Positions 1-64,000 of a stretch of 64,000 bases of DNA are shown in pieces. The stretch is from Bacillota bacterium (GTDB lineage: Bacteria; Bacillota; SHA-98; Ch115; JABLXJ01), in the NCBI GenBank assembly GCA_013178125.1, contig JABLXJ010000001.1, positions 248,001 through 312,000 of the forward strand. The letters are read 5' to 3'. The notes beneath the pieces are model-generated. The model was not told the DNA's origin. It searched no databases and saw only the letters and a program-made list of their open reading frames with translations. A program made the translations under genes and the position numbers. Positions within the stretch are counted from its first letter, which is position 1. Every line of letters begins with the position of its first letter.

Positions 1-1
1 G

Positions 2-325
2 GATAGGGTGCGCACGGGGGAAGTCACCTTTGCTGTCCGGAACTCGAAATATAACGGCGTGGAGATAGGAGAGAAGGATTTTATCGGGATCGCAGACGGG
101 GAGCTCAAGGTCGCCGGGAAGGGGCGAGAGGAGACCGCGAGCAATCTGATTGCCGAGATGGTCACCGAGGCTACAGAGCTGATCACGATCTATTACGGCG
201 AGGAAGTGTCGCTAAGCGAGGCCAGGGTTCTAGCTGAGCGAATCCAGGAGCAGTACCCATATGCCGAGGTTGAGCTCCAGTATGGCGGGCAGCCGATCTA
301 CTACTACATTATCTCTATCGAGTGA
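2..325 (+). CDS. fakA: Fatty acid kinase subunit A (DAK2/YloV family), C-terminal end
   Basis: The reading frame is open from the left edge, so only the last 107 or so residues are present. They match the C-terminal domain of the DegV-partner protein YloV/FakA: VRTGEVTFAVR near the start, a GVEIGEKDFIGIADG stretch, ITIYYGEEVS, and the final GGQPIYYYIISIE. FakA phosphorylates exogenous fatty acids that are bound to a FakB protein, feeding phospholipid synthesis. The family is normally about 550 residues, so about 80% of this gene lies outside the window. The position upstream of rsmD-coaD fits the usual Firmicute neighbourhood, although recG, which often follows fakA, is absent here. Confidence 0.9.
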   Translation, partial: DRVRTGEVTFAVRNSKYNGVEIGEKDFIGIADGELKVAGKGREETASNLIAEMVTEATELITIYYGEEVSLSEARVLAERIQEQYPYAEVELQYGGQPIYYYIISIE

Positions 326-339
326 TAGATAAAATTTAA

Positions 340-363
340 GATGACGGCCTTTCGGCCGTCATC
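340..363 (+). terminator. Perfect 10-bp hairpin after fakA
   Basis: GATGACGGCC and GGCCGTCATC are separated by TTTC, 14 bases after the fakA stop. The plus strand has no U-tract after the stem. The minus strand reads TTAAATTTTATC after it, which is only moderately U-rich. It probably ends or protects the fakA transcript; a bidirectional role is possible. Confidence 0.5.
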
Positions 364-369
364 TCGTGG

Positions 370-510
370 GAGAGGAGAAACCGGAGGAAGAGCTTATGGG
401 GGAGGGTTTCTAAACCCTGATCTAATCTTGCCTCGTGTCCGACGCTTGGATTAGTTAATCCCCCCTGACGGGACCGGGCTTACGTCCCGTCCAGGACTAC
501 ACCTCCTCTT
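370..510 (+). ncRNA. Candidate structured RNA or 5' leader element of unknown class
   Basis: Four sets of pairings nest into one multi-branch fold. The closing helix is 370-377 with 503-510 (GAGAGGAG/CUCCUCUU). An inner helix pairs 398-402 with 460-464 and encloses two hairpins: 403-408/413-418 (loop UCUA) and 422-427/449-454, the latter extended by 430-435/440-445 with one mismatch. A third hairpin pairs 467-474 with 484-491. I checked for T-box, cobalamin, TPP, FMN, ykkC, tmRNA, SRP and RNase P signatures and did not recognise any. It lies about 110 bases upstream of rsmD. It could be a riboswitch-like leader, a free small RNA, or a palindromic mobile repeat. The strand is assumed from the flanking genes. 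Confidence 0.45.
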
Positions 511-618
511 CGATTCTCTCGATATGTAGTATGCAAAGGACAAGGGGGATTTATTCAGATATTTTTCTTAGAACTTTAAGGTTGCAGTGTAATAATATGG
601 AGGAAGGTTCACCAGTCA

Positions 619-1209
619 ATGCGCGTGATCTCCGGCATCGCCAGGGGGCGAAGGCTTAAATCGTTGCGGGGGCTTGCCACCCGCCCTACTGCTGACCGCG
701 TCAAGGAATCCCTCTTCGACATCCTGGGTTTTCGCGTAATCGACGCATCCATTCTCGATCTCTATGCGGGAACCGGCGGCGTCGGCATAGAGGCACTGAG
801 CCGGGGTTCCAGACATGCTGTATTTATTGACGATAACCCGCAGGCGATCGCGGTCATCAGGGACAATCTCGAGCTTGTGGGTTTCGAGGACAGGGCCGAG
901 GTGTATAGGAATGATGCCTTCAAGGCCCTTGAGATATTGAGCCGCCGCGGGTGCCGGTTTGATATCATCTTCATCGACCCGCCTTACGCCATGAGGGTGG
1001 GAGGCGAGGTGATCGGCGCGGTGGGGCGCCTTGGGCTGATGGAGGTCTGCGGCACGGCCGTTCTCGAGCATAGCAGGTATGAAGAGGTCCCGATAGAAAT
1101 CTCGGGGCTGAAAATAATAAGAGCAGAGAGGTTTGGCGACACGATGCTTTCATTCTATAAAAGGGAGGATGCAGGTGGTGGCGATAGCAGTTTACCCGGG
1201 AAGCTTTGA
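619..1209 (+). CDS. rsmD: 16S rRNA (guanine966-N2)-methyltransferase RsmD
   Basis: This SAM-dependent enzyme methylates G966 of 16S rRNA in the assembling 30S subunit. The 196-residue protein is full length for the family. It shows the N-terminal RPTADRV (22-28) segment, the SAM-binding motif [14 protein letters not shown] (47-60) and the catalytic IDPPY (119-123). The ATG follows GGAGGAAGG by 11 bases. It overlaps coaD by 32 bases, the rsmD-coaD pairing found in many Firmicutes, so the two are very likely co-transcribed. The structured element at 370-510 lies in its probable leader. Confidence 0.95.
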
Positions 1210-1693
1210 CCCAGTAACCTGTGGCCACCTGGATATCATAGAGCGGGCAGGCAAGATGTTTGACCTTGTGATCGTCGCCGTTCTGAGGAATCCAAGCAAG
1301 AAGCCACTGTTTACTGTAGAAGAGCGAGTTGACATGCTTCAATCCGCGGTTTGCCATCTAAATAATATCCGCGTTGACCACTTTGGCGGATTGCTCGTGG
1401 ACTATGCAAGGCGGCAAGGGGCCACAGCCATCATCAAGGGGTTGAGGGCGGTGTCGGATTTTGAATATGAATTCCAGATGGCTTCGGTTAATAGGAAGCT
1501 CGATCCCACAATAGAAACCCTCTTTATGATGACTAGCAATGAATATGCCTTTCTTAGTTCCAGCGTGGTCAAAGAGGTAGCAAGCCTTGGGGGCTGCATT
1601 CGGGGCCTGGTCCCTGAGGAGGTTGAGAAGAGGATCCGCAGGAAGTTTCGGGAAACTGGAGGGAACGACTTTGGGCAAGACAAAGGTAATTGA
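1178..1693 (+). CDS. coaD: Phosphopantetheine adenylyltransferase
   Basis: CoaD transfers AMP from ATP to 4'-phosphopantetheine, the penultimate step of coenzyme A synthesis. The nucleotidyltransferase signature [15 protein letters not shown] is at the N-terminus, and [15 protein letters not shown], the equivalent of the ISSSxVR ATP-binding loop, is near the C-terminus. I chose GTG 1178 because it gives the usual short start (M-A-I-A-V-Y-P-G) and lies 9 bases after GGGAGG; GTG 1175 is also possible, and ATG 1169 lies too close to that ribosome site. The gene overlaps rsmD at its 5' end and the coiled-coil gene at its 3' end, indicating coupled translation. Confidence 0.94.
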
Positions 1694-2123
1694 TCTTCTC
1701 GACAGGCTTGAGGTGGCGATTGAGTCGGCGCGGCGCGTCCCGCTCATCGGCAAGGCGATGGTGGATTCATACGAGCTCCTTGAGATCATCGACCAGATCC
1801 GAATCGCCCTGCCCCAGGAGATCAAAGACGCTGAGCTGCTTCTCAGGGACAAGGAGAGGCTGCTTTCGGAAGCCAGGGCCGAGGCTGAACGCCTGGTTAG
1901 TTCCGCCCAGGACCACATCGCGAGCCTCGTAGACAATAATGAGGTCGTCCGGGCTGCCCGTGCAGAGGCTGAAAGGATCCTGGTGGAGAGCCGGAATGAA
2001 GTCGAGGCAATGAAATCCGGCGCGGATGAATACGTCGATGAGACCCTCGCCAATCTGGAGGAAAACCTCCAGCGCGTATTGAAGGTCGTGCGTAAGGGGA
2101 GGGAGGAGTTGAGGAGGAAGTGA
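1671..2123 (+). CDS. Coiled-coil protein of the F0-ATPase subunit B/H-like type
   Basis: The 150-residue protein begins [18 protein letters not shown] from a TTG that follows TGGAGGG by 7 bases. About 90 residues are a charged alanine- and glutamate-rich coiled coil ([23 protein letters not shown] onward), with no membrane segment or catalytic motif. Similar proteins sit next to coaD and ylbJ in Clostridia and are usually labelled ATPase or subunit-H-like only because of the heptads, so no function is assigned. It overlaps coaD by 23 bases and is probably the last gene of the rsmD-coaD operon. Its end shares a hairpin with the convergent ylbJ. Confidence 0.8.
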
Positions 2124-2139
2124 GGCCCTACTTCCTCCT
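2112..2139. terminator. Hairpin spanning the convergent 3' ends of the coiled-coil gene and ylbJ
   Basis: AGGAGGAAGT and ACTTCCTCCT form a 10-bp stem around an 8-base loop. The stop codons of both convergent genes lie inside the structure, and neither strand has a U-tract. It probably acts as a shared, bidirectional transcript end or processing site. Confidence 0.45.
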
Positions 2140-3393
2140 GAGGTCGACCTTGAAGCCAAAGATGCTGAATGACCGGCTCATGCGGATAATGAGCGAGGCT
2201 CCGACCAACACGCCCGTGATGAGCAACAAGTGGGCGCCGCGAAGCCACAGGCGCGTCGCCAGGGGCACGCCGGGCGCGGCTGCCTTCGTGACGAAGGTCG
2301 GGACAACGACGCCCCCCACCACCTTTCCAGCAGGGCCCATGAGGAGGAACGTGATCGCCATCGCGAGGGCCGCCTGGATCATGCGGGCGATCACATAGGG
2401 GCCGATTCTAATGTCTGTACCCTCGGTCATGCTTGTAACCTGTGCGAAGACTGACAGGCCGCTCCACGCGATTATTGCGCTTGCAGCCATGACGCGCTGC
2501 ACAAGCGGGCATGCGGCCTTGCTTGCAAGCTCGCTTCCTATAGTTATCTCGAAGAGGCCGCTGATGAAGGGTGTTGCAAGTGCCTGACTCATTCCAAATG
2601 GCTCCATTATGAAGCCCAGCGGCAATGCTATCAGTTTCGTTACGCCCACGATTGTCAGCACGCGGATTATCACAGAGAACATGATTATGACGCCGCCAAT
2701 GAGAAGGAGGGAATTCACCGAATCCCTCACCGAATCCCCGAAGAGCTGGCCAAAGGACCTGCCGTCATCCCTGCGGGCCCGGTAAAGATCGCGGACGGCC
2801 TTTGCTAATATGCTTTCTCCCTTTCTGGGGCGACGCATCAGCGGGATTCTCTCGCGCTCAACCCCGTTCCTTCCGTGAAGGCGCATGATAAATCCCAGGA
2901 GGATGCTGGAGATGTAGTGAGCTGCTACAATGACCGGCCCGAGCGACGGCATCTCGAACATTCCAACGGCAACAGCCCCAGCCATGAAAAGGGGATCAGC
3001 AGTATTCGAAAAGGCGAGGAGTCGCTCCGCCTCTACTCGAGTGCAGAGGTTCTCCCTGCGGAGCCTGCCCGTGATGCGCGCCCCCATCGGATAGCCTGAT
3101 GCAAGGCCCATGGCGACAGCGAACGCCCCGACGCCGGGCACGTCGAAGAGGGGCCTCATCAGCGGCTCGAGGAGAGCCCCGAGGAAGTGGACGACTCCCA
3201 GCCCCATCAAGACCTCCGCTGCAATAAAGAAGGGGAGGAGCGCCGGGAATACTATCTCCCACCAGACCCGCACCCCTTCCAGGGACGCCTTGAATGACTC
3301 CTCGGGGTAGGCGATTACGGCAGTTGTCACGAGAAGCGCGATGAAGGCTATGAGATAGGCCGAGCGTTTGCTGATGGCACTCTGCTTTCTCAT
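2128..3393 (-). CDS. ylbJ: Sporulation integral membrane protein YlbJ
   Basis: The polytopic membrane protein has 421 residues. A signal-anchor helix lies near residues 12-30, and two nucleoside-recognition-like (Gate) domains contain the conserved stretches PALLPFFIAAEVLMG, GLASGYPMGARI and, later, VIAWSG-type segments. YlbJ is a sigma-E family sporulation protein needed for spore cortex and heat-resistant spores; its transport substrate is not established. The position beside rsmD-coaD matches Bacillus ylbH-coaD-ylbJ. The start is an ATG behind GGAGGGAGGAGAG. Its presence is one of the firmest signs that the organism makes endospores. Confidence 0.92.
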   Translation of the reverse strand: MRKQSAISKRSAYLIAFIALLVTTAVIAYPEESFKASLEGVRVWWEIVFPALLPFFIAAEVLMGLGVVHFLGALLEPLMRPLFDVPGVGAFAVAMGLASGYPMGARITGRLRRENLCTRVEAERLLAFSNTADPLFMAGAVAVGMFEMPSLGPVIVAAHYISSILLGFIMRLHGRNGVERERIPLMRRPRKGESILAKAVRDLYRARRDDGRSFGQLFGDSVRDSVNSLLLIGGVIIMFSVIIRVLTIVGVTKLIALPLGFIMEPFGMSQALATPFISGLFEITIGSELASKAACPLVQRVMAASAIIAWSGLSVFAQVTSMTEGTDIRIGPYVIARMIQAALAMAITFLLMGPAGKVVGGVVVPTFVTKAAAPGVPLATRLWLRGAHLLLITGVLVGASLIIRMSRSFSIFGFKVDLRRK

Positions 3394-3579
3394 CGGTCTC
3401 TCCTCCCTCCGGTACGCTATATCTATATTAGGGATGGGACTAGATTATTCTAGTTGAGGGAGAAGATAACCGGCCCAGCTCAAGGCATGACGCTCCAGTG
3501 GAGGTTCCCTGTGGCCGCATTTTGGGCACAGGGCTTATCAAGAGGGAGGAAAGCGAAAGCGCTGGTTGCCGGTAAAGCT

Positions 3580-3783
3580 CTATCTATTAACCGTTTTCAG
3601 GAGATTTAAGCGGGTGAATTCGACGATCAATTCATCCAGCTCCTGGCTAGCTCTTTGCACCTCATCCGACGTTAGGATGAATCCCCGTTCTTCCGCGGTT
3701 TTATGGAGTTTCGCTCTAAGCATCTCTATTCGTTCATTGAGTTCGCGTGTCTCTGCATTCAAAATCTTTATCATTTTCATCAA
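3580..3783 (-). CDS. Spo0E-like aspartyl-phosphate phosphatase
   Basis: The 67-residue protein has the family signature SQELDELIVEF (near 45-56) behind an amphipathic helix, as expected for the two-helix Spo0E fold. Spo0E-type proteins remove phosphate from Spo0A~P and so delay entry into sporulation. The start is taken as TTG 3783, 11 bases after AGGAGG; an ATG at 3780 is in the same frame. It stands alone between ylbJ and thrC on the same strand. Confidence 0.88.
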   Translation of the reverse strand: MMKMIKILNAETRELNERIEMLRAKLHKTAEERGFILTSDEVQRASQELDELIVEFTRLNLLKTVNR

Positions 3784-4124
3784 GATTTTAGTATCCTCCT
3801 GAGAACTATTGGAAATCTAGGAGCGATGAGGAATTGCATGACCAGTACATCCACCATGGCGATTCATGGGGGGTAACGTAATGTTATAGCAACTCATCGG
3901 ACCCCAATGCAACAGACATACTATAGCAGACGCGCAGCATTTTTCCAAGTCTCGCGGGCGGGTGCCAGGGTGTAATCATGGCTGGAAAATAGATAAACTG
4001 CGGGGGATTTCGGGACAAGGTTGAGAGTTTCTCTAAAAATCATCAAAGCATCCCCAGGTGCCTAAGTCCCAGGATCCATGCTCGGTACCATGCCCATGCC
4101 CGGCGCGGTCCGGGACTCGGGTGC
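3784..4124. other. Intergenic stretch between the spo0E-like gene and thrC
   Basis: This 341-base gap on the upstream side of the spo0E-like gene contains its ribosome site (AGGAGG on the minus strand at 3795-3800). No convincing gene is present. A weak inverted pair (AGTCCC near 4065, GGGACT near 4111) lies downstream of thrC without a U-tract. I see no other structured element. Confidence 0.5.
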
Positions 4125-5645
4125 CTAGTTGGGGCTAAGCAGCTGCATCACCACGTTACGCATCTCGGCAGGGGCGCACTCGATCGTATGCCTGGGGGAC
4201 TTGAATTCAAGGTCTCTCAGGCCTTCAGGTATGGGCATATTGCCGATATCAGCGAGAACCCGTAGGAGATCGAACTCGCTCTGTCCCTGGATCTGTTCCT
4301 CTCCAGCTATCGCCTTGACCACGCTCCCAGCAAATTTAAACGGGCTCGCCGTCGATGCAAGAATAGTTTTGCGCCTATCCTGGGTGGCGGCCACATACTT
4401 GTCATGCACATTCTTGCCGACAGCGGTATGGGTATCCAGGACATAGTGGTAGCTGTCATATACCGCCTTGATTGTAGCGATGGTCTCGGCCTCGGTCGCG
4501 TAATCCGCCCAGAACAGCTCCGTGAGCGCACCCTTGACATCGCTGTCCACCTCATACGTGCCGGTCCCTGCGAGATCATGCATCCATTGCCTGACGAGCT
4601 TCCCATTATGACCCGTCAGTTCAAAAAGGAGGCGCTCCAGGTTGCTTGAAACCAGGATATCCATGGATGGGGAGATGGTTTGCACAAACCTGCGTTTTCT
4701 GGTATATACGCCGGTCCTCATAAAATCCACAAGGACGTTATTCTCGTTGGATGCGCAGATGAGCTTGTGTACAGGCAATCCCATCCGCCTGGCGTAGTAA
4801 GCCGCGAGGATGTTGCCGAAGTTGCCCGTGGGAACGGCGATGTTGACCTCCTCGCCCGGCGCGAGCTCGCCCATGGTCACAAGGTCGCAGTAGGCAGATA
4901 TGTAATAGACGATCTGTGGGACGAGCCTTCCCCAGTTGATGGAGTTGGCGGAAGATAGCCTGAATCCCATCTCGGAGAGGAGAGCGTTGAAGCCTTTATC
5001 ACCGAATATGCGTTTCACTCCCGTCTGGGCTTCGTCGAAGTTCCCCAAAATGCCTACTACCGCAACATTCCGGCCTTCCTGGGTCACCATCTGGCGCTCC
5101 TGCACCTCGCTCACGCCTGCATGCGGGTAGAACACGATTATCCTAGTGCCGGGGACATCCTTGAATCCCTCAAGGGCAGCCTTGCCTGTGTCCCCGGAGG
5201 TGGCCACCAGGATGACGATCTCCTTCTCCTCGGAGGTCTTCATCGAGGCGAGGGTCAGGAGGTGCGGCAATATCTGGAGCGCGACATCCTTAAAGGCGCA
5301 GGTGGGGCCGTGCCAGAGTTCGAGGATATAAAGTTGGGATCCTGGTCCTGCAAGAGGCCTCACGGGTGCAACACCCTTGACATCGAAGGCGCCGCGCCCG
5401 TATGCGGCCCTGATGCAGGCTGCGAGCTCTTCATCCGTAAAATCCGTTAAGAATGCCCCGAGGATGACCTTTGCCCTCTCGAGGTAGCTCATTCCGACCA
5501 TATCGTCAATGGTGCAGGCCCCACTCATTCCGAGCTCCGGCACGCGCTCGGGGGTGAAGAGCCCGCCGTCGGGGGCGATGCCAAGTTTAATGGCTTCGGC
5601 CGGAGTTGCAGCGAGGCCTGGATTGCGTGAGCTGATGTAAAGCAT
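4125..5645 (-). CDS. thrC: Threonine synthase
   Basis: This PLP enzyme converts O-phosphohomoserine to threonine. The 506-residue length fits the long fungal/bacterial subtype. The N-terminus MLYISSRN and APDGGLFTPE match the family. The PLP lysine lies in HGPTCAFKDVALQ (near 114-126), where leucine is more usual at the cysteine position, and LVATSGDTGKAALEGF (near 148-163) is the phosphate-binding region. The ATG follows GGGGAGG. Neither hom nor thrB adjoins it, so it is a stand-alone gene here. The 113-base upstream gap holds AT-rich direct and inverted GTATA motifs but no T-box. Confidence 0.95.
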   Translation of the reverse strand: MLYISSRNPGLAATPAEAIKLGIAPDGGLFTPERVPELGMSGACTIDDMVGMSYLERAKVILGAFLTDFTDEELAACIRAAYGRGAFDVKGVAPVRPLAGPGSQLYILELWHGPTCAFKDVALQILPHLLTLASMKTSEEKEIVILVATSGDTGKAALEGFKDVPGTRIIVFYPHAGVSEVQERQMVTQEGRNVAVVGILGNFDEAQTGVKRIFGDKGFNALLSEMGFRLSSANSINWGRLVPQIVYYISAYCDLVTMGELAPGEEVNIAVPTGNFGNILAAYYARRMGLPVHKLICASNENNVLVDFMRTGVYTRKRRFVQTISPSMDILVSSNLERLLFELTGHNGKLVRQWMHDLAGTGTYEVDSDVKGALTELFWADYATEAETIATIKAVYDSYHYVLDTHTAVGKNVHDKYVAATQDRRKTILASTASPFKFAGSVVKAIAGEEQIQGQSEFDLLRVLADIGNMPIPEGLRDLEFKSPRHTIECAPAEMRNVVMQLLSPN

Positions 5646-5758
5646 GTGAATCCTCCCCGAAAGAGCTTACAGTAATTAAACGAGCTAATGATCACTAATA
5701 CAGTGTATTTATACATGTAGTATACATTTTGCCGGGCACGGCCGCAAGCGTCATAACG

Positions 5759-6766
5759 TCATAAATTGTATCTTTCAGCGGCGTAGTCCAGGATTTTGAG
5801 CGCCAGGCCCTCAAACGTCATTCCCACAGCCTTCGACATGACGGGAAAGGCGCTATACTCTACGAATAGCCCCGGCAGGGAGTTCAGCTCGAGCACATAG
5901 GGTAGACCATCAGCTCCCAGGATGATGTCCACCCTTGCATAATCCCTGCAGCCGAGCGCCGCATAGGTCTTGAGGGCCGCGTTGCGGATCGCTGACGCCT
6001 CGGCCTCACTGAGGTCAGCAGGGCATTTGCACCCTCGGGTATAGCCAAACTTGGCCTTCACATCGTAGGTGTAGGCGGATTCTCTCCCGTCATGGGGCAG
6101 CTCGAGGCCGATCTCCAGGATGGGAAGGGTGTAAGGCTTTTCGTTGCCCATAACCCCTACCGTAAATTCGCGGCCGGCGATAAACTCCTCAACTATAACT
6201 GGCTGCTGCAATTCGTGGAGAACTCGACGGATCCGGCTAACGAGCTCATCCACTGTGTTGACGATGGACTCACTCGTTATGCCTCGGCTCGACCCCTCGC
6301 GAGCCGGTTTTACAATCACGGGGAAACGCAGGGGCAGGGACTCCGACAGCGATCCTGTCATCTCCGCCGGATCTTTCCTGACCAATATGAATTCGGGCGT
6401 CCTCACCCCATCGTGCGCGAGGATCTTCTTTGTTATTCCCTTATCGAGGGCTATGCCGTGGGCCAGGGGCCCTGAGCCTGTATACGGTATATTCATCACT
6501 TCGAGAAGGGCGGGGACATACGACTGGCTGGCCTTGCCCTCGATCCCTGTAGCGAGGTTGAAAACTATGTCCGGCGTGAAGTCCTCGAGCGCGCCCATGA
6601 GATATCGCGTTGCATCATAGAGCACCGTTTGATGCCCTGCGCTGTTGAGGGCGCTTTGCACCCTGGCTATTGTCTGTCCTTTATATTGAGGCCTGTCTTT
6701 GTATATCTTCGCTTCCGCGGCTTCCGTCATTCTCCGGTTGAAGACTATGGCGACCCGAAAGCCCAT
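5759..6766 (-). CDS. D-alanine--D-alanine ligase-like ATP-grasp protein
   Basis: The 335 residues have Ddl architecture. The N-terminal domain contains VFNLATGIEGKASQSYVPALLE and PYTGSGPLAHGIALDKG. The ATP-grasp core carries FPVIVKPAREGSSRGIT, VIVEEFIAGREFTVGVMGN and DIILGADGLPYVLELNSLPGL. Ddl enzymes join two D-alanines for peptidoglycan. This member diverges from housekeeping Ddl (the N-terminal catalytic loop reads GIEGK rather than GxxGE), so it could be a Ddl paralogue or another peptide ligase of the family. It lies between nadE and thrC on the same strand. Confidence 0.82.
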   Translation of the reverse strand: MGFRVAIVFNRRMTEAAEAKIYKDRPQYKGQTIARVQSALNSAGHQTVLYDATRYLMGALEDFTPDIVFNLATGIEGKASQSYVPALLEVMNIPYTGSGPLAHGIALDKGITKKILAHDGVRTPEFILVRKDPAEMTGSLSESLPLRFPVIVKPAREGSSRGITSESIVNTVDELVSRIRRVLHELQQPVIVEEFIAGREFTVGVMGNEKPYTLPILEIGLELPHDGRESAYTYDVKAKFGYTRGCKCPADLSEAEASAIRNAALKTYAALGCRDYARVDIILGADGLPYVLELNSLPGLFVEYSAFPVMSKAVGMTFEGLALKILDYAAERYNL

Positions 6767-6826
6767 GATCGAACCCCCTTCCTTTAGATGATGTTGCTGT
6801 GTTGCTGAATTGCGGGTGTTACTCTA

Positions 6827-7618
6827 TCACCGGTATACCCGACCTGAGGGGCATGGCGGTACTATGGGGACGTTTCGCTTGAATTCTGTATTGCGAGCCC
6901 TGGCGAGGACGCATTCCACGAGATCGCCGTCCAGGCCTGCTGCCTGGAGCTGATCCTTTGTATAGCCCTTGTCGAAGGCGAGGCGCAGTATGGGATCGGC
7001 ATCTTCATAGGAGAACCCGAATTCCCTCTCGTCCGTTTGGCCCACCCAGAAGCCGGCTGTCGGCGGGCGATCGATTATGGTTTGCGGCACACCGAGAAGC
7101 TCGCCGAGCTTCTTCACCTCGGTCTTATATACCCAGGCGAGTGGGTTTATATCGCACGCCACGTCACCAAAGACCGAGAAGTAGCCGAGGAGATGCTCCG
7201 ACCTGTTGCCGGTGCCAAGGACAGCGGCGTTATTCATGGCTGCGACATGGTAGAGGATCGACATTCGCTCGCGCACCATCTTGCTCCCGATTCGCCGGGG
7301 GTCGTCGTCGGGCACCAGGCTCCTGTAGACCTCCATGAGCGGCGAGATATCGATCTCGAGAAGATTTATCCCGAGGTTCTCTGCGACGGCGCGGGCATCC
7401 CTGGCCAGATCAGTGCTGGCCGTGCCGCTCGGGAGCGATACCCCCAGCACCCTCTCCCTGCCGAGGGCCTCCACGGCGAGATAGGCGGCGACAGTGGAGT
7501 CTATGCCCCCGGATAGGCCTATTACGGTTTTGTCATAAGGAGTCTGCTTGATTGCCGCTGCGATGAAATCGACGAGGTCGCGGCGTAGATCCTGGTAGCA
7601 GGTAGGTGAATTTTGCAT
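6827..7618 (-). CDS. nadE: Ammonia-dependent NAD+ synthetase
   Basis: NadE amidates nicotinic acid adenine dinucleotide to NAD+, using ammonia and ATP. The PP-loop VIGLSGGIDSTVAAYLA lies near the N-terminus, followed by GTGNRSEHLLGYFSVFGD and KTEVKKLGELLGVP, all typical of the family. No glutaminase domain is fused, so it is the short ammonia-using form (263 residues). I chose ATG 7618 because GGAGGG precedes it by 6 bases; an upstream in-frame start lacks such a site. A good promoter lies at 7714-7742. Confidence 0.95.
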   Translation of the reverse strand: MQNSPTCYQDLRRDLVDFIAAAIKQTPYDKTVIGLSGGIDSTVAAYLAVEALGRERVLGVSLPSGTASTDLARDARAVAENLGINLLEIDISPLMEVYRSLVPDDDPRRIGSKMVRERMSILYHVAAMNNAAVLGTGNRSEHLLGYFSVFGDVACDINPLAWVYKTEVKKLGELLGVPQTIIDRPPTAGFWVGQTDEREFGFSYEDADPILRLAFDKGYTKDQLQAAGLDGDLVECVLARARNTEFKRNVPIVPPCPSGRVYR

Positions 7619-7713
7619 GAAGATCCCTCCAATGTACTCAGCCTTTACCCCCAACAGGCCTGGTATTCCTCGATTCAGGCCCTTGCCAGTGGGAAGGCTC
7701 CTGGTTACTGGTT

Positions 7714-7742
7714 ACCATATCATAATATTTCGCATATGTCAA
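7714..7742 (-). promoter_or_regulatory. Sigma-A-type promoter of nadE
   Basis: Read on the minus strand, TTGACA (7737-7742) and TATGGT (7714-7719) are separated by 17 bases. This leaves a leader of about 90 bases before nadE, which includes the directly repeated TGGTTAC units at 7701-7714 (plus-strand sense). Confidence 0.6.
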
Positions 7743-8078
7743 ACCCGGGCCGGGCGGCAGACGGGCAGGCAGCCGGGAGGTGGGATGGAGACACCACCTG
7801 AGCCCGGTTGCATAATCGCCGGACCCTCATAGCCGGCGGATATAGCTGGCGGATATGGATGGGGCGGGTATAGCCGGCGGGTATGGGTGGCAAAAAACTG
7901 CGTGCAATGACTCTGAACATGCAGGTATTCGGACCACGAATCGAGAATAGCCTCAGGCGGGGTATTTAGGCGAGATATTTCTATAGTATGTATGTTCGAG
8001 TCATTGCGACTGGATGCCGACCGGTACAGGGAAACCGGGCGGTGCGGATAGTTGCAGGTTGTGGAGGTTTGGAGCCAC
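7743..8078. other. Intergenic region between the nadE promoter and murJ
   Basis: This region is GC-rich and non-coding, with the tandem repeats described at 7829-7891. The murJ ribosome site GGAGG lies at 8063-8067. The long reverse-strand frame that covers this gap has proline- and arginine-rich, low-complexity content and looks like a shadow, not a gene. Confidence 0.5.
7829..7891. repeat. Degenerate 13-base tandem repeat
   Basis: Units read ATAGCCGGCGGAT, ATAGCTGGCGGAT, ATGGATGGGGCGGGT, ATAGCCGGCGGGT and a partial ATGGGTGGC. The array is intergenic, between the divergent nadE and murJ genes. Confidence 0.75.
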
Positions 8079-9770
8079 GTGACAAGGAAAACGTTGCTTA
8101 TCAGGGCATCTCTTGCAGTCAGCGCTGGGGCCATCCTCAGCAAGGTCCTGGGGTTCGTAAGGGAAATGGTCATAGCTGCGAGGTTCGGGGCGACAGCCCA
8201 CGTTGACGCATATGTCATAGCCCAGGGACTTCCGGGTCTCCTGTTTGCGGCCATCGGGGGAGCGCTTGGGACAGTAGTGATACCTCTCTTTACTTCAAAG
8301 CGCGTCAAGGAAGGGGAGGACTGCGCATTCCGGATGGCCGGCACCATCTGGAATGTGGTGGCACTCGGCGCGATCATCCTCATCATATTTGGGGAAGTCG
8401 CTATGCCCTGGCTCGTGCGCCTGGTCGCTCCGGGTTTCAGGGGAGCGGTTTTCAATGAAACGGTCATTCTTGGCCGGATCCTAATGCCGGCAGCCTTCTT
8501 CACGGGCGTCGGCCTCCTCGCCCGGGGGATGCTTAACTCCCTCCAGCACTTTACGGTGCCGGCCTTTGCGGACCCTGTTCAAAACATCATTATAATCGCC
8601 ATAGTGCTGACTTTCGGGCACATATTTGGCATCAGGGGCCTGGCCGCAGGCACGCTCCTGGGCATGGGTGCGCAGCTTTTCATGATCTGGCCCGTGCTCG
8701 CACGCCGCGGTTTTCACCCGGGCCTGCGCATAGACTGGCGCATGCCCGAGCTTCGCGAAATACTGCTCTTGACGATGCCGGTTCTGGTCGGGACTGGGAT
8801 AGGAACCATCAATGCGCTCGTCGACAGAATGCTTGCGTCGGGGCTCCCCGAGGGGAATGTGGCGGCGATGAATTATGCCATGCGCGTCTATACGCTCCCG
8901 ATGGTCCTCTGGGGGACAGCCCTGGGCACCGTCTTATACCCCACCATGACGGAGTTCGCTGCGGCCAGTGAATGGGGCAGGATCGCGGATAGCATCCGCC
9001 GCGGCCTGAGGCTGGCTGCCTTTGGGCTGTTGCCGATGAGCGCGGGGTTGATAATATTGAGCGGGCCGATCACCAAGCTCGTTTATGAGCGTGGCGTGTT
9101 CGACCCGCGGGCGACGAGCCTCACGGCCAGCGTCATGGCCATGTACAGCATTGGGGTGGTGGCGATAAGCTGGCGGGATATAGCAGGCCGTGCGTTTTAC
9201 GCGTTGCACGATACCTTGACCCCCTTGTGGACCGGTGTTTTGGCTGTAGGCGTGAATATAGGGCTCAATCTCGCACTCGTGGGCATCATGGGGTCGAGGG
9301 GTCTCGCCCTCGCTACAGCTGTTGCCAGCTGGGTTGGGGCTCTGTCGCTGGCGTGGCTTCTCGAGGGTAAGCTGGCGCGGGCCGACCGGGAGGGCACTCA
9401 GGCACTACCGCTCCGGGCATCGCAGGCACCGTTGGTGCGACAGCCGGTGCAACAGGCGGGCGCGCGTGCAGCCCGGGTGCTTGACCGGGCCTTCTGGCGG
9501 GAGGTGAGTAAGAGCGCGGCAGCCACCGCTGCGATGGCCGCGACCGTCGCGGTGTTCTGGCAGCAGGTCGCGGTGCCCAGGGTGAATTCCGGTGGAACAG
9601 TTATTGTCGCTGCGTTGCTTCTCGCTGATGCCGGGCTTGGCGCGGTGACCTACCTGGCTGCGGCCATTGCCTTGAAGATCGAAGACATCAAGCTCTTCAC
9701 CGAGGTTGTGGGTCGTATATTCCTGCGTGCACGAGGGGTTTTTTCGCGGATACTCTTGAGGCATGCATAA
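8079..9770 (+). CDS. murJ: Lipid II flippase MurJ (MviN family)
   Basis: MurJ moves lipid-linked peptidoglycan precursor across the cytoplasmic membrane. The protein has 563 residues and about 14 hydrophobic segments. It shows the family hallmarks GFVREMVIAARFG near residue 25 and AYVIAQGLPGLLFAAIGGALGTVVIPLF after it, plus the later ALHDTLTPLWTG segment. I chose GTG 8079, which has GGAGG at 8063-8067 and a second GGAG at 8071-8074; the upstream TTG 8052 lacks a site. It is probably monocistronic, ending one base from the convergent flavin reductase gene. The charged linker near residues 440-480 is longer than usual. Confidence 0.93.
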   Translation: MTRKTLLIRASLAVSAGAILSKVLGFVREMVIAARFGATAHVDAYVIAQGLPGLLFAAIGGALGTVVIPLFTSKRVKEGEDCAFRMAGTIWNVVALGAIILIIFGEVAMPWLVRLVAPGFRGAVFNETVILGRILMPAAFFTGVGLLARGMLNSLQHFTVPAFADPVQNIIIIAIVLTFGHIFGIRGLAAGTLLGMGAQLFMIWPVLARRGFHPGLRIDWRMPELREILLLTMPVLVGTGIGTINALVDRMLASGLPEGNVAAMNYAMRVYTLPMVLWGTALGTVLYPTMTEFAAASEWGRIADSIRRGLRLAAFGLLPMSAGLIILSGPITKLVYERGVFDPRATSLTASVMAMYSIGVVAISWRDIAGRAFYALHDTLTPLWTGVLAVGVNIGLNLALVGIMGSRGLALATAVASWVGALSLAWLLEGKLARADREGTQALPLRASQAPLVRQPVQQAGARAARVLDRAFWREVSKSAAATAAMAATVAVFWQQVAVPRVNSGGTVIVAALLLADAGLGAVTYLAAAIALKIEDIKLFTEVVGRIFLRARGVFSRILLRHA

Positions 9771-9771
9771 C

Positions 9772-10347
9772 TTAAGCCCTGCGCCGCGGCTTCCTCACGG
9801 AGAATCCAAAATACCCTTTCATCTTCCCGATCTCGGCATAATGCCCATGCACCCAGGCTATGAGGTTTGCCTTGGCGAGGTCGAGATGTCCCTTCTTATC
9901 CACCAGGTTCTCGTCGACGTGGATAGCCACGATTTCACCGACGAACATATCGTGGGAGCCCAGAGAGATGGTCTGTCTCAGGCGGCATTCAATGTTGATG
10001 GGGCACTCTTCGATGATGGGAGCCTCGACGACCGAGGCTGGAACTGGTGTCAGGCCAGCGGCCGCGAATTTATCCATATCCTTTCCGGATTTCACGCCGC
10101 AGAGGTCCACGGCGCGAATGAGCCTCTTGCTCGGGAGGTTAACCACGAATTCACCGCTCTGGGTGATCAGGGTATGGGAGTAGCGCTCAGGTCTAACAGA
10201 TATTGAGAGCATGGGCGGCTCGGAGCATACCGTGCCCGTCCAGGCCACTGTAAGCACGTTGGGCGGTCCCTCCGTGCCCTTACTGCTTACCAGTACCGCA
10301 GGAACGGGGTAGAGTAGAGTGGAGGGCTTCCAGAGCTGTTTAGGCAT
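9772..10347 (-). CDS. Flavin reductase-like (FMN-binding split-barrel) protein
   Basis: The 191-residue protein matches the flavin reductase domain family: YPVPAVLVSSKG, NVLTVAWTGTVCSEPPMLSISVRPERYSHTLI, EFVVNLPS and the later ISLGSHDMFVGEIVAIHVDE. Such proteins bind FMN and often supply reduced flavin or act as electron-transfer partners; the substrate of this one is unknown. The ATG follows GAGGAGG. It is a single-gene unit converging on murJ. Confidence 0.88.
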   Translation of the reverse strand: MPKQLWKPSTLLYPVPAVLVSSKGTEGPPNVLTVAWTGTVCSEPPMLSISVRPERYSHTLITQSGEFVVNLPSKRLIRAVDLCGVKSGKDMDKFAAAGLTPVPASVVEAPIIEECPINIECRLRQTISLGSHDMFVGEIVAIHVDENLVDKKGHLDLAKANLIAWVHGHYAEIGKMKGYFGFSVRKPRRRA

Positions 10348-10645
10348 GAACAGTACCTCCTCATACGCGAATTGTAGGCGAATTATATGTGAACTGATTG
10401 TATGTGAATTGTATGCAAATTACGGCCCGCTGGCACGCGCTGGCATGCAGGCAGGGCTCTCGTTTCAGTTATCTCCATAATATACGATTTTATGAAATTT
10501 GCAAGGCTTTGGCTACTTGAGCTTAGCATGGCGGCATCCCCGTTAAATCTATAAAAGTTTGAATCCAGGTATACTTGATGGCAGATTACAATACGATAAT
10601 TTCTGAGCCGACATTTCGGTGGTCTTTATGAGTTGCAGACATGAT
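10348..10645. other. Intergenic region between the flavin reductase gene and the ylbK remnant
   Basis: It holds the 11-base repeats at 10367-10425, a short GCTGGCACGCGCTGGCATGC direct repeat near 10430-10450, and AT-rich sequence at 10470-10620 where the ylbL promoter must lie. TTGATG near 10575 followed by an AT-rich stretch is the best but weak promoter candidate. I see no intact gene. Confidence 0.45.
10367..10425. repeat. Degenerate 11-base tandem repeat
   Basis: Five units are present: GCGAATTGTAG, GCGAATTATAT, GTGAACTGATTGTAT (4 bases longer), GTGAATTGTAT and GCAAATTACGG. They lie just upstream of the flavin reductase gene and are AT-rich, unlike the GC-rich repeats elsewhere in the window. 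Confidence 0.7.
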
Positions 10646-10745
10646 ATGCACCCCAGGGCGGGCCTCGCGCTTGGCGCCGGGAGTGCGCGTGGGCTGGCCA
10701 ACACTGGTGTTTTAAAAATCCTAAGTGAAGGGGCGGTCTCAGAGG
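10646..10745 (+). pseudogene. Stump of a patatin-like phospholipase gene (ylbK-type)
   Basis: The peptide RAGLALGAGSARGLANTGVL matches the N-terminus of patatin/RssA-type proteins, where GLxLGGGGARGxAHIGVL forms the oxyanion hole. Similarity stops after about 30 residues (KILSEG), and the frame runs into unrelated sequence over the ylbL start. In Bacillus the patatin gene ylbK lies directly before ylbL, so this appears to be the 5' end of ylbK left by a deletion that removed the catalytic GxSxG and Asp regions. A protein made from it would be inactive. Confidence 0.75.
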
Positions 10746-10763
10746 GCTGCAGAGGAGGGGTAG

Positions 10764-11792
10764 GTGAAGGTGAATGCTTCGAGGAGGAGGCTTTTCTCAT
10801 GTCTGGTGCTGGCTGTACTAATGCTTGGCGCGGCTCAACTATATATCTCCCGCAATTACATCACAATAAGCCCCGGTATAGCTGAGAATCTGAGATACAT
10901 GGTAACCGTTGACGGAGGGCAGAAGGGCTCGACAGGGGCCTTTCTCCTTACTGCTGTATCAAGCGGGAAGGCTAGCATCCTATCCCCCGTGGAGGCGCTT
11001 GTGAAGCCCTATATAGATATCGTCCCCATCGAGCAGGAAATACCGCGAGGTGTTGATATGCAGAAGTACCTCCACATCATGGAAAGCATGATGCTCGAGA
11101 GCCAGATGATTGCAAAGGCAGTGGCATTGAAGAAGATGGGATATGATTTTAGCATAAAGACGGATGTTAAGGTGGAGGAGGTCCTGAGGGAAAGCCCCAC
11201 ACGTGGAAAGATCAGGATAGGCGACAGGATAACCGCTGTTGATCATAAACCCATAAGGACAGCCCAGGAGACCATAGAGATGATACAAAAGAGGAGGGTC
11301 GGGGAGCCCGTTACGCTCACGATCTACAGGGAAGGTCGCGAGTTCGAGCTCACCGTCCCCACGATAAGGCACCAGGAGAACAGGGAAAAGGCCGCGATAG
11401 GTGTGATCATAGCCCCCTACGTCGACTACGAGTTTCCTGTGAAGATCGATATAAAGGCCGGGGAAATAAAGGGCTCCTCTGCAGGCTCCATGTTTGTCCT
11501 GGAGATTCTCGACCAGATGAAGAGGGAGGATCTTACGCGCGGGTATATAATAGCTGGGACGGGAACAATAAACATTGATGGAAATATAGGGCCTATCGCG
11601 GGCGTAGAGCAGAAGGTGGTTGCAGCGGAACGGGAGGGCGCCGAGATATTCTTTGCGCCTGAGGAGAATGCGGATGCTGCAAGGAAGGCCGCCAGGTCGG
11701 CCAGGGTAGTTGCGGTTAAGAATATAGACGAGGTTCTCAAGTATATTATGTCCCTACCTCGGAGGGAAAGTCGACCTCCTGGCGAATATTAA
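10764..11792 (+). CDS. ylbL: PDZ domain-containing Lon-like serine protease YlbL/SepM
   Basis: The protein is membrane-anchored with its protease domain outside the cytoplasmic membrane. A signal-anchor helix occupies about residues 10-27, followed by an extracytoplasmic region and a PDZ domain (roughly 135-205, with GKIRIGDRITAVDHKPI). The C-terminal S16 Lon-type protease domain carries the catalytic Ser in GSSAGSM (Ser239) and the Lys in VEQKVVAAE (Lys284). Bacillus YlbL and streptococcal SepM are related; YlbL has been linked to cell-division control after DNA damage and SepM cleaves a peptide signal. The gene sits directly behind the ylbK stump and may use its transcription signals. Confidence 0.93.
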   Translation: MKVNASRRRLFSCLVLAVLMLGAAQLYISRNYITISPGIAENLRYMVTVDGGQKGSTGAFLLTAVSSGKASILSPVEALVKPYIDIVPIEQEIPRGVDMQKYLHIMESMMLESQMIAKAVALKKMGYDFSIKTDVKVEEVLRESPTRGKIRIGDRITAVDHKPIRTAQETIEMIQKRRVGEPVTLTIYREGREFELTVPTIRHQENREKAAIGVIIAPYVDYEFPVKIDIKAGEIKGSSAGSMFVLEILDQMKREDLTRGYIIAGTGTINIDGNIGPIAGVEQKVVAAEREGAEIFFAPEENADAARKAARSARVVAVKNIDEVLKYIMSLPRRESRPPGEY

Positions 11793-11852
11793 TGAATAAA
11801 ATATAAGAACATTAAATGCTAAACTAGCCTAGCCTAGAAGGGGGTGTGAGGT

Positions 11853-12764
11853 TTGGGTTGCAGGGGCCAACTCGCCCTGGCCCGGAATTTGTCTTTCGGA
11901 TTGGTGCTTGTGGCTCTGCTTATGACCCTTGCGTGCAGGAGCTCAGCCGCGGGGAAGGTGGATCCGGCATCCCCCGGGGGCCCGAAGGGGGTGCTCAGGA
12001 GGGGTTGCAGAGGGGATGACGTGGCCAAGCTTCAAGAGACGCTGAGGGCCCTGGGCCTGGTCAATGAAAAGGCCGATGGGTATTTCGGGCCGAAGACTGA
12101 ACAGGCCGTGAGGTCCTTTCAGCGTACGCACGGGCTCCCGGTCGATGGCGTAGCCGGGCCGAAGACCCGGGCGCTCCTACAGGCAGCGCTCGCCAGGCGA
12201 AGCTCAAAGATATATGTGGTGAAACCTGGCGACACCCTGTTTCAACTGGCCCGCAGGTTTAATGTGAGCGTCTCTTCTCTTGCCAAGTTGAACGGTATAT
12301 CCAACCCGGCGCATCTCGAGGCCGGCCAGAAGCTGGAGATACCCGGTCAGGGTGCCCTGTCGAGGGGCAGCGGCGGGGTTGAGCTCCTGCCATGGAGCAT
12401 CGCCCGTACAATCTATACATCGACGGCTACCGTCATCGATGTGAGGACAGGCCTCTCTTTCAGGGTGAGGAGACGGGGAGGCTATAACCATGCCGATTCT
12501 GAGCCGCTAACAACACAGGACACGGCCATAATGAAAAGGATTTACGGTGGCAAATGGAGCTGGGAAAGGCGCCCGATAATCCTGGAGGTCAGGGGTAGGA
12601 GGCTCGCGGCGTCAATGAATGGCATGCCTCATGGGGGTGATGTGATCAATGGAAATGACTTTGATGGCCACTTCTGCATACATTTCCTGGGCAGCAAGAC
12701 CCATGGTTCAAGCAGGGTTGATCCCCAGCACCAGGCAGCGATCAGATTCGCTGCAGGCCAGTGA
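11853..12764 (+). CDS. Exported peptidoglycan-binding protein with PG_binding_1 and LysM domains
   Basis: A TTG start follows AGAAGGGGGTG. The N-terminus has a positively charged segment, a hydrophobic core (LSFGLVLVALLMTLAC) and a cysteine, a signal peptide with a weak lipobox. A peptidoglycan-binding repeat follows at about 48-112 (GDDVAKLQETLRALGL, DGYFGPKTEQAVRSFQ), then a LysM domain at about 118-165 (YVVKPGDTLFQLARRFNVS). The last 120 residues, with GGDVINGNDFDGHFCIHF and THGSSRVDPQHQ, form an uncharacterised domain. It lacks the L,D-transpeptidase SHGCxR motif, so catalysis is not claimed. A cell-wall or spore-cortex role is inferred. Confidence 0.82.
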   Translation: MGCRGQLALARNLSFGLVLVALLMTLACRSSAAGKVDPASPGGPKGVLRRGCRGDDVAKLQETLRALGLVNEKADGYFGPKTEQAVRSFQRTHGLPVDGVAGPKTRALLQAALARRSSKIYVVKPGDTLFQLARRFNVSVSSLAKLNGISNPAHLEAGQKLEIPGQGALSRGSGGVELLPWSIARTIYTSTATVIDVRTGLSFRVRRRGGYNHADSEPLTTQDTAIMKRIYGGKWSWERRPIILEVRGRRLAASMNGMPHGGDVINGNDFDGHFCIHFLGSKTHGSSRVDPQHQAAIRFAAGQ

Positions 12765-12784
12765 CAGCGTGTGTTCCCCGGATA

Positions 12785-12814
12785 TTGACAACGCGTTGAG
12801 CTGTTCTGTATAAT
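12785..12814 (+). promoter_or_regulatory. Sigma-A promoter of the yceD-rpmF unit
   Basis: TTGACA (12785-12790) and TATAAT (12809-12814) are both exact consensus hexamers, 18 bases apart, and end 27 bases before the yceD start codon. Confidence 0.8.
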
Positions 12815-12841
12815 CAACTTCGTGGGCGTTAAGGTGGGACG

Positions 12842-13390
12842 ATGACGGTGAATGGCCTGGAGTTGGATATCTCTGGGATACGCGATGTGAAAGGCGCGAG
12901 CGTTGAGGCCGAGCTTTCAGGGAGGGTCGGGCCCATCGTCGCGGGCGGGGAAAAGGTGAACATCAACAAGCCTGTCTCGGCGCGGGTCGTGGCGACGAAC
13001 ACCGGTTCGCGAATATTGGTTTCGGGAGAGGTCGCCGCCACCATCGGGCTCACCTGCAATCGTTGCATGGAGCCTTTTGCCCTCAACGTGGCCACCGCTT
13101 TTGAGCGGGAATACCGCCAGGCCTACCAGGTCAGGGGCGGTGACGGCGTTGCGCGAGTTGCAGGAGGCGAGGATGCAGCGGAGATATATCATGGCGATGC
13201 GATAAATCTCCGTCCCGCCGTAGAGGAGAGCATATCCCTGGCCATACCGATAAAGGTGTTGTGCAGGGAGGACTGTAAAGGCTTGTGTCCAGAGTGTGGT
13301 CGCAACCTGAATCTGGGCCCGTGCGGCTGTGAAAAGGAGCCCGACTTCAGGCTGGCTCCTCTGGCGGAGCTCTTGAGGAAGGAGAAATAG
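12842..13390 (+). CDS. yceD: YceD/DUF177 family protein
   Basis: The protein has 182 residues. The DUF177 core includes GLTCNRCMEPFALNV, and the C-terminal knuckle CREDCKGLCPECGRNLNLGPCGC is cysteine-rich and probably metal-binding. YceD is almost always encoded next to rpmF, and in plants and bacteria it has been linked to 23S rRNA maturation and 50S assembly. The ATG follows AAGGTGGG. Only 2 bases separate it from rpmF, so they form one transcription unit from the promoter at 12785-12814. Confidence 0.93.
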   Translation: MTVNGLELDISGIRDVKGASVEAELSGRVGPIVAGGEKVNINKPVSARVVATNTGSRILVSGEVAATIGLTCNRCMEPFALNVATAFEREYRQAYQVRGGDGVARVAGGEDAAEIYHGDAINLRPAVEESISLAIPIKVLCREDCKGLCPECGRNLNLGPCGCEKEPDFRLAPLAELLRKEK

Positions 13391-13392
13391 AA

Positions 13393-13578
13393 GTGGCTAA
13401 CCCTAAAGGCAAGTTCGGGAAGTCGAGAACCAGAAAAAGACGGGCAAATTGGAAGATAACTGCGCCGGGGCTCGGCGAGTGCCCTCAGTGCCATGCTAGC
13501 AAGTTGCCCCACCGGGTATGCCCCGAGTGCGGGTACTATGACGGCCGGGAGATTGTCAAAAAGGCCGAGGCCAAGTAG
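13393..13578 (+). CDS. rpmF: Large ribosomal subunit protein bL32
   Basis: The 61-residue protein starts from GTG. It carries the zinc-ribbon cysteines CPQC and CPEC (C+ form) and the basic N-terminus NPKGKFGKSRTRKRR. It is full length. It is co-transcribed with yceD and precedes fapR-plsX, the widespread rpmF-plsX linkage between ribosome and lipid genes. Confidence 0.97.
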   Translation: MANPKGKFGKSRTRKRRANWKITAPGLGECPQCHASKLPHRVCPECGYYDGREIVKKAEAK

Positions 13579-13935
13579 CAGGTAAGGGTTGGATTTGAGC
13601 AGGTAGCAAGCATTACACGCTGGTAGGGTTGCGCGCTTTCGTTCCGCCTGGCGGGCGCGGGAATCAAGGGAATCAAGTGCCTCCCGTGGGAAAGAGGCGC
13701 GCAGCCTGGTGCTTGATAACCTTATCCCTTGGCCTCAGTCTTGGTCCTAGTCTGCTTGCGGTTGCAAGCTGTTTTGTTTATGTTTTTCTTAATATCTACT
13801 ATTATCACCAGGTAACAAAGGTCACCGGTCACCAGTCACCGGTCACTGGATTGCGTATCACCCAATGTATACTGGCTTAGCTGGCTCGCGGTGGCCGCGG
13901 GATCGCGGCGCGGGCAGGGCCGAGGGGGATTCGGC
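13579..13935. other. Intergenic region between rpmF and fapR
   Basis: An 83-codon frame (13629-13880) crosses this gap but has no ribosome site or family match and looks spurious. The region holds the heptamer repeats at 13820-13847 and a TATACT box at 13868-13873, which could be the -10 of the fapR-plsX operon but lacks a good -35. No canonical 17-bp FapR operator (TTAGTACCxGxTACTAA type) was found. Confidence 0.5.
13820..13847. repeat. Four tandem heptamers upstream of fapR
   Basis: GGTCACC, GGTCACC, AGTCACC and GGTCACT run without gaps and end 89 bases before the fapR start. They could be a slippage-prone minisatellite or a protein-binding array. Confidence 0.8.
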
Positions 13936-14514
13936 GTGGGAAGGAACCCTTTGAGCGAAAGGCGCCAGGAACTTATCCGGGAGAGGATTGAGGAAGATCC
14001 TTTCATAACTGACAGGGAGCTTGCCAGGGAGTTTGGTGTGAGCGTCCAGACAATAAGGTTGGATAGGCTCAAGCTCGGGATCCCGGAGGTGCGCGAGCGG
14101 ACGAGACGTGTGGCCGAGCAGGCCTACGCGAAAGTCAGGTCCATTCTTGTGGGGGAGATAATTGGTGAACTGGTCGATATCTCCCTGGGGGAATCGGGCA
14201 TTTCCATTCTCGAGGCCACACCGGACATGGCATTCAGGAAAACGAGGATTGTAAGGGGACATCATATCTTCGCGCAGGCCAATTCCCTTGCTGTTGCGAT
14301 TATCGACGCCTCGGTCGTGTTGACGGGCAGCGCTAGCGTGAAGTTCCGCAGGCCTGTATATGCGGGCCAGAGGCTCGTCGCCAAGGCCAGGGTTTTAGGT
14401 GGTTCCGGGGCACGGCACGAGGTTATGGTGTCCACTCGCGTCGGGGATGATGAGGTGTTCTCCGGCAAATTCGTGGTTCATGCTATCCCGGAGGATGGAG
14501 GGACCATGGAGTGA
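13936..14514 (+). CDS. fapR: Fatty acid and phospholipid biosynthesis repressor FapR
   Basis: FapR represses fab and plsX genes and is released by malonyl-CoA. The N-terminal DeoR-like winged helix (ERRQELIRERIEEDPFITDRELAREFGVSVQTIRLDR) precedes a hotdog-fold effector domain with AQANSLAVAIIDASVVLTGSASVKF. GTG 13936 is chosen because GAGGGGG lies 7 bases upstream; a GTG 45 bases earlier has no site. It overlaps plsX by 4 bases and so is co-transcribed with the genes it would control. Confidence 0.93.
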   Translation: MGRNPLSERRQELIRERIEEDPFITDRELAREFGVSVQTIRLDRLKLGIPEVRERTRRVAEQAYAKVRSILVGEIIGELVDISLGESGISILEATPDMAFRKTRIVRGHHIFAQANSLAVAIIDASVVLTGSASVKFRRPVYAGQRLVAKARVLGGSGARHEVMVSTRVGDDEVFSGKFVVHAIPEDGGTME

Positions 14515-15536
14515 AGATAGCGCTGGATGCAATGGGTGGGGATTACGCCCCTGCCGAGACCGTCAATGGCGCCATCGAGGCGGTTGAGGCGCTTGGGGTG
14601 GAAGCGGCGCTTGTGGGCGATAAAGACAGGATAGAACGCGAACTTGAGAGAGCTAGAGGCGAGGGCAGGCGGGTGCCGCCCGGCTTGAGCGTGGTTCATG
14701 CCCCCCAGGTTGTTCCCATGGATGAGCACAGGCCGGCCGACGCCCTCCGCAAGTATCGCGATTCCTCTGTGCTCCTCGCGACCGAACTCGTGGCGAGGGG
14801 AGAGGCTGATGCGGTGGTCTCAGCCGGAAACACGGGGGCGGCTATGGCGGCCGGGCTTTTGCGGCTCAAGAGGATAGAGGGCGTGGAGCGCCCCGCCATA
14901 GGCACGGTTTACCCGACAGTAACCGGGAGCACCTTTCTCATAGATGCCGGGGCAAATGTCGATTGCAGGCCCCACCACATCCTGTGTTTCGCCGTGATGG
15001 GGAGCGCTTATGCCGAAAAGGTGCTTGGGGTGGAGGAACCGCGAGTGGCCCTCTTAAGCATAGGCGAGGAGGAAGGGAAGGGTGACGAGCTGGTTTTTGC
15101 AGCCCACCGGCTATTAAAGGAGAGCAATGTAAATTTCATTGGCAATATCGAGGGCAAGGACATCCCGCTCGGATCCGCGGATGTCGTGGTGGCCGATGGG
15201 TTCGTCGGGAATGTGGTATTGAAGCTCTCGGAGGGGCTCGGCCAGGCGATATTCTCCATGCTCAAGGCCGGGGTGGAGGCAAATCTTGCGGCGAAGATCG
15301 GCGCTCTCCTCATGCGGCCGGTACTGTTCAACCTGAAGAAGAAGATGGATTATGCCGAATATGGTGGGGCGCCCTTGCTCGGCGTAAACGGCGTGGCGAT
15401 AATCGCCCACGGGAGATCAAATGCGAAGGCGATCAGGAATTCCATCAGGGCTGCGCGGGATGCCGTGGCAAACGATATCGTCGGGGCGATCCGCAGTAGC
15501 CTTGCCAGGCACACCCGCGCCTCCCACCGCGGGTGA
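14511..15536 (+). CDS. plsX: Phosphate acyltransferase PlsX
   Basis: PlsX makes acyl-phosphate from acyl-ACP, the first committed step of membrane phospholipid synthesis in Firmicutes. The N-terminus MKIALDAMGGDYAP is diagnostic, followed by VVSAGNTGAAMAAGLLRLKRI and RPAIGTVYPT. The 341 residues are full length. GTG start overlaps the fapR stop, and the next gene (fabH) begins about 30 bases after its end. Confidence 0.96.
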   Translation: MKIALDAMGGDYAPAETVNGAIEAVEALGVEAALVGDKDRIERELERARGEGRRVPPGLSVVHAPQVVPMDEHRPADALRKYRDSSVLLATELVARGEADAVVSAGNTGAAMAAGLLRLKRIEGVERPAIGTVYPTVTGSTFLIDAGANVDCRPHHILCFAVMGSAYAEKVLGVEEPRVALLSIGEEEGKGDELVFAAHRLLKESNVNFIGNIEGKDIPLGSADVVVADGFVGNVVLKLSEGLGQAIFSMLKAGVEANLAAKIGALLMRPVLFNLKKKMDYAEYGGAPLLGVNGVAIIAHGRSNAKAIRNSIRAARDAVANDIVGAIRSSLARHTRASHRG

Positions 15537-15568
15537 TCGACTGTTACCAAATCATAGAGGGTGAAGGA

Positions 15569-16654
15569 ATGTCGGGTGAAGTAACGACTGGAGCAATAGG
15601 TAAAACTGGAGTAACGGGTAAAAGAGGAGCAGGCATAGCGGGCACTGGCAGCGCTGTGCCGGAAGGGATCTTGAGCAACTTCGACCTGGAAAAGATGGTC
15701 GACACGAGTGACGCGTGGATTGTCGAGCGGACCGGCATACGCGAGAGGCGGATCGCCGGTGCCAGTGAAGCAACCTCGGACCTCGCCGCGCTCGCCGCAA
15801 GCCGCGCGCTGGAGGACGCGGGGGTGAGCCCCGGCGATGTCGACCTGATCATCGTGGCGACCGTGACACCGGATATGATCTTCCCTTCGACGGCGTGCCT
15901 CGTGCAGGCCAGGATAGGGGCAACCCGGGCGGCGGCATTTGACATCTCGGCTGGATGCTCCGGCTTTATATATGGGGTGTGGACGGGCGCCCAGTTTATC
16001 GCCAGCGGCACCTACGATACAGTTCTTGTGATCGGGGCCGAGACCCTGTCGAAGATAACCGACTTTACAAACAGGAATACATGTGTGCTCTTCGGCGATG
16101 GAGCCGGCGCGTGCGTTTTGAAAGCGATGGAGCAGGGTGAGGGGATAGTCAAGACGCTCCTGGGAGCCGACGGGAGGCGAGGTGACCTCCTGACAGTTCC
16201 GGCGGGGGGGTCGCGGCTCCCAGCCTCTCATGAGACTGTGGACCAGAGACTGCATTATATTCACATGGAAGGGAACAAGGTATACAGGTTTGCGGTGAAT
16301 ATCCTCGTTGATGCGTGCAGGTGGACCCTGGAGGCTGCCGGGCTCTCGGAGAGCGATATCGATTATTTCATCCCGCACCAGGCTAACCGGCGGTTAATCG
16401 ACATCGCGGCGGAGCGCCTGGGGGTCGCCGACAGGTTTTATTCTAATGTCGAGAAATATGGCAACACCTCGGCGGCGTCCATTCCGATCGCCCTGGACGA
16501 GGCTGCCCGGTCCGGGAAGATCTCGGACGGAGATCTCATTATGCTTGTGGGATTCGGAGCGGGGCTTACATGGGCTGCAAGCATCATACGCTGGTGCAAG
16601 GGCTACTTCCGCGCGCAATCGAGGGGATGCCCGGAGCCTGCGAGAGGCGACTGA
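15569..16654 (+). CDS. fabH: Beta-ketoacyl-ACP synthase III
   Basis: FabH condenses acetyl-CoA with malonyl-ACP to start type II fatty acid synthesis. The catalytic triad is visible: Cys in DISAGCSGFIYG, His in FIPHQANRRLID and Asn in KYGNTSAASIP. ATG 15569 has AAGGA and GAGGG upstream; an earlier GTG (15533) is less likely. The N-terminus carries an unusual glycine/threonine-rich extension, a hexapeptide repeated in tandem (TGAIGK, TGVTGK, then RGAG), before the conserved AGIAGTGSAVPEG. The C-terminus is also about 15 residues longer than usual and overlaps fabD. Confidence 0.94.
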   Translation: MSGEVTTGAIGKTGVTGKRGAGIAGTGSAVPEGILSNFDLEKMVDTSDAWIVERTGIRERRIAGASEATSDLAALAASRALEDAGVSPGDVDLIIVATVTPDMIFPSTACLVQARIGATRAAAFDISAGCSGFIYGVWTGAQFIASGTYDTVLVIGAETLSKITDFTNRNTCVLFGDGAGACVLKAMEQGEGIVKTLLGADGRRGDLLTVPAGGSRLPASHETVDQRLHYIHMEGNKVYRFAVNILVDACRWTLEAAGLSESDIDYFIPHQANRRLIDIAAERLGVADRFYSNVEKYGNTSAASIPIALDEAARSGKISDGDLIMLVGFGAGLTWAASIIRWCKGYFRAQSRGCPEPARGD

Positions 16655-16665
16655 AAGGACGGCTG

Positions 16666-17661
16666 GTGAGGATGGTCAATCGCGGTGAGGAGTCCAGGGG
16701 AACCGCCCCGAAAACCGCCCTGGTCTTTCCCGGCCAGGGTTCGCAGTACGTCGGGATGGGGAAAAACCTTGTAGATGAGTGCCCCGAGGCTATTCAGGTA
16801 TTTGAGGAGGCCAGCTCTGCGCTGGGGTTTGACGTGGCCGAGCTGTGCTTCAATGGCCCCGCCGATCGTTTGAACTCCACCCCAAATACCCAGCCGGCAA
16901 TCCTCACGGTTACTTATGCCCTGTACAGGTGCATCCTGGCGCGGGTCCCGGATATGAGGGCGAATGCGGTCTGCGGCCATAGCCTGGGCGAGTACTCTGC
17001 ACTCGTAGCAGCAGGGGCCATGAAGTTCCAGGATGCCGTGAGGCTCGTGCGCAGGCGGGGCATAATCATGTCGGAGGCCTTTCCCTCCGGGGCCGGGGCC
17101 ATGGCCGCGATCCTGGGGCTTGATGCGTCCCAGGTTGTGGCGGCGTGCGCGGAGAGCAGCGGGAGCGGATGCGGGGTGGTCGAGCCCGCCAATTTCAACT
17201 GCCCGGGCCAGGTTGTCATCTCCGGGGCAAGGGAGGCCGTGGAGAAGGCCGCAGGGCTGGCCTTATCGAGGGGTGCGAAACGGGCCGTTTTTCTGTCTGT
17301 GAGCGGTCCTTTCCACTCGAGCCTCATGAAGGATGCAGGCGACAGACTCGCTCCATACCTTGAGGCGGTTGAAATCCAACAACCCGCTGTCCCCTTTGTA
17401 GCTAATGTGACGGCGGATTTCACCTCCGACCCGGGTCAGATAAGGGACCTACTCAGGAAGCAGGTTTCAAGCCCGGTCAGGTGGTGGGAGTCCATCTCCA
17501 GGCTGTGGGAGCGCGCCGGGATAAGAAGGTTTATAGAGATCGGGCCTGGGCAGGTTCTGAGCGGACTCGTAAGAAAGATTGCACCTGGGGCGGAGATAAT
17601 CAGCATAGAGCCGGGTAAGCCCCTGCAAAAGGCGCTTGAATTCCTGAAGGGGGTTCTATAA
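16666..17661 (+). CDS. fabD: Malonyl-CoA:ACP transacylase
   Basis: FabD moves malonyl groups from CoA to acyl carrier protein. Motifs are FPGQGSQYVGMG near the N-terminus, the nucleophile Ser in GHSLGEYSALVAAGA, the histidine in SGPFHSSLM and FIEIGPGQVLSGLVRKI near the end. GTG 16666 (6 bases after AAAGGA) is taken as the start; ATG 16672 is almost as good. Upstream frame overlaps fabH and is not family sequence. One base separates it from fabG. Confidence 0.95.
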   Translation: MRMVNRGEESRGTAPKTALVFPGQGSQYVGMGKNLVDECPEAIQVFEEASSALGFDVAELCFNGPADRLNSTPNTQPAILTVTYALYRCILARVPDMRANAVCGHSLGEYSALVAAGAMKFQDAVRLVRRRGIIMSEAFPSGAGAMAAILGLDASQVVAACAESSGSGCGVVEPANFNCPGQVVISGAREAVEKAAGLALSRGAKRAVFLSVSGPFHSSLMKDAGDRLAPYLEAVEIQQPAVPFVANVTADFTSDPGQIRDLLRKQVSSPVRWWESISRLWERAGIRRFIEIGPGQVLSGLVRKIAPGAEIISIEPGKPLQKALEFLKGVL

Positions 17662-17662
17662 T

Positions 17663-18415
17663 ATGGAGTTAGCGGGAAGGGTTGCCGTAGTCACCGGCGG
17701 GTCAAAGGGTATAGGTAGGGCTACCTGTCTTGCCCTCGCCACGAAGGGGGCCAAGGTTGCCGTCCTCGGAAACACCGATCTCTCCGGAGCGGAGGCCGTC
17801 GCGGGTGAGATCGTGCGTCAGGGAGGGGAAGCCTTCGCGCTGAAGACCGACGTGACAGACCAATCTGAAGTGCAAAGCATGGTGGAGGTGGTCTTGGAGA
17901 GGTTTGGAACCATTGACATATTCGTCAACAATGCCGGCATTACACGCGATAACTTCCTTATCAGGATGAAGGATGAGGAGTGGGAGGAAGTCATCGACGT
18001 AAACCTGCGCGGGGCATTCAATTGTATACGCGCTGTGGGCAAGGTCATGTTTCGCCAGAGATCGGGCAGGATAATTATTATCACCTCGGTGGTGGGCCTC
18101 ACCGGGAACCCGGGACAGGCCAATTATTCAAGCGCAAAGGCAGGTCTCGTCGGTCTTACCAGGACGGCCGCGAGGGAGCTGGCCATGCGGGGCATCACGG
18201 TGAATGCCATCGCGCCCGGCTTTATCGAGACCAGGATGACTGGCGCGATACCGGAGAGCGCGCGCGATGCCATGCTGAAGGCCATCCCGCTCGGGCGGAT
18301 GGGGAAGCCGGAGGATGTGGCGAAGGCCGTAACGTTCCTGGCGTCGGATGATGCGTCTTACATAACCGGCGTGGTCCTGCGGGTTGATGGCGGCATGGCG
18401 ATAGGATCTTTATAG
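17663..18415 (+). CDS. fabG: 3-oxoacyl-ACP reductase
   Basis: FabG is the NADPH-dependent reductase of the elongation cycle. The short-chain dehydrogenase motifs are all present: TGGSKGIGRAT cofactor loop, NNAGITRDN, catalytic Ser in IIIITSVVGLTGNPGQ, YSSAKAGLVG and the final TGVVLRVDGGMAI. The 250 residues are full length. It begins one base after fabD. Confidence 0.96.
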   Translation: MELAGRVAVVTGGSKGIGRATCLALATKGAKVAVLGNTDLSGAEAVAGEIVRQGGEAFALKTDVTDQSEVQSMVEVVLERFGTIDIFVNNAGITRDNFLIRMKDEEWEEVIDVNLRGAFNCIRAVGKVMFRQRSGRIIIITSVVGLTGNPGQANYSSAKAGLVGLTRTAARELAMRGITVNAIAPGFIETRMTGAIPESARDAMLKAIPLGRMGKPEDVAKAVTFLASDDASYITGVVLRVDGGMAIGSL

Positions 18416-18518
18416 GCTCTTTATAAATATAATACGGATTCCTGTGGATTTGGGATAATAAAGTCCGGAGAAATAAAGTCCTAAGAATATGAGATCAAAT
18501 TTCTGGGGGTGTACAAGT

Positions 18519-18782
18519 ATGGAGATGGAGGAAATGGATGCCAGGACTGAGGAAATCTTTGAAAAGGTGAAATCGATCATCGTGAGGGAGGCTAAGGTCG
18601 ATGAATCCCTCGTGACACTCGATGCCACGATGAACGACCTCTATGCTGATTCAGCAACCAGGATGAGCATCGCAGACGAGCTCGACAGGGAGTTTGATCT
18701 CGGGACCCTTGACGTCGACCTTGCCGAGGATACGACGGTGGGCGATATAGTCGAATTCATCCTCGACCAGATCGAGGAGTAG
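18519..18782 (+). CDS. acpP: Divergent acyl carrier protein
   Basis: The 87-residue protein has the ACP outline: FEKVKSIIVREAKVDESLVT, a central serine, EFDLGTLDVDLAEDTTVGDIVEFI. It sits between fabG and fabF, the normal acpP position. The phosphopantetheine site reads YADSATRMSIADEL, where a canonical ACP has GADSLDTVELV; the serine is kept but the following Leu is Ala and helix II is rewritten. Helix II contacts partner enzymes and the ACP synthase. The start is ATG 18519 after GGGGGTG. It is either the main ACP of a lineage with altered contacts, or a specialised one. Confidence 0.82.
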   Translation: MEMEEMDARTEEIFEKVKSIIVREAKVDESLVTLDATMNDLYADSATRMSIADELDREFDLGTLDVDLAEDTTVGDIVEFILDQIEE

Positions 18783-18827
18783 ATGCTCAGGTTGGGTTTT
18801 TGACCGGGACGGGAGGAAGGAAGAGTA

Positions 18828-18863
18828 AGGAAGTTGACTGCAACGAGGAAGTTGATCGCAACG
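18828..18863. repeat. Two tandem 18-base units between acpP and fabF
   Basis: AGGAAGTTGACTGCAACG is followed directly by AGGAAGTTGATCGCAACG, 16 of 18 bases identical. Confidence 0.8.
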
Positions 18864-18918
18864 AAGTAGGCGTCACGAGAAGAGCCAGCGCAACATGGTA
18901 GTAGTGGGGTGAGGGATA

Positions 18919-20160
18919 TTGGCCCATCGCGTGGTAGTTACGGGTATCGGAGCTGTTACTCCCATAGGAAACAGTAAGGAAGGCTTTTTTGATGGGCTCA
19001 GGTCTGCGAGGAACGGGATAGATAGGGTCTCGAGCTTTGATGCATCCCAGTTCAGAACCCAGATGGCGGGCGAGGTAAGGGAGTTTGACCCGGAGGTCTA
19101 CATGACGCCGCGAGAGGCATATCGCATGGACAGGTTCGCCCAGTTTGGAGTGGCTGCCGCCAAGATGGCCCTCTCAGATGCCGGGCTCGAGGTAAATGAC
19201 GCAAACGCGGCAAGGGTAGGCGTCATGATGGGTTGCGGTATCGGCGGTATGAGGACCTTTGAGGATCAGGTCCGCGTGATGCTCGAGGAGGGTCCGCGAA
19301 GGGTAAGCCCCTTCTTCGTTCCCATGATGATCGCAAATATGGCTTCCGGCCAGATTTCCATCGCCACAGGTGCGAAAGGGCCAAATGCCACCCTCACTAC
19401 GGCCTGCGCCGCCGCTACTCATGCTATTGGCGAGGCGCTCAGGACGCTCCGCTGCGGCGACGCTGATGTCATAATAGCGGGCGGCACCGAGGCCGCCGTC
19501 ACGCCGATGTCGTTCGCGGGGTTCTGCGCCCTCAGGGCGATGTCCAGGCGCAACGATGACCCCAAATCTGCAATGAGGCCGTTTGATAAGGACCGGGATG
19601 GCTTTGTGATGGGCGAGGGAAGCGGAGTTATAATCCTCGAGACCCTGGAGAACGCGCTGGACCGCGGGGCTCGAATATATGCCGAACTTGCAGGCTACGG
19701 CCTGAGCGCTGATGCCTATCACATAGTCGAGCCTGCCCCTGGCGGGGATGGAGCCGCATACGCCATGGCGATGGCAGTGAGGGATGCCGGCCTTGCGCCG
19801 GGGGACATTGATTATATCAACGCCCATGGCACTTCCACTATTCTCAACGACAAGTATGAGACTGCTGCAATCCGGAAGGTATTTGGGGATCACGCCCGTT
19901 CCCTGGTAGTTAGTTCGACGAAGTCGATGACGGGTCACCTCCTCGGAGCCGCCGGCGGTGTTGAGGCCATAGCCTGCATTTTCGCCATAGTGGAGGGCAT
20001 CGTGCCGCCGACCATAAACTACACGACGCCGGACCCCGAGTGCGACCTCGACTATGTTCCAAATACCCCGCGCAGGCGAGAGGTGCGTGCGGCTATATCT
20101 AACTCCTTCGGATTCGGCGGGCACAATGCTGTCATAGTCTTTAAGAGGTTTGAGGAGTGA
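18919..20160 (+). CDS. fabF: Beta-ketoacyl-ACP synthase II
   Basis: FabF carries out the elongating condensations of fatty acid synthesis. The 413-residue length and the Cys-His-His triad are intact: the Cys in TACAAATHAIGEA, His in NAHGTSTILNDKYE and His in KSMTGHLLGAAGG. Two flanking positions differ from the usual family consensus (TACAAATH for TACASGTH, TSTILND for TSTPLND). The TTG start follows GTGGGGTGAGGG. It is the last recognisable fab gene; rnc, which often follows, is absent. Confidence 0.95.
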   Translation: MAHRVVVTGIGAVTPIGNSKEGFFDGLRSARNGIDRVSSFDASQFRTQMAGEVREFDPEVYMTPREAYRMDRFAQFGVAAAKMALSDAGLEVNDANAARVGVMMGCGIGGMRTFEDQVRVMLEEGPRRVSPFFVPMMIANMASGQISIATGAKGPNATLTTACAAATHAIGEALRTLRCGDADVIIAGGTEAAVTPMSFAGFCALRAMSRRNDDPKSAMRPFDKDRDGFVMGEGSGVIILETLENALDRGARIYAELAGYGLSADAYHIVEPAPGGDGAAYAMAMAVRDAGLAPGDIDYINAHGTSTILNDKYETAAIRKVFGDHARSLVVSSTKSMTGHLLGAAGGVEAIACIFAIVEGIVPPTINYTTPDPECDLDYVPNTPRRREVRAAISNSFGFGGHNAVIVFKRFEE

Positions 20161-20296
20161 CGTCTCGACCCTGGCAGGGCAGGGGGGCCATGGCGGATCG
20201 CGGCAGGGGAAATTATGAGGTCGGCTGCCAGGGCGGCGTTGAAGGAGGTCGGGCGTCAGGGTCTCTTATATCGATTGGGAAGGATGGTGAGGCAGG

Positions 20297-20986
20297 GTGC
20301 TGACGAAGGTAGCGCCCGATGGGCTGGGTGTTATCCCTGAAAACGTAGTAGTTCGGGATATTGAGGATATGCTTTCTCAGCTTCCCGGCATAGAGTCGGT
20401 CCGCATCGTCACAGATGTGGACAGGAGGATAACCGAGATACATGGGCTGGCAAACTCCTCGAGGGCTCCGAAACAGATCATCAGGGATATAGAGAGCTCC
20501 TTGATGGCGGGCTGGGGGATCCGGGTGGATCACAAGAAGATAGGGATTGCCCAGGTCCAGGACGAGCCCGAACAGGAGAGGCGGGCCCTCTTCGAGAAGA
20601 GGCTCAAGATCAAGAAGGTGGATCTCTCAGTGACAGGATTGGCCTCCGAGGCTGAGGTCGAGCTCGAGCTTGGAGGCAAGGTCTATCTTGGTAGGGCGGC
20701 AGGCGGGGCCTCGTCCGGCAATAACCGCAGGCTCGTAGCGATGGCCACCCTCGGGGCTGTGGAGGCTTTCTTGCGTTCAAGGATTTCTCTCGTCCTCGAT
20801 GAACTCACCGTCACCACAATCTCGGGGCGAAAGGTTGTGATTGTATCTATCGCGGCCCTCTCCCCTGTTGGTGAAGAGACGCTGGTTGGGAGCGCCCTGG
20901 TGGATGGGGCCGAACCGGAGGCGATAGCCAGGGCTACAATGGATTCCTTAAACAGGAGAATGGCGATGTTCAAGAGCTCAGCATGA
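20297..20986 (+). CDS. Uncharacterised protein after fabF
   Basis: The 229-residue protein begins from GTG after a GAGG site. The first 75 residues (LPGIESVRIVTDVDRRITEIHGLA) alternate strands and helices like a small ferredoxin-type or ACT-like fold. The C-terminal 110 residues show a repeated beta-rich pattern (VDLSVTGLASEAEVELELGG) with a helical RRLVAMATLGAVEAFL. There is no signal peptide, membrane helix or catalytic motif that I recognise. It occupies the interval between fabF and spoVS where rnc would often be. Function unknown. Confidence 0.75.
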   Translation: MLTKVAPDGLGVIPENVVVRDIEDMLSQLPGIESVRIVTDVDRRITEIHGLANSSRAPKQIIRDIESSLMAGWGIRVDHKKIGIAQVQDEPEQERRALFEKRLKIKKVDLSVTGLASEAEVELELGGKVYLGRAAGGASSGNNRRLVAMATLGAVEAFLRSRISLVLDELTVTTISGRKVVIVSIAALSPVGEETLVGSALVDGAEPEAIARATMDSLNRRMAMFKSSA

Positions 20987-21073
20987 TGGCGGAGTGGCCG
21001 CCGGGATGGTCCGGCATGGTCGTTGGGGGCAACTATTGAGGATTGTTCGAAATAACGAGAAATTCTGCATAGT

Positions 21074-21102
21074 GAAGGATTTTTTGGCAAAGTGTTGAAT
21101 AT
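21074..21102 (+). promoter_or_regulatory. Sigma-H promoter of spoVS
   Basis: GAAGGATTT (21074-21082) and GTTGAATAT (21094-21102) are separated by 11 bases. Both match the sigma-H consensus RnAGGAwWW-N11/12-RnnGAATww without a mismatch. The predicted transcript starts about 70 bases before the spoVS GTG. Bacillus spoVS is known to be under sigma-H control. Confidence 0.8.
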
Positions 21103-21179
21103 ACTTATTTGCAAGAATGCGTTCCGCTATACTATGTATTTTTAGCCGCTTTTACATCGTCAAGGGGAGGAATCCACGC

Positions 21180-21440
21180 GTGGAGGTACTAAAGGTATCA
21201 GCACAATCAAAGCCAAAGTCAGTTGCGGGCGCTCTTGCTGCCGTGCTTAGGGAGAAGGGATCGGCTGAAGTGCAGGCGGTGGGGGCAGGGGCTGTAAACC
21301 AGGCAGTGAAGGCGATTGCGATTACGAGAGGATTTGTTGCCCCTAACGGTATCGATTTGGTCGCAATCCCGGCGTTTGCAGAGATCCAGATCGATGGCGA
21401 AGAGAGAACGGCAATCAAGTTTATCGTTGAGCCGAGGTGA
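21180..21440 (+). CDS. spoVS: Stage V sporulation protein S
   Basis: The 86-residue protein is nearly invariant across spore formers: MEVLKVSAQSKPKSVAGALA, VQAVGAGAVNQAVKAIAI and TAIKFIVEPR. SpoVS affects septum formation and spore coat assembly; it has an Alba-like fold and its molecular activity is not settled. GTG 21180 lies 9 bases after GGGGAGG, and an upstream in-frame ATG lacks a site. It has its own sigma-H promoter and a terminator at 21548-21583, so it is a single-gene unit. Confidence 0.96.
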   Translation: MEVLKVSAQSKPKSVAGALAAVLREKGSAEVQAVGAGAVNQAVKAIAITRGFVAPNGIDLVAIPAFAEIQIDGEERTAIKFIVEPR

Positions 21441-21547
21441 TGGATCAGCCGGTAATCGCACCGGCGGTTGATGCAGTTGACTGCAATGATTCCTGGTGAT
21501 TCCCCAGAAATTGCTGGCTCGTCAGCTCGTCTGGCTGTATCGCGCTG

Positions 21548-21583
21548 CCTGTTCCTCCGGGAGCCTGGATGGACAGGTTTTTT
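21548..21583 (+). terminator. Intrinsic terminator after spoVS
   Basis: CCTGT (21548-21552) pairs with ACAGG (21573-21577), enclosing a short CTCC/GGAG stem, and is followed by TTTTTTG. An additional hairpin (CCGGT/ACCGG) directly follows the spoVS stop at 21440. Confidence 0.6.
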
Positions 21584-21721
21584 GTTATCCGCGCTCGTCC
21601 TCACCGCGCTGAGGTGAACAAGCAGGACGTATCGATAAGAATATTCTCTCCTGAGATGCAATATACATTTATCGGACAAAAAGCTTGGCCACCCGGTGGG
21701 GCTCAGGGAGGGTGATGGGTC

Positions 21722-22411
21722 ATGGCTCTGAACAACCAGAAGCGGGATCTGTACCTGCTGAATTGCGCGCGGTCCGGCGATGAGGCTGCAACCGAGGACT
21801 TGGTCAGGAAGTACATACCCATGGTAAGGCACATAGTGAGAACCACCTGTCCCTATAATACCGAGGATCAGGAGGACATGATCCAGGAGGGGATGATAGG
21901 TCTCCTCGACGCGATCAGGGAGTATGACATCGACCAGCAGGGCGTGAAGTTCAGCTCTTTCGCTTATATATGCATAATCCGGAAGATATATAACTGGATA
22001 AGGCGCCAGAACAACAGCAAGCACAAGCCCCTCCTGGGGCCGATATCCCTCCATTCATATATAGACCAGGATGAGACCCGGACGATCCTCGATATTATAT
22101 CAAATGAGTCGGTCAACCCCGAGGATGTTGTTGAGGAGCAGTGGGTTCGAGAGCAGCTTCTCCGGGTGCTCAAAAACCACCTCTCGCTCTTGGAATACGC
22201 GGTCGTGGTGCTTCTCGTCAGAGGCTACACGCTGGGCGAGATCGAGCGGAAGATAGGGGTGGATGCAAAGTCTGTAGATAACGCCAGGACTCGTGTTCGG
22301 TTCAAGCTGGAGCGCATATTGCGGCAGTATGGCTCGCTGGTTAACCCGTCTATACCGCAAAAGGTGCGCAAGCGCAAGGACCTTTATCTCGAGGTGAATA
22401 TGGGGGGCTAG
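21722..22411 (+). CDS. SigH-like RNA polymerase sigma factor
   Basis: The 229-residue protein has the domains of a sporulation-type sigma-70 factor. Region 2 contains LVRKYIPMVRHIVR, DQEDMIQEGMIGLLDAIREYD and SSFAYICIIRKIYNWIRRQN. Region 4 contains LSLLEYAVVVLLVRGYTLGEIERKIG, a helix-turn-helix, and SVDNARTRVRFKLERIL. The order and the KSVDNA motif resemble SigH, the early sporulation sigma factor. It may be SigH itself or a close paralogue; rpmG-secE-nusG, the normal sigH neighbours, are not here. It lies just downstream of a gene with a sigma-H promoter. Confidence 0.78.
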   Translation: MALNNQKRDLYLLNCARSGDEAATEDLVRKYIPMVRHIVRTTCPYNTEDQEDMIQEGMIGLLDAIREYDIDQQGVKFSSFAYICIIRKIYNWIRRQNNSKHKPLLGPISLHSYIDQDETRTILDIISNESVNPEDVVEEQWVREQLLRVLKNHLSLLEYAVVVLLVRGYTLGEIERKIGVDAKSVDNARTRVRFKLERILRQYGSLVNPSIPQKVRKRKDLYLEVNMGG

Positions 22412-22526
22412 GAGGGGACTGTGAGAGGGGAAATCGGCGGGGATAAGCCGGGAAGAGAAGGATTTTCATCACGCTGCGTCGAAGAAGGTGACGTGAAGGA
22501 AAGATGGAGGCCGGGGAGGGTGGCAG

Positions 22527-25500
22527 TTGTACCTTAAACGGATAGAGCTCTCGGGGTTCAAATCATTCGCCGACAAGGCGGAGCTCGAATTCGGACCCGG
22601 CATCACGGCGATAGTAGGTCCAAACGGCAGTGGCAAGAGCAACATATCCGATGCAATCCGCTGGGTCCTCGGCGAGCAGAGCGCCAGGTTGCTCCGGGGC
22701 TCCAGGATGGAGGATGTGATATTTGTCGGGAGCGATGGGAGGCGCCCCCTCGGGATGGCGGAGGTCACGCTCACGCTCGATAATTCCGATGGGGCCCTTC
22801 CCTTTGATCTTCATGAATTGGCTGTATCGCGGCGTGTATTCCGGTCCGGCGAGGGTGAGTATTTTGTCAATAAGGTGCCGTGCCGGCTCAAGGATATTGT
22901 TGAATTATTCGCCGGGACCGGTGTAGGCAGGGAAGGGTATTCAATTGTAGAACAGGGGCGCATTGACTCCATTCTCAGCCTGAGGGCTGAGGACAGGCGC
23001 GCCATTTTCGAGGAGGCCTCGGGGATAAGCAAGTACAAGCTCCGCAAGCAGGAGGCCCTGAAGCGACTCGAGAACGCGAGGGGAAGCCTCCTGCGGGTTC
23101 AGGATATCCTCAACGAGCTCCATAACCAGCTGGGGCCCTTGGCCGAAAAGGCTCGAAACGCCGAGAGATACAAGGTTTATACGGCAGAGCTGAGGGACCT
23201 GGAGGTTAAGCTCTATTCGAGCGACTTCGTTTTAAACCGGGATGAGCGCGAAAGGTTGAGGAGATTCAGGGAAGATCACGCCCTGGAGGTCGAGAAACTG
23301 CGGGTCCAGAGGCAGGAGCTGGCGCGCAGGCTGGATAAGCTCAACGCCGGGCTGGCGGAGTGCAATTTAAAAAGGGATATTTATGAAGAAGCCCTTTCGG
23401 GGGTCTTAAGTCAAATCGAGAGGTGCAGGGCCGAAACCGACCTAGCCCGCCAGAGGCTGGAGAGCGGCAGGGAGCAGTCCGGGCAGGTGGCGGCCTCGAT
23501 TGAATCTGATCGCAGGCGGCTGGATGGCCTTCATGATGAGCTCTTGAATATACAGAAGAGGCTCGATGCTTTGCGGCAACGCAGGGACGAGCTCGCGCGG
23601 GTGCTCTCGCAGAAAGAGGAGGAGGAGGAGGAGATACGGGAGAGGACCCGCGGCGACAGGGAGGCCGAGGAGCGCGCGAAGGCCGATGTAATTGAGCTCC
23701 TGAGCGGTATAGCGGATACGAAGAACCGTCTTGCTGCGATAACGTCACTGGACGATGCGAATTCGAGGCGCCTGGCTCGCCTGGACCTTGAGGCGGAGCA
23801 GCTTGGGGCCGAGTTGAAACGGGTCGTAGATGATATCGAGGCGAGGGAGGCCCTGGTTGCGGAGCACCGTGCCAACATCGCATCAATATCGGAGGCGATT
23901 GCCTCCCTGAGGGCAAGCCTGGAACGATCCTCAGGCGAGGCCAGGCGGCTGGCTCAAGAGCGCGACAAGCTTACTGAGTCGTTGCACGCAAAAAATTCTC
24001 AGCTAAAGGCCCTGTCCGACCTGGAGAGTTCGCACGCCGGCTACGGCCGGGGCACCAGGGCTGTCCTGGATGCCGCCGGCAAGGGGCTCATCTTCGGGAT
24101 GCTCGGCGTCGTTGCGTCCGTCATAGAAGTTCCCGGGCGCTATGTTACAGCCATAGAAGCCGCGTTGGGGCGGGGCGCCGAGAATATCATAACGCGGTCA
24201 CATAAGGATGCAGAGGCGGCGGTCGAATTCTTGAAGAGGACCGGGTCAGGCAGGGCGACGTTCCTGCCCCTCGATATGCTGCGGCCGCCGAGGTTGAACG
24301 ACCTCCGGAGCGATCTCCTCAAGGTCGAGGGGGTCCTCGGGCTGGCATCCGATCTTATAAGCTACGACCCTGTTTACAGGAAGGCCATCGAGTACCTGCT
24401 TGGCAGGATAGTGGTCACGACCAGCCTCAAGGCCGGGACGCGCCTGTCACGTGCCATGGCGTCCGCCATCAAGATCGTCACCCTGGATGGGGATGTAATC
24501 CACCCTGGCGGGGCCATAACAGGAGGGAGCCAGGTCGAGAAGACGCTATCTGGCCTGGTTGCGAGGCACGCCGAGATCGACGGCCTTCGCCGGGAGGTGG
24601 ATGGCATCAGGCTCGAGCTCAGCCGCGTCAATGACGCCCTGGCGCAGGCGAGCAGGGCTCGCGATTCGCTGGACAGGGAGCTGGCAGGATTGGATGCGGA
24701 GCTCAAGCACAAGGAGATAGGGCTTTCCGCCGGTGAAGCTGAGCTGCGCCAGCTGGCGGGCGATAGGGTGAAAATCGAGCGCCAGCTTGAGGTGGCTCTC
24801 GCTGATCGCCGCGAGCTCGAAGCCTCGATGAGAGATCACGCCGGTCTCAGGGCTGAGCTCGAGGCGCGACTTGCTAAGTTGACCGTGGAGAACAGCGACC
24901 TTGAGCGGGCGGTTTCGGAAATGAACGAACAGCAGCACAAACTCGAGGCCCGGCGTGAGGCGCTGACCGCGGAGATAATGAATATCAAGGTTGAGCTGGC
25001 AGCGCTTCGCCAGGAGGAGAGCTCCCTCATGGAATCGCGCTCGAGGCTTGAGCGCGACGCGTCTGACCTGGCGGAGGTCATCAGCGCGAAGAACCAGGAG
25101 GTCTCGCGCCTTCAAGCCAGGGAGGGAGAGCTCAATGAGATTCTAAGGAAGAATGCCGGAGTCATCAGGGATCTCGAGGCCAGGCGGGGTGAGCTCGAGA
25201 AGGCCCTGGATGGCCTGAAGCACGAGCGGCGTGAGATGGCTGCAGAGGCGAGCAGCCTCCAGGCCGGGATGCAATCCGCCCAGGACAGCCTGGCCCGGGT
25301 GATAGAGGAGCTTCATAGGATCGAGGTCGATGAGGCAAGGTTATCGGTGGCGATGGAACAGCTCGAGGAGAGGCTGCGCATGGATTATGGCCTCAGTGGG
25401 GACGCTATCCCTGTGGTAAGGCTTGAGCCGGGGGAGCGAGATGCCGTCCGGGAGAGGCTCTGTTACCTGAGGGCCGCTATAGAGGGACTGGGACCCGTGA

Positions 25501-26093
25501 GCCTCGACGCCATAGATGAGTATGCCGCAGTGAATTCACGATATGCGTCCCTCCGGGCGCAGTATGATGACCTCGTTGCGGCGAGGGACAAGGTGGATAA
25601 GCTTATAGAGAGGGTTGAGGAAGCAGCCGGCCGGCAGTTCCTGGAGGTCTTTGGGGCGATAAGGGCCGAATTTACCACCATCTTCTCGGAGCTGTTTGGG
25701 GGGGGGTATGCGGATCTCGTTATGCAGGATGCGGCTAACCCGCTGGAGAGCGGGATAGATGTGGTGGCCCAGCCTCCAGGCAAGCGGCTCCAGAGCATAT
25801 CCCTTCTCTCCGGCGGCGAGAAGGCGCTCACGGCAATAGCGGTTGTCTTCGCGATTCTCAAGGTGAGACCGAGCCCGTTCTGCGTCCTGGACGAGATCGA
25901 TGCTGCTCTCGACGAGGTCAATATCGGCAGGTTTGCCGATTTGCTCCGTAGACTTGCGAGGGATTCCCAGTTTATAGTGGTGACGCACAGGAGAGGCACC
26001 ATGGAGGTCGCTACCACTCTATATGGAGTTACGATGGAGAAATCAGGCATCTCCAAGCTTATATCGCTTAGTCTGGAGGATAAGGCAAGTTGA
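22527..26093 (+). CDS. smc: Chromosome partition protein SMC
   Basis: SMC is the ATPase core of bacterial condensin, which with ScpA and ScpB organises replicated chromosomes. The 1188 residues are full length: Walker A GPNGSGKSN near 33, the Q-loop and first coiled coil, the hinge near 510-670 (LGVVASVIEVPGRYVTAIEAALG, GGAITGGS), the second coiled coil, then the signature SLLSGGEKALTAIAV and Walker B FCVLDEIDAALDE. It starts from TTG after GGGGAGGG. Its last bases overlap the ftsY start, so smc-ftsY are coupled, as in many Firmicutes. Confidence 0.97.
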   Translation: MYLKRIELSGFKSFADKAELEFGPGITAIVGPNGSGKSNISDAIRWVLGEQSARLLRGSRMEDVIFVGSDGRRPLGMAEVTLTLDNSDGALPFDLHELAVSRRVFRSGEGEYFVNKVPCRLKDIVELFAGTGVGREGYSIVEQGRIDSILSLRAEDRRAIFEEASGISKYKLRKQEALKRLENARGSLLRVQDILNELHNQLGPLAEKARNAERYKVYTAELRDLEVKLYSSDFVLNRDERERLRRFREDHALEVEKLRVQRQELARRLDKLNAGLAECNLKRDIYEEALSGVLSQIERCRAETDLARQRLESGREQSGQVAASIESDRRRLDGLHDELLNIQKRLDALRQRRDELARVLSQKEEEEEEIRERTRGDREAEERAKADVIELLSGIADTKNRLAAITSLDDANSRRLARLDLEAEQLGAELKRVVDDIEAREALVAEHRANIASISEAIASLRASLERSSGEARRLAQERDKLTESLHAKNSQLKALSDLESSHAGYGRGTRAVLDAAGKGLIFGMLGVVASVIEVPGRYVTAIEAALGRGAENIITRSHKDAEAAVEFLKRTGSGRATFLPLDMLRPPRLNDLRSDLLKVEGVLGLASDLISYDPVYRKAIEYLLGRIVVTTSLKAGTRLSRAMASAIKIVTLDGDVIHPGGAITGGSQVEKTLSGLVARHAEIDGLRREVDGIRLELSRVNDALAQASRARDSLDRELAGLDAELKHKEIGLSAGEAELRQLAGDRVKIERQLEVALADRRELEASMRDHAGLRAELEARLAKLTVENSDLERAVSEMNEQQHKLEARREALTAEIMNIKVELAALRQEESSLMESRSRLERDASDLAEVISAKNQEVSRLQAREGELNEILRKNAGVIRDLEARRGELEKALDGLKHERREMAAEASSLQAGMQSAQDSLARVIEELHRIEVDEARLSVAMEQLEERLRMDYGLSGDAIPVVRLEPGERDAVRERLCYLRAAIEGLGPVSLDAIDEYAAVNSRYASLRAQYDDLVAARDKVDKLIERVEEAAGRQFLEVFGAIRAEFTTIFSELFGGGYADLVMQDAANPLESGIDVVAQPPGKRLQSISLLSGGEKALTAIAVVFAILKVRPSPFCVLDEIDAALDEVNIGRFADLLRRLARDSQFIVVTHRRGTMEVATTLYGVTMEKSGISKLISLSLEDKAS

Positions 26094-27046
26094 AGGGCTT
26101 GAATTTAAATTTGAATCTCTTTTCCCGATTGAAACAGGGCTTATCAAAGACACGTGACGGGCTGGTCGGTCGAATACAGACCATAGTGCGAGGAAAAGAT
26201 AAGGTAGATGATGCCTTGATTTCCGAGCTTGAAGAGGTATTGATCGAGGCTGATGTCGGAGTTAAGACAACGGGTAGGATCCTTGAAAGGTTGCGCGAGA
26301 GCGCCCGCGAGATGAGGGCGGTTTCACCGGATACCCTGATCGAGCTCCTCAAAAATGAGCTGGCTACGGAGCTGGGCCAGGAGGAGCCTGGAGGCCTGGC
26401 CCCCGCCCCGGGGGCGACCACCGTGATAATGGTTGTCGGGGTAAACGGGACGGGCAAGACCACAACAGCGGGCAAGCTCGCCTATAGATTTAGGCAGGAG
26501 GGGAAGTGCGTCATCCTGGGGGCTGCCGATACCTTTAGGGCGGCCGCAATAGAGCAGCTTGAGATATGGGGGAATCGCGCGGGCGCGGAGGTCATCAGGC
26601 ACCAGGAGGGTTCCGACCCCGCCGCAGTTGCATATGATGCTATCCAGGCTGCGAAATCCCGGGGGGCTGATGTCTTGATAATAGATACAGCGGGGAGGCT
26701 TCATACGAAATCCAATCTCATGGAGGAGCTTAAGAAGGTCCGGAGGGTTATAGACAGGGAAATCCCGGGCGCCCCCCATGAGGTGCTTTTGACCCTCGAT
26801 GCAACATCCGGTCAAAACGCCATCGCACAGGCCAGGATATTTACGGAAGCCGTCGGCGTGACCGGGATCGCTTTGACAAAGCTGGACGGGACCGCCAGGG
26901 GCGGGGTTATCATCTCCATTAGGAACGAGCTCGGCGTCCCCGTCAAGCTTATTGGAATAGGTGAGAGCCCTGATGACCTGCGAGATTTCGCCCCGCGGGA
27001 GTTCGTCGAGGCCCTCTTCGCCGGAGTCGGCGAAGGGGCGGGGTGA
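26090..27046 (+). CDS. ftsY: Signal recognition particle receptor FtsY
   Basis: FtsY is the membrane-associated GTPase that docks SRP-ribosome complexes at the translocon. The NG domain is complete: the four-helix N region (VDDALISELEEVLIEADVG), G1 GVNGTGKTTTAGKLA (117-131), DTFRAAAIEQLEIW, DTAGRLHTKSNLMEEL and TKLDGTARGGV. The N-terminal A region is very short, as in Gram-positive bacteria. TTG start lies inside the smc stop (TTGA overlap). Confidence 0.97.
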   Translation: MKGLNLNLNLFSRLKQGLSKTRDGLVGRIQTIVRGKDKVDDALISELEEVLIEADVGVKTTGRILERLRESAREMRAVSPDTLIELLKNELATELGQEEPGGLAPAPGATTVIMVVGVNGTGKTTTAGKLAYRFRQEGKCVILGAADTFRAAAIEQLEIWGNRAGAEVIRHQEGSDPAAVAYDAIQAAKSRGADVLIIDTAGRLHTKSNLMEELKKVRRVIDREIPGAPHEVLLTLDATSGQNAIAQARIFTEAVGVTGIALTKLDGTARGGVIISIRNELGVPVKLIGIGESPDDLRDFAPREFVEALFAGVGEGAG

Positions 27047-27091
27047 AGAGTGAGTGAAGGGTCAGGCCAGGGTCATAGCCAGATGATCAGA

Positions 27092-27174
27092 GATGGCCGG
27101 ATGGCCAGACGGTCAATGGCCCAATGCCAGAGCCACGATGCCAGAATGCCAGAATGCAGGAATGCAGAGCCAGG
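27092..27174. repeat. Degenerate 8-base tandem repeat between ftsY and ffh
   Basis: The clearest units are GATGCCAG, AATGCCAG, AATGCAGG, AATGCAG at 27137-27167; weaker GGATGGCC-like units precede them. The array ends at the ffh promoter. Confidence 0.65.
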
Positions 27175-27175
27175 A

Positions 27176-27205
27176 TTGACATGATGCTGCGTCTCGTTGT
27201 ATACT
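27176..27205 (+). promoter_or_regulatory. Sigma-A promoter of the ffh-rpsP operon
   Basis: TTGACA (27176-27181) and TATACT (27200-27205) are 18 bases apart. They lie about 50 bases before the ffh start, where ylxM would be in Bacillus. Confidence 0.78.
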
Positions 27206-27258
27206 AGCAATGTTTGAGAGAGGAAAGGTTTGAGACGAGGGAAGCGGGGGAGGGTGAG

Positions 27259-28599
27259 ATGTTTGAAAGCCTGACCTCCAAGCTCCAGGAAACCTTCAAG
27301 CGGCTCAGGGGCAAGGGGAAGCTTACAGAGAAGGACGTCGATGAAGCGCTCCGCGAGGTCAAGCTGGCGCTTCTCGAGGCCGATGTAAATTTCAAGGTTG
27401 TAAAGAACTTCATAACCGGCGTCAAGGAGAAGGCTATAGGCCAGGAGGTCTTATCCAGCCTGACGCCCGGCCAGCTCGTCATCAAGATCGTTCATAACGA
27501 GCTCATAAGCCTCATGGGCGGTAGCCAGGCGAAGATCGAGTTCGCTCCCCACCCCCCTACAGTGATAATGCTCGTCGGGCTCCAGGGCTCAGGGAAGACG
27601 ACCACCGCTTCGAAGCTGGCGAACTATCTTAAGAGCCAGGGCCGTAAGCCCCTCCTCGTGGCTGCGGATACGCAGAGGCCGGCCGCGGTTAAACAGCTCC
27701 AGGTCCTGGGCGAGGGCATCGGTGTCCCAGTATTTGCAATGGGAGAGAGGGAGTCGCCGGTCAAGATAGCCAGGGCGGCTGTGCCTGGCGCCTCGTCCAG
27801 GGGATGCGATGTTGTAATAATAGATACCGCAGGGCGCCTCCACATTGACGAGGAGCTCATGGCGGAGCTGGCTGATATAAAGTCGGCGGTGAACCCACAC
27901 GAGATATTGCTCGTCGTCGACGCCATGACGGGTCAGGACGCTGTAAATGTCGCCTCCAGCTTTGACCAGCGACTGGGTCTTGACGGCATCATCCTTACGA
28001 AACTCGACGGTGATGCGCGCGGCGGCGCAGCGCTCTCAGTCAAGGCGGTAACGGGGAGGCCCATCAAGTTTGTGGGGGTTGGAGAAAAGGCGTCGGCTTT
28101 AGAGCCGTTCCACCCCGACCGGATGGCTTCGCGCATCCTCGGCATGGGCGATATCCTCAGCCTCATCGAGAAGGCCGAGGCCGCCATGGATGAGCGCGAG
28201 GCGAAGAAGCTCCAGGAGAGGCTCGGGGCAGCGGATTTCAATTTTGAGGACTTCATCGTCCAGCTGCGCCAGGTTCGCAAGATGGGGCCACTGGATGAGC
28301 TCCTGTCCATGATACCGGGCCTCGGGGACTCGAAGGCTCTGAAGGGGTTGAAGGTTGATGAGAAGGAATTTACGCGCATCGAAGCCATCATCAATTCGAT
28401 GACCCCCAAAGAGCGGCGGAACCCTTCCATCATAGACGGGAGCCGCAGGCGACGGATCGCAAGAGGAAGCGGCACGAAAATCCAGGATGTGAATGCGCTC
28501 CTCAAGCAGTTCGAGCAGGTGAGAAAGCTGATGAAGCAGGCAGGAGCCATTGAGAGGAGCGCCAGGCGGGGGGGTCTATCGTTGCCGTTCTTCAGATAA
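27259..28599 (+). CDS. ffh: Signal recognition particle protein Ffh
   Basis: Ffh is the SRP GTPase that binds signal sequences and 4.5S RNA. The NG domain has [44 protein letters not shown] and [15 protein letters not shown]. The C-terminal M domain is methionine-rich ([46 protein letters not shown]), including the RNA-binding segment. ATG 27259 follows GGGGGAGGG. The 446-residue length is standard. It leads the ffh-rpsP-khpA-rimM-trmD-rplS block. Confidence 0.97.
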
Positions 28600-28689
28600 G
28601 ATGGGCGGCTGATGGGCTATGGACTACCGGGCACCCCGCAGAGGCGGGACCAGGTGAGAGCGTGAGGGCATACGAGAGGAGGTGACGCT

Positions 28690-28959
28690 GTGGCAACCAC
28701 GATCAGGTTAACGAGGACAGGGGCGAAGAAGCAGCCATCATATAGAGTTGTAGTGGCGGATTCCAGGTACCCCAGGGACGGGCGCCATATTGAAATCATA
28801 GGGTACTACAACCCAACCAGAGAGCCTGTGGATCTCAAGATCGATGAAGAAAAGGCGCTAAAATGGCTCAGGCAAGGCGCTCGACCCTCCGATACGGTGA
28901 AATACCTGCTGACAAGGGCGGGCGTGATGGAGAAGTTCCAGGCGAACGTGGGGAAGTGA
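28690..28959 (+). CDS. rpsP: Small ribosomal subunit protein bS16
   Basis: The 89-residue protein has the S16 signature [23 protein letters not shown] near the start and [17 protein letters not shown] later. GTG start after GGAGGTGACGCT. It follows ffh in the conserved SRP-ribosome operon. Confidence 0.97.
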
Positions 28960-28997
28960 GGAAGCAACCTGTGTCGTTCGAGCGCGGGGGTGCTATT

Positions 28998-29225
28998 GTG
29001 AAGGAATTAGTTGAATTCATTGCCAAGGCGCTTGTTGACGATCCTTCCCAGGTAAGGGTCGACGAGGTAGACGGCGAAGGCGGGACCGTCCTGGAGTTGC
29101 GGGTAGCCCCCGCCGATATGGGCAAGGTTATCGGAAAGCAGGGCAGGACCGCCAAGGCTATCCGTACTTTGGCAAAAGCGGCTGCAACAAGAGAAGGAAA
29201 ACGGGTGACGGTAGAGATCGTCTGA
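28998..29225 (+). CDS. khpA: KH-domain RNA-binding protein KhpA (YlqC)
   Basis: The 76-residue protein consists almost wholly of one KH domain with the [17 protein letters not shown] loop that contacts single-stranded RNA. KhpA works with KhpB in Firmicutes and influences cell division and elongation. GTG 28998 behind GGGGGTG gives the family's usual length; the upstream frame overlaps rpsP and is not family sequence. Confidence 0.94.
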
Positions 29226-29252
29226 CGTGTCTACCCCGGGGAGGCGAAGTTG

Positions 29253-29777
29253 GTGGCCCGCGGGTTTATAGAGATAGGCCGGATCACGGCCCCCCAGGGG
29301 ATCAAGGGTGAGGTGCGCGTCATGCCCTCCACCGACTTCCCGGAGCGCTTTATGGGGCTGGATCGCGTGTGGGTTGGGCGAGACCCGGAAAGCGCGAGCG
29401 AGCTGGGGGTTGAGAGCACAAGGCCTCACAAGAAGCTTATCCTGGTCAAATTCGCCGGGATATCAAGCGTTGATGAGGCTGACCGTCTTCGCGGCCTGGT
29501 TGTATATGTCCCGGAGGAGCAGGCTGTCAGTCTCCCACCAGGCCGGTATTTCGTTCACGACGTCATCGGCCTGGATGTTATTTCCATATATGGGGAGCAT
29601 ATCGGCCGCGTTGTAGACGTGATGATGGGGAAGGCCAACGATGTATATGTTGTGCAGGCAGACGGGGAACCCGGGCGCGAGCGGGAGATTTTGATCCCTG
29701 CTATCCGGGATATTGTAAGAGAAATCAACATCGATGCAAAGAGGATGATCATAGAGCCCCGCAAGGGGCTCATATAG
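29253..29777 (+). CDS. rimM: 16S rRNA processing protein RimM
   Basis: RimM helps mature the 30S head by binding S19. The N-terminal RimM domain has IGRITAPQGIKGEVRVMPSTDFPERF, and the C-terminal PRC-barrel domain has GLDVISIYGEHIGRVVDVM and LIPAIRDIVREINIDAKRMIIEP. GTG 29253 lies 8 bases after GGGGAGG; TTG 29250 is directly before it and also possible. It is followed by trmD. Confidence 0.95.
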   Translation: MARGFIEIGRITAPQGIKGEVRVMPSTDFPERFMGLDRVWVGRDPESASELGVESTRPHKKLILVKFAGISSVDEADRLRGLVVYVPEEQAVSLPPGRYFVHDVIGLDVISIYGEHIGRVVDVMMGKANDVYVVQADGEPGREREILIPAIRDIVREINIDAKRMIIEPRKGLI

Positions 29778-29871
29778 GACTCGTATAGGGGAGAGGAACA
29801 GGGATATAGTGCCGAGTGAGCGGTATGGTGCGAATAGAGTCAGAGCAGATATGATGCAGAGGTAAAATGCG

Positions 29872-30642
29872 ATGAGGATCGACGTCTTGACAATCTTCCC
29901 CGAGATGTTTAAAGGGCCTCTCTCGGAGAGCATTCTAAAGCGGGCGCAGGAGAAGGGGATCATCGCAATACACCTGCATAATATACGGGACTTTGCGGAG
30001 GATAAGCACAGGGTCACGGACGATTATCCCTTTGGCGGCGGCGTCGGCATGTTGATGAAGCCGGAACCCTTGTTCAAGGGGGTAGAGCATGTAAAGCAAG
30101 AGGTATCTGCCTTTGGGCTTGAGGAACCCCATGTTATCCTCATGTGCCCGCAGGGCCGGACATTTGACCAGGATATAGCCAGGGAGCTGGCTGCCAGGCC
30201 TGCCCTGCTCTTCGTCTGCGGCCACTATGAGGGCGTTGATGAGCGGGTCAGGGAGCATCTCGTGGATGATGAGATATCGATAGGGGATTATGTCCTCACA
30301 GGTGGGGAGCTGCCCGCCATGGTCGTCATCGATGCCGTAGCCCGCATGATCCCGGGGGTTCTTAAGGAGGAGGAATCCGCTGTGGAAGACTCCTTCTACA
30401 ACTACCTCCTCGACTTTCCCCAGTATACGCGCCCGCGGGATTTCAGGGGCATGAAAGTGCCCGAGGTGCTCTTGAGCGGCGACCATGAGAAGGTTCGCCT
30501 GTGGAGGCGAAAGGAGGCTTTGCGTCGCACCCTCTTAAGGCGGCCTGATCTCTTGCGCAGGGCCGACCTCGATCCTGCTGATCTCAAGCTGCTCAAGGAG
30601 ATCGAGGAGGAGAATTGTATAGGGCCTTCGAATGTGATATAA
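29872..30642 (+). CDS. trmD: tRNA (guanine37-N1)-methyltransferase TrmD
   Basis: TrmD methylates G37 next to the anticodon to prevent +1 frameshifting. The trefoil-knot SPOUT motifs are complete: [74 protein letters not shown] and the C-terminal [21 protein letters not shown]. The 256 residues are full length. The rplS promoter overlaps its last codons. Confidence 0.97.
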
Positions 30643-30643
30643 T
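30615..30643 (+). promoter_or_regulatory. Promoter of rplS inside the trmD end
   Basis: TTGTAT (30615-30620) and TATAAT (30638-30643) are 17 bases apart, with the second hexamer covering the trmD stop. They lie 27 bases before the rplS start and would allow extra L19 synthesis. Confidence 0.65.
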
Positions 30644-30669
30644 CTCGCTTATCAGGAGGAGATCATTCG

Positions 30670-31017
30670 ATGAGTATTATCAATGCGCTGGAAAAGGATT
30701 ACACGAAACAGGAGATCCCTTCTTTTAAGCCTGGCGACGTGGTGCGGGTCTATGTAAAGGTAGTTGAAGGCGGCCGCGAGCGCATCCAGGTGTTTGAGGG
30801 GACGGTCATAAGCCGGCGGGGCGGAGGCGTGGGCGAGACGTTCACCGTAAGGAAGGTTTCCCAGGGTATCGGCGTTGAGAGGTGTTTCCCCCTTCATTCA
30901 CCCAAGATCGATAAGATTGAGGTTGTGCGGGAGGGGCGCGTTAGGCGTGCCAAGCTTTATTACCTGAGGGGTCGCGTCGGCAAGGCGGCTCGTGTGAAGG
31001 AAGAGCGTCGCGGTTAA
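30670..31017 (+). CDS. rplS: Large ribosomal subunit protein bL19
   Basis: The 115-residue protein matches L19, at the 30S-50S interface: [31 protein letters not shown] and [20 protein letters not shown]. The ATG follows AGGAGGAG. It can be read from trmD and from its own promoter. Confidence 0.97.
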
Positions 31018-31110
31018 TTGGGCTGATCTTATTATAGGTTTTATAGGGCCTGAGAAAAGCCCCATTTCAGTTTGGCACAGACAAGGGGGAACAGACAAGG
31101 GGGAACGAGA

Positions 31111-31785
31111 ATGGCCGAATTGACCCACAATAATGATAGACCTGCGACGAAGAGGAAGCATGCCGACCAGCCACCATCCTCTGGGGCTCCGGCGGTCTCA
31201 GTGAAGGTCAGGGCCGAGGTTATGGAGTATCTGCAGGCGTTTGTGATAGCGGTCGTCCTGGCCGCATTCATAATCACATTTATCGCTCAATCCTTTGTAG
31301 TTCAGGGCAGTTCGATGGAACCCACACTGCATAATGGGGAGCGGCTCCTAGTAAATAAATTCATTTACCGCTTCAGGGAGCCTGCCAGGGGCGAGATCGT
31401 CGTCTTCAGGTACCCATTTGATCCCCGACGCAAGTTCATCAAGAGGGTTATCGGGGTGCCAGGAGACAGGATGGAGATACGGGATGGCTCGGTCTTCTTG
31501 AACGGTTCAAAGCTGGATGAGCCCTACACTCTTGACTTGACCTATGGAACTTACGGGCCCGAGGTCGTCCCAGAGGGCCGGGTATTTGTCCTGGGAGATA
31601 ACCGCAATAACAGCGAGGATTCCAGGTTTGCCGACGTAGGCTTCGTGCCCCTGAGCAACGTGGTCGGGCATGCATTCTTGATCTACTGGCCGCTTAACAG
31701 GATCGGGCTGGTTCACCGCGCCGCGATTCAGCCGGGCGCCGCGAGTCGACCAGGTGCGGGTGCTACGACTCAACCAGGTGGTTGA
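31111..31785 (+). CDS. lepB: Type I signal peptidase
   Basis: LepB removes signal peptides of secreted proteins at the outer face of the membrane. A single N-terminal membrane helix lies at about 41-60 (LQAFVIAVVLAAFIITFIAQ). The catalytic dyad is Ser68 in QGSSMEPTL and Lys111 in RRKFIKRVIGVPGD; box E is GDNRNNSEDSR. ATG 31111 follows AAGGGGG, giving 224 residues. The C-terminal tail (GAASRPGAGATTQPGG) is a short low-complexity extension. The gene ends one base before rbgA. Confidence 0.95.
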   Translation: MAELTHNNDRPATKRKHADQPPSSGAPAVSVKVRAEVMEYLQAFVIAVVLAAFIITFIAQSFVVQGSSMEPTLHNGERLLVNKFIYRFREPARGEIVVFRYPFDPRRKFIKRVIGVPGDRMEIRDGSVFLNGSKLDEPYTLDLTYGTYGPEVVPEGRVFVLGDNRNNSEDSRFADVGFVPLSNVVGHAFLIYWPLNRIGLVHRAAIQPGAASRPGAGATTQPGG

Positions 31786-31786
31786 A

Positions 31787-32659
31787 ATGTCTGGCGTTGA
31801 AGCCATCCGAAGGGTCCTTCGGGAAATGGATATGGTCATAGAGGTTCTTGATGCCAGAGCCCCGATGAGCACCAGCAGCCCCAGGATTGCAGAGGTCGCC
31901 GGGGGCAGGGAGATCATATTGGTTTTGAACAAGATCGATCTAGCAGATCCTGTAAAGACCAGGATGTGGAAGGGCTTTTTCGAGGGGCAGGGAGCGGTGT
32001 GCGTCCCCCTCAATGCCCGGACTGGCCTGGGGGTGTCAGATCTCATCAGGCACGCCGAGGCTCTGGCGTCGAGCATTGCCCATAAGCTGGAGGCCCGCCA
32101 TCGAAGGCGAAGGGCCATCCGGGCGGTTGTGATTGGTTTCCCCAATGTGGGCAAGTCGTCTCTGGTCAACCGGGTAGCAGGACGTAAAAGGGCCCGCACA
32201 GGGAACAGGCCGGGGATCACCCGGGGACGCCAGTGGATTGTGGCTGGAAAAGGCCTTGAGCTCCTGGATACCCCGGGTATAATGAAGATAATAGATGAAG
32301 ACGACGCTGGTATAAGGGATTACGCCTGGCCCTGGCTCTGCGCGATAGGGTGCGTGCCCGATGAGGGGTTCGATCCCGAACCTGTCGCTTCGAGGCTTCT
32401 GTCCCTGCTCAGCGCGTCCGCTCCCGGCACCCTGGAATCTCGCTATGGGATCCAGATCGATAGTAGAGATGGCACAAGCTGTGAAGGAATCGATGAACCT
32501 GATATCCTTCATTCCATTGCAAGGGCGCGGGGTTGTCTGGGCCCGGGCGGCGTCCCCGATATTTCCAGGGCAGCTCGCCTCGCCATCCGTGACTTCCGCG
32601 AGGGCAAGCTTGGGAGGGTTACCCTTGAATCCCCTTCGTCTCAAGGCCATGACGCCTGA
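31787..32659 (+). CDS. rbgA: Ribosome biogenesis GTPase RbgA (YlqF)
   Basis: RbgA is a circularly permuted GTPase that completes late 50S assembly. The order of motifs shows this: G4 LVLNKIDLAD precedes G1 GFPNVGKSSLVN and G3 LLDTPGIM. The C-terminal helical RNA-binding domain is present (RAARLAIRDFREGKLGRVTLE). ATG 31787 follows AGGTGG. The family's N-terminal WFPGHMAKA motif is missing: this protein starts MSGVEAIRRVLREMDMVIEVLDARAP. The upstream sequence in frame does not supply it, so the N-terminus seems eroded by about 10 residues. Confidence 0.9.
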   Translation: MSGVEAIRRVLREMDMVIEVLDARAPMSTSSPRIAEVAGGREIILVLNKIDLADPVKTRMWKGFFEGQGAVCVPLNARTGLGVSDLIRHAEALASSIAHKLEARHRRRRAIRAVVIGFPNVGKSSLVNRVAGRKRARTGNRPGITRGRQWIVAGKGLELLDTPGIMKIIDEDDAGIRDYAWPWLCAIGCVPDEGFDPEPVASRLLSLLSASAPGTLESRYGIQIDSRDGTSCEGIDEPDILHSIARARGCLGPGGVPDISRAARLAIRDFREGKLGRVTLESPSSQGHDA

Positions 32660-33341
32660 TGAAGCCCGGGAGCATCTGGACCGCGATGAGCTGGAGAGGC
32701 TTCAACATATGGACGAGCTCGAGGAGGAGCTCTTCCAGGGCGGCTACGTTAACGTTGCAGGCGTGGACGAAGCCGGCCGGGGGCCGCTTGCCGGGCCGGT
32801 CGTGGCTGCTGCGGTGATCCTTCCCCGCGGGGTTGAGATCCCATATCTCAATGATTCCAAAAAGCTCTCCCCGGGAAGGCGCGAAGCGCTCTACGAGATA
32901 ATAAAGGGGTGTGCTGTCGCTGTCAGTGTGGGCGTGGTATCCCACGATATCATAGATAGGATCAATATCCTCCAGGCCACGTTTCTCGCTATGCAGGAGG
33001 CTATAAGCAAGCTGAGCGTGCGGCCTGATTATATCCTGGTGGACGGGCGCGATATACCACAGTCCATCCTGCCGCAGAAGGGCGTCGTCGGCGGGGACGG
33101 CAGGTGCTCCTGCATTGCGGCAGCTTCCATCATTGCAAAGGTAACCAGGGACAGGATAATGATCGACCTGGATAAACACTACCCTCAATATGGCTTTGCG
33201 AAACACAAGGGATATGGCACCAGAGAGCATATAGATGCGTTGCGGACCCATGGACCATGCCCTTTCCACCGGATGTCCTTTTCCCTTGTTCGAAAGCATT
33301 CTAGTCCCACCATTTTCGATCTAACACGCGATATTGTATAG
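32625..33341 (+). CDS. rnhB: Ribonuclease HII
   Basis: RNase HII cuts RNA in RNA-DNA hybrids and excises single ribonucleotides. The metal site appears in VAGVDEAGRGPLAGPVVAAAV, with NDSKKLSPGRREALYE, DYILVDGRDIP and the C-terminal YPQYGFAKHKGYGTREHIDAL and GPCPFHRMSF. TTG 32625 is chosen because GGGAGGG precedes it by 6 bases; ATG 32649 has no ribosome site. The 5' end overlaps rbgA and the 3' end overlaps the convergent comM fragment by 41 bases. It is the last intact host gene before the prophage. Confidence 0.95.
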   Translation: MNPLRLKAMTPDEAREHLDRDELERLQHMDELEEELFQGGYVNVAGVDEAGRGPLAGPVVAAAVILPRGVEIPYLNDSKKLSPGRREALYEIIKGCAVAVSVGVVSHDIIDRINILQATFLAMQEAISKLSVRPDYILVDGRDIPQSILPQKGVVGGDGRCSCIAAASIIAKVTRDRIMIDLDKHYPQYGFAKHKGYGTREHIDALRTHGPCPFHRMSFSLVRKHSSPTIFDLTRDIV

Positions 33342-33795
33342 CCTCTGCCACATGTTCAGCTCTTATCACAACGGATGCCGCGAGGTCGGCTATCGTCCGG
33401 GCTACCCTCAGTATTCTGAAATAGGCCCTCCCGCTGAGCCCAAGCCTGGTGATGGCGTTCTCGAAGAGGAGCTGCCCATCCCCTGTAATTGTGCAGAATT
33501 CCTTTATATCCTGGGTCCTCATTTCAGCGTTACACATGAAGGACCTGGCCCTGTCTCCGGTTCCTCTGAATCTCCCGGCCTGGATGGACCGGGCCCGTCC
33601 CACTCGCTCGCGTATGGAGGATGATGGCTCGCACCCGCTGGCCCTGACAAGCTCCTCATGGGGAAGGCGCGGCACCTCGATGTGCATGTCTATCCTATCC
33701 AGGAGGGGGCCGGATATCCTGCTCATATAGCGCCTGACCGCCTGGGGGCTGCAACTACAGGGTCTTGATGAGTCCCCGAAGAACCCGCACGGGCA
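33301..33795 (-). pseudogene. comM: 3' fragment of comM (YifB, Mg chelatase-like AAA+ protein), interrupted by the prophage
   Basis: The fragment encodes the last 164 residues of ComM/YifB. It begins CPCGFFGDSSRPCSCSP, a zinc-knuckle region of the family, runs through SRISGPLLDRIDMHIEVPRL and ends ARTIADLAASVV, HVAEAIQYRVLDRKWWD. The family is about 510 residues, so the first two thirds, with the Walker motifs, are missing. Family similarity stops abruptly at 33795, where phage sequence starts. ComM is a hexameric helicase that promotes branch migration in natural transformation of some bacteria. The missing part is expected at the far prophage end, outside this window. Excision would restore the gene. 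Confidence 0.88.
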
Positions 33796-35390
33796 TCCGT
33801 GCAGACAACACCATTGGAAAAGGTGTAGTGTATTGTGACTGAGACCTTAGGCCGTCTATTATTGCCTTGGGAGACAGAATTCACCGTTATATGGTGGACT
33901 AAGGTCCTGACGATTTCCCGTCTCACTTTGAAGGATGGGTTTCCCTTGAGCTTTTCCCTCAAATCGTCCAGCAGATCTTCTGCTGTCTTAAACTGGGAGA
34001 ACAGATCATGTTCCTCAGATATTTGCCTATCAAGGTCTTTAAGGCGATGTTCGAGGGACTTCTTCTCCTGCTGGATGTTCTGTAGTTGCTGTTCCACGTC
34101 AAGAGCGGTAATGAGCCTCTTCCGGTACAATTCGAGGATGCGCTGCTTTTCGTTTTCCTTGTCTCGGATTTTTCCGCTTATGGCCTCCTGTTCTGCCCGC
34201 AGCGATTCTTCCTGTGACTCTCTGACCTTCATGCTGGCGGCAAGTTCCTGCAGGGCCTCACCAGGGTGTTGGATGAAGGTGACACAGTCATTCCAGACCA
34301 GGTCTTCGATCCACTTTTGAGGCACGTTTTTGGAGGGACATCTTCCAATGAATGGGCCCCGATAGGCCACCTTCCCTCCGCACACATAGTAACCTTTGAG
34401 TTCACCCTTGGGTCCGAGATAAGCTGTCCCGCAGTAAGTCAGGCCGCATACACCGCACTTGATCAAGCCTCGGAGGAGGTATTCGCGCCTTGAATTCCTC
34501 GGAGCCTCGAGCTGATTATTATGCAGGACATGCTGAGCCTTCTCCCAGAGCTCTTCACTTACAATGGCGGGCACTTCTCGAGGGATGATGTCTCTCTTCT
34601 TTCGTGTCCGTTTGCCGTAGTAATGGATGCCCTTATAAGTGGTGTTGGTCATAATGCCTCGTATTCGGGATGGTCTCCACACACCGGCGGTATTCTCTTT
34701 TCTCTTGCCGCGCCTTACTTGTCGCCTGTCTTTGATGTAAGCGGGAGGGACGCCAAGGGCGTTTAGATAGTCGGCTACCTTTATGGTTGAGTAGCCCTGG
34801 TCGGCAGTAAGGCGATAGATGAGGCGTATGACATCAGCCTCACTCATATCCAGCCCTGGAAGAGGGTCTTCGCATATCTCGAGATAGCCTTCATCGTTGA
34901 CCCGGTATCCGTATGGAACGATCCCTCCCAGCCATTTTCCGGCCCTGGCGGCGCGGTTGGCTCCGTACCACATACGTTCGAGGATAGTTTCTCGTTCCAG
35001 GTCGGCGACGCCAGCAAGGATGGTGAGGAGGAATCGCCCGTTGGGATCACCCGTATCAAATGGCTCGGTCATGGAGCGGATTTTGACGCCGTGTTGCTCC
35101 AATTCGTAGACGGCGTTTAGGATGATACGGGCCGAACGGCCCAGGCGGTCTAGCCGGTAGATGAGTAGCAGGTCAAACTTCCCGGCCTTCGCGTCCTCCA
35201 GGAGCCGGGCACCTTCAGGCCGCTGCTCAAGCGGAATGGTGCCAGTGACTCCATCATCCTTATACCAAGCCACTATGTTTAACTGGTGAAGGTCACAGTA
35301 TTTGGTCGCGAATTCTACTTGGTTCTCAATCGTCCCGCGCTCCTGTTGGTCTTCTGAGGAAACGCGGGCGTAGACAGCAACGTGTTCCAC
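33723..35390 (-). CDS. Large serine recombinase (phage integrase)
   Basis: This integrase catalyses insertion and, with a directionality factor, excision. The N-terminal resolvase domain has YARVSSEDQQERGTIENQ with the nucleophilic Ser, and LIYRLDRLGRS. The recombinase domain (about 170-280) and zinc ribbon (CGVCGLTYCGTAYL to GRCPS) follow, then a long coiled coil (about 395-480) and a C-terminal domain. GTG start after GGTGAGGG. The last 23 codons lie in comM-derived DNA, so the C-terminus DARAGSSGTHQ... is specific to the integrated state; the free phage must encode a different end. Confidence 0.95.
   Translation of the reverse strand: MEHVAVYARVSSEDQQERGTIENQVEFATKYCDLHQLNIVAWYKDDGVTGTIPLEQRPEGARLLEDAKAGKFDLLLIYRLDRLGRSARIILNAVYELEQHGVKIRSMTEPFDTGDPNGRFLLTILAGVADLERETILERMWYGANRAARAGKWLGGIVPYGYRVNDEGYLEICEDPLPGLDMSEADVIRLIYRLTADQGYSTIKVADYLNALGVPPAYIKDRRQVRRGKRKENTAGVWRPSRIRGIMTNTTYKGIHYYGKRTRKKRDIIPREVPAIVSEELWEKAQHVLHNNQLEAPRNSRREYLLRGLIKCGVCGLTYCGTAYLGPKGELKGYYVCGGKVAYRGPFIGRCPSKNVPQKWIEDLVWNDCVTFIQHPGEALQELAASMKVRESQEESLRAEQEAISGKIRDKENEKQRILELYRKRLITALDVEQQLQNIQQEKKSLEHRLKDLDRQISEEHDLFSQFKTAEDLLDDLREKLKGNPSFKVRREIVRTLVHHITVNSVSQGNNRRPKVSVTIHYTFSNGVVCTDARAGSSGTHQDPVVAAPRRSGAI
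33786..33805. other. Prophage-host junction, likely att core
   Basis: Host comM coding similarity (CPCG codons) ends at 33795 and non-homologous sequence begins at 33796. Large serine recombinases exchange at a 2-base core inside short asymmetric sites, so the crossover should lie within a few bases of this boundary. The partner site is beyond 64,000. Confidence 0.6.
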
Positions 35391-35415
35391 AATAATCCCT
35401 CACCTGTGATGAACC

Positions 35416-36264
35416 TTAGTCTATATCTATAGTCTGGGGACATGATCCTAGTATTCTTGCTAGGACTTCCATTTCAGTCAGGGTGAGTGGCCACCTACTA
35501 GCAGGGTTCACGTACCATTTTGAACCAATGAACCTACCTTTGGTAGAAATAGATACTGCGCTTACGTTTGAAAAGGATTCTAGATTTTCCTCCATGCACC
35601 AACGGGCCGTGGTCTGAGTTGCCCCTCGTTCAGGAAGCGCTATGGCAAGCAATGAGGGGCCCTCGACCAAACCAAGTTGAAAGCCATTTTTTGTCTTGCC
35701 CAATAATTTTCTTGTTACCTGCCATATCATATCATCTACGGACATGGAACCGCTGCGGACATCAGGATCGACCAGATTACGGTTTATACGTGTAGCCTCA
35801 ACATATATATCACGTTGGTTTAGTCGAATTAGTGCATCCACATTGCTGCCTGATTTAGCCTTTATTTTACAGGCAATGTCACTCAGTACGCTGGCACGTG
35901 CGAAGGTGCATATAACCTCCAATTCAAAAGCAGAGTTCTGAGCCTCATTCCATGTTTTTCCGTATACTAAAGACTTTAATTTATCTCTCAGGACCTCTGG
36001 TTTATGTGTTACTTTCACGACGCGTGCCAAGCCACTGTTGACTAAGTCCCACATATCATCTTCGCAAAGCCATAGGTATGGAAAGCATATGATGTCAAAC
36101 CGCGTTTGTTTGCAGCTCCAGACTCTTTCAGCAGCCGCACGGGCTTGGAGGTACCACTCATGATTCAGAAATCCCTTGATCATATCACAGCCTTCGGTAC
36201 AAATACGCTGAAAGAAAGAATCGAACTTTAAGAGGTTGCCGGCCAGGTACGAATCATTCTTCAT
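35416..36264 (-). CDS. Unknown protein with a possible PD-(D/E)XK nuclease core
   Basis: The 282-residue protein resembles nothing I can name. Residues about 115-170 contain FELEVICTFARASVLSD, then SNVDALIRLNQRDIYVEATRIN: an acidic residue in a helix, an Asp before a strand and Glu-x-Thr in the next strand. That is a spacing seen in PD-(D/E)XK-fold nucleases whose lysine is replaced. No membrane segment is seen. It lies between the recombinase and the restriction genes on the same strand, so it is part of the cargo; a restriction-linked nuclease is inferred, not shown. Confidence 0.6.
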   Translation of the reverse strand: MKNDSYLAGNLLKFDSFFQRICTEGCDMIKGFLNHEWYLQARAAAERVWSCKQTRFDIICFPYLWLCEDDMWDLVNSGLARVVKVTHKPEVLRDKLKSLVYGKTWNEAQNSAFELEVICTFARASVLSDIACKIKAKSGSNVDALIRLNQRDIYVEATRINRNLVDPDVRSGSMSVDDMIWQVTRKLLGKTKNGFQLGLVEGPSLLAIALPERGATQTTARWCMEENLESFSNVSAVSISTKGRFIGSKWYVNPASRWPLTLTEMEVLARILGSCPQTIDID

Positions 36265-36313
36265 CTGGTATCACCTCTCCCGCCTGCGTATCGGCCTATT
36301 CGTTGGCGAAGCT

Positions 36314-36511
36314 CTAGTTCACCTTTCTTTGGGCCAAATATGCGCATACCAATGATCGGAAGAGCGGTCCGTGGTTAGGCACCTTGAGGTGGAGTAGCTC
36401 ATGGACGATGACCTCTGCCCGGAAGTCGGCAGGCTCGTGAAGGAGATCGGTACTAAAACTGAGGCGCCCTGACGAGGAGCAGCTAGCCCACTTGTGTTTC
36501 ATGTGATACAT
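36314..36511 (-). CDS. Short YgjP-like (DUF45) zinc metallopeptidase domain
   Basis: Only 65 residues: KHKWASCSSSGRLSFSTDLL, then HELLHLKVPNHGPLF, the HExxH zinc motif with its third histidine. This is the C-terminal half of the YgjP/WLM family; the N-terminal domain is absent. Small versions of this kind travel with restriction genes. It overlaps the end of the Res gene by 13 bases, so translation is probably coupled. Function in the system is unknown. Confidence 0.78.
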   Translation of the reverse strand: MYHMKHKWASCSSSGRLSFSTDLLHEPADFRAEVIVHELLHLKVPNHGPLFRSLVCAYLAQRKVN

Positions 36512-39500
36512 AGAGTTGACATTATTTTTCTCACATAGTCACCTTCTTGAAAAACCAGCGGGTACTCTTTCTCTAAATCGTCTTTTGACTTACCTATGGC
36601 ATCCCTGATCTGGTTAAGTGGTGTAGTGGTAAGAATAAATCCGCTCAGGCGAATCTGTTTGGCTTGAAATTCTGGACGCTGGGTCAAGACACCCAAGGAC
36701 TTCAGAGCGGCAAATTTATCGGCGCTGCCGCTCAGACCGTCATGGTGTAATCCATGTGGGTCGACAAAGCAGACATGAGTTCTTCCATTCCGTTTGTCGT
36801 GTAGCCACAGAATAAAGTCCGGATAGAATCCGCTGCGATGAAATAGCCCAATCCCACTATTTGCCAGGTTACGCAGTAGATAGAGCTCGCACTCTTGTAG
36901 TTCGGGGTCGTTATGGTGCAGCGTCCAGTACTCGCGCAGGTCGTGCACAAAGTGGGCTTCGTCTTTGTTGAGTGCGGGCGGCGTTATCGAGACGGCCTGC
37001 TTCCAGGCACGCCCGCCTTCGGTCAAGATGGGATTGAACAGGCTACGATCTATGTATAGGCGTGGGAGCGGCTCGCCATCATCATGAGCAGGCAAGCCGT
37101 TTTTGAGCAGGTCCTCAATTTGCTCCAGGAACTCCCCCGGACGCACGCGGATGCGGTATTCGCTCAAGATTCGCTTGTCATAGGCGGGTAAGTATGCCAC
37201 TTCCACGTTTTGGCTCTCTGCTTCGCGCTCTTTCATGCGGATGAAGCGGTCCATGTAGGTCTTGAGGACCTGGGACGCCGCCGTCTGCAAGTGTTCCGGA
37301 TTACGGGCTTCCGTGGCGGGCAGCCTGATGCTACAGCGTCGACGTAAAATGCCAGGAATGACCTGCGGGTTAATACTCAAGTTGATATAGCCGCGCGCCG
37401 CTTTGTGTTCTATCAAATCCAGATAAAGATGCTCCAGGTTCAATGCCTGCAGGTAAGGTGCATCTCCAAAATCAATGGTCATACTGTCTGCTATTTGACC
37501 AGCAATCGTTTGGCCTGCTCTGTGAGAGGTCAGCATTACCAGTTTTGGGGTCAGCTCAAGTTTTATATCTGGGCCGCTGTCGTCTAGCATCCAGGTAAGC
37601 TTGGAGGAATCAAAATCAGGCCTCTTCTGGGGTACAGGCAATCTTTGTTCCGGCCAGGGCTTCAGGCGTGTCACTGTTAGAATAAATTCCTTGCCGATAC
37701 CTTCGTTCGTTAGAATTTGTCGGAAAGTCTGGATGTAGTCGGCGTTCCACCCGAAGATGGCTAGGGTCTCCAGGAAACGAATGCCTTCCGGATGGGAATC
37801 CTCTCCCAGCGCCGCGCTGCGCTTCAAGCTCATACCCTTCCCTTTGAGCCGTACGCCGCGCCCAAAAAGCTGGATTACCTGTGAACCTTCCCCCCTACCA
37901 ATGTTGAGCAACCCCATAGAAGAAACGCGCCAGGATGACCAGCCTTCGATGAATTTCTTGGCCCCGATGAGCAGATGGATGGGTGATTCGGGGTCATTGA
38001 CTCGCGCGAAGAGAGATGGAGTGAGATTGTCTTCCTGCACAGTAAGATTTAGGTGGTCACGGAGGTAGTTTTTGAAAGAAGACACATCCCCGATATTGAT
38101 GATACCGAAATAGGGTTTATCGCTTTCGGTTGTGGATAGGCGTAATCCCAGTTCCTCGCTGGCTTGTTTGAGTTCCCAAACTTCCAGTCCGCCGCTACCA
38201 TGAAATACCTCGGCGCGGATGTGCTCGTATACCTCGCGAGGGTCCTGACCGCATAGGTATTTGATATGCGGCGTAAAGAGGTCAAGGCCACTTTCTGCGT
38301 CCTGAAAGCCGCTGTTGTCATTCAGGATATTCTTCATCACGCTGATAGCCCACTCCGGTTCTTCCAGAAACCGTCGTAAAAAGGCCACTACTTCGGCTAC
38401 ATCACTGCGCCGCTCTCTGTTGCGGATGTACATGGCGTTGACGCTGCTCCCCAGGAGCACCCAGAGGGGCTTTTCCATGTTGTAGGGCCGGTACTCATCG
38501 ACATGCTGCCGGAAGAGCCAGAGCTGGTGGTAGTAGGCCAGGAGACCACCGACCAGAAGTTCGTGAGCCTGTTCGGGGCTGGCCTCGGTCAGGTTCAGTA
38601 CGTGGAAGTCCTTACCGTAGCCGTCGCTGTAGAAGTGGGCGTAAGAGTAGTCGAACAGTATTGCCTGTCCATATTCCCGGAGTAGGTCTTTCTGGACGCT
38701 GGAGGATGCCGCACCGATGGCCTGAGCGAAGGTGGCGCTGTATTCCAGTAGGAATCCGAATTCGCTCAGGCGTTTCTGGCGGTTTTTCCAGGTCTGCTCG
38801 TCACTACTGGTGCCCTTGTGCCCCTCGTCTACGATTACTAGGTTGTAAGGACCAATTTCGTCTAGCACCACGCTTACACCGTCCCGGGGGTGTTCTTCAG
38901 CCAGTTTGTGAATTTCAATGACCTTGACTCTGGGGCCAAAAAGGCTACTGTTGCCGTGTAGATCTTTGATGAATAAGGTTGCATCAAAGCCACTTTGCCG
39001 CAGATCGTTCAGATGCTGGGCAGAATGCCACTCTCCTGTTGTTATGAGTAGAATGTTATTAAACTCTACACGGCCATCCGGGCGGGTTACTAGTGTCTCG
39101 GGATGGCGGCCATGCTTTAGATAGTACAATACTTGCCATATGTTTACATGCATGATGAGCGTTTTGCCGCTACCGGTGGCCATGAAGAAAGCTAGGCGGC
39201 GTAGACCGTTTGGAGTGAAGTCTGGGAAATCCTTTAATTCGGTCTCCCTCTGGCGTAAGTCGGCGACAAATTGGCTCAGCTCGTCCAGGCAGCTACTAGG
39301 ATCCTTGGTCAACTTGTCTAAAAAGATCTCGGTATAGAGCAAGGCCAGGTACTGAAAGTAGGGGAAGCCCTGAAAATCGTGCCGGGCCTTGCGCAGGCGG
39401 GCCTCGTAGCCCATTACCCGACAGTCATAGGCTTCCAGTTCCTCGCGTTTGAGTTTTAGCCCCGGCTGGGTGACCAAACGGCTAAAGAAATAGCTCTGGC

Positions 39501-39621
39501 CGCTGCCGTCCGGACCTTCCGGAAGTGGGCGAAGCAGATTCTTGAGTGTTTCGAAGTCTTCCGCACCCAGTAAGTGGTGTATATAACGGTTGAGGACAAG
39601 ATGAGATTCCAAGCGGGGCAT
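36499..39621 (-). CDS. res: Type III-like restriction enzyme Res subunit (DEAD/DEAH helicase-nuclease)
   Basis: The 1040-residue protein is a superfamily 2 translocase. Motifs are Walker A ATGSGKTLIMH (near 148), DEAD-type VIVDEGHKG (near 265), SAT motif LEYSATFAQ and motif VI SQVIQLFGRGVRLKG. The C-terminus has PDFILWLHDK and HVCFVDPHGLHHDG, the PD...D/E-x-(K/H) pattern of a nuclease domain, with His where Lys is common. With the Mod gene 2 bases upstream it should cut unmodified DNA after ATP-driven movement. ATG start; reverse strand. Confidence 0.88.
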   Translation of the reverse strand: MPRLESHLVLNRYIHHLLGAEDFETLKNLLRPLPEGPDGSGQSYFFSRLVTQPGLKLKREELEAYDCRVMGYEARLRKARHDFQGFPYFQYLALLYTEIFLDKLTKDPSSCLDELSQFVADLRQRETELKDFPDFTPNGLRRLAFFMATGSGKTLIMHVNIWQVLYYLKHGRHPETLVTRPDGRVEFNNILLITTGEWHSAQHLNDLRQSGFDATLFIKDLHGNSSLFGPRVKVIEIHKLAEEHPRDGVSVVLDEIGPYNLVIVDEGHKGTSSDEQTWKNRQKRLSEFGFLLEYSATFAQAIGAASSSVQKDLLREYGQAILFDYSYAHFYSDGYGKDFHVLNLTEASPEQAHELLVGGLLAYYHQLWLFRQHVDEYRPYNMEKPLWVLLGSSVNAMYIRNRERRSDVAEVVAFLRRFLEEPEWAISVMKNILNDNSGFQDAESGLDLFTPHIKYLCGQDPREVYEHIRAEVFHGSGGLEVWELKQASEELGLRLSTTESDKPYFGIINIGDVSSFKNYLRDHLNLTVQEDNLTPSLFARVNDPESPIHLLIGAKKFIEGWSSWRVSSMGLLNIGRGEGSQVIQLFGRGVRLKGKGMSLKRSAALGEDSHPEGIRFLETLAIFGWNADYIQTFRQILTNEGIGKEFILTVTRLKPWPEQRLPVPQKRPDFDSSKLTWMLDDSGPDIKLELTPKLVMLTSHRAGQTIAGQIADSMTIDFGDAPYLQALNLEHLYLDLIEHKAARGYINLSINPQVIPGILRRRCSIRLPATEARNPEHLQTAASQVLKTYMDRFIRMKEREAESQNVEVAYLPAYDKRILSEYRIRVRPGEFLEQIEDLLKNGLPAHDDGEPLPRLYIDRSLFNPILTEGGRAWKQAVSITPPALNKDEAHFVHDLREYWTLHHNDPELQECELYLLRNLANSGIGLFHRSGFYPDFILWLHDKRNGRTHVCFVDPHGLHHDGLSGSADKFAALKSLGVLTQRPEFQAKQIRLSGFILTTTPLNQIRDAIGKSKDDLEKEYPLVFQEGDYVRKIMSTLCIT

Positions 39622-39623
39622 GG

Positions 39624-42600
39624 TCAGCCTTCCTCCCCTTGCATCATTAGGCTCTTGAAAAGTGGATCCAAGGACCGTACACCTGGCACAGGTGTGTCAC
39701 CGTTGATTAAAATTTCATCCCATATTTCGCCGTCTGCCGCCATTTTGGCTATCTTGCCTTCAAGGAAAGCGCGTTCGGCCTCTATGTTTAGGCTGTCCAT
39801 ATCGCGCCAGATAACCAAGATGTGGCGCTTGCCCTCCCGGTCCCTAGCTTTGACTACGCGATAAGCGCGGCCATTGTGCTCCCAGGTCTCGTATCGGCGC
39901 ACCCGTAGGCCATAGAGGTAGTTGAATGTCTCTACCACGTCGACCGGCTTGCGCACAGGGCCCTCGTCTGTGAGCACTTCCAGGCTGTAGTGGAAGGGGT
40001 GGCAAAGGTCTAGTGTGCGCAGGCAGGTTTCAGCCTCTTGCAGGGGAATCTCTATCCAGTAGCGCAGGCGGTAAGCGTCCTCGCCGGCCAAAGGCTTGAC
40101 CGCCTTTTCACGCTTTTCGGATCGTTCCAGAATGGACGGTGCGGCTAGGTTGTGTAGTGCGTCTTCGTAGGACTCCAGACGCAGGATTTTGATCAGCCGT
40201 GGAGTACGCTTGGCTTCTTCGTGTGTGGCCTCCCGCTTAGGCTTACCTTCTTTCCACTCCGGCGTGTACATCACTTTTACGATGCGCGGTAAGAGCACAG
40301 TGTCGAAGTAGTCGGCCATCTCCACCAGGATGAACCTGCGCCGTCCACCGTCTTCACGATTGAGGTTAATGATCGCGTGGCCGGTGGTGCCGGAGCCAGC
40401 AAAAAAGTCGAGAACATTAACATTATCGACGTATTTACCAGATATAAGAATACAACCCCGGATAAGCTCTACCGGCTTTGGATTATCGAAGATAGCCTTT
40501 GTGTCAAACAAATCGTGCATCATTTGAGTAGCACTGGCATTATTCCCAAACTGGGTATGGTCCCACCAGTTGGTTGCACACTGCCCTTCTTCTTCGCGCT
40601 CGAATTTAAAGTACTTCTTCCTTGGCAATCCATTACCCTTTTTAGGGAAGATGATTCTTCCCTCTTCTAACAGCTTTTTAAATGTTTCTTCGTCTCCCAT
40701 CCACTCTTCCTCGTAAACTCTTCCAGTTGGTGTTACGATCTTATAACGAGTGCCTGATTGCCCGGAACCGACCTTCCACGGTTTAGAGGCCCAAGGGCCT
40801 CTCGGATCATTGTCTGGGTTCGAAAATTTCCCAGTTACATCCAACTTACCCACTCCGGCACGCTTGAGTGAAATGGAATCTATAGAAAAGGCAAGAAGGT
40901 ACTCAGAAACTAAACCGATCATTTTAGTTCTATCATTTGGTTGATTGTGACGACGCCTCCAAGTTATAATACCCTCGAAATTGCCTTCACCAAAAACATT
41001 GGTTAACAAAATCTTAAGCTTATCAATTTCGTTGAAGTCAATACTCGAAAATAACACACCATCTTTACGTAATAAGTCCTTGGCAACCTCCAGCCGCTCC
41101 TCCATCATTGCTAGCCAGCTGGAGTGCTGGTAGCGGTCTTTGTAGATGAACTCGTCGTTGCCGGTGTTGTACGGCGGGTCAATATAGATGCACTTGATCT
41201 GCTCCTGATAGCGTTGCAGTAAAAGACGCAGAGCTTGATAGTTTTCCCCGTGCACCAAAAGGCCATCGGTAGCCTCGTCCAAATCGTTAAAGGGCAACGC
41301 CTCCAGCAGGCAGCGCACGAAGCTGCGGTCAAAGTGCCTGGTGTGCACCGGCAGGGTAGGGTGGGCTTCTAGGAAGGCCTCGTTCACCTCACCCGTCGGA
41401 TTGAACAAATCTTTCTCGGGCTCCAAAGCCAGCCAGCGTCGCCACTCTTCCAGCTGCCCTTCGTTTTGCAGGATCTCCGGCCAGAAGTCTCGGGGTACGT
41501 GTCGGATAGGGATGAGGTAGTTAGTCTCCAGCACAAACTTCTTCTTCTCGAAGAGGGTCTTCTGGGCGTCCTCAATGGTTGCCAGGAAGTCGATTACCTT
41601 CTCGGCCAGTTTACGGAAGGTGCGCATCACCCGGCGCTTGGCCTCCAGATCAGCCTCCAGGTCCATCAGGTGGATGATTTGGTCTTTGACATAAAACTCC
41701 AGCTCCCGGGTCAAAAAGCTACGCAGATTCTTGTGAATGAAGTAGTCACTAGTGTTGCGTCGGCAGAAGTGGCGCAGGCGCTTGAGCAAAAGGGGCAGTT
41801 CGGGCTTACCCTCTTCCTTGTCCTTTTCGCTGCGTTGGTCAGCGGCTAGAAGCGCCCGAATGTTAGCATCGGGTACGGCCTCCAGGATTTTGGGCAAGGC
41901 TTCTTGCAGGATGGCTTCCTGGGCCTTGCTGTTGGGGCCGTAGCGCTCGGCTTCCTCCGACGTGGGCAGGCGGTACTCGAAGGGAAGGATCAGTTCGCGA
42001 GCCTCGGCGTTGCAGGTTAACAAGTCAACGCGAGAGAAGAAATAGCGCGTGTTTCCCTTTGTGTTGTCCTTGGGGGTGTTCGCCTCGGCCATGGTAAAGC
42101 GCACGCGGTACTCGCCGGTAAGACCGCTCACCTTGAAAGCATAGTCTTTGAAGGTCTCGGCGGTCTTGACATAATGTTGGTCGCGGTTAGCCCAGGTAAA
42201 AAAGACCTCCTCGCCGTTGTAAGTCACTGCGTAGGTCTCCCGCACACCATATCGACGCTTCGGGATGAAGTCCCCGTCTTCGTAGTAGCGGCTGAAGAAG
42301 TTATACAGGTGGTTAAAGACCTCGGCTTTGTAGGCCTCGATTGCTGTGATGTCCGCAAGTTTATTTCGTAGTTCGGCATATTGCTTGACTAGTTTGATAC
42401 CGGAATACTGTGGATTCACCTCACCAGTCGGAAGGATGGCGTCTTCGGTGATCTGCTCCCGCACTTGCTGCGTCAGGGTTGTTAGTTCGGCCTGCAGGCG
42501 TTCCTGCTCCTCGCCAGTAATGGCCTCGAAAACAGCGTCTACCTCACGGGGCAGTTGTTCGCTTATGAAGGCTTCGATCTCCGCCCGCTTCAGATGGAAG

Positions 42601-42695
42601 AGGCGGTAGAGGCCAAAGTCTAGATCGGCAAAGTCGAATTGGAAAAGCTCCCGAAAGAGGGATTGGAGTTTTTTTAAGGCGTGTTCATTTCTCAT
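39624..42695 (-). CDS. mod: Type III-like DNA methyltransferase Mod subunit
   Basis: The 1023-residue protein carries amino-methyltransferase motifs in beta-class order: motif IV DPPYNTGNDEFIYKDRYQHS, then motif I LDFFAGSGTTGHAIINLN. A long N-terminal region of about 450 residues with helical, charged sequence precedes the catalytic part, larger than in classic Mod (600-700 residues). It modifies the recognition site and usually recruits Res. ATG 42695 follows AGGAAG; a TTG just upstream is less likely. The target sequence cannot be read from the gene. Confidence 0.9.
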   Translation of the reverse strand: MRNEHALKKLQSLFRELFQFDFADLDFGLYRLFHLKRAEIEAFISEQLPREVDAVFEAITGEEQERLQAELTTLTQQVREQITEDAILPTGEVNPQYSGIKLVKQYAELRNKLADITAIEAYKAEVFNHLYNFFSRYYEDGDFIPKRRYGVRETYAVTYNGEEVFFTWANRDQHYVKTAETFKDYAFKVSGLTGEYRVRFTMAEANTPKDNTKGNTRYFFSRVDLLTCNAEARELILPFEYRLPTSEEAERYGPNSKAQEAILQEALPKILEAVPDANIRALLAADQRSEKDKEEGKPELPLLLKRLRHFCRRNTSDYFIHKNLRSFLTRELEFYVKDQIIHLMDLEADLEAKRRVMRTFRKLAEKVIDFLATIEDAQKTLFEKKKFVLETNYLIPIRHVPRDFWPEILQNEGQLEEWRRWLALEPEKDLFNPTGEVNEAFLEAHPTLPVHTRHFDRSFVRCLLEALPFNDLDEATDGLLVHGENYQALRLLLQRYQEQIKCIYIDPPYNTGNDEFIYKDRYQHSSWLAMMEERLEVAKDLLRKDGVLFSSIDFNEIDKLKILLTNVFGEGNFEGIITWRRRHNQPNDRTKMIGLVSEYLLAFSIDSISLKRAGVGKLDVTGKFSNPDNDPRGPWASKPWKVGSGQSGTRYKIVTPTGRVYEEEWMGDEETFKKLLEEGRIIFPKKGNGLPRKKYFKFEREEEGQCATNWWDHTQFGNNASATQMMHDLFDTKAIFDNPKPVELIRGCILISGKYVDNVNVLDFFAGSGTTGHAIINLNREDGGRRRFILVEMADYFDTVLLPRIVKVMYTPEWKEGKPKREATHEEAKRTPRLIKILRLESYEDALHNLAAPSILERSEKREKAVKPLAGEDAYRLRYWIEIPLQEAETCLRTLDLCHPFHYSLEVLTDEGPVRKPVDVVETFNYLYGLRVRRYETWEHNGRAYRVVKARDREGKRHILVIWRDMDSLNIEAERAFLEGKIAKMAADGEIWDEILINGDTPVPGVRSLDPLFKSLMMQGEEG

Positions 42696-42813
42696 CAATT
42701 AATCTTCCTCACTTACACATCTTACCAGCGCCCTACCCACGTCCTTCCCTGCGACTCTGCAGGGCATCCTTATAGTTAACAGCTCAACCCTTGGCGGCCA
42801 CCATCACAAGCCG

Positions 42814-43269
42814 TTAGTCTACTAAATCTTGGGTCCTTGTGCTAAGTAGTTCGATTTTCTCCCTTACCAGCCACTCCATCACCTCGAAGTATTCCGCCAG
42901 TTCCCACGGGGTCCTGAGCCCCAGTTTGTATACTGCCCTGGCAAGTTCGTCGTCGGGTATAAGGAAATCTGCCGCCCATTCGACCGCCTTCCGTTCGTCC
43001 TGGGAGGTTACGACCCTGGGACCGCAGCTCATGTAGGCGGTGAGCACTGCTCCACGTGGTGAAGTCGCATCATGCCCGCATTCCTCACCCAGGACCGTGT
43101 TATGCAAGGCTTGGTCACGTTTAAGGTCCTTGTCCAACAGGATTACGCCTGAATTAAGTCTCCGGTCGAAGTAGTACACACCATACGCTTGGTAGACATC
43201 CCTTGGAAAACGTACATAACGAAGAACGAGGCCATTATCGGCAACGTAGTCAAGTAATTCTTTACGCAT
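42814..43269 (-). CDS. ImmA/IrrE-like zinc metallopeptidase
   Basis: The 151-residue protein resembles phage and ICE anti-repressor proteases of the ImmA family: VLGEECGHDATSPR holds the metal-binding helix, in the E-E-x-G-H form common in phages rather than HExxH, with downstream QDERKAVEWAADFLIP. ImmA cleaves the neighbouring repressor after DNA damage and so induces the element. ATG 43269 follows GAGGAG by 8 bases, and only 5 bases separate it from the repressor stop. Confidence 0.88.
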   Translation of the reverse strand: MRKELLDYVADNGLVLRYVRFPRDVYQAYGVYYFDRRLNSGVILLDKDLKRDQALHNTVLGEECGHDATSPRGAVLTAYMSCGPRVVTSQDERKAVEWAADFLIPDDELARAVYKLGLRTPWELAEYFEVMEWLVREKIELLSTRTQDLVD

Positions 43270-43274
43270 AGTGT

Positions 43275-44081
43275 CTACTCCTCTATGCCACGTTCGCACC
43301 GTATAGATTTGATTTGTCCTGCTAGCCATTTCAGGAATTCTTGTGAAGGCTTGCGTCCATATTCGCCCTCCAGGTGGGCTGCTAGGCGCTCAATATCGAA
43401 GTCTTCCTGGAATGTATCAGGGTTGAGGATAGGTTCCTCAGGTTCCTTATCGGCTTCCTTCACCTCTGCTTTATCCTCTAGTTTCTTGAACGACATGGCA
43501 GTATCGATCAAAGTGGCGAGGCGCTTCTTGTCGCCGGGGCTGAGTGGTTTACCATCGACGAGGACGTAATCATTCTTTGTGAGTGCTTCCTTTAGATCAA
43601 TAGGAGGGAGAGTCTTTTTTTCTCTACCCAACAGATAATCTACGGGAACAGAAAAGAAGTCCGCAAGGGCAACAAGGATTTCTCCTTTGGGTTCCCTTTT
43701 CCCATTTTCATACATGCCGATTGCTTCAGGAGTTACGCCTATGACAGCGGCGACATCCTCCTGACGCAGACCTCGAGCCATTCGCAGTTCTCTAAGTCTA
43801 GTTCCAAGATCTGAGGACGCCTCCCGAGTGTCAAGGATCTCATCCCGAGTATCAAGGATTCCATCAGGTTGACGTTTGATATCGCTTGCACCTAAGAGAT
43901 AATCCAGCGATACATTGAAGAACTTGGCAAGTTTGATTAAGGTATCCCTATCTGGAAATCTCTTACCCTGCTCATAATAGGTTATGGCCACACGTGACAA
44001 ATTCACCTGATGGGCCAACTCGCGCTGCAGTAAGCCCTTTTCTTCACGTAGCGACTTAAGCCTCTCAGAGAAGGTTGCCAT
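43275..44081 (-). CDS. Phage repressor with two tandem XRE-type HTH domains (ImmR-like)
   Basis: The 268-residue protein has two complete helix-turn-helix domains: residues 1-62 (FSERLKSLREEKGLLQRELA ... VSLDYLLG) and about 93-152 (RLRELRMARGLRQEDVAAVIG ... VPVDYLLGR). They are joined by a linker with the duplicated sequence ILDTRDEILDTRE. A charged C-terminal part follows, ending in YGRKPSQEFLKWLAGQIKSI. Single HTH is usual for ImmR-type repressors. It is transcribed away from the Cro-like gene and lies next to the ImmA-like protease, which probably cleaves it. Confidence 0.9.
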   Translation of the reverse strand: MATFSERLKSLREEKGLLQRELAHQVNLSRVAITYYEQGKRFPDRDTLIKLAKFFNVSLDYLLGASDIKRQPDGILDTRDEILDTREASSDLGTRLRELRMARGLRQEDVAAVIGVTPEAIGMYENGKREPKGEILVALADFFSVPVDYLLGREKKTLPPIDLKEALTKNDYVLVDGKPLSPGDKKRLATLIDTAMSFKKLEDKAEVKEADKEPEEPILNPDTFQEDFDIERLAAHLEGEYGRKPSQEFLKWLAGQIKSIRCERGIEE

Positions 44082-44113
44082 TCTTGCACCCCATTGCCAG
44101 CCCGTCTGCTTTT

Positions 44114-44142
44114 AGTTTACCCATAAAGGTAGCAGTATGCAA
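44114..44142 (-). promoter_or_regulatory. Leftward promoter for repressor and protease
   Basis: On the minus strand, TTGCAT (44137-44142) and TAAACT (44114-44119) lie 17 bases apart, about 33 bases before the repressor start codon. Confidence 0.6.
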
Positions 44143-44162
44143 CTTAAGGAAACAAACTGGTA

Positions 44163-44179
44163 CTTTTCTTCGAGAAAAG
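44163..44179. promoter_or_regulatory. Palindrome CTTTTCT-TCG-AGAAAAG
   Basis: Seven-base arms flank a three-base centre between the two divergent promoters. Its sequence differs from the GTAAC sites nearby, so it may be an operator for the second HTH domain of the repressor or for another regulator. Confidence 0.5.
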
Positions 44180-44192
44180 ATAAGGTTACCTG

Positions 44193-44221
44193 TTGACAAG
44201 TAACATTATGTTACTTATAAT
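44193..44221 (+). promoter_or_regulatory. Rightward early promoter with operator in the spacer
   Basis: TTGACA (44193-44198) and TATAAT (44216-44221) are exact consensus hexamers with the ideal 17-base spacer. The perfect palindrome AAGTAACATTATGTTACTT (44198-44216, 9-base arms) fills the spacer and touches both hexamers, so a bound repressor dimer would shut out RNA polymerase. It drives the Cro-like gene and probably the early genes. Confidence 0.85.
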
Positions 44222-44258
44222 GAAGGTAACAGATCGATACTTGATAGGGGCATGAATC

Positions 44259-44513
44259 ATGAAGCAAACAAGGTTACGAGATATTAGGCTTTCCAAGGGC
44301 TTACGCCAACTGGATGTAGCCAGACGGGCTAGGATAACAAGAGTCTTTTATACACAAATCGAAAATGGTTATCGCTTGCCGTCAATGCAGAAGGCCAGCC
44401 AGTTGGCCAATGCCTTAGGTATCTCAATTGAGGAGCTTTATGATGCCCTTGAGGTAACTTACCGTCACGCAAGAGACAAGGAGACTGGTCGCGAACAACA
44501 GTCGGCTTCTTAA
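44259..44513 (+). CDS. Cro-like XRE-family regulator
   Basis: The 84-residue protein consists of one helix-turn-helix domain: RLRDIRLSKGLRQLDVARRA, TQIENGYRLPSMQKASQLANALG. It is divergent from the repressor, the classic lysogeny-switch layout. The ATG follows AGGGG. An operator-like palindrome (44453-44463) lies within its coding end. Confidence 0.88.
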   Translation: MKQTRLRDIRLSKGLRQLDVARRARITRVFYTQIENGYRLPSMQKASQLANALGISIEELYDALEVTYRHARDKETGREQQSAS

Positions 44514-44602
44514 GTTCGCTTCTGACCCTTGCCCATCAATTACAGTCTATCACGGGTGAGGTAACAGATAAACCAAAGCAGCAAAGAAAGGAGGGACAAA
44601 AG

Positions 44603-44914
44603 ATGTTCTACACCGGCGGGAAGGCCATAGCAGTTGACCTGCGGTTGAAGAGAGAAGCCAAAGGGCTTACAATGGCGCAGTTCTCCGAGTTTCTGGAGTG
44701 TGACCCAAAGCATGTCTCTAACCTGGAGCTTGGATATTGCGGCCTGACAATCCCGAAGGCAGCCAGGGCTGCTGCTGTGGTTGGCCCTATCACCGTGGAT
44801 GTCGAGGGAGTAGGGCGCGTGGTGATTGCGCCAGCTAACCAAATGCCGGTCGATCAAGTGCGCGAATCTGTCGTGGACTACGGTATGAATCATGGCTTTG
44901 GCCTGGTGATGTAA
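44603..44914 (+). CDS. Small HTH-type phage protein
   Basis: The 103 residues include an XRE-like segment (LRLKREAKGLTMAQFSEFLECDPKHVSNLELG) followed by a short domain without known motifs. A DNA-binding accessory regulator is likely. The ATG has the strong site AAGGAGGG. It is the second gene of the early rightward unit. Confidence 0.75.
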   Translation: MFYTGGKAIAVDLRLKREAKGLTMAQFSEFLECDPKHVSNLELGYCGLTIPKAARAAAVVGPITVDVEGVGRVVIAPANQMPVDQVRESVVDYGMNHGFGLVM

Positions 44915-44927
44915 GAGGAGAGCGGTC

Positions 44928-45206
44928 ATGGTGCGGACCTTCGAGGCAACAGTCATACGAGAATACGAACCAGATATGGAGCGCATGGTGAAGGCTCTGC
45001 GGGTCCTCTTGGAGTGTGAACCGAAAGGAGAAGAACAAGTTGGGAATAACGAGCGATTTGAAGACGATGTTGGAGAAACGTGGGATAACGAGTCCGGTAG
45101 ATCAGGAATTATATCTGGCCCTCCGGGATTTTGGCAAGGGTGTCAGGCTGATTCGGTACAAGGGCCGTGCAAGATCATTAAAACTGGTTCTTCAAGTGCT
45201 GCATGA
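44928..45206 (+). CDS. Small early phage protein with a doubtful C-terminal half
   Basis: ATG follows AGAGGAGAG. The first 35 residues (TFEATVIREYEPDMERMVKALRVLLE) look like a conserved small phage protein. After that the frame runs over the next gene (45040-45228) in a different phase and is glycine/serine-rich without sign of selection. The ancestral gene probably stopped near 45040, so the true C-terminus may be an accidental extension. Confidence 0.5.
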   Translation: MVRTFEATVIREYEPDMERMVKALRVLLECEPKGEEQVGNNERFEDDVGETWDNESGRSGIISGPPGFWQGCQADSVQGPCKIIKTGSSSAA

Positions 45207-45228
45207 TGAACTATCTCAGACCGCATAA
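45040..45228 (+). CDS. Small early phage protein
   Basis: A 62-residue frame from TTG, 10 bases after AAAGGAG. It has a helical, charged sequence (SDLKTMLEKRGITSPVDQEL, FGKGVRLIRYKGRARSLKLV). It overlaps the previous frame almost completely; codon content favours this frame in the overlap. Function unknown. Confidence 0.55.
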   Translation: MGITSDLKTMLEKRGITSPVDQELYLALRDFGKGVRLIRYKGRARSLKLVLQVLHDELSQTA

Positions 45229-45277
45229 GGCTGCTCGAGGTGATGACTCCAAATCCGAAGGAGGCGGCATTGAGAGT

Positions 45278-45475
45278 ATGGACGCTAAAAGCATTTTGAT
45301 CCCAGCAGACATAAAGGGCAAAGCTCGCGAATATTACCGTATGGGCTACAGGGACGGCCTTAAGGGTTGGGCCGTTCTCTGTCCCACAAGAAAATATCGG
45401 GAGGAATATTTTCGTGGTTATGATGACGGGTATAAGAACTCTGGCCGTTTGGAGGTCAGGGCGTTCGAGCGATAA
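45278..45475 (+). CDS. Small phage protein of unknown function
   Basis: The 65-residue protein has the repeated pattern REYYRMGYRDGLKGW and REEYFRGYDDGYKN, a (Y/F)xxGYxDG motif seen in small phage proteins. GGAGG lies 13 bases before the ATG. An upstream extension of the frame to 45203 is possible. Confidence 0.6.
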   Translation: MDAKSILIPADIKGKAREYYRMGYRDGLKGWAVLCPTRKYREEYFRGYDDGYKNSGRLEVRAFER

Positions 45476-45483
45476 AAACGAAA

Positions 45484-45512
45484 GGGCTGAGGTAAAGCCA
45501 CTACCTCAGCCC
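45484..45512 (-). terminator. Strong hairpin after the small early genes
   Basis: GGGCTGAGGT and ACCTCAGCCC form a 10-bp stem around AAAGCCACT. The plus strand is followed by an A-rich, not a U-rich, run; on the minus strand the stem is followed by TTTCGTTTTTATC. So it should terminate minus-strand transcription, or serve both directions weakly. Confidence 0.5.
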
Positions 45513-45595
45513 CGAAAGAAGAAAAACCCATTGGACATCTTCAGCATATCACGCCGGGCTGAAGCTGTCAAGGAGTGTCAAGGAGGTGGAAAGGC

Positions 45596-46042
45596 GTGGG
45601 AGAAAAAGTGAGTTCAAAGTGCATAAGGTGCCATAGAAGGCTTACAAATCCCGCGTCTGTTACCCACGGCATGGGTCCTGTCTGCTGGGCGAAGACCCAG
45701 ATGGAGAGAGAGGCAGAGGAGGAGCAGGGAACCCTCCCTCTCCTCCCGTTCAATGGTGATATTATCTGCAAGCGTAATTCCTCTGGTGAGCCACAATTCA
45801 ATATCCTACAGCTTATCAAATACCATTCTCCTACTGGTATGGAGTGGGGCTATGGCGGCAGCGGCCCTGCTGATTTTGCGCTGAACATTCTCGCCCTGTT
45901 CACCGACGAAAAGACGGCATATAGCCTCCACCAGGAGTTTAAATGGGACTTCATAGCCAAGCTCCCACAAGAGGGTGGAGTAATTAAACGGGCTGACATT
46001 CTTGCATGGTTGGCAGACCATGACGTAAAGGTGGTGGCGTAG
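45596..46042 (+). CDS. Phage protein with an N-terminal zinc-ribbon (DUF6011-like)
   Basis: The 148-residue protein opens with KCIRCHRRLTNPASVTHGMGPVCWAK, a four-ligand zinc knuckle typical of DUF6011. The rest (PTGMEWGYGGSGPADFALNILALFT) is found in phage early proteins without assigned function. GTG 45596 lies close to GGAGGTGG. One base separates it from the exonuclease gene, so it belongs to the recombination operon. Confidence 0.75.
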   Translation: MGEKVSSKCIRCHRRLTNPASVTHGMGPVCWAKTQMEREAEEEQGTLPLLPFNGDIICKRNSSGEPQFNILQLIKYHSPTGMEWGYGGSGPADFALNILALFTDEKTAYSLHQEFKWDFIAKLPQEGGVIKRADILAWLADHDVKVVA

Positions 46043-46978
46043 GTGGCAGTCGAGTTAGTCTCTACCCGCGATATGGACCGCGTCACATGGCTCCAGGAGC
46101 GGAGGAAGGGAATTGGCGGCAGCGATGTTGCCGCCATTGCCGGGCTCAGCAAGTGGAAAAGCCCAGTGGAGGTATACCTGGAAAAGGTCGGCGAGGCTCC
46201 GGAGGAGGAGCAGAGCGAAGCCGCTTACTGGGGTACCATCCTCGAGGACATAATGGCTCGCGAATTCCAGCTCATGACAGGGTTAAAGGTGCAGAGGCGT
46301 AACGCGATACTCCAGCATTCGGAGTATCCATGGATGATAGCTAATCTGGACAGGGTGATTGTGGATAAAGAGCGTGGGCGAGGTGTTCTGGAGTGCAAGA
46401 CTGCCTCTGAGTGGTTACGGAGCGAATGGGAGGGCGACAAGGTCCCGGATGCATACATGATTCAGGTCCAACACTACTTGGCGGTCACGGGCTATCAATA
46501 TGCTTATATTGCCGCCCTAATCGGTGGTAACAAGTTCATCTATAAAGAGATCAAGCGTGACGAAGAGGTCATTAACTATCTGATTAAGATTGAGCGGGAC
46601 TTCTGGCAGTTGGTCGAATCCCGGACTCCTCCGGAGATGGACGGGTCCGAAGCCTCGAGTAAACTTCTTGACATGCTTTATCCGGAGGCTGAGAAGGGCG
46701 CGGAGATTCGTCTACCTATGGAGGCAGAAGACCTTATAGCTGAGTATGAGCAGGCAAGGGCGGAGGAGCAGGCGGCTGCCGAGCGGAAAGAGGCCGTTGC
46801 CAACAAGCTAAAAGCCCTGCTAGGCACAAACGAGATTGGCGTAGTCGGTGACCGAAAGGTCACGTGGAAAATGGTCACAAGCAGTCGGCTCGACACCAAG
46901 ACTCTCAAGACGGAATGCCCGGATATCTACGCAAAGTATGCGCGGGAAAGCCAGACAAGGCGATTCATGATCAGCTAA
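46043..46978 (+). CDS. YqaJ-type phage exonuclease
   Basis: The 311-residue protein contains the YqaJ viral recombinase domain (about 15-170): RRKGIGGSDVAAIAGLSKWKSPVEVYLEK, YWGTILEDIMAREFQL, DRVIVDKERGRGVLECKTA and MIQVQHYLAVTGYQYAYIA, with the acidic nuclease residues in DRVIV and LECKTA. Such lambda-exonuclease relatives resect double-strand ends for the partner annealing protein. GTG start; RecT follows 12 bases downstream. Confidence 0.92.
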   Translation: MAVELVSTRDMDRVTWLQERRKGIGGSDVAAIAGLSKWKSPVEVYLEKVGEAPEEEQSEAAYWGTILEDIMAREFQLMTGLKVQRRNAILQHSEYPWMIANLDRVIVDKERGRGVLECKTASEWLRSEWEGDKVPDAYMIQVQHYLAVTGYQYAYIAALIGGNKFIYKEIKRDEEVINYLIKIERDFWQLVESRTPPEMDGSEASSKLLDMLYPEAEKGAEIRLPMEAEDLIAEYEQARAEEQAAAERKEAVANKLKALLGTNEIGVVGDRKVTWKMVTSSRLDTKTLKTECPDIYAKYARESQTRRFMIS

Positions 46979-46990
46979 GGAGGAGACAAG

Positions 46991-47875
46991 ATGTCAGTTA
47001 GCGTCAATAGCAATTTGAAGGACAAGCTGGCAGAGCGGGCGGCTGTGGCGCCGAAGGCTGCAGGCCCTGCCGACACGATAGCGGCTTATCTTAAAAGGAT
47101 GGAACCGGAGATCAAAAGGGCATTGCCCAAGCACATGGACCCGGACCGGCTAACAAGGATTGCTCTTACGACTATAAGAACTAACCCAAAACTCCTTAAA
47201 TGCAGTGTTCAAAGCCTTATGGCGGCGGTTATGACTGCTGCCCAGCTTGGACTTGAGCCTGGCTTGCTTGGACATTGTTACATAATCCCATACAGCGGTG
47301 AAGCCCAGTTCCAGATAGGGTATAAGGGTCTTATAGACCTAGCCCGTAGGAGCGGAAATATAGAGAGCATAGCGGCGCACGAGGTATGTGAGAATGACGA
47401 GTTTGAGTTCGAGTATGGGCTCAATGAGAAACTACGGCACAAGCCAGCACTAAAGGACCGCGGCAGGGTGATTCTTTTCTACGCTTATGCAAAGTTCCGT
47501 GATGGCGGGCACCAGATTGAAGTCATGAGTATTGACGAGATAGAGCAGATACGGAAGCGGTCTAAGGCTGGTAATACTGGTCCTTGGGTCACTGACTACG
47601 TTGAAATGGGTAAAAAGACCGTGGTTAAGCGGCTTTGCAAATACTTGCCCATATCTGTCGAGGTCATGCGCGGTATTGCGCAGGATGAAACCATAAAGCG
47701 CGAGATCAAAGAGGATATGACGGAAGTCCCGGACGTGACGGAGACCATAGACGTGACTGCTGCCGAGGTCCAGGATGAAGGCGTGGAGGGAAGCGAAAAG
47801 ACTCCTCCCGAATCAGCAGAGCAACCACAGGAAGTAACGGTAGGGCAGCAATCAATCTTTAGCGAGGGAAAGTGA
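46991..47875 (+). CDS. recT: RecT single-strand annealing protein
   Basis: The protein has 294 residues of the RecT family: LTRIALTTIRTNPKLLKCSVQSLMAAVMTAAQLGLEPG, YIIPYSGEAQFQIGYKGLIDLARRSG and GKKTVVKRLCKYLPIS. It anneals complementary single strands generated by the YqaJ exonuclease. The C-terminal tail is acidic and low-complexity (TEVPDVTETIDVTAAEVQDEG), variable in the family. The ATG follows AAGGAGGAG. Confidence 0.95.
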   Translation: MSVSVNSNLKDKLAERAAVAPKAAGPADTIAAYLKRMEPEIKRALPKHMDPDRLTRIALTTIRTNPKLLKCSVQSLMAAVMTAAQLGLEPGLLGHCYIIPYSGEAQFQIGYKGLIDLARRSGNIESIAAHEVCENDEFEFEYGLNEKLRHKPALKDRGRVILFYAYAKFRDGGHQIEVMSIDEIEQIRKRSKAGNTGPWVTDYVEMGKKTVVKRLCKYLPISVEVMRGIAQDETIKREIKEDMTEVPDVTETIDVTAAEVQDEGVEGSEKTPPESAEQPQEVTVGQQSIFSEGK

Positions 47876-47883
47876 GAGGATAG

Positions 47884-47906
47884 AGGGCGGGTTGAATGCC
47901 CGCCCT
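47884..47906 (+). terminator. 8-bp hairpin after recT
   Basis: AGGGCGGG (47884-47891) and CCCGCCCT (47899-47906) around TTGAATG. No U-tract follows, so it is more likely an attenuator or mRNA-stability element than a terminator. Confidence 0.35.
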
Positions 47907-47932
47907 TCAGGAGAATCAGAGGAGTGGGAAAG

Positions 47933-48175
47933 GTGAAAAGCCCTTTTTTGTACCCATCAGCGGAAAATTATGGTCAATTAACCACTTGCGTTAGCGGTTG
48001 CCATATAAACCCGGAAATAGCAGCCGCATTAGAGGCTATAGAAGTAGCTCGCAACCGTTTTGATTATGCTGACAGTCCTGAACTGATAGACGCGGCGATA
48101 TATGAGCTGACGGCGGCGGAGTTAAGGTTGCGGGCGGTTATTCGTATGACACAGGCCGGGAGGGTGAGTCTTTAA
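47933..48175 (+). CDS. Small phage protein resembling DUF2508/YaaL
   Basis: The 80-residue protein has NPEIAAALEAIEVARNRFDYADSPELIDAAIYELTAAELRL, a helical pattern like the YaaL/DUF2508 family. GTG 47933 is 8 bases after AGAGGAG; an earlier GTG (47924) overlaps the site. Its stop overlaps the ATG of the next gene (TAATG). Confidence 0.65.
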   Translation: MKSPFLYPSAENYGQLTTCVSGCHINPEIAAALEAIEVARNRFDYADSPELIDAAIYELTAAELRLRAVIRMTQAGRVSL

Positions 48176-49188
48176 TGCACCTGCACAACAGGCAGATAAA
48201 GGCTGCATTCTGGACGGATACAGAGCTGATCAGGGAGCTATCCAGGGATGGGCGGATGTTTTATCTGGGCCTAATTCAGTTAGCGGATGATTCGGGCTGT
48301 CTGGAGGATGATACCCTCGCTTTTAAAATCCACCTGTTCCCGGCTGACAATGACATTACCCTGGAGACACTTCAAGGGTATAGGGATACCCTGGTTGAGC
48401 TGGGTAAACTCATTCCATACGAAGCCCAGGGTAAGAAGTGCCTTTTCCTGAAAAACTTTCATAAGCACCAGTCTCTGAAGAACCCTAACCCTCCGGAGGT
48501 TCCGCTCCCGGAATGGATCAAGTGGATACCTTATGAGAGCAACCCGAGAGCCGGGAAGTATGAAGTCAGCCCTATGCCGGAGGTTGGTTTCCGTCCCGAA
48601 GTCACTCAGCCATCAGAAGATGATTTCTTAGCTGATTCTTTGCCGGAAGAATCCATAGAAGAAGAGCGTAAGAAAAGTGTAAGAAACCTGTCAGAAGGCC
48701 CTGTCTTACAAACTTCTTCTAACTTAGAACTTAAACTTAAAGAAGAACTAGAAGAAGAACTAGAAGAAGTACGGGGGGAAGGGTGTGGGAAACCAAACCC
48801 ACCCCCCTCCTCCCAACCCTCCCTCAAGCTTATGACTGATGTCACTCCTATGGAGCGGGCAATACTGCATGAGCTAAAGGCAGTTCCAGATTATCCCTTT
48901 GATTACACCAAAGACCTGGAGTATGTCCGCACTCTGCTTCCAGACTTCCCTGACCTCGATATCCTCGATGAGGCCAAAAAGTGGAGTGTATACAAGCGAG
49001 ATAGGCCCTTAGCCAAGAAATCGAATCCTCGGCTTCAATTCCGCAATTGGCTCGAGAAAGCTAGAGAGTTCGCCAGAGAAAGGAGTGCCAGGCGTGGCAG
49101 AGGGAATCCGGTTGGGACAAGTCCTCCGACATCAGGCAAATACGATGACCTCGTCATCCGCGACCCAGCTGACTTACAGGTGTCCTAA
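48175..49188 (+). CDS. Phage replisome organiser (DnaD-like)
   Basis: The N-terminal 120 residues match phage replication-initiation winged-helix proteins (NRQIKAAFWTDTELIRELSRDGRMFYLGLIQLADDSGCLEDD). A charged, repeat-rich linker follows (LELKLKEELEEELEEV). The C-terminal segment LDEAKKWSVYKRDRPLAKKSNPRLQFRNWLEKA is a DnaB/DnaD-type helical domain. It would load the DnaC-like partner and host helicase at the phage origin. The origin may lie within this gene; I see no clear iterons. Confidence 0.82.
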   Translation: MHLHNRQIKAAFWTDTELIRELSRDGRMFYLGLIQLADDSGCLEDDTLAFKIHLFPADNDITLETLQGYRDTLVELGKLIPYEAQGKKCLFLKNFHKHQSLKNPNPPEVPLPEWIKWIPYESNPRAGKYEVSPMPEVGFRPEVTQPSEDDFLADSLPEESIEEERKKSVRNLSEGPVLQTSSNLELKLKEELEEELEEVRGEGCGKPNPPPSSQPSLKLMTDVTPMERAILHELKAVPDYPFDYTKDLEYVRTLLPDFPDLDILDEAKKWSVYKRDRPLAKKSNPRLQFRNWLEKAREFARERSARRGRGNPVGTSPPTSGKYDDLVIRDPADLQVS

Positions 49189-49921
49189 ATGCGGCCGTGA
49201 GAATCGACCCTTGGAGTTAAACATCCTGGGCCAGACGCGCTATATTCGCCGTGTATGCCCGTGTATGGATGAAGAGCGGCAGCGCGAAGAGGCGGCACGG
49301 CAGGAGCTTGAGCGGAAACTCAGGATTGAGAAGCTGTTCTCGGTTGCTGAACTTGGACCGCGTTTCGCGGAATGCACGTTCGAAAACTGGCGGTCCAGGC
49401 CGGGCACGGCTGCTGCTTACAGGGCGGCGTTAGAGTATGCCAAACGATTTGAGGAGCATAGGAGGGCTGGCTCCGGACTCATAATCTACGGTCAGCCAGG
49501 GACCGGGAAGAGCCACCTGGCGGCAGCGATAACGAATAGGCTACTATCTCAGGGCATACCGTGCATCTTCCAGAGTGTGCCTGCACTCCTTAAACGCATT
49601 CAGGCCACGTGGGATGGTGGCACGGTGAAGGAGCGAGACCTGATCCAGGCGCTCACTGAGGCGGACTTGCTCGTGTTAGACGATGCTGGCGCGGAGCAGT
49701 GGTCGACGTGGAGCGAGTCAACGCTGTATTACGTGGTCGATGAACGGTATCGGTGGAAGAGGCCGTTGGTCGTGACGAGCAATTGCGATCCTGAGTTCTT
49801 GGAGAGACAGGTCGGTGCCCGGACGTTTGATAGGCTCGCCGAGATGTGTTTCATTGTCGCGAACCAGGGGTCAAGTTACCGGAAAGAGCGGGCCCGGGCG
49901 CGGCTGCGGAGAGAGGCGTGA
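49145..49921 (+). CDS. DnaC-like helicase loader ATPase
   Basis: The AAA+ protein has an N-terminal four-cysteine zinc finger (CPKCGRENRP ... CPCMDEE), Walker A IYGQPGTGKSHLAAAITNRLL, Walker B LLVLDDAGAEQ and sensor RPLVVTSNCDPEFLE with an arginine finger near ARTFDRLAEM. It delivers replicative helicase with the organiser protein encoded just upstream. ATG 49145 removes most of an N-terminal extension that overlaps the previous gene; an upstream GTG is possible. Confidence 0.9.
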   Translation: MTSSSATQLTYRCPKCGRENRPLELNILGQTRYIRRVCPCMDEERQREEAARQELERKLRIEKLFSVAELGPRFAECTFENWRSRPGTAAAYRAALEYAKRFEEHRRAGSGLIIYGQPGTGKSHLAAAITNRLLSQGIPCIFQSVPALLKRIQATWDGGTVKERDLIQALTEADLLVLDDAGAEQWSTWSESTLYYVVDERYRWKRPLVVTSNCDPEFLERQVGARTFDRLAEMCFIVANQGSSYRKERARARLRREA

Positions 49922-49923
49922 GT

Positions 49924-50436
49924 ATGGGCAAGCTTGAATACGAATTCCCTTCCGAAATTGATACAGAGAACGCAAAAGCCTGGTATCTCCGGACCTTTTA
50001 CGGCCTCTCTTGGGAGGAGATCGGTAAAGCCCTTTATCTTCCTTCAGCAAGGGAGTGCTTGAAGCGGCAAACGGAATTTTACCGGGAAGAGCGGGATGAT
50101 CAAGGAGGCATGGAGTTGGACGCAAATTGGCAGGTGCCGAAGCCATTCATTGCGGGAGAGGGATATGATTTGGATTTCGAGTTTGTTTGGGATAAGCCGC
50201 CTGTCTGTGCACTCTGTGGACGCAGGATCAAACCGGGTGAGGGTATCCGCTGGCGGCAACGTGTTATTGGAGAGCGGATCAAGAAATGCAAGCAAAAGGT
50301 AAAGGTAGTCAAGGTGGTTGTCCAGGATCTTGTCCATGCCATAAGGGTCTATGACGGTAAAGGCGTGAGATGTCTAGGAGGGTCGTTTGATAGCGTTGAG
50401 AGCGCCGAGGATTGGCGGCTGCGAAAGGAGGCGTAA
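49924..50436 (+). CDS. Phage protein of unknown function with a cysteine pair
   Basis: The 170-residue protein starts 2 bases after the DnaC-like gene with a GAGAGG site. The first 60 residues look like a sigma- or HTH-like region (AWYLRTFYGLSWEEIGKALYLPSARE). The C-terminal half carries CALCGRRIKPGEGIRW and a distant CLGG. It could be a small DNA-binding protein; I cannot name a family. Confidence 0.65.
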   Translation: MGKLEYEFPSEIDTENAKAWYLRTFYGLSWEEIGKALYLPSARECLKRQTEFYREERDDQGGMELDANWQVPKPFIAGEGYDLDFEFVWDKPPVCALCGRRIKPGEGIRWRQRVIGERIKKCKQKVKVVKVVVQDLVHAIRVYDGKGVRCLGGSFDSVESAEDWRLRKEA

Positions 50437-50438
50437 AG

Positions 50439-50627
50439 GTGGCAACCCAGAGGCAGATTGATTTTGCATATGCCTTGGCCGAGCAGTTGGGTTATGACCT
50501 ATCGGGCACTGTCAGGGACATGTTCCCGGACCGGTGCAGCATTGAGGAGTGCTCCAACAAAGAGGCTGGCGAGGTGATTGACTATCTGCTTATGGAGCGG
50601 GACTCAATGTGGGAGGCCGGCTGGTGA
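50439..50627 (+). CDS. Small phage protein of unknown function
   Basis: The 62-residue protein (ATQRQIDFAYALAEQLGYDLSG) starts from GTG after AAAGGAGG. Helical and acidic, with two cysteines (CSIEECSNKE). Conserved N-terminal TxRQxxFAxxLAxxLGY patterns occur in small phage proteins of unknown role. Confidence 0.6.
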   Translation: MATQRQIDFAYALAEQLGYDLSGTVRDMFPDRCSIEECSNKEAGEVIDYLLMERDSMWEAGW

Positions 50628-50628
50628 T

Positions 50629-50841
50629 ATGCCTTTTCAGATGCCAGTAATCCTCGGGCCTTATGGTGAAGACCCTCTGGATTTCAGGTGGGATTCTACT
50701 AGAAGGAAATGGATTCATGACCCAGGCTGGTGGCGAGAGATAGGGCGACATCAATCACCTCGAGACACGGAGAAAGCTAGCGAGCAAGGAAATGCGCGGA
50801 GTGAAAGACGGAGTCGAATAACCCAAAAGTCAGGAGGCTAG
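50629..50841 (+). CDS. Small phage protein of unknown function
   Basis: The 70-residue frame has GGGAGG 12 bases upstream, and a proline/arginine-rich sequence (MPFQMPVILGPYGEDPLDF, then RSERRSRITQKSGG). It fits between the previous gene and ssb with a 5-base gap to ssb. Low confidence that it is translated. Confidence 0.5.
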   Translation: MPFQMPVILGPYGEDPLDFRWDSTRRKWIHDPGWWREIGRHQSPRDTEKASEQGNARSERRSRITQKSGG

Positions 50842-50846
50842 GCTGG

Positions 50847-51212
50847 ATGCTCAACAAGGTTATTTTGATCGGACGTCTTACGGATGTGGCGGATTTACGA
50901 TATACCCAGAATGGCACACCGGTAGCCACATTCGACCTCGCGGTGAACCGTCCGACAGTAGGCCAAGATGGTAAACGAGAAGCTGATTTTTTCCGGGTGG
51001 TGTGCTGGAACAAACTCGCTGAGAATGTGAGCCAGTATACCGGAAAGGGTTCTCTCGTGGCAGTCGTAGGACGGCTCCAGACGCGAAAATATCAGGCCAA
51101 GGACGGCACAAATAGGACCGCTTATGAGGTTGTGGCCGATAGCGTGGAATTCCTTGACCATAGAAAGCCCGAAGATGCTGCGAATGCAGGGCAAGATGTT
51201 CCCATAATCTAG
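50847..51212 (+). CDS. ssb: Single-stranded DNA-binding protein
   Basis: The OB-fold signature is clear: MLNKVILIGRLTDVADLRYTQNGTPVATFDLAVNR, ADFFRVVCWNKLAENVSQYTGKGSLVAVVGRLQTRKYQ. The 121 residues are shorter than cellular SSB (about 160), and the C-terminus ends DVPII rather than the conserved acidic DDDIPF tip that recruits repair proteins. It coats single strands during phage replication and recombination. The ATG follows AGGAGG. Confidence 0.93.
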   Translation: MLNKVILIGRLTDVADLRYTQNGTPVATFDLAVNRPTVGQDGKREADFFRVVCWNKLAENVSQYTGKGSLVAVVGRLQTRKYQAKDGTNRTAYEVVADSVEFLDHRKPEDAANAGQDVPII

Positions 51213-51236
51213 GTTATTTAGGGAGGAGGATATACA

Positions 51237-53489
51237 TTGCAATTATCTCAGAATGCATTGACAGTGCTGGAGCGCAGGTATCTTAAGAAACAAAATGGTA
51301 AAGTCATCGAGACTCCGGAGGAGATGTTCCGGCGTGTGGCCCGGGCCGTGGCGGAGGTTGAACGTATCTACACCAGGGATAAGGGCTTTATCAGAGACAT
51401 GGAAGAGCGGTTCTATAGTGTGATGGAACAGCTAGACTTTATTCCCAATTCGCCTACCCTGATGAATGCCGGGCAGGAATTCCAGCAGTTGGCTGCCTGC
51501 TTCGTCCTACCCGTGGGTGACTCTATGGAGGAGATATTTGACGCTGTCAAGTATGCCGCCCTGATTCATAAATCAGGTGGAGGTGTCGGCTTTGCGTTTT
51601 CCCGTTTGAGGCCAAAAGGTGATGAGGTTTCATCTACCGGCGGAGTCGCTAGCGGCCCAGTCTCATTCATGAAGGTATTCAACGCCGCGACGGAGGCGGT
51701 AAAACAGGGTGGGCGGCGTAGGGGCGCAAATATGGGTGTCCTGAGGGTGGATCATTTGGACGTAATGGAATTCATTCAGTGCAAAGAAAAAGACTCTGAG
51801 ATCACAAATTTCAATATCTCCGTGGCTGTGACGGACGATTTCATGAAGGCAGTCAAGGAGGACAAGCTCTTTGATCTCATAAATCCACGGACCGGGCAGG
51901 TTACAAAGACCATCCGGGCTCGGGAAGTGTTCGATGCAATAGTTGAAGGCGCATGGAGAAACGGAGAGCCGGGAGTACTGTTCCTGGATAGGATCAATGC
52001 TGCTAATCCTACACCTGCTCTCGGAGAGATAGAGGGAAGTAATCCATGCGGCGAGGTCCCGCTGCTCCCTTATGAAGCCTGCGTTCTAGGGTCTATCAAT
52101 CTAAGCCACATGGTGAAACCTGATACGCAAGAAATAGACTATGAACGTCTTGAGAGGGTTGTACGGCTTGCGGTGAGGTTCTTAGATAATACCATAGATG
52201 CAAGCCATTACCCTTTGGAGCAAATACTCAAAGCTGTTTGGAGGACCCGCAAGATCGGTCTGGGTGTGATGGGCTTTGCGGATATGCTTATCCAGCTTGG
52301 GATTCCTTACAATAGCGACGAGGCCGTATCCAAGGCCCGAGAAGTGATGTCGTTTATCTGGAGGATTGCCCGAAAGGAATCGGCAAGACTGGCAGAGGAA
52401 AAAGGTCCTTTCCCGGCGTTCAAGGGTAGTGCCCTTGACAAGTCGGGCACAGGATGGCTTAGGAATGCGACATTGACGACGATAGCGCCTACTGGCACTA
52501 TTAGCATCATAGCGAACTGCTCGAGCGGGATAGAGCCTTTGTTCGCTGTCTCCTATGTCCGGAACGTCCTGGATAATGATCAATTGGTAGAAGTGCATCC
52601 ACTCTTTGAAAAGGTAGCCCGGGAACGGGGCTTCTACAGCCCTGAGCTCATGCGTAAGATTTCCGAACGCGGGACAGTGAAGGGTATGGAGGAAGTCCCG
52701 GAGGACGTTCAGAGGCTATTCGTAACAGCTCACGACATAGACCCGGAATGGCACGTGAAGATACAGGCTGCATTCCAGGAATTTACTGATAACGCTGTAT
52801 CTAAGACGGTTAACCTCAGGCATGATGCTACTGTTGATGACGTGCGGAGGGCTATCCTGCTGGCATACGAGCTTGGGTGCAAAGGAATAACGGTCTATAG
52901 AGACGGGAGCCGGTCTTCTCAGGTTCTTGTTAAGGGACAAGCCCAGGGTGACATTAAACAAAAGACTCCGGAGGATAAAGGGATAGCTCCTCGGCAGAGG
53001 CCGCAGGTCACACATGGTCGCACGGAGAGAATGCAGACAGGGTGTGGGAACGTCTACGTAACCGTGAACGAGGACGAGCATGGCCTTTGCGAGGTATTTA
53101 CCTCCATAGGGAAGTCCGGAGGCTGCGCTTCGGCACAATCCCAGGCCCTCAGTCGGCTAATCTCGGTGGCATTGAGGGCAGGTATAAAGCCGGAGGCTAT
53201 TGTGAAGCACCTGCGCGGTATCAGGTGCCCGGCTCCTGCGTGGCAGAAGGGCGGTGCAGTGCTGTCCTGTCCGGACGCTATCGGAATTGTACTGGAGCAT
53301 TACCTGGAGGAGAAACAAGGCGGTCAGGGAACTAGTGAGGCCGCGGCGAGTGTGGATAACCCTCACAAGGGTAATGGTCTTCCATACATTGAGAATCATA
53401 TGGGAGCTTGTCCTGAATGTGGAGGGCATATGAGGCATGAGAATGGGTGCGCTACCTGTAGCTCTTGTGGGTATTCGAGGTGTAGTTGA
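51237..53489 (+). CDS. nrdJ: Class II (vitamin B12-dependent) ribonucleoside-diphosphate reductase
   Basis: The 750-residue enzyme makes deoxyribonucleotides using adenosylcobalamin and works with or without oxygen. Visible motifs are IPNSPTLMNAG, GGGVGFAFSRLRP, the active-site NPCGEVPLLPYEAC and APTGTISIIANCSSGIEPLFA. The C-terminal TSCPD domain (GCGNVYVTVNEDEHGLCEV, LRGIRCPAP) and a zinc ribbon (CPECGGHM, CSSCGY) hold the redox cysteines. TTG start after AGGGAGGAGG. It is unusual phage cargo and stands with thyX and a kinase. A rusA gene overlaps its stop. Confidence 0.95.
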   Translation: MQLSQNALTVLERRYLKKQNGKVIETPEEMFRRVARAVAEVERIYTRDKGFIRDMEERFYSVMEQLDFIPNSPTLMNAGQEFQQLAACFVLPVGDSMEEIFDAVKYAALIHKSGGGVGFAFSRLRPKGDEVSSTGGVASGPVSFMKVFNAATEAVKQGGRRRGANMGVLRVDHLDVMEFIQCKEKDSEITNFNISVAVTDDFMKAVKEDKLFDLINPRTGQVTKTIRAREVFDAIVEGAWRNGEPGVLFLDRINAANPTPALGEIEGSNPCGEVPLLPYEACVLGSINLSHMVKPDTQEIDYERLERVVRLAVRFLDNTIDASHYPLEQILKAVWRTRKIGLGVMGFADMLIQLGIPYNSDEAVSKAREVMSFIWRIARKESARLAEEKGPFPAFKGSALDKSGTGWLRNATLTTIAPTGTISIIANCSSGIEPLFAVSYVRNVLDNDQLVEVHPLFEKVARERGFYSPELMRKISERGTVKGMEEVPEDVQRLFVTAHDIDPEWHVKIQAAFQEFTDNAVSKTVNLRHDATVDDVRRAILLAYELGCKGITVYRDGSRSSQVLVKGQAQGDIKQKTPEDKGIAPRQRPQVTHGRTERMQTGCGNVYVTVNEDEHGLCEVFTSIGKSGGCASAQSQALSRLISVALRAGIKPEAIVKHLRGIRCPAPAWQKGGAVLSCPDAIGIVLEHYLEEKQGGQGTSEAAASVDNPHKGNGLPYIENHMGACPECGGHMRHENGCATCSSCGYSRCS

Positions 53490-53842
53490 TGGGATACTCG
53501 TTTATAGTTCCGGGCCGGGCGGTCCCGGCCCAGCGAATGACCAAGAAGAGCAAATGGTCAAAAAGATCGCGTCGAAGTCTTGACTATCAGAAGCGGGTGG
53601 CCTGGGCAGCGAAAGCTGCCCAGGTGCCCCGGATGGAAGGCGATGTGCGATTGACTGTACGGTTCTATTTTCAGAATAAGAAGCACGGAGATCTGTCGAA
53701 CTTGATTAAGGCGATTGAGGACGGTCTACAGTATGCCAGAGTGTTCGATAATGACAAGCAGGTCCGCTGGTATGGTGAGACTACAGGGGTCTACTATGAT
53801 GGCGAGGAAAGGGCAGAGGTAGAGATCGAGGATGTTTCTTGA
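53489..53842 (+). CDS. rusA: RusA-like Holliday junction resolvase
   Basis: The 117-residue protein has the RusA pattern KKHGDLSNLIKAIEDGLQ and FDNDKQVRW, including the catalytic aspartates. RusA cuts four-way junctions in phage recombination. ATG 53489 overlaps the nrdJ stop. It completes the YqaJ-RecT-RusA set. Confidence 0.88.
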   Translation: MGYSFIVPGRAVPAQRMTKKSKWSKRSRRSLDYQKRVAWAAKAAQVPRMEGDVRLTVRFYFQNKKHGDLSNLIKAIEDGLQYARVFDNDKQVRWYGETTGVYYDGEERAEVEIEDVS

Positions 53843-53857
53843 AGGGCGGCGGATGGG

Positions 53858-54340
53858 ATGCGAGATCTGAAGAATGATTTAGAGACCATTCGGGCTACAA
53901 CAAAAGAAAAGTGGTATATGAAGGCGACTGATGATAAGGATTTTATGTGTGCTATATATATAACGACCATCCCGGGTGAATATGAGCATGATCAGCGGCG
54001 AGGAATGGCGGCAGGAGAGGACGAGCAGGTAGACCCTGGAAAGGTTATAGCTATTACTTTACTGCAGTCTCCTCCTCTGGCCATATCAGAAGACGATAAA
54101 TGGGAAGAAAATGCCAGGTTTATTGTCGAGGCTCACAACGGCGGCTGGGAAGAGGCTGTAAATCGGGCGCTTGCGGCTGAGGCGCTGGCGCAAGAGCTGG
54201 AGGTGGCTATCCGTAAGCAGTGCGAGGTGTGCATATCTCCAGATCCTCCGGCAGTTATTAGCGTGTGTCCATATAAAACATGTTCCTTGTGGCCTTATCG
54301 AAATGGTGGTCAAAAGGTGAAAGATGAGGAGGGTCGATAA
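53858..54340 (+). CDS. Phage protein of unknown function
   Basis: The 160-residue protein has a middle segment ENARFIVEAHNGGWEEAVNRAL resembling dNTPase- or helicase-like phage proteins, and a C-terminal cysteine cluster (CEVCISPDP, CPYKTCSLW). No catalytic motif I can name. It precedes thyX without a gap. Confidence 0.6.
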   Translation: MRDLKNDLETIRATTKEKWYMKATDDKDFMCAIYITTIPGEYEHDQRRGMAAGEDEQVDPGKVIAITLLQSPPLAISEDDKWEENARFIVEAHNGGWEEAVNRALAAEALAQELEVAIRKQCEVCISPDPPAVISVCPYKTCSLWPYRNGGQKVKDEEGR

Positions 54341-54907
54341 ATGCAGGTAGAGTTGTTGCAGTGGTCCAGTGAGGAGATTGTCCGGCGGGCTATCGCCCGG
54401 TGCCACGGGAAGGAAATAGCTTCGGAGGACATGATCCAGAGGGTGATTCAACTTGGGCATGAATCAGTTCTCGAACACTGGTTCGCCTCGTTTGATATTC
54501 GAGGTATCAGCCGGGCGTGTCTAGCCCAGCTAACCCGGCACCGGATAGCCAGCTACAGCGTGAGGAGCCAGCGTTATTGTGATGAGTCTCAGACGGTAGC
54601 TATTATCCCTGATATGCCTAAGCACCTTCAGTCAAGGTATGCGGCGGCATACCGGACGGCATTTGGATTCTATAAGGAGCTTGTTGAAGCTGGAGTATCC
54701 AGGGAAGATGCCCGTTTTGTATTGCCTGAGGGCACGGTAACAGATTTGATTTTGACCATGAATGCTAGGGAGTTAAGGCACTTCTTCCGACTGCGCTTGG
54801 CGCCGGAGGCCCAGTGGGAGATAAAAGAACTGGCGGGAAGAATGCTTGAGTTGGTGCGAGAGAAGGCACCTAACATATTCGGCAACATCAAAGCGGAGGA
54901 GGTGTAG
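54341..54907 (+). CDS. thyX: Flavin-dependent thymidylate synthase
   Basis: ThyX makes dTMP from dUMP using FAD, NADPH and methylenetetrahydrofolate. The signature RHRIASYSVRSQRY (near 67-80) is intact, with ESVLEHWFASFDIRGISRAC before it and ELRHFFRLRLAPEAQWEI after. The 188 residues are near the short end of the family. It follows the ribonucleotide reductase locus and precedes a nucleotide kinase, all in one direction. Confidence 0.94.
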   Translation: MQVELLQWSSEEIVRRAIARCHGKEIASEDMIQRVIQLGHESVLEHWFASFDIRGISRACLAQLTRHRIASYSVRSQRYCDESQTVAIIPDMPKHLQSRYAAAYRTAFGFYKELVEAGVSREDARFVLPEGTVTDLILTMNARELRHFFRLRLAPEAQWEIKELAGRMLELVREKAPNIFGNIKAEEV

Positions 54908-54912
54908 TAACC

Positions 54913-55503
54913 GTGAGGATCGGCATATGTGGAGCGGAGTCGACGGGGAAATCGACGTTGGCCTGGGCTCTATCAACACGGTTGGGTCTTGAGCTGATAT
55001 CGGAGCAGGCCCGGTATGTGGCGAAGGAGCTGGGGATCGCTGACCTGAATGAGGGATACCCAAGAGAGCTTTTGGAGGAGTTCCAATGGCGATGCCTTGA
55101 GGCTCAAATAGGCGCAGAATCCCGGCATGAAGATTTCATCAGCGATAGGACGGTCATAGACAACCTGGCGTACTGGCTTGTGGATCACAGTACGGCAAGA
55201 TATACGGACACCATAAATTACTGGGAACGGGTGAGGAATTATCTCAGCCGGCGTCCCTATGACTTGATTGTTTATGCTCGTCCGGACGGGGTCCCCTTCG
55301 AGGTCGATGGGTTCAGGTATAACGACCCTGGTCACAGGGGAGCCATAGATTGCATGTTACATGCCCTGCTTGCCTGGGCTCAACAGGGCAGCCCTTCGAT
55401 CTACGTAATGAAGGTGCACGGATGCACGCCTAGACGAATTGAGCAGGTGAGTGAAGTAGTGGAATATCTGATGGATAGCAGCAAGTTCACGGCTACGGTA
55501 TAA
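54913..55503 (+). CDS. NadR-like P-loop kinase (AAA_28 domain)
   Basis: The 196-residue protein has Walker A GICGAESTGKSTLAW and a lid region, with ISDRTVIDNLAYWLVDH as the acidic and binding segment. It matches small AAA_28/NadR-type kinases carried by phages, which phosphorylate nucleosides or nicotinamide riboside; the substrate here is not determinable. Its position after thyX suggests deoxynucleotide supply. GTG start after AGGAGG. Confidence 0.8.
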   Translation: MRIGICGAESTGKSTLAWALSTRLGLELISEQARYVAKELGIADLNEGYPRELLEEFQWRCLEAQIGAESRHEDFISDRTVIDNLAYWLVDHSTARYTDTINYWERVRNYLSRRPYDLIVYARPDGVPFEVDGFRYNDPGHRGAIDCMLHALLAWAQQGSPSIYVMKVHGCTPRRIEQVSEVVEYLMDSSKFTATV

Positions 55504-55523
55504 TCTGGATTGGAGGTGCCCGG

Positions 55524-55691
55524 ATGGACAAGAAGGAGCAGAAGATACAGAGGATAGAGTTGTCGAAACAGGAGACTATTAGGAGGATTTTGAAAGCTCT
55601 TGACGAAATTACCAATGGAGAAATTACCATTAAGGTCCAAGGTGGGAAGCCCATTTGGGTGGACAAGTTCGAACGGGAGCGGGTGGGGTAG
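55524..55691 (+). CDS. YezD-like (DUF2292) small protein
   Basis: The 55-residue protein MDKKEQKIQRIELSKQETI... has the DUF2292 core ILKALDEITNGEITIKVQGG and ends KFERERVG. The family is common in Firmicutes, and its role is unknown. The ATG follows GGAGG. Its stop overlaps the start of the next gene (TAGATG). A decayed copy of its last 24 codons lies at 57,696-57,767. Confidence 0.75.
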   Translation: MDKKEQKIQRIELSKQETIRRILKALDEITNGEITIKVQGGKPIWVDKFERERVG

Positions 55692-56549
55692 ATGCCGGGT
55701 GAGGCAATACGTCGAATGAACTTGTTAGTTGCTAAGCTCAACTGTGATATGAACTTATTTGTCAGTGATGTAAAGAAGGCTATTGCTAACATACGAGATG
55801 CACTAATTGATCTTAATGGCGTTATGGTTGGAATAAAAGGCAGAGATTGGGTTTTTGCGGAGAACCAACTCATTATCTCAGATGTTGGAGTTGAAGTTGT
55901 CGTTGGCAGACTCGGAAGACGTCGTCGCCAGAGTATGGTGGATCTGCAAGGTGATAAGTTTGTGACAGAAAAGGCTTCGGCCTGGGTATATGCCAATTAT
56001 CTACTGGATTTGGAGACTGAAAGAATGCTCATAGAAGAAAGGAGTGGGTATATATCGTTCAGGGCCTTTGCTCGAGCTTGGGCTGAAATACTTATGAGAA
56101 ACCGCCCCGAGGTTGGGCATATTTACATTGGCCCTATTGCGAACCTTGATAACGTGTGGAAACAGATCAAAGCGCTTAAGAAAGTCACTCAGGCTCGGTT
56201 TATTGTTAGACCACCAAATTTCAACCAGGAACCAGAGTGGATGGCGCTTGCAGAAGAAATCAAAGAAATAAACGCTAAAGAGGGCCGCCATGAGTATACC
56301 AACTCTGAAGGACTCAATGTTGAGTCTAGTGTGTTTAAACGCGGAATTGCTATAGCCTCAGCCTCCTACGGAGACTTCAGTATCACAGGTTCTGATGCCC
56401 AAGGGGTAAAACACAAGATTACATCTACATCTCCTGAGAACATTCAACGCATAGCATTAGAGAATATCGGAGATGACCCGGCTGTGTTTGCTGCGGATTT
56501 TTATAAGGCGCTCAGGAGGATGAGTTATCATGAACCGGGAACCAGATGA
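55692..56549 (+). CDS. Unknown soluble protein of cargo block (gene A)
   Basis: The 285-residue protein has no signal peptide or membrane helix. It alternates short strands and helices, with conserved-looking blocks SDVGVEVVVGRLGRRRRQS, GYISFRAFARAWAEILMRN, HIYIGPIANLDNVWKQIKAL and a final SYGDFSITGSDAQGVKHKI. No nuclease, ATPase or protease motif is apparent. It is AT-rich compared with nearby phage genes. The next gene overlaps it by 20 bases, so the two are made together. I do not recognise the family; an exclusion or abortive-infection role is only inferred from its pairing with a membrane partner. Confidence 0.7.
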   Translation: MPGEAIRRMNLLVAKLNCDMNLFVSDVKKAIANIRDALIDLNGVMVGIKGRDWVFAENQLIISDVGVEVVVGRLGRRRRQSMVDLQGDKFVTEKASAWVYANYLLDLETERMLIEERSGYISFRAFARAWAEILMRNRPEVGHIYIGPIANLDNVWKQIKALKKVTQARFIVRPPNFNQEPEWMALAEEIKEINAKEGRHEYTNSEGLNVESSVFKRGIAIASASYGDFSITGSDAQGVKHKITSTSPENIQRIALENIGDDPAVFAADFYKALRRMSYHEPGTR

Positions 56550-57096
56550 CAGTATCGCTGATGGCTTTTGGAAGCTGGCGCATAAATATGGCTTGGGGCG
56601 GCTACTGTGGTGCTCAGAATCCTGGCTTGCTATTTTGGCCGCGCTTATGGTATACATTTTTGCCTTACAGGATGTCATTGCAGTTAATGCCATACGAATG
56701 CGTGAGTTTTCTGGGCAGATGTTGACTGCATCCGCGACGCTTTTTGGTGTGCTGATTGCAGGCTTTTCTATCACAGTGAGCATGCTGGATTCAAAGTTAT
56801 TAGCTGTTATGTGGCGATCTGGTGTAATGCAAAAGCTTGTGTTCCCTTTTTGGTGGGTCTCTGCATTTTGGATAGTAAGCCTAATAATACAAGGGATAAC
56901 ATGGTTGGTATCTTCTAACGGAACCTCAAGTTCAGTCTTATTGGTTATGTTTGTTCTAGAAATTGGAATTACGTCATACGCTCTATTTGGTACACTTTGG
57001 GCCATTGGTGCCATCTTAAGATTTACATTTGCTAAGGCTGCCTTATCCTTGCGTCTTGATCAGGATCAAGGTGATCCATCAGAGCATGACAGATAG
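56530..57096 (+). CDS. Four-helix membrane protein of cargo block (gene B)
   Basis: The 188-residue protein has four strong hydrophobic segments: near 32-52 (LAILAALMVYIFALQDVIA), 65-87 (TASATLFGVLIAGFSITVSML), 104-126 (FPFWWVSAFWIVSLIIQGITW) and 132-158 (SSVLLVMFVLEIGITSYALFG). Both termini are charged and hydrophilic. The start ATG has AGGAGG 10 bases upstream, inside gene A. No known motif appears. Two-gene sets with a soluble partner and a small membrane effector are common in phage-exclusion systems, but this pair is not one I can name. Confidence 0.72.
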   Translation: MNREPDDSIADGFWKLAHKYGLGRLLWCSESWLAILAALMVYIFALQDVIAVNAIRMREFSGQMLTASATLFGVLIAGFSITVSMLDSKLLAVMWRSGVMQKLVFPFWWVSAFWIVSLIIQGITWLVSSNGTSSSVLLVMFVLEIGITSYALFGTLWAIGAILRFTFAKAALSLRLDQDQGDPSEHDR

Positions 57097-57140
57097 TCCT
57101 GTCCGTTATGTAAGAGGGGTTACGAGTATTAGGTATCCGA

Positions 57141-57647
57141 ATGGAGGCATTGAAAGGGATAATGAAGAATGGTGAAACCAGCGATGGACTTCTGTGGAGA
57201 GAGGCTCAGCATCAAGTAACTCTAAGTGAAGCACTCGATTTTCTTTTCGGAAGCACACAATATCGTCAGCTGGCCGTGGAAGCGTTTCTCTGGCTTCAAA
57301 AGCTTATCCCCTACAGATGTGGAGTGCGATGGGGCAAGGATCGCATCACCTTTCTAGTTGGCAATTACCGGCCAGCTGCTATTAAGCGAGATGCCGGGAA
57401 GCTAAGAATAGACATGGGATTTGCCGGAGAGATTCCGGATGCGTTTAAGGTGGCCAGCGATGTTTGGAAGACTATTGATGCTAGGGAAGGGTACGTGATC
57501 GTAGAGAGAATGCCTTTGCCTCTGTCAAATGTCGATGAGCATAGTTTTGTTGTGGCATGCGAGCGGATGAGAGAAGTAGCTCCAAAAACCAGGTTGTGGG
57601 AGTGTAATGTTGCTGTAGAGTGGCCCAAGGACAAGCCGCTACCCTGA
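57141..57647 (+). CDS. Unknown protein of cargo block (gene C)
   Basis: The 168-residue protein has an N-terminal helical segment (QVTLSEALDFLFGSTQYRQL) and a beta-rich remainder (RWGKDRITFLVGNYRPAAIKRDAGKLRIDMG). No transmembrane helix or active-site pattern is visible. The ATG at 57141 lacks a clear ribosome site; ATG 57162 is an alternative. It is AT-rich and separated from gene B by 44 bases. Confidence 0.6.
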   Translation: MEALKGIMKNGETSDGLLWREAQHQVTLSEALDFLFGSTQYRQLAVEAFLWLQKLIPYRCGVRWGKDRITFLVGNYRPAAIKRDAGKLRIDMGFAGEIPDAFKVASDVWKTIDAREGYVIVERMPLPLSNVDEHSFVVACERMREVAPKTRLWECNVAVEWPKDKPLP

Positions 57648-57695
57648 CTCTGTGTAACGCGATAATAGTGATGAGATGGTATCTCGGACTAACAA

Positions 57696-57767
57696 AATGG
57701 TGAGTTTGCGATGAAAGCTGAGAATGGGAAGCCTATCTAGATGAACAGGTCTGAGAGGGAGAGGTGA
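57696..57767 (+). pseudogene. Decayed copy of the YezD-like gene's 3' end
   Basis: Translated, the stretch reads NGEFAMKAENGKPI, stop, MNRSERER, stop, aligned without gaps to NGEITIKVQGGKPI-W-VDKFERER of the gene at 55,524-55,691. Differences are mostly transitions, and the tryptophan codon TGG has become TAG. No upstream half is present. It ends where gene D begins, just as the intact copy ends where gene A begins. Confidence 0.7.
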
Positions 57768-58333
57768 GCGAGTTGGGAGTTTCATCTTGGATTCAGGCAA
57801 TTGCCAGTGTAGTCTTAGTCTGCGTGACTATTAAGTACGTTATCGATACCAATAAGTTGGTTAGAAGCAGTGTTCAACCTATTATTACCATTGAAGATAT
57901 CAAAATGGATCTGCCTCCTAAACTTCCGGATATTACGATTCGTAATTCCGGGCATGGACCTGCCCTAAATATATATATAGAGTTTACAGTATTTGAGTTT
58001 GATATTAATAGGCCGAATCCCTTGGAAAACATAGTATTAATTGGAGGGTTTTTAGGGTGTGCTTTGCATGCTGGGCAAGACAAGACCTGCCGACCCACGC
58101 CAGCGGGTGAGATTAATCCATTTAGGCCTCTATCGGATGGCGCATGGCCGATTGTGGTCGCTTCTATGCCTGAAGCTCCTATGCCATCAATAAAGGATAT
58201 TAAGGTTATCGTTAAGTATGAAGATGCAATAGGCACCCAGTATTTTACTAGTTATGCACTTAAGAATGGGATAGTGACACATAGTAGGAGGAGTATAGGT
58301 CAGAAAAGACTGCAAGGAACCTTTGGAGCGTAA
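57764..58333 (+). CDS. Unknown single-pass membrane protein of cargo block (gene D)
   Basis: The 189-residue protein has one N-terminal helix (IQAIASVVLVCVTIKYVIDTN, about 10-28) and a soluble beta domain (ITIRNSGHGPALNIYIEFTVF, KVIVKYEDAIGTQYFTSYAL). The NSGHGPALNI motif occurs in membrane-anchored proteins of mobile elements. The GTG start lies against the decayed YezD-like stretch, which supplies the GAGGG ribosome site. A terminator follows 80 bases later. Confidence 0.65.
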   Translation: MSELGVSSWIQAIASVVLVCVTIKYVIDTNKLVRSSVQPIITIEDIKMDLPPKLPDITIRNSGHGPALNIYIEFTVFEFDINRPNPLENIVLIGGFLGCALHAGQDKTCRPTPAGEINPFRPLSDGAWPIVVASMPEAPMPSIKDIKVIVKYEDAIGTQYFTSYALKNGIVTHSRRSIGQKRLQGTFGA

Positions 58334-58415
58334 TCTGGAAAGTGCTAAGAGCTAAACTAAAGGTAGTAAGAGAATAACTCTCATTAACCGATAGCTGGCT
58401 TAGCAAAGAGGCGAT

Positions 58416-58463
58416 GCCGGCAGTTCCGGAGATTTAGTCTCCGGGCTGCCGGCTTTTCTTTTT
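58416..58463 (+). terminator. Strong intrinsic terminator ending the cargo block
   Basis: GCCGGCAG (58416-58423) pairs with CTGCCGGC (58446-58453); CCGGAGA (58426-58432) continues with TCTCCGG (58438-58444). A TTTTCTTTTT tract follows. It separates the early/cargo transcript from the late region. Confidence 0.9.
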
Positions 58464-58476
58464 GGGAGGTGGGCAG

Positions 58477-58698
58477 GTGGTCACGATACTTGAATATATC
58501 TGGGCGCATGATGAGATGACGATACTCAGGCTGGTTGCCCTGGGCCTGCTTGGTGGGCAGGTTGTTGAGATTGTCTTGGGAGTGCGATTGCAGCGCACGG
58601 ACGCTGAGACAATTCACAAACACTACAAGCAAATGATGAGACACGATGCATATAGGCGCGGCAAAGGTGGGGCGATAAGGCAGGTGAGGTGGGCATGA
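58477..58698 (+). CDS. Small phage membrane-associated protein
   Basis: The 73-residue protein contains a hydrophobic stretch ILRLVALGLLGGQVVEIVLGV (about 17-37) and basic C-terminus. GTG 58477 is close after GGGAGGTGGG. Its role is unknown; it is the first gene after the terminator and overlaps the next gene. Confidence 0.6.
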   Translation: MVTILEYIWAHDEMTILRLVALGLLGGQVVEIVLGVRLQRTDAETIHKHYKQMMRHDAYRRGKGGAIRQVRWA

Positions 58699-59267
58699 TG
58701 GTCAATGATTCTTGGTATCCGGAGACTGAAAGACTAATTGCCCGGTATTGGCATACGAAGGGCCGGATAGAGAGATTAAGGGCAAAGGAGGAAGCCCTGC
58801 TTGCCGACCTGAAGAGGTTAGACCTTGAGCTGCAGGAGATAAGGCGTATTCCCGGGCTGACGGCGAAATATGGTGTTGTCCCAGGCCACCTGCGGAGTGG
58901 TGACTCTGATTACTCTGCACTGATGGAGGAGTACGAACAGCAGGTAGATAAAATAGCGAAGAAGATGCTAGAGATGCACCGGAGGCTTGCGAGTATCCAG
59001 CACAGGATACATGAACTCCAGGAGTGGATAGCACCGATTGAAGAGGTCATGAACAGGCTTACTCCGGAGGAGCGAACCCTCACCGAACAGCGGTATGTAT
59101 ATTACCGGAGCAATTATCAGGTTGCGGATATATTACATTGCAGTGAGTGGCGGGTTAGAAATATGCGGCATAGGATAGTGAGACGGATCGCTGAATGGCT
59201 TGGAAAGAAATCTCCACGTAATTTCAACGCGCTAGAAGCCCAAAATAGTGATATTATGGTATCGTGA
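58695..59267 (+). CDS. ArpU/sigma-like late-transcription regulator
   Basis: The 190-residue protein has a long coiled-coil N-terminus (TERLIARYWHTKGRIERLRAKEEALL) and a C-terminal region like sigma-70 region 4 (LTPEERTLTEQRYVYYRSNYQVADILHCSEWRVRNMRHRIVRRI). Proteins of this build (ArpU, RinA types) switch on late genes in Gram-positive phages, and it sits just before the packaging genes. ATG 58695 follows AGGTGAGGTGGG. A terminator stands 7 bases after its stop. Confidence 0.82.
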   Translation: MMVNDSWYPETERLIARYWHTKGRIERLRAKEEALLADLKRLDLELQEIRRIPGLTAKYGVVPGHLRSGDSDYSALMEEYEQQVDKIAKKMLEMHRRLASIQHRIHELQEWIAPIEEVMNRLTPEERTLTEQRYVYYRSNYQVADILHCSEWRVRNMRHRIVRRIAEWLGKKSPRNFNALEAQNSDIMVS

Positions 59268-59273
59268 GAAGCG

Positions 59274-59300
59274 AGCGGCGAAGAGCCGCTTTTTGTTTTA
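59274..59300 (+). terminator. Intrinsic terminator after the ArpU-like gene
   Basis: AGCGGC (59274-59279), loop GAAGA, GCCGCT (59285-59290) followed by TTTTGTTTTA. Confidence 0.85.
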
Positions 59301-59328
59301 TCTTTGGGCTCAACAGGAGGCATTTGAC

Positions 59329-59646
59329 ATGGCGCTTCCCAGTAAAGTCAAGATTGGGCCTCTGGTTTATGAGGTTCAGGAAGCAATCCCTACGTTGGGG
59401 GATGCCACTCTCATTGGTGAAGCCCTACATAGAGACGGCATAATTCGGTTACGAACAGATCTGCCGTTTCAGCAAAAGGAGCTTACGTTTATACATGAGG
59501 TGCTTCATGGAATAATGTATGTCGCCGGATTTCCCGGAGGCGGAGATGATGAGATTACTGTGAGTTCTGAGGAATTAACGTCTCGACTTGCTATCGTGTT
59601 GTATGGCTTCCTCAAAGATAATGGTTTTTGGCCAGATGGAAAGTGA
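59329..59646 (+). CDS. HExxH-type zincin-like phage protein
   Basis: The 105-residue protein has ELTFIHEVLHGIMYVAGFPG, the HExxH zinc-binding helix of small metallopeptidase-like proteins. The N-terminus SKVKIGPLVYEVQE and IIRLRTDLPFQQKE are conserved in phage relatives near HNH and terminase genes. The ATG follows AGGAGG. Substrate unknown. Confidence 0.75.
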   Translation: MALPSKVKIGPLVYEVQEAIPTLGDATLIGEALHRDGIIRLRTDLPFQQKELTFIHEVLHGIMYVAGFPGGGDDEITVSSEELTSRLAIVLYGFLKDNGFWPDGK

Positions 59647-59648
59647 AG

Positions 59649-59671
59649 ATGCCCCGGTTTAACCGGGGCAT
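59649..59671. terminator. 11-bp hairpin between convergent genes
   Basis: ATGCCCCGGTT and AACCGGGGCAT almost meet (one-base centre), directly after the zincin-like gene and before the end of the reverse-strand YjzC-like gene. No U-tract on either side. Confidence 0.5.
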
Positions 59672-59680
59672 TCCGTCACC

Positions 59681-59866
59681 CTATTTCGTCTTTGTTTTGT
59701 CTTTGAGGACGTACTTTTGTCCTGCTTTGGGCGGTGGTGGCAAAGGTTCGTCCTTAACGACGGTTCTTTCTACACCCGTGTTTCCTCCCTTTGGGCCTAC
59801 TATGCCATATTGTCCTGAGGCGGGAGCACGGGTGCCGGGTGACAGAGGTTTGGTCTTTGGTGCCAT
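59681..59866 (-). CDS. YjzC-like small protein on the opposite strand
   Basis: The 61-residue protein has LSPGTRAPASGQYGIVGPKGG and the proline-rich EPLPPPPKAGQKYVLKDK, the PGxxAPxSGxYxxxGPxGG plan of a small, widely spread protein family with no known activity. ATG 59866 has a strong GGAGGTGA site on the minus strand, which supports translation. It is the only reverse-strand gene in the early-to-late region. Confidence 0.78.
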   Translation of the reverse strand: MAPKTKPLSPGTRAPASGQYGIVGPKGGNTGVERTVVKDEPLPPPPKAGQKYVLKDKTKTK

Positions 59867-59906
59867 AAGATTCACCTCCAAGAAAATTATACCACATTCT
59901 GCGGCA

Positions 59907-59958
59907 ACAGGGCGCTATGGATGCCGCCGGGAGGCTTTTGCCTCCCGTCCCGCCCTGT
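59907..59958. repeat. Nested inverted repeats before the HNH gene
   Basis: The outer pair ACAGGGCG (59907-59914) and CGCCCTGT (59951-59958) encloses the inner pair CGGGAGGC (59928-59935) and GCCTCCCG (59940-59947) with loop TTTT. On the minus strand it lies upstream of the YjzC-like gene; on the plus strand it ends 7 bases before the HNH start and may shape its translation. Confidence 0.55.
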
Positions 59959-59965
59959 GGTGAGG

Positions 59966-60250
59966 ATGAAGATAATTGACAGGCGGGCAATAGAGGCCGC
60001 TCGTAAGCCGTATTGCGAATTGTGCGGGCGGCGAGGGCCGGTAGAAGTCCATCACGTATTTTCGCGAGGAATGGGCGGCGGCGGTAGGCTGGACGTCCAT
60101 TTTAATTTGATCTCGTTATGTTGGCAGTGTCACCGGGCATATCATGATGGGCGTATATCGAGGGAGCGCATTCTCCAGGCGGTGGCTCGGAGGTATGGAG
60201 TGAGGGTGGAGGAGATAGAAAACCAGATAAGGGGACTGGGGCAAGGGTGA
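59966..60250 (+). CDS. HNH endonuclease
   Basis: The 94-residue protein has the full zinc and metal centre: YCELCGRRGPVEVHHVFSRGMGGG, then FNLISLCWQCHRAYHDG. HNH proteins next to terminases help phage DNA packaging cleavage in many tailed phages. ATG 59966 or the GTG 6 bases earlier begins it. The next gene starts 4 bases after its stop. Confidence 0.88.
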   Translation: MKIIDRRAIEAARKPYCELCGRRGPVEVHHVFSRGMGGGGRLDVHFNLISLCWQCHRAYHDGRISRERILQAVARRYGVRVEEIENQIRGLGQG

Positions 60251-60254
60251 GAGC

Positions 60255-60851
60255 ATGAGTACGGATCAAGTTGAACCGAGGGCAGTAGCAAGTGGGATAC
60301 CGGTCTATTGTGCGTTTGATGAACTTGCAGATATAACTTCGTTGGTGCCTAATCCGGGCAATCCTAATAGGCATCCCGAAAGGCAGATTGAGCTTCTGGC
60401 AAAGATCATCAAAGCCCAAGGGTGGCGGGTGCCTATTACTGTATCGGATCGCAGCGGCTTTGTGGTTAGAGGGCATGGGAGACTGTTGGCCGCCCAGAAA
60501 TTAGGTGTAAAGGAAGTCCCGGTAGATCGTCAGGATTATGCCAGTGATGCTGACGAGTGGGCGGACCTTGTTGCCGATAATAGGCTCTCTGAGTTAGCAG
60601 AAATGGATAAAGGTGCCCTTGTAGACTTGCTCCAAGAGATTGACGCGGCACCGTTGGATTTGGAGCTTGCTGGTGTCACGGAAGAGGACTACGAGACCTT
60701 GGCGGCACAGGCCAGCCAGGCAGACACCGCTGAGTCGGAAGATGAAGGGCTTCCTTTTTCAAGTGAGGGGGATACCAAGGAGGATGCTGCAGAAGATGAA
60801 TTGGTCCAATGCCCTTGGTGTGGATATGAATTCGAACCTGGGCAAGTGTAG
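60255..60851 (+). CDS. ParB/Srx-like protein, copy 1
   Basis: The 198-residue protein has the ParB N-terminal fold: LVPNPGNPNRHPERQIELLAKIIKAQGWRVPITVSDRSGFVVRGHGRLLAAQKLG, with the GHGRLLAA motif that in related proteins binds nucleotide. The acidic C-terminus ends in a zinc knuckle start (CPWCGYEFEP). Phage ParB-like proteins often pair with methyltransferases. A near-parallel copy follows immediately. Confidence 0.85.
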   Translation: MSTDQVEPRAVASGIPVYCAFDELADITSLVPNPGNPNRHPERQIELLAKIIKAQGWRVPITVSDRSGFVVRGHGRLLAAQKLGVKEVPVDRQDYASDADEWADLVADNRLSELAEMDKGALVDLLQEIDAAPLDLELAGVTEEDYETLAAQASQADTAESEDEGLPFSSEGDTKEDAAEDELVQCPWCGYEFEPGQV

Positions 60852-60875
60852 GGTTATTGATTAGGGGGAGGGCAT

Positions 60876-61430
60876 ATGGGACAGCAAGGCTCTAAACCAA
60901 AGGTTGTCGCTGATGGCATACCTGTATATTGTGCTTTTGATGAGCTTGTGGACCCTGTGGTGTTGGTCCCGAATCCGCGGAATCCTAATAAACATCCAGA
61001 TACGCAGATTCGTTTATTATCTAAGATTATCAAGGTACAAGGTTGGAGGGCACCTATTACGGTTAGCAAACGCAGTGGGTTCGTGGTCAGAGGCCACGGG
61101 AGGCTATCGGCGGCGTTAATACTTGGCGTTCAGCAGGTGCCTGTTGATATGCAGTTCTATGCGACTGAGGCCGAGGAATGGGCTGATCTCATAGCTGATA
61201 ATAGGATTGCTGAATTGGCGGAAATGGATAGAGGCGTCTTGAAAGACATATTGCAGGAACTTGATGACGGTGCTTTTGATATGGAGCTTACTGGATTTAC
61301 TGAGCCAGAGATAGAACGTTTGATGACCCAGTTTCATGTGCCGGATGAGGAACCCGAATATGATGAGACCGTCGCAGATGAGGTGAAAACCGTTGTCTGT
61401 CCAAAGTGCAGGCGCGAATTCCCGATTTAG
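60876..61430 (+). CDS. ParB/Srx-like protein, copy 2
   Basis: The 184-residue protein repeats the plan of copy 1: ASGIPVYCAFDEL becomes ADGIPVYCAFDEL, PNPRNPNKHPDTQIRLLSKIIKVQGWRAPITVS, RSGFVVRGHGRLSAA, and a C-terminal CPKCRREFPI. The two are clear tandem duplicates with diverged C-termini. The methyltransferase start overlaps its end. The role may be to guide or restrict DNA modification, which is inferred from context. Confidence 0.85.
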   Translation: MGQQGSKPKVVADGIPVYCAFDELVDPVVLVPNPRNPNKHPDTQIRLLSKIIKVQGWRAPITVSKRSGFVVRGHGRLSAALILGVQQVPVDMQFYATEAEEWADLIADNRIAELAEMDRGVLKDILQELDDGAFDMELTGFTEPEIERLMTQFHVPDEEPEYDETVADEVKTVVCPKCRREFPI

Positions 61431-62418
61431 TGTGATTTCTTTGTTTTCTGGGTGTGGAGGTTCATCGTTGGGTTATAAAATGGCAGGCGGGAAGGTCTTG
61501 CTGGCTGTGGAATGGGACGATAATGCTGTTGAAACATATCATCTTAATTTCCCGGATACACCCATATATCATGGAGATATTGCCAAGTTGAGTGTTGAGG
61601 AGTGCCTGAGGCGAAGTGGGTTAAAGCCGGGAGAATTGGATGTTTTAGATGGGTCCCCACCTTGTCAGGGATTCAGCATGTCCGGCAAGAGGAAGCTGGG
61701 TGACCCTCGCAATCAGCTTTTCCGTGAATATGTTAGGATTCTCCGAGGCCTGAAACCCAAGGTTTTCGTTATGGAGAATGTCTCTGGCATGGTTAAAGGA
61801 AAGATGAAATGGGTTTTCGCGGAGATCATGCGGGAGTTGAAGGCAAGTGGCTACAAAGTTGGGGCCCGGTTGATGAATGCCAAGTATTATGGAGTACCTC
61901 AGAGTAGGGAACGTATGATTTTTATTGGAGTCCGTGAAGACCTAGGGATTGAACCAAGTCATCCGAAACCTCAGATGAGGCCGGTTACTGTCCGAGAGGC
62001 TTTAGAAGGTGTGGACATGGGATATTTGCCGCCCAAGGCTGTTTCTCCCAAGAAAATGTCGCTTGTTCGGATGATACCGCCGGGCCGTACTGGTGCCGAT
62101 GTGACGGGAGGCAGTTATTTCAATGTGGCCCGTCTTGCCTGGGACCGGCCTTCCCCCACTATATTGAAGACTGGATATATGATGGGTGTACCTGTGAGGC
62201 TTCATCCTGACGAGGACCGGGGGTTCTCGATAGGGGAACTTAGGCGATTGGCTTCGTTTCCTGATGACTTTCAGTTTGTTGGTACATGGGAGGACGCTTG
62301 GGCGCGAATAGGAAACGCGGTGCCTCCTTTGCTTATGAAGGCTGTTGCAGAGCATATAAGGGACAACATTCTTATACACTGCGCTGGATGTGAAGTCAGG
62401 GCTGCAAGCGCCGTGTAA
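61393..62418 (+). CDS. dcm: DNA (cytosine-5)-methyltransferase
   Basis: The 341-residue enzyme has all C5 motifs: ISLFSGCGGSSLGYKMAG (I), DGSPPCQGFSMSGKRK (IV, nucleophile Cys), VMENVSGMVKG (VI) and RIGNAVPPLLMKAV (X). The target recognition domain lies near residues 195-280. TTG 61393 overlaps copy 2 of the ParB-like gene and has a GAGGTG site; GTG 61432 directly after that stop gives a more typical start (MISLFSG) and cannot be excluded. No partner restriction nuclease for it is seen, so it probably protects phage DNA. Confidence 0.92.
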   Translation: MSVQSAGANSRFSVISLFSGCGGSSLGYKMAGGKVLLAVEWDDNAVETYHLNFPDTPIYHGDIAKLSVEECLRRSGLKPGELDVLDGSPPCQGFSMSGKRKLGDPRNQLFREYVRILRGLKPKVFVMENVSGMVKGKMKWVFAEIMRELKASGYKVGARLMNAKYYGVPQSRERMIFIGVREDLGIEPSHPKPQMRPVTVREALEGVDMGYLPPKAVSPKKMSLVRMIPPGRTGADVTGGSYFNVARLAWDRPSPTILKTGYMMGVPVRLHPDEDRGFSIGELRRLASFPDDFQFVGTWEDAWARIGNAVPPLLMKAVAEHIRDNILIHCAGCEVRAASAV

Positions 62419-62435
62419 GGCAGATGGTGGTAGTC

Positions 62436-62939
62436 ATGGGAAGATCGACAAGGTTAACGCCTGAGTTAGCCGATAGAATAGCTAACTTGGTGTCTACTGG
62501 TAATTATGATGTTGTTGTCTGTGGCCTGGTGGGTATTGGGACATCCACTTATTATCGTTGGCTGGCAATGGGTGAGAAGGCGAAGAGTGGAATTTACCGG
62601 GAGTTCTGGGAGAAAGTAAAAAAGGCTGAGGCGGCAAGGGAAGCTAAGTGGGTGAAGGATATAGATGCCGATCCTTCATGGCAGTCGAAGGCATGGCTCC
62701 TGGAGCGCCGTTACCCTGATCGTTGGGGCCGCCGCACGGTGGATGTCAACATGCAGCAGGAGGTGAACGGGCAGGTGAGTGTTAAGCATGACGGCAGCAT
62801 TACCCTTGAGCTTGCAAAAGATGAAGAATTCCTACGAGCAATTCAAGAGGCTGCCAATAGAAGAACGGCAGAGAGCGATATGGGCGGCCTCTCCGAACCT
62901 CTGGGTCAGGGAGAAGACGGGGGAAAGGCCGTGGAGTAA
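62436..62939 (+). CDS. Terminase small subunit
   Basis: The 167-residue protein has the N-terminal helix-turn-helix of terminase small subunits (LTPELADRIANLVSTGNY, VGIGTSTYYRWLAMGEK) and a middle PSWQSKAWLLERRYPDRWGRR pattern. It recognises phage DNA for packaging and hands it to the large subunit. An ATG 12 bases upstream (62424) is an alternative start. Confidence 0.88.
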   Translation: MGRSTRLTPELADRIANLVSTGNYDVVVCGLVGIGTSTYYRWLAMGEKAKSGIYREFWEKVKKAEAAREAKWVKDIDADPSWQSKAWLLERRYPDRWGRRTVDVNMQQEVNGQVSVKHDGSITLELAKDEEFLRAIQEAANRRTAESDMGGLSEPLGQGEDGGKAVE

Positions 62940-64000
62940 ACAGGAGGAAATTCTTCGAGCCCTGGCGGTAAATCGTAGGGTGGCTGTGGCTAGCGCGAAC
63001 GCGTGCGGGAAGAGCTGGTTAGCTGCAAGGGCAGCTACTTGGTTTTTGGATGTCTTTCGTCCTTCGGTAGTGGTTACTACGGCACCGACAGACCGACAGG
63101 TTAGGCACATCATCTGGAAGGAGATTCACGCGGCTGCTGCGGCGGCGGAGAGAAACGGGCACCCTCTCGGAGGAGAACTCCTCACAAAGACATGGAAATT
63201 CAGTGAGGAACATTTCGCTATAGGGTTCGCCACTCGAGACTATGACCCGGATGCATTTCAAGGGATACATGCTCCGCACTTACTTGTTATCGCAGATGAG
63301 GCCGCCGGCATAAGTGAGCCGGTCTGGGAAGGGATAATGGCTATCCTGAGAGGTCAGTTTACGAGGCTTCTTGCGATAGGCAACCCTACGAGCCTGGAAG
63401 GGACATTTTTCCGGGCTTTTTCGTCTCCTGGGTGGTGGACAACCCACATAAGCGCTTTTGATACGCCAAACCTCCAAGGGCGCGGGATAGTGGTCCCTGG
63501 CCTTGTGACGGAGCAGGATATTGAGGATTCCAGGCGGGACTGGGGCGAGGATTCCTTCCTCTGGCAGTCCCGTATCTTGGGCCAATTCCCGACACAATTG
63601 ACGGATACCTTAATCGCTATTACGTGGGTCGAGACGGCGGCTAATCAGGAGTTTGAACCGGAGGGTGACGTTGAAGTCGGAGTTGATATAGCCCGGTATG
63701 GAGGAGACGAGACGGTATTTGTAGCCAGGGCTGGCTCTTGCGCATTCGCCGCAGAGTCTTACCAGAAACAAGATACGATGGAGACCGTGGGCAGGTTAGC
63801 GGCCTTCGTGGAAAAGGTCCAGGCCAAAGTGGTTAAGGTCGATGTTGTGGGTATCGGTTCCGGTGTGGTGGACCGGCTGAAGGAGCTGGAGCGGGAAGGC
63901 CGGTTAAGGCGGGGGGTCAATATAGTTGAAATGAATGGTGGCAGTAAGTCCTTTGATAACCGCAAATATGCGGATGCTGGCACTGAGTGGTGGGGCTTAC
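62821..64000 (+). CDS. Terminase large subunit (partial; runs off the window)
   Basis: The frame is open from ATG 62821 to the window edge (393 codons). The ATPase has ASPNLWVREKTGERPWSKQEEIL, Walker A SANACGKSW (58-66) and Walker B LLVIADEAAG (154-163). The nuclease domain begins with EVGVDIARYGGDETVFVARAG, the first metal-binding aspartate of the RNase H fold. It packages DNA into proheads. It overlaps the small subunit by 119 bases, a long overlap, but the N-terminal family sequence starts in it, so an upstream start is needed. Portal and capsid genes would follow. Confidence 0.92.
   Translation, partial: MKNSYEQFKRLPIEERQRAIWAASPNLWVREKTGERPWSKQEEILRALAVNRRVAVASANACGKSWLAARAATWFLDVFRPSVVVTTAPTDRQVRHIIWKEIHAAAAAAERNGHPLGGELLTKTWKFSEEHFAIGFATRDYDPDAFQGIHAPHLLVIADEAAGISEPVWEGIMAILRGQFTRLLAIGNPTSLEGTFFRAFSSPGWWTTHISAFDTPNLQGRGIVVPGLVTEQDIEDSRRDWGEDSFLWQSRILGQFPTQLTDTLIAITWVETAANQEFEPEGDVEVGVDIARYGGDETVFVARAGSCAFAAESYQKQDTMETVGRLAAFVEKVQAKVVKVDVVGIGSGVVDRLKELEREGRLRRGVNIVEMNGGSKSFDNRKYADAGTEWWGL

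Follow-up and report, generated by a model that had tools for sequence, protein, structure and literature searches.

A tandem two-HTH phage repressor facing a predicted array of GTAAC-type operators between divergent promoters

The repressor ImmR of ICEBs1 is a single-HTH protein, and its gene adjoins that of the M78 protease ImmA. According to the accessible part of the source, ImmA cleaves and inactivates ImmR in ICEBs1 (PMC6540685). Phage repressors with two HTH domains as such are already published: for phiCDKH01_17 of a Clostridioides difficile phage, two XRE HTH domains, gel shifts on the divergent control region and repression of the lytic-side promoter are reported in the available sections of the paper, where the authors also state that an operator consensus could not be defined (PMC11172241). 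A structure exists for a mycobacteriophage repressor with two DNA-binding domains; the Cluster A repressor (TipsytheTRex, L5) carries both domains on one chain, including a stoperator domain, and binds an asymmetric site as a monomer (PMC9283540). Two tandem XRE domains, together with an XRE gene upstream on the opposite strand, are also found in the Brevibacillus phages Abouo (gp50) and Osiris (gp60) and in the Clostridioides phage phiCDKH02 (phiCDKH02_05), in which an ImmA-family gene follows; phiCDKH02_05 and Abouo gp50 are 31.7% identical. In phiCDKH02, genes for a single-HTH XRE protein, the two-HTH protein and the ImmA-family protein lie in a row (L071, 1430–2922), and both the single XRE protein and HTH1 of the two-HTH protein share a K-S-T helix start with the divergent XRE gene product.

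The locus described here resembles the latter three in its gene arrangement, including the ImmA-family gene of phiCDKH02. It is located in a window of 64 kb (the whole stretch of DNA that was analysed), which holds one end of a prophage with a lysogeny module of repressor gene, ImmA-like gene and divergent Cro-like gene. A serine integrase gene (33723–35390, Resolvase/Recombinase) lies directly beside a truncated C-terminal piece of Mg-chelatase/ComM, whose N-terminal part is matched at a distance of about 70 kb on this contig (at ~352 kb of C1, outside the window). It seems that a comM/Mg-chelatase gene is split by the prophage; comM is not mentioned in the accessible part of PMC12637031. The two gene parts (33301–35390 region and C1 ~352 kb) cover overlapping profile positions (156–172). 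At the other end of the element, a 148-aa ORF with two XRE domains adjoins the far comM part (L031, C1 ~352 kb). The segment between the ImmA-like gene and the integrase gene (36499–42698) encodes a probable Type III restriction–modification pair (N6_N4_Mtase and ResIII domains).

The repressor gene (43275–44081, minus strand) encodes a protein of 268 amino acids assigned to the transcriptional regulators of phrog_8 (8.6e-48). Pfam HTH_3 is matched in two stretches (whole protein 3.8e-35), which places the protein among the XRE (Cro/CI-type) phage repressors. Both stretches are complete XRE domains, namely residues 4–64 (HTH1, 43890–44072, minus strand) and residues 92–152 (HTH2, 43626–43808, minus strand); HTH2 is a canonical HTH and scores highest of the two against HTH_3. 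An AlphaFold model from the single sequence was of low quality (mean pLDDT 56.9). As a lysogeny regulator with two XRE domains in tandem, the protein is of the phiCDKH01_17 kind by description, and phiCDKH01_17 (21.7 kDa with tag) is the shorter of the two according to the available text (PMC11172241). Abouo gp50 is 37.7% identical to residues 1–159. As in the Cluster A repressor, one chain carries two DNA-binding domains; in contrast to it, the sites in the window are palindromic and both domains are ordinary XRE domains.

Directly next to the repressor gene, on the same strand, lies the gene of an ImmA-like M78 metalloprotease (42814–43269; phrog_87 metallo-protease, 2.4e-13; Pfam Peptidase_M78, 1.6e-3, below its cut-off). 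An XRE repressor gene adjoining an M78 protease gene is the ICEBs1 arrangement, and HTH1 matches the ICEBs1 regulator 7t8i (3.3e-11). The window system differs from ICEBs1 in the second HTH domain of the repressor and in the protease motif, which is EExxH (EECGH) instead of HExxH; the protein is therefore termed ImmA-like and not counted as a member. The corresponding motif is EELGH in phiCDKH02 and HELGH in an ImmA-like ORF on contig C29 of the same genome (L057). The latter ORF adjoins a gene for a single-HTH repressor, and the alignment with this repressor takes in HTH2 and the residues behind it in one piece (residues 90–192; 47 identities in 110 aligned positions); C29 was the only one of the 12 retrieved stretches that was read in detail, the others having entered domain scans only. 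The C29 protein thus resembles the first part of the C-terminal region (residues 153–268, 43278–43625, minus strand) as well. With the C-terminal 117 amino acids as a query, matches were obtained in 2 of 398 genomes, the source genome and one other (6.4e-4), and no relative of residues ~220–268 was found in this search. A role of the ImmA-like protein is therefore argued from gene neighbourhood. From the C29 alignment we infer a fusion of HTH1 to an ImmR-type module.

The divergent Cro-like XRE protein (44259–44513, plus strand; HTH_3, 6e-15) is preceded by a promoter with a 12/12 match to the consensus, TTGACA-17-TATAAT (44193–44221, plus strand; −35 box 44193–44198, −10 box 44216–44221). Its 17-bp spacer is exactly AGTAACATTATGTTACT, and the spacer plus one base per side forms the perfect palindrome AAGTAACATTATGTTACTT (44198–44216) with 9-bp arms. 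When the 177-bp intergenic region was dinucleotide-shuffled 2000 times, arms of at least 9 bp (spacer ≤14) were reached in 1.4% of cases. GTAAC or GTTAC occurs 62 times in the 64 kb, with seven occurrences in 44082–44600 and four starting within 44185–44226. A half-site matrix with the 44198 palindrome as its only source was used to score all 19-bp dyads in the window; the three best dyads after the seed, tied at 12.19, were all situated in the intergenic region. These are AGGTAACAGATCGATACTT (44224–44242), downstream of the −10 box of the Cro promoter, AGGAAACAAACTGGTACTT (44147–44165), just upstream of the repressor promoter, and AGGTAGCAGTATGCAACTT (44127–44145), covering the −35 box and the spacer of the repressor promoter; each agrees with the perfect palindrome at 13 of 18 positions. 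Plain matching at ≥12/18 returned 13 places in the 64 kb, five of them intergenic: the seed, the three sites at 13/18 and nine at 12/18, of which one is intergenic (AGAAAAGATAAGGTTACCT, 44173–44191) and is listed as a doubtful, weak fifth operator. Not one of 5000 shuffles of the flanks reached three sites of ≥12/18, versus four observed besides the 44198 palindrome. A seed search blind to the palindrome returned the same five places, and none of 150 shuffles was as good. The centres of the four sites are 20, 51 and 26 bp apart.

The probable repressor promoter, TTGCAT-17-TAAACT (44114–44142, minus strand), is not significant by itself (score 6.78 versus a shuffle median maximum of 7.79), and it aligns without gaps to TTGCTG-17-TATAAT at the related locus L175 described below. 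Judged by the DNA sequence, the GTAAC class comprises an array of four or more predicted sites, two beside each promoter, shared between the repressor gene and its divergent Cro-like neighbour. The preliminary description of this locus had proposed two full HTH domains, divergent promoters and a GTAAC palindrome filling the spacer of a consensus promoter; all three are borne out, and the GTAAC class is stronger than described there, as it comprises four sites. Two-HTH repressors recur in phages, and the available portion of the report on the published case gives neither a consensus operator nor an assay of the individual heads (PMC11172241), while the window offers a defined, predicted four-site array. 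The palindrome (AAGTAACATNATGTTACTT) had no counterpart in the viral contigs (0 places), and at ≤3 mismatches nothing but the site itself was found in the whole source genome. A wider promoter pattern matched at one place in the viral contigs (L206, 11029–11057), which was discarded because no repressor is adjacent, the sole XRE domain found there being at 6881–7111. No cluster of three GTAAC/GTTAC within 60 bp was present in the Abouo, Osiris and phiCDKH02 loci. Two short repeats extend beyond the intergenic region: the exact 11-mer AGGTAACAGAT occurs in the outer Cro operator (44224–44234) and at 44559–44569, before an ORF at 44603, and TGAGGTAAC occurs at 44450 and 44557. Both may be further half-operators.

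A search with HTH1 in 398 genomes of the phylum identified L175 (genome G238) as the best match outside the window (72% over the domain). The L175 repressor has one HTH domain and is 56% identical over 85 aa to the N-terminus of the window repressor; the recognition stretches are LSRVAITHYE and LSRVAITYYE, respectively. The Cro-like proteins are 49% identical over 71 aa, the Cro-side promoter of L175 is TTGACA-AGTTACATTTTGTTACT-TATAAT with an operator in its spacer, and the divergent regions align without internal gaps. No ImmA-like gene was seen by eye among the ORFs of ≥80 aa in 14 kb of L175. The spacer operator of L175 agrees with the perfect palindrome at 16 of 18 positions, and a site at 1785 (14/18) faces 44147, so the 51-bp distance is kept. 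The outer sites are weak (1765, facing 44127, 10/18; 1862, facing 44224, 13/18). Here, the matrix favours an overlapping site at 1872 over 1862 (13.1 versus 8.5), which makes the last spacing 36 instead of 26 bp, and the seed search likewise chose 1872 (spacing 51 and 36; 2 of 150 shuffles as good); the 20/51/26 spacing therefore applies to L175 by alignment only. Over 19 bp, the four sites of the window and L175 are identical at 11, 13, 17 and 11 positions, and the doubtful fifth site at 7. The array matches that of the single-HTH relative in part.

How specific such matches are was judged from 217 sources in which the exact window palindrome is absent. No match among them exceeded 16/18, a value reached at two places only, L175 and L182, each of which appears under several locus names in this count. 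L182, too, is a single-HTH system, and the recognition helix of its repressor begins with S-R like that of L175; its array was equalled by 76 of 150 shuffles in the seed search. A combined pattern of promoter and operator, designed so that the window and L175 would both fit it, was found in 4 of 398 genomes: in these two by construction, and in G130 (L182) and G214 with three mismatches each. In the seed-array search, no significant array emerged at C29, Abouo, L088, phiCDKH02, L181 or L182. As four sites of 12–14/18 were also present in the divergent region of one place with a differing helix (L156/L179), and matches of 15/18 to the window palindrome occurred elsewhere among the 217 sources, only strong matches are informative; loose operator matches in AT-rich genomes are non-specific. 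The L156/L179 place (~1353–1458, G212) is a divergent XRE pair in which AACTAACATTTTGTTAG-type sites follow one another; these are near to, but distinct from, the window class.

To assign the predicted operators to one of the two domains, the contact positions were compared, which we take to be the two residues after the first residue of the recognition helix (numbering from the 434 repressor). HTH1 (LSRVAITYYE) and the Cro-like protein of the window (ITRVFYTQIE) both have R-V and were the only ones to do so among 109 distinct XRE domains; among 254 distinct domains, L175 was added as a third. HTH2 (VTPEAIGMYE) has P-E, neither of which is common to Cro, and the only domain with this pair among the 254 is HTH2 itself. 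The first contact residue was common to both partners in 34 of 65 divergent pairs of single-HTH repressor and Cro, compared with 11.4% in mismatched pairs; the pairing rule was mechanical (the longer protein being taken as the repressor), and some pairs are probably not true partners. In two-HTH repressors, the first contact residue was common to Cro for HTH1 in four of six pairs, with both residues common in two of the six, and for HTH2 in none; of these six pairs, two are closely related and come from Brevibacillus, and a single query supplied three (L084, L087 and L088); three-XRE-domain regulators (L061–L063) were set aside as a differing kind. In Abouo, Osiris and phiCDKH02_05, the contact residues differ from those of the window repressor. 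The first contact residue tracks the partnership of repressor and Cro, with HTH2 as the odd one out, and the comparison suggests the rule that the N-terminal head tends to match Cro, as the second head did in none of the six pairs. Given the near-identical helix of L175 and its same promoter and spacer operator, HTH1 probably reads the GTAAC class, together with Cro, and the two HTH domains probably differ in specificity.

A second palindrome, CTTTTCT-TCG-AGAAAAG (CTTTTCTTCGAGAAAAG), is present at 44163–44179. The preliminary description had suggested that it is a second site class, and that each HTH could read one class and bridge the two promoters. In such a model, HTH1 dimers would hold GTAAC sites and HTH2 dimers the second palindrome, looping or bridging the control region. 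The differing contact residues of HTH1 and HTH2 fit this model, as does the position of the exact palindrome, whose centre (44171) is no more than 1 bp off the point halfway between the operators centred at 44136 and 44207; moreover, two palindrome centres with arms of ≥7 bp occurred together in only 0.7% of shuffles, the GTAAC site being one of the two here. Taken singly, however, arms of ≥7 bp arose in 7.2% (spacer ≤5) or 15.8% (spacer ≤14) of the 2000 shuffled intergenic regions, and 0.11 such palindromes are expected per 177 bp of the window. At ≤3 mismatches, the 64-kb window contained no further copy beyond its own reverse strand. In the whole genome, both strands gave 15 matches at this threshold (its own two strands included) versus 8 for a backwards-pattern control, with no second exact match. 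The palindrome also shares 3 bp (44163–44165) with the right end of the 44147 operator, and the exact 17-mer occurs at three places in viral contigs. The segment holding most of it (44166–44192) is identical to L175 at 10 of 27 positions; the best match to the 17-mer at the L175 locus has five mismatches, and a weaker dyad, ACTTTT-N6-AAAAGT, was read by eye at the equivalent of 44166–44192. If this dyad is the same element, it is present where the repressor lacks HTH2; if it is a different one, the second palindrome is not common to L175. Whichever way it is read, the sequence provides no evidence for an HTH2 site.

One class is thus repeated and the other is single-copy in the window and within chance, which is not the pair of repeated, distinct operator classes expected of a bispecific repressor. 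The second palindrome is probably incidental, a chance palindrome; as a true second operator class it was rejected on these two counts and because it overlaps an operator and is not conserved in register. The reading of GTAAC sites by one domain (HTH1) stands as probable, whereas that of a second class by HTH2 is not supported, and the looping or bridging model is very unlikely. Bridging of the promoters via a second class is not supported either: putative GTAAC-class operators are situated at both promoters, and one site class suffices to link them.

Both HTH domains of one chain might instead occupy neighbouring half-sites or operators of the GTAAC class, a dimer covering about two operators. 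Once the weak fifth site is counted, the centre spacing becomes 20, 26, 25 and 26 bp, and the accessible part of the mycobacteriophage work describes a repressor in which a single chain occupies one site with both of its DNA-binding domains (PMC9283540). On the other hand, HTH2 is without the R and V common to HTH1 and Cro, the fifth site is not conserved in L175, and the single-HTH repressor of L175 has a closely similar promoter-operator with the same 51-bp distance. We regard this arrangement as quite unlikely.

The reading that we favour, and hold to be fairly likely, is a lambda-like divergent switch in which HTH1 reads one operator class and is fused to an ImmR-type module, the second palindrome constituting no class. 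HTH1 and the divergent Cro would recognise a common operator of about A[AG]GTAACA-N3-TGTTACTT, at least four copies of which would span the repressor and Cro promoters. Because one operator lies inside the spacer of the Cro promoter, bound repressor is proposed to block RNA polymerase there, and the activity of the repressor's own promoter would be adjusted by how far 44127 and 44147 are occupied. HTH2 and the start of the C-terminal region would represent the ImmR-type repressor module fused behind HTH1, most likely conferring oligomerisation and sensitivity to the adjoining ImmA-like protease and perhaps additional DNA affinity. As a canonical HTH, HTH2 may bind DNA itself.

How much HTH2 contributes to DNA binding is where two further readings depart from the favoured switch. 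It could be carried along as a passenger that does little or nothing at the DNA, and what matters would then be the fused C-terminal region; this is possible, if doubtful, as HTH2 and the following residues align as one unit with the C29 repressor and no second repeated site class was found, but its fully canonical HTH and the best HTH_3 score of the protein suggest that selection keeps HTH2. A rather unlikely reading is a bispecific repressor, in which HTH1 would silence the prophage via the GTAAC array and HTH2, with its differing contact residues, would bind an operator class elsewhere, so that one protein would have two immunity specificities and one ImmA-like off-switch for both; the target may then lie in a host gene, in a different mobile element or in a part of this element outside the window. 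If HTH2 does bind elsewhere, such a fusion would be a route for phages to combine immunity specificities or to add protease control. The linker between the two domains contains a 21-bp imperfect tandem repeat, read by eye (43820–43861, minus strand; ILDTRDE-ILDTREA), which could vary the distance between the heads.
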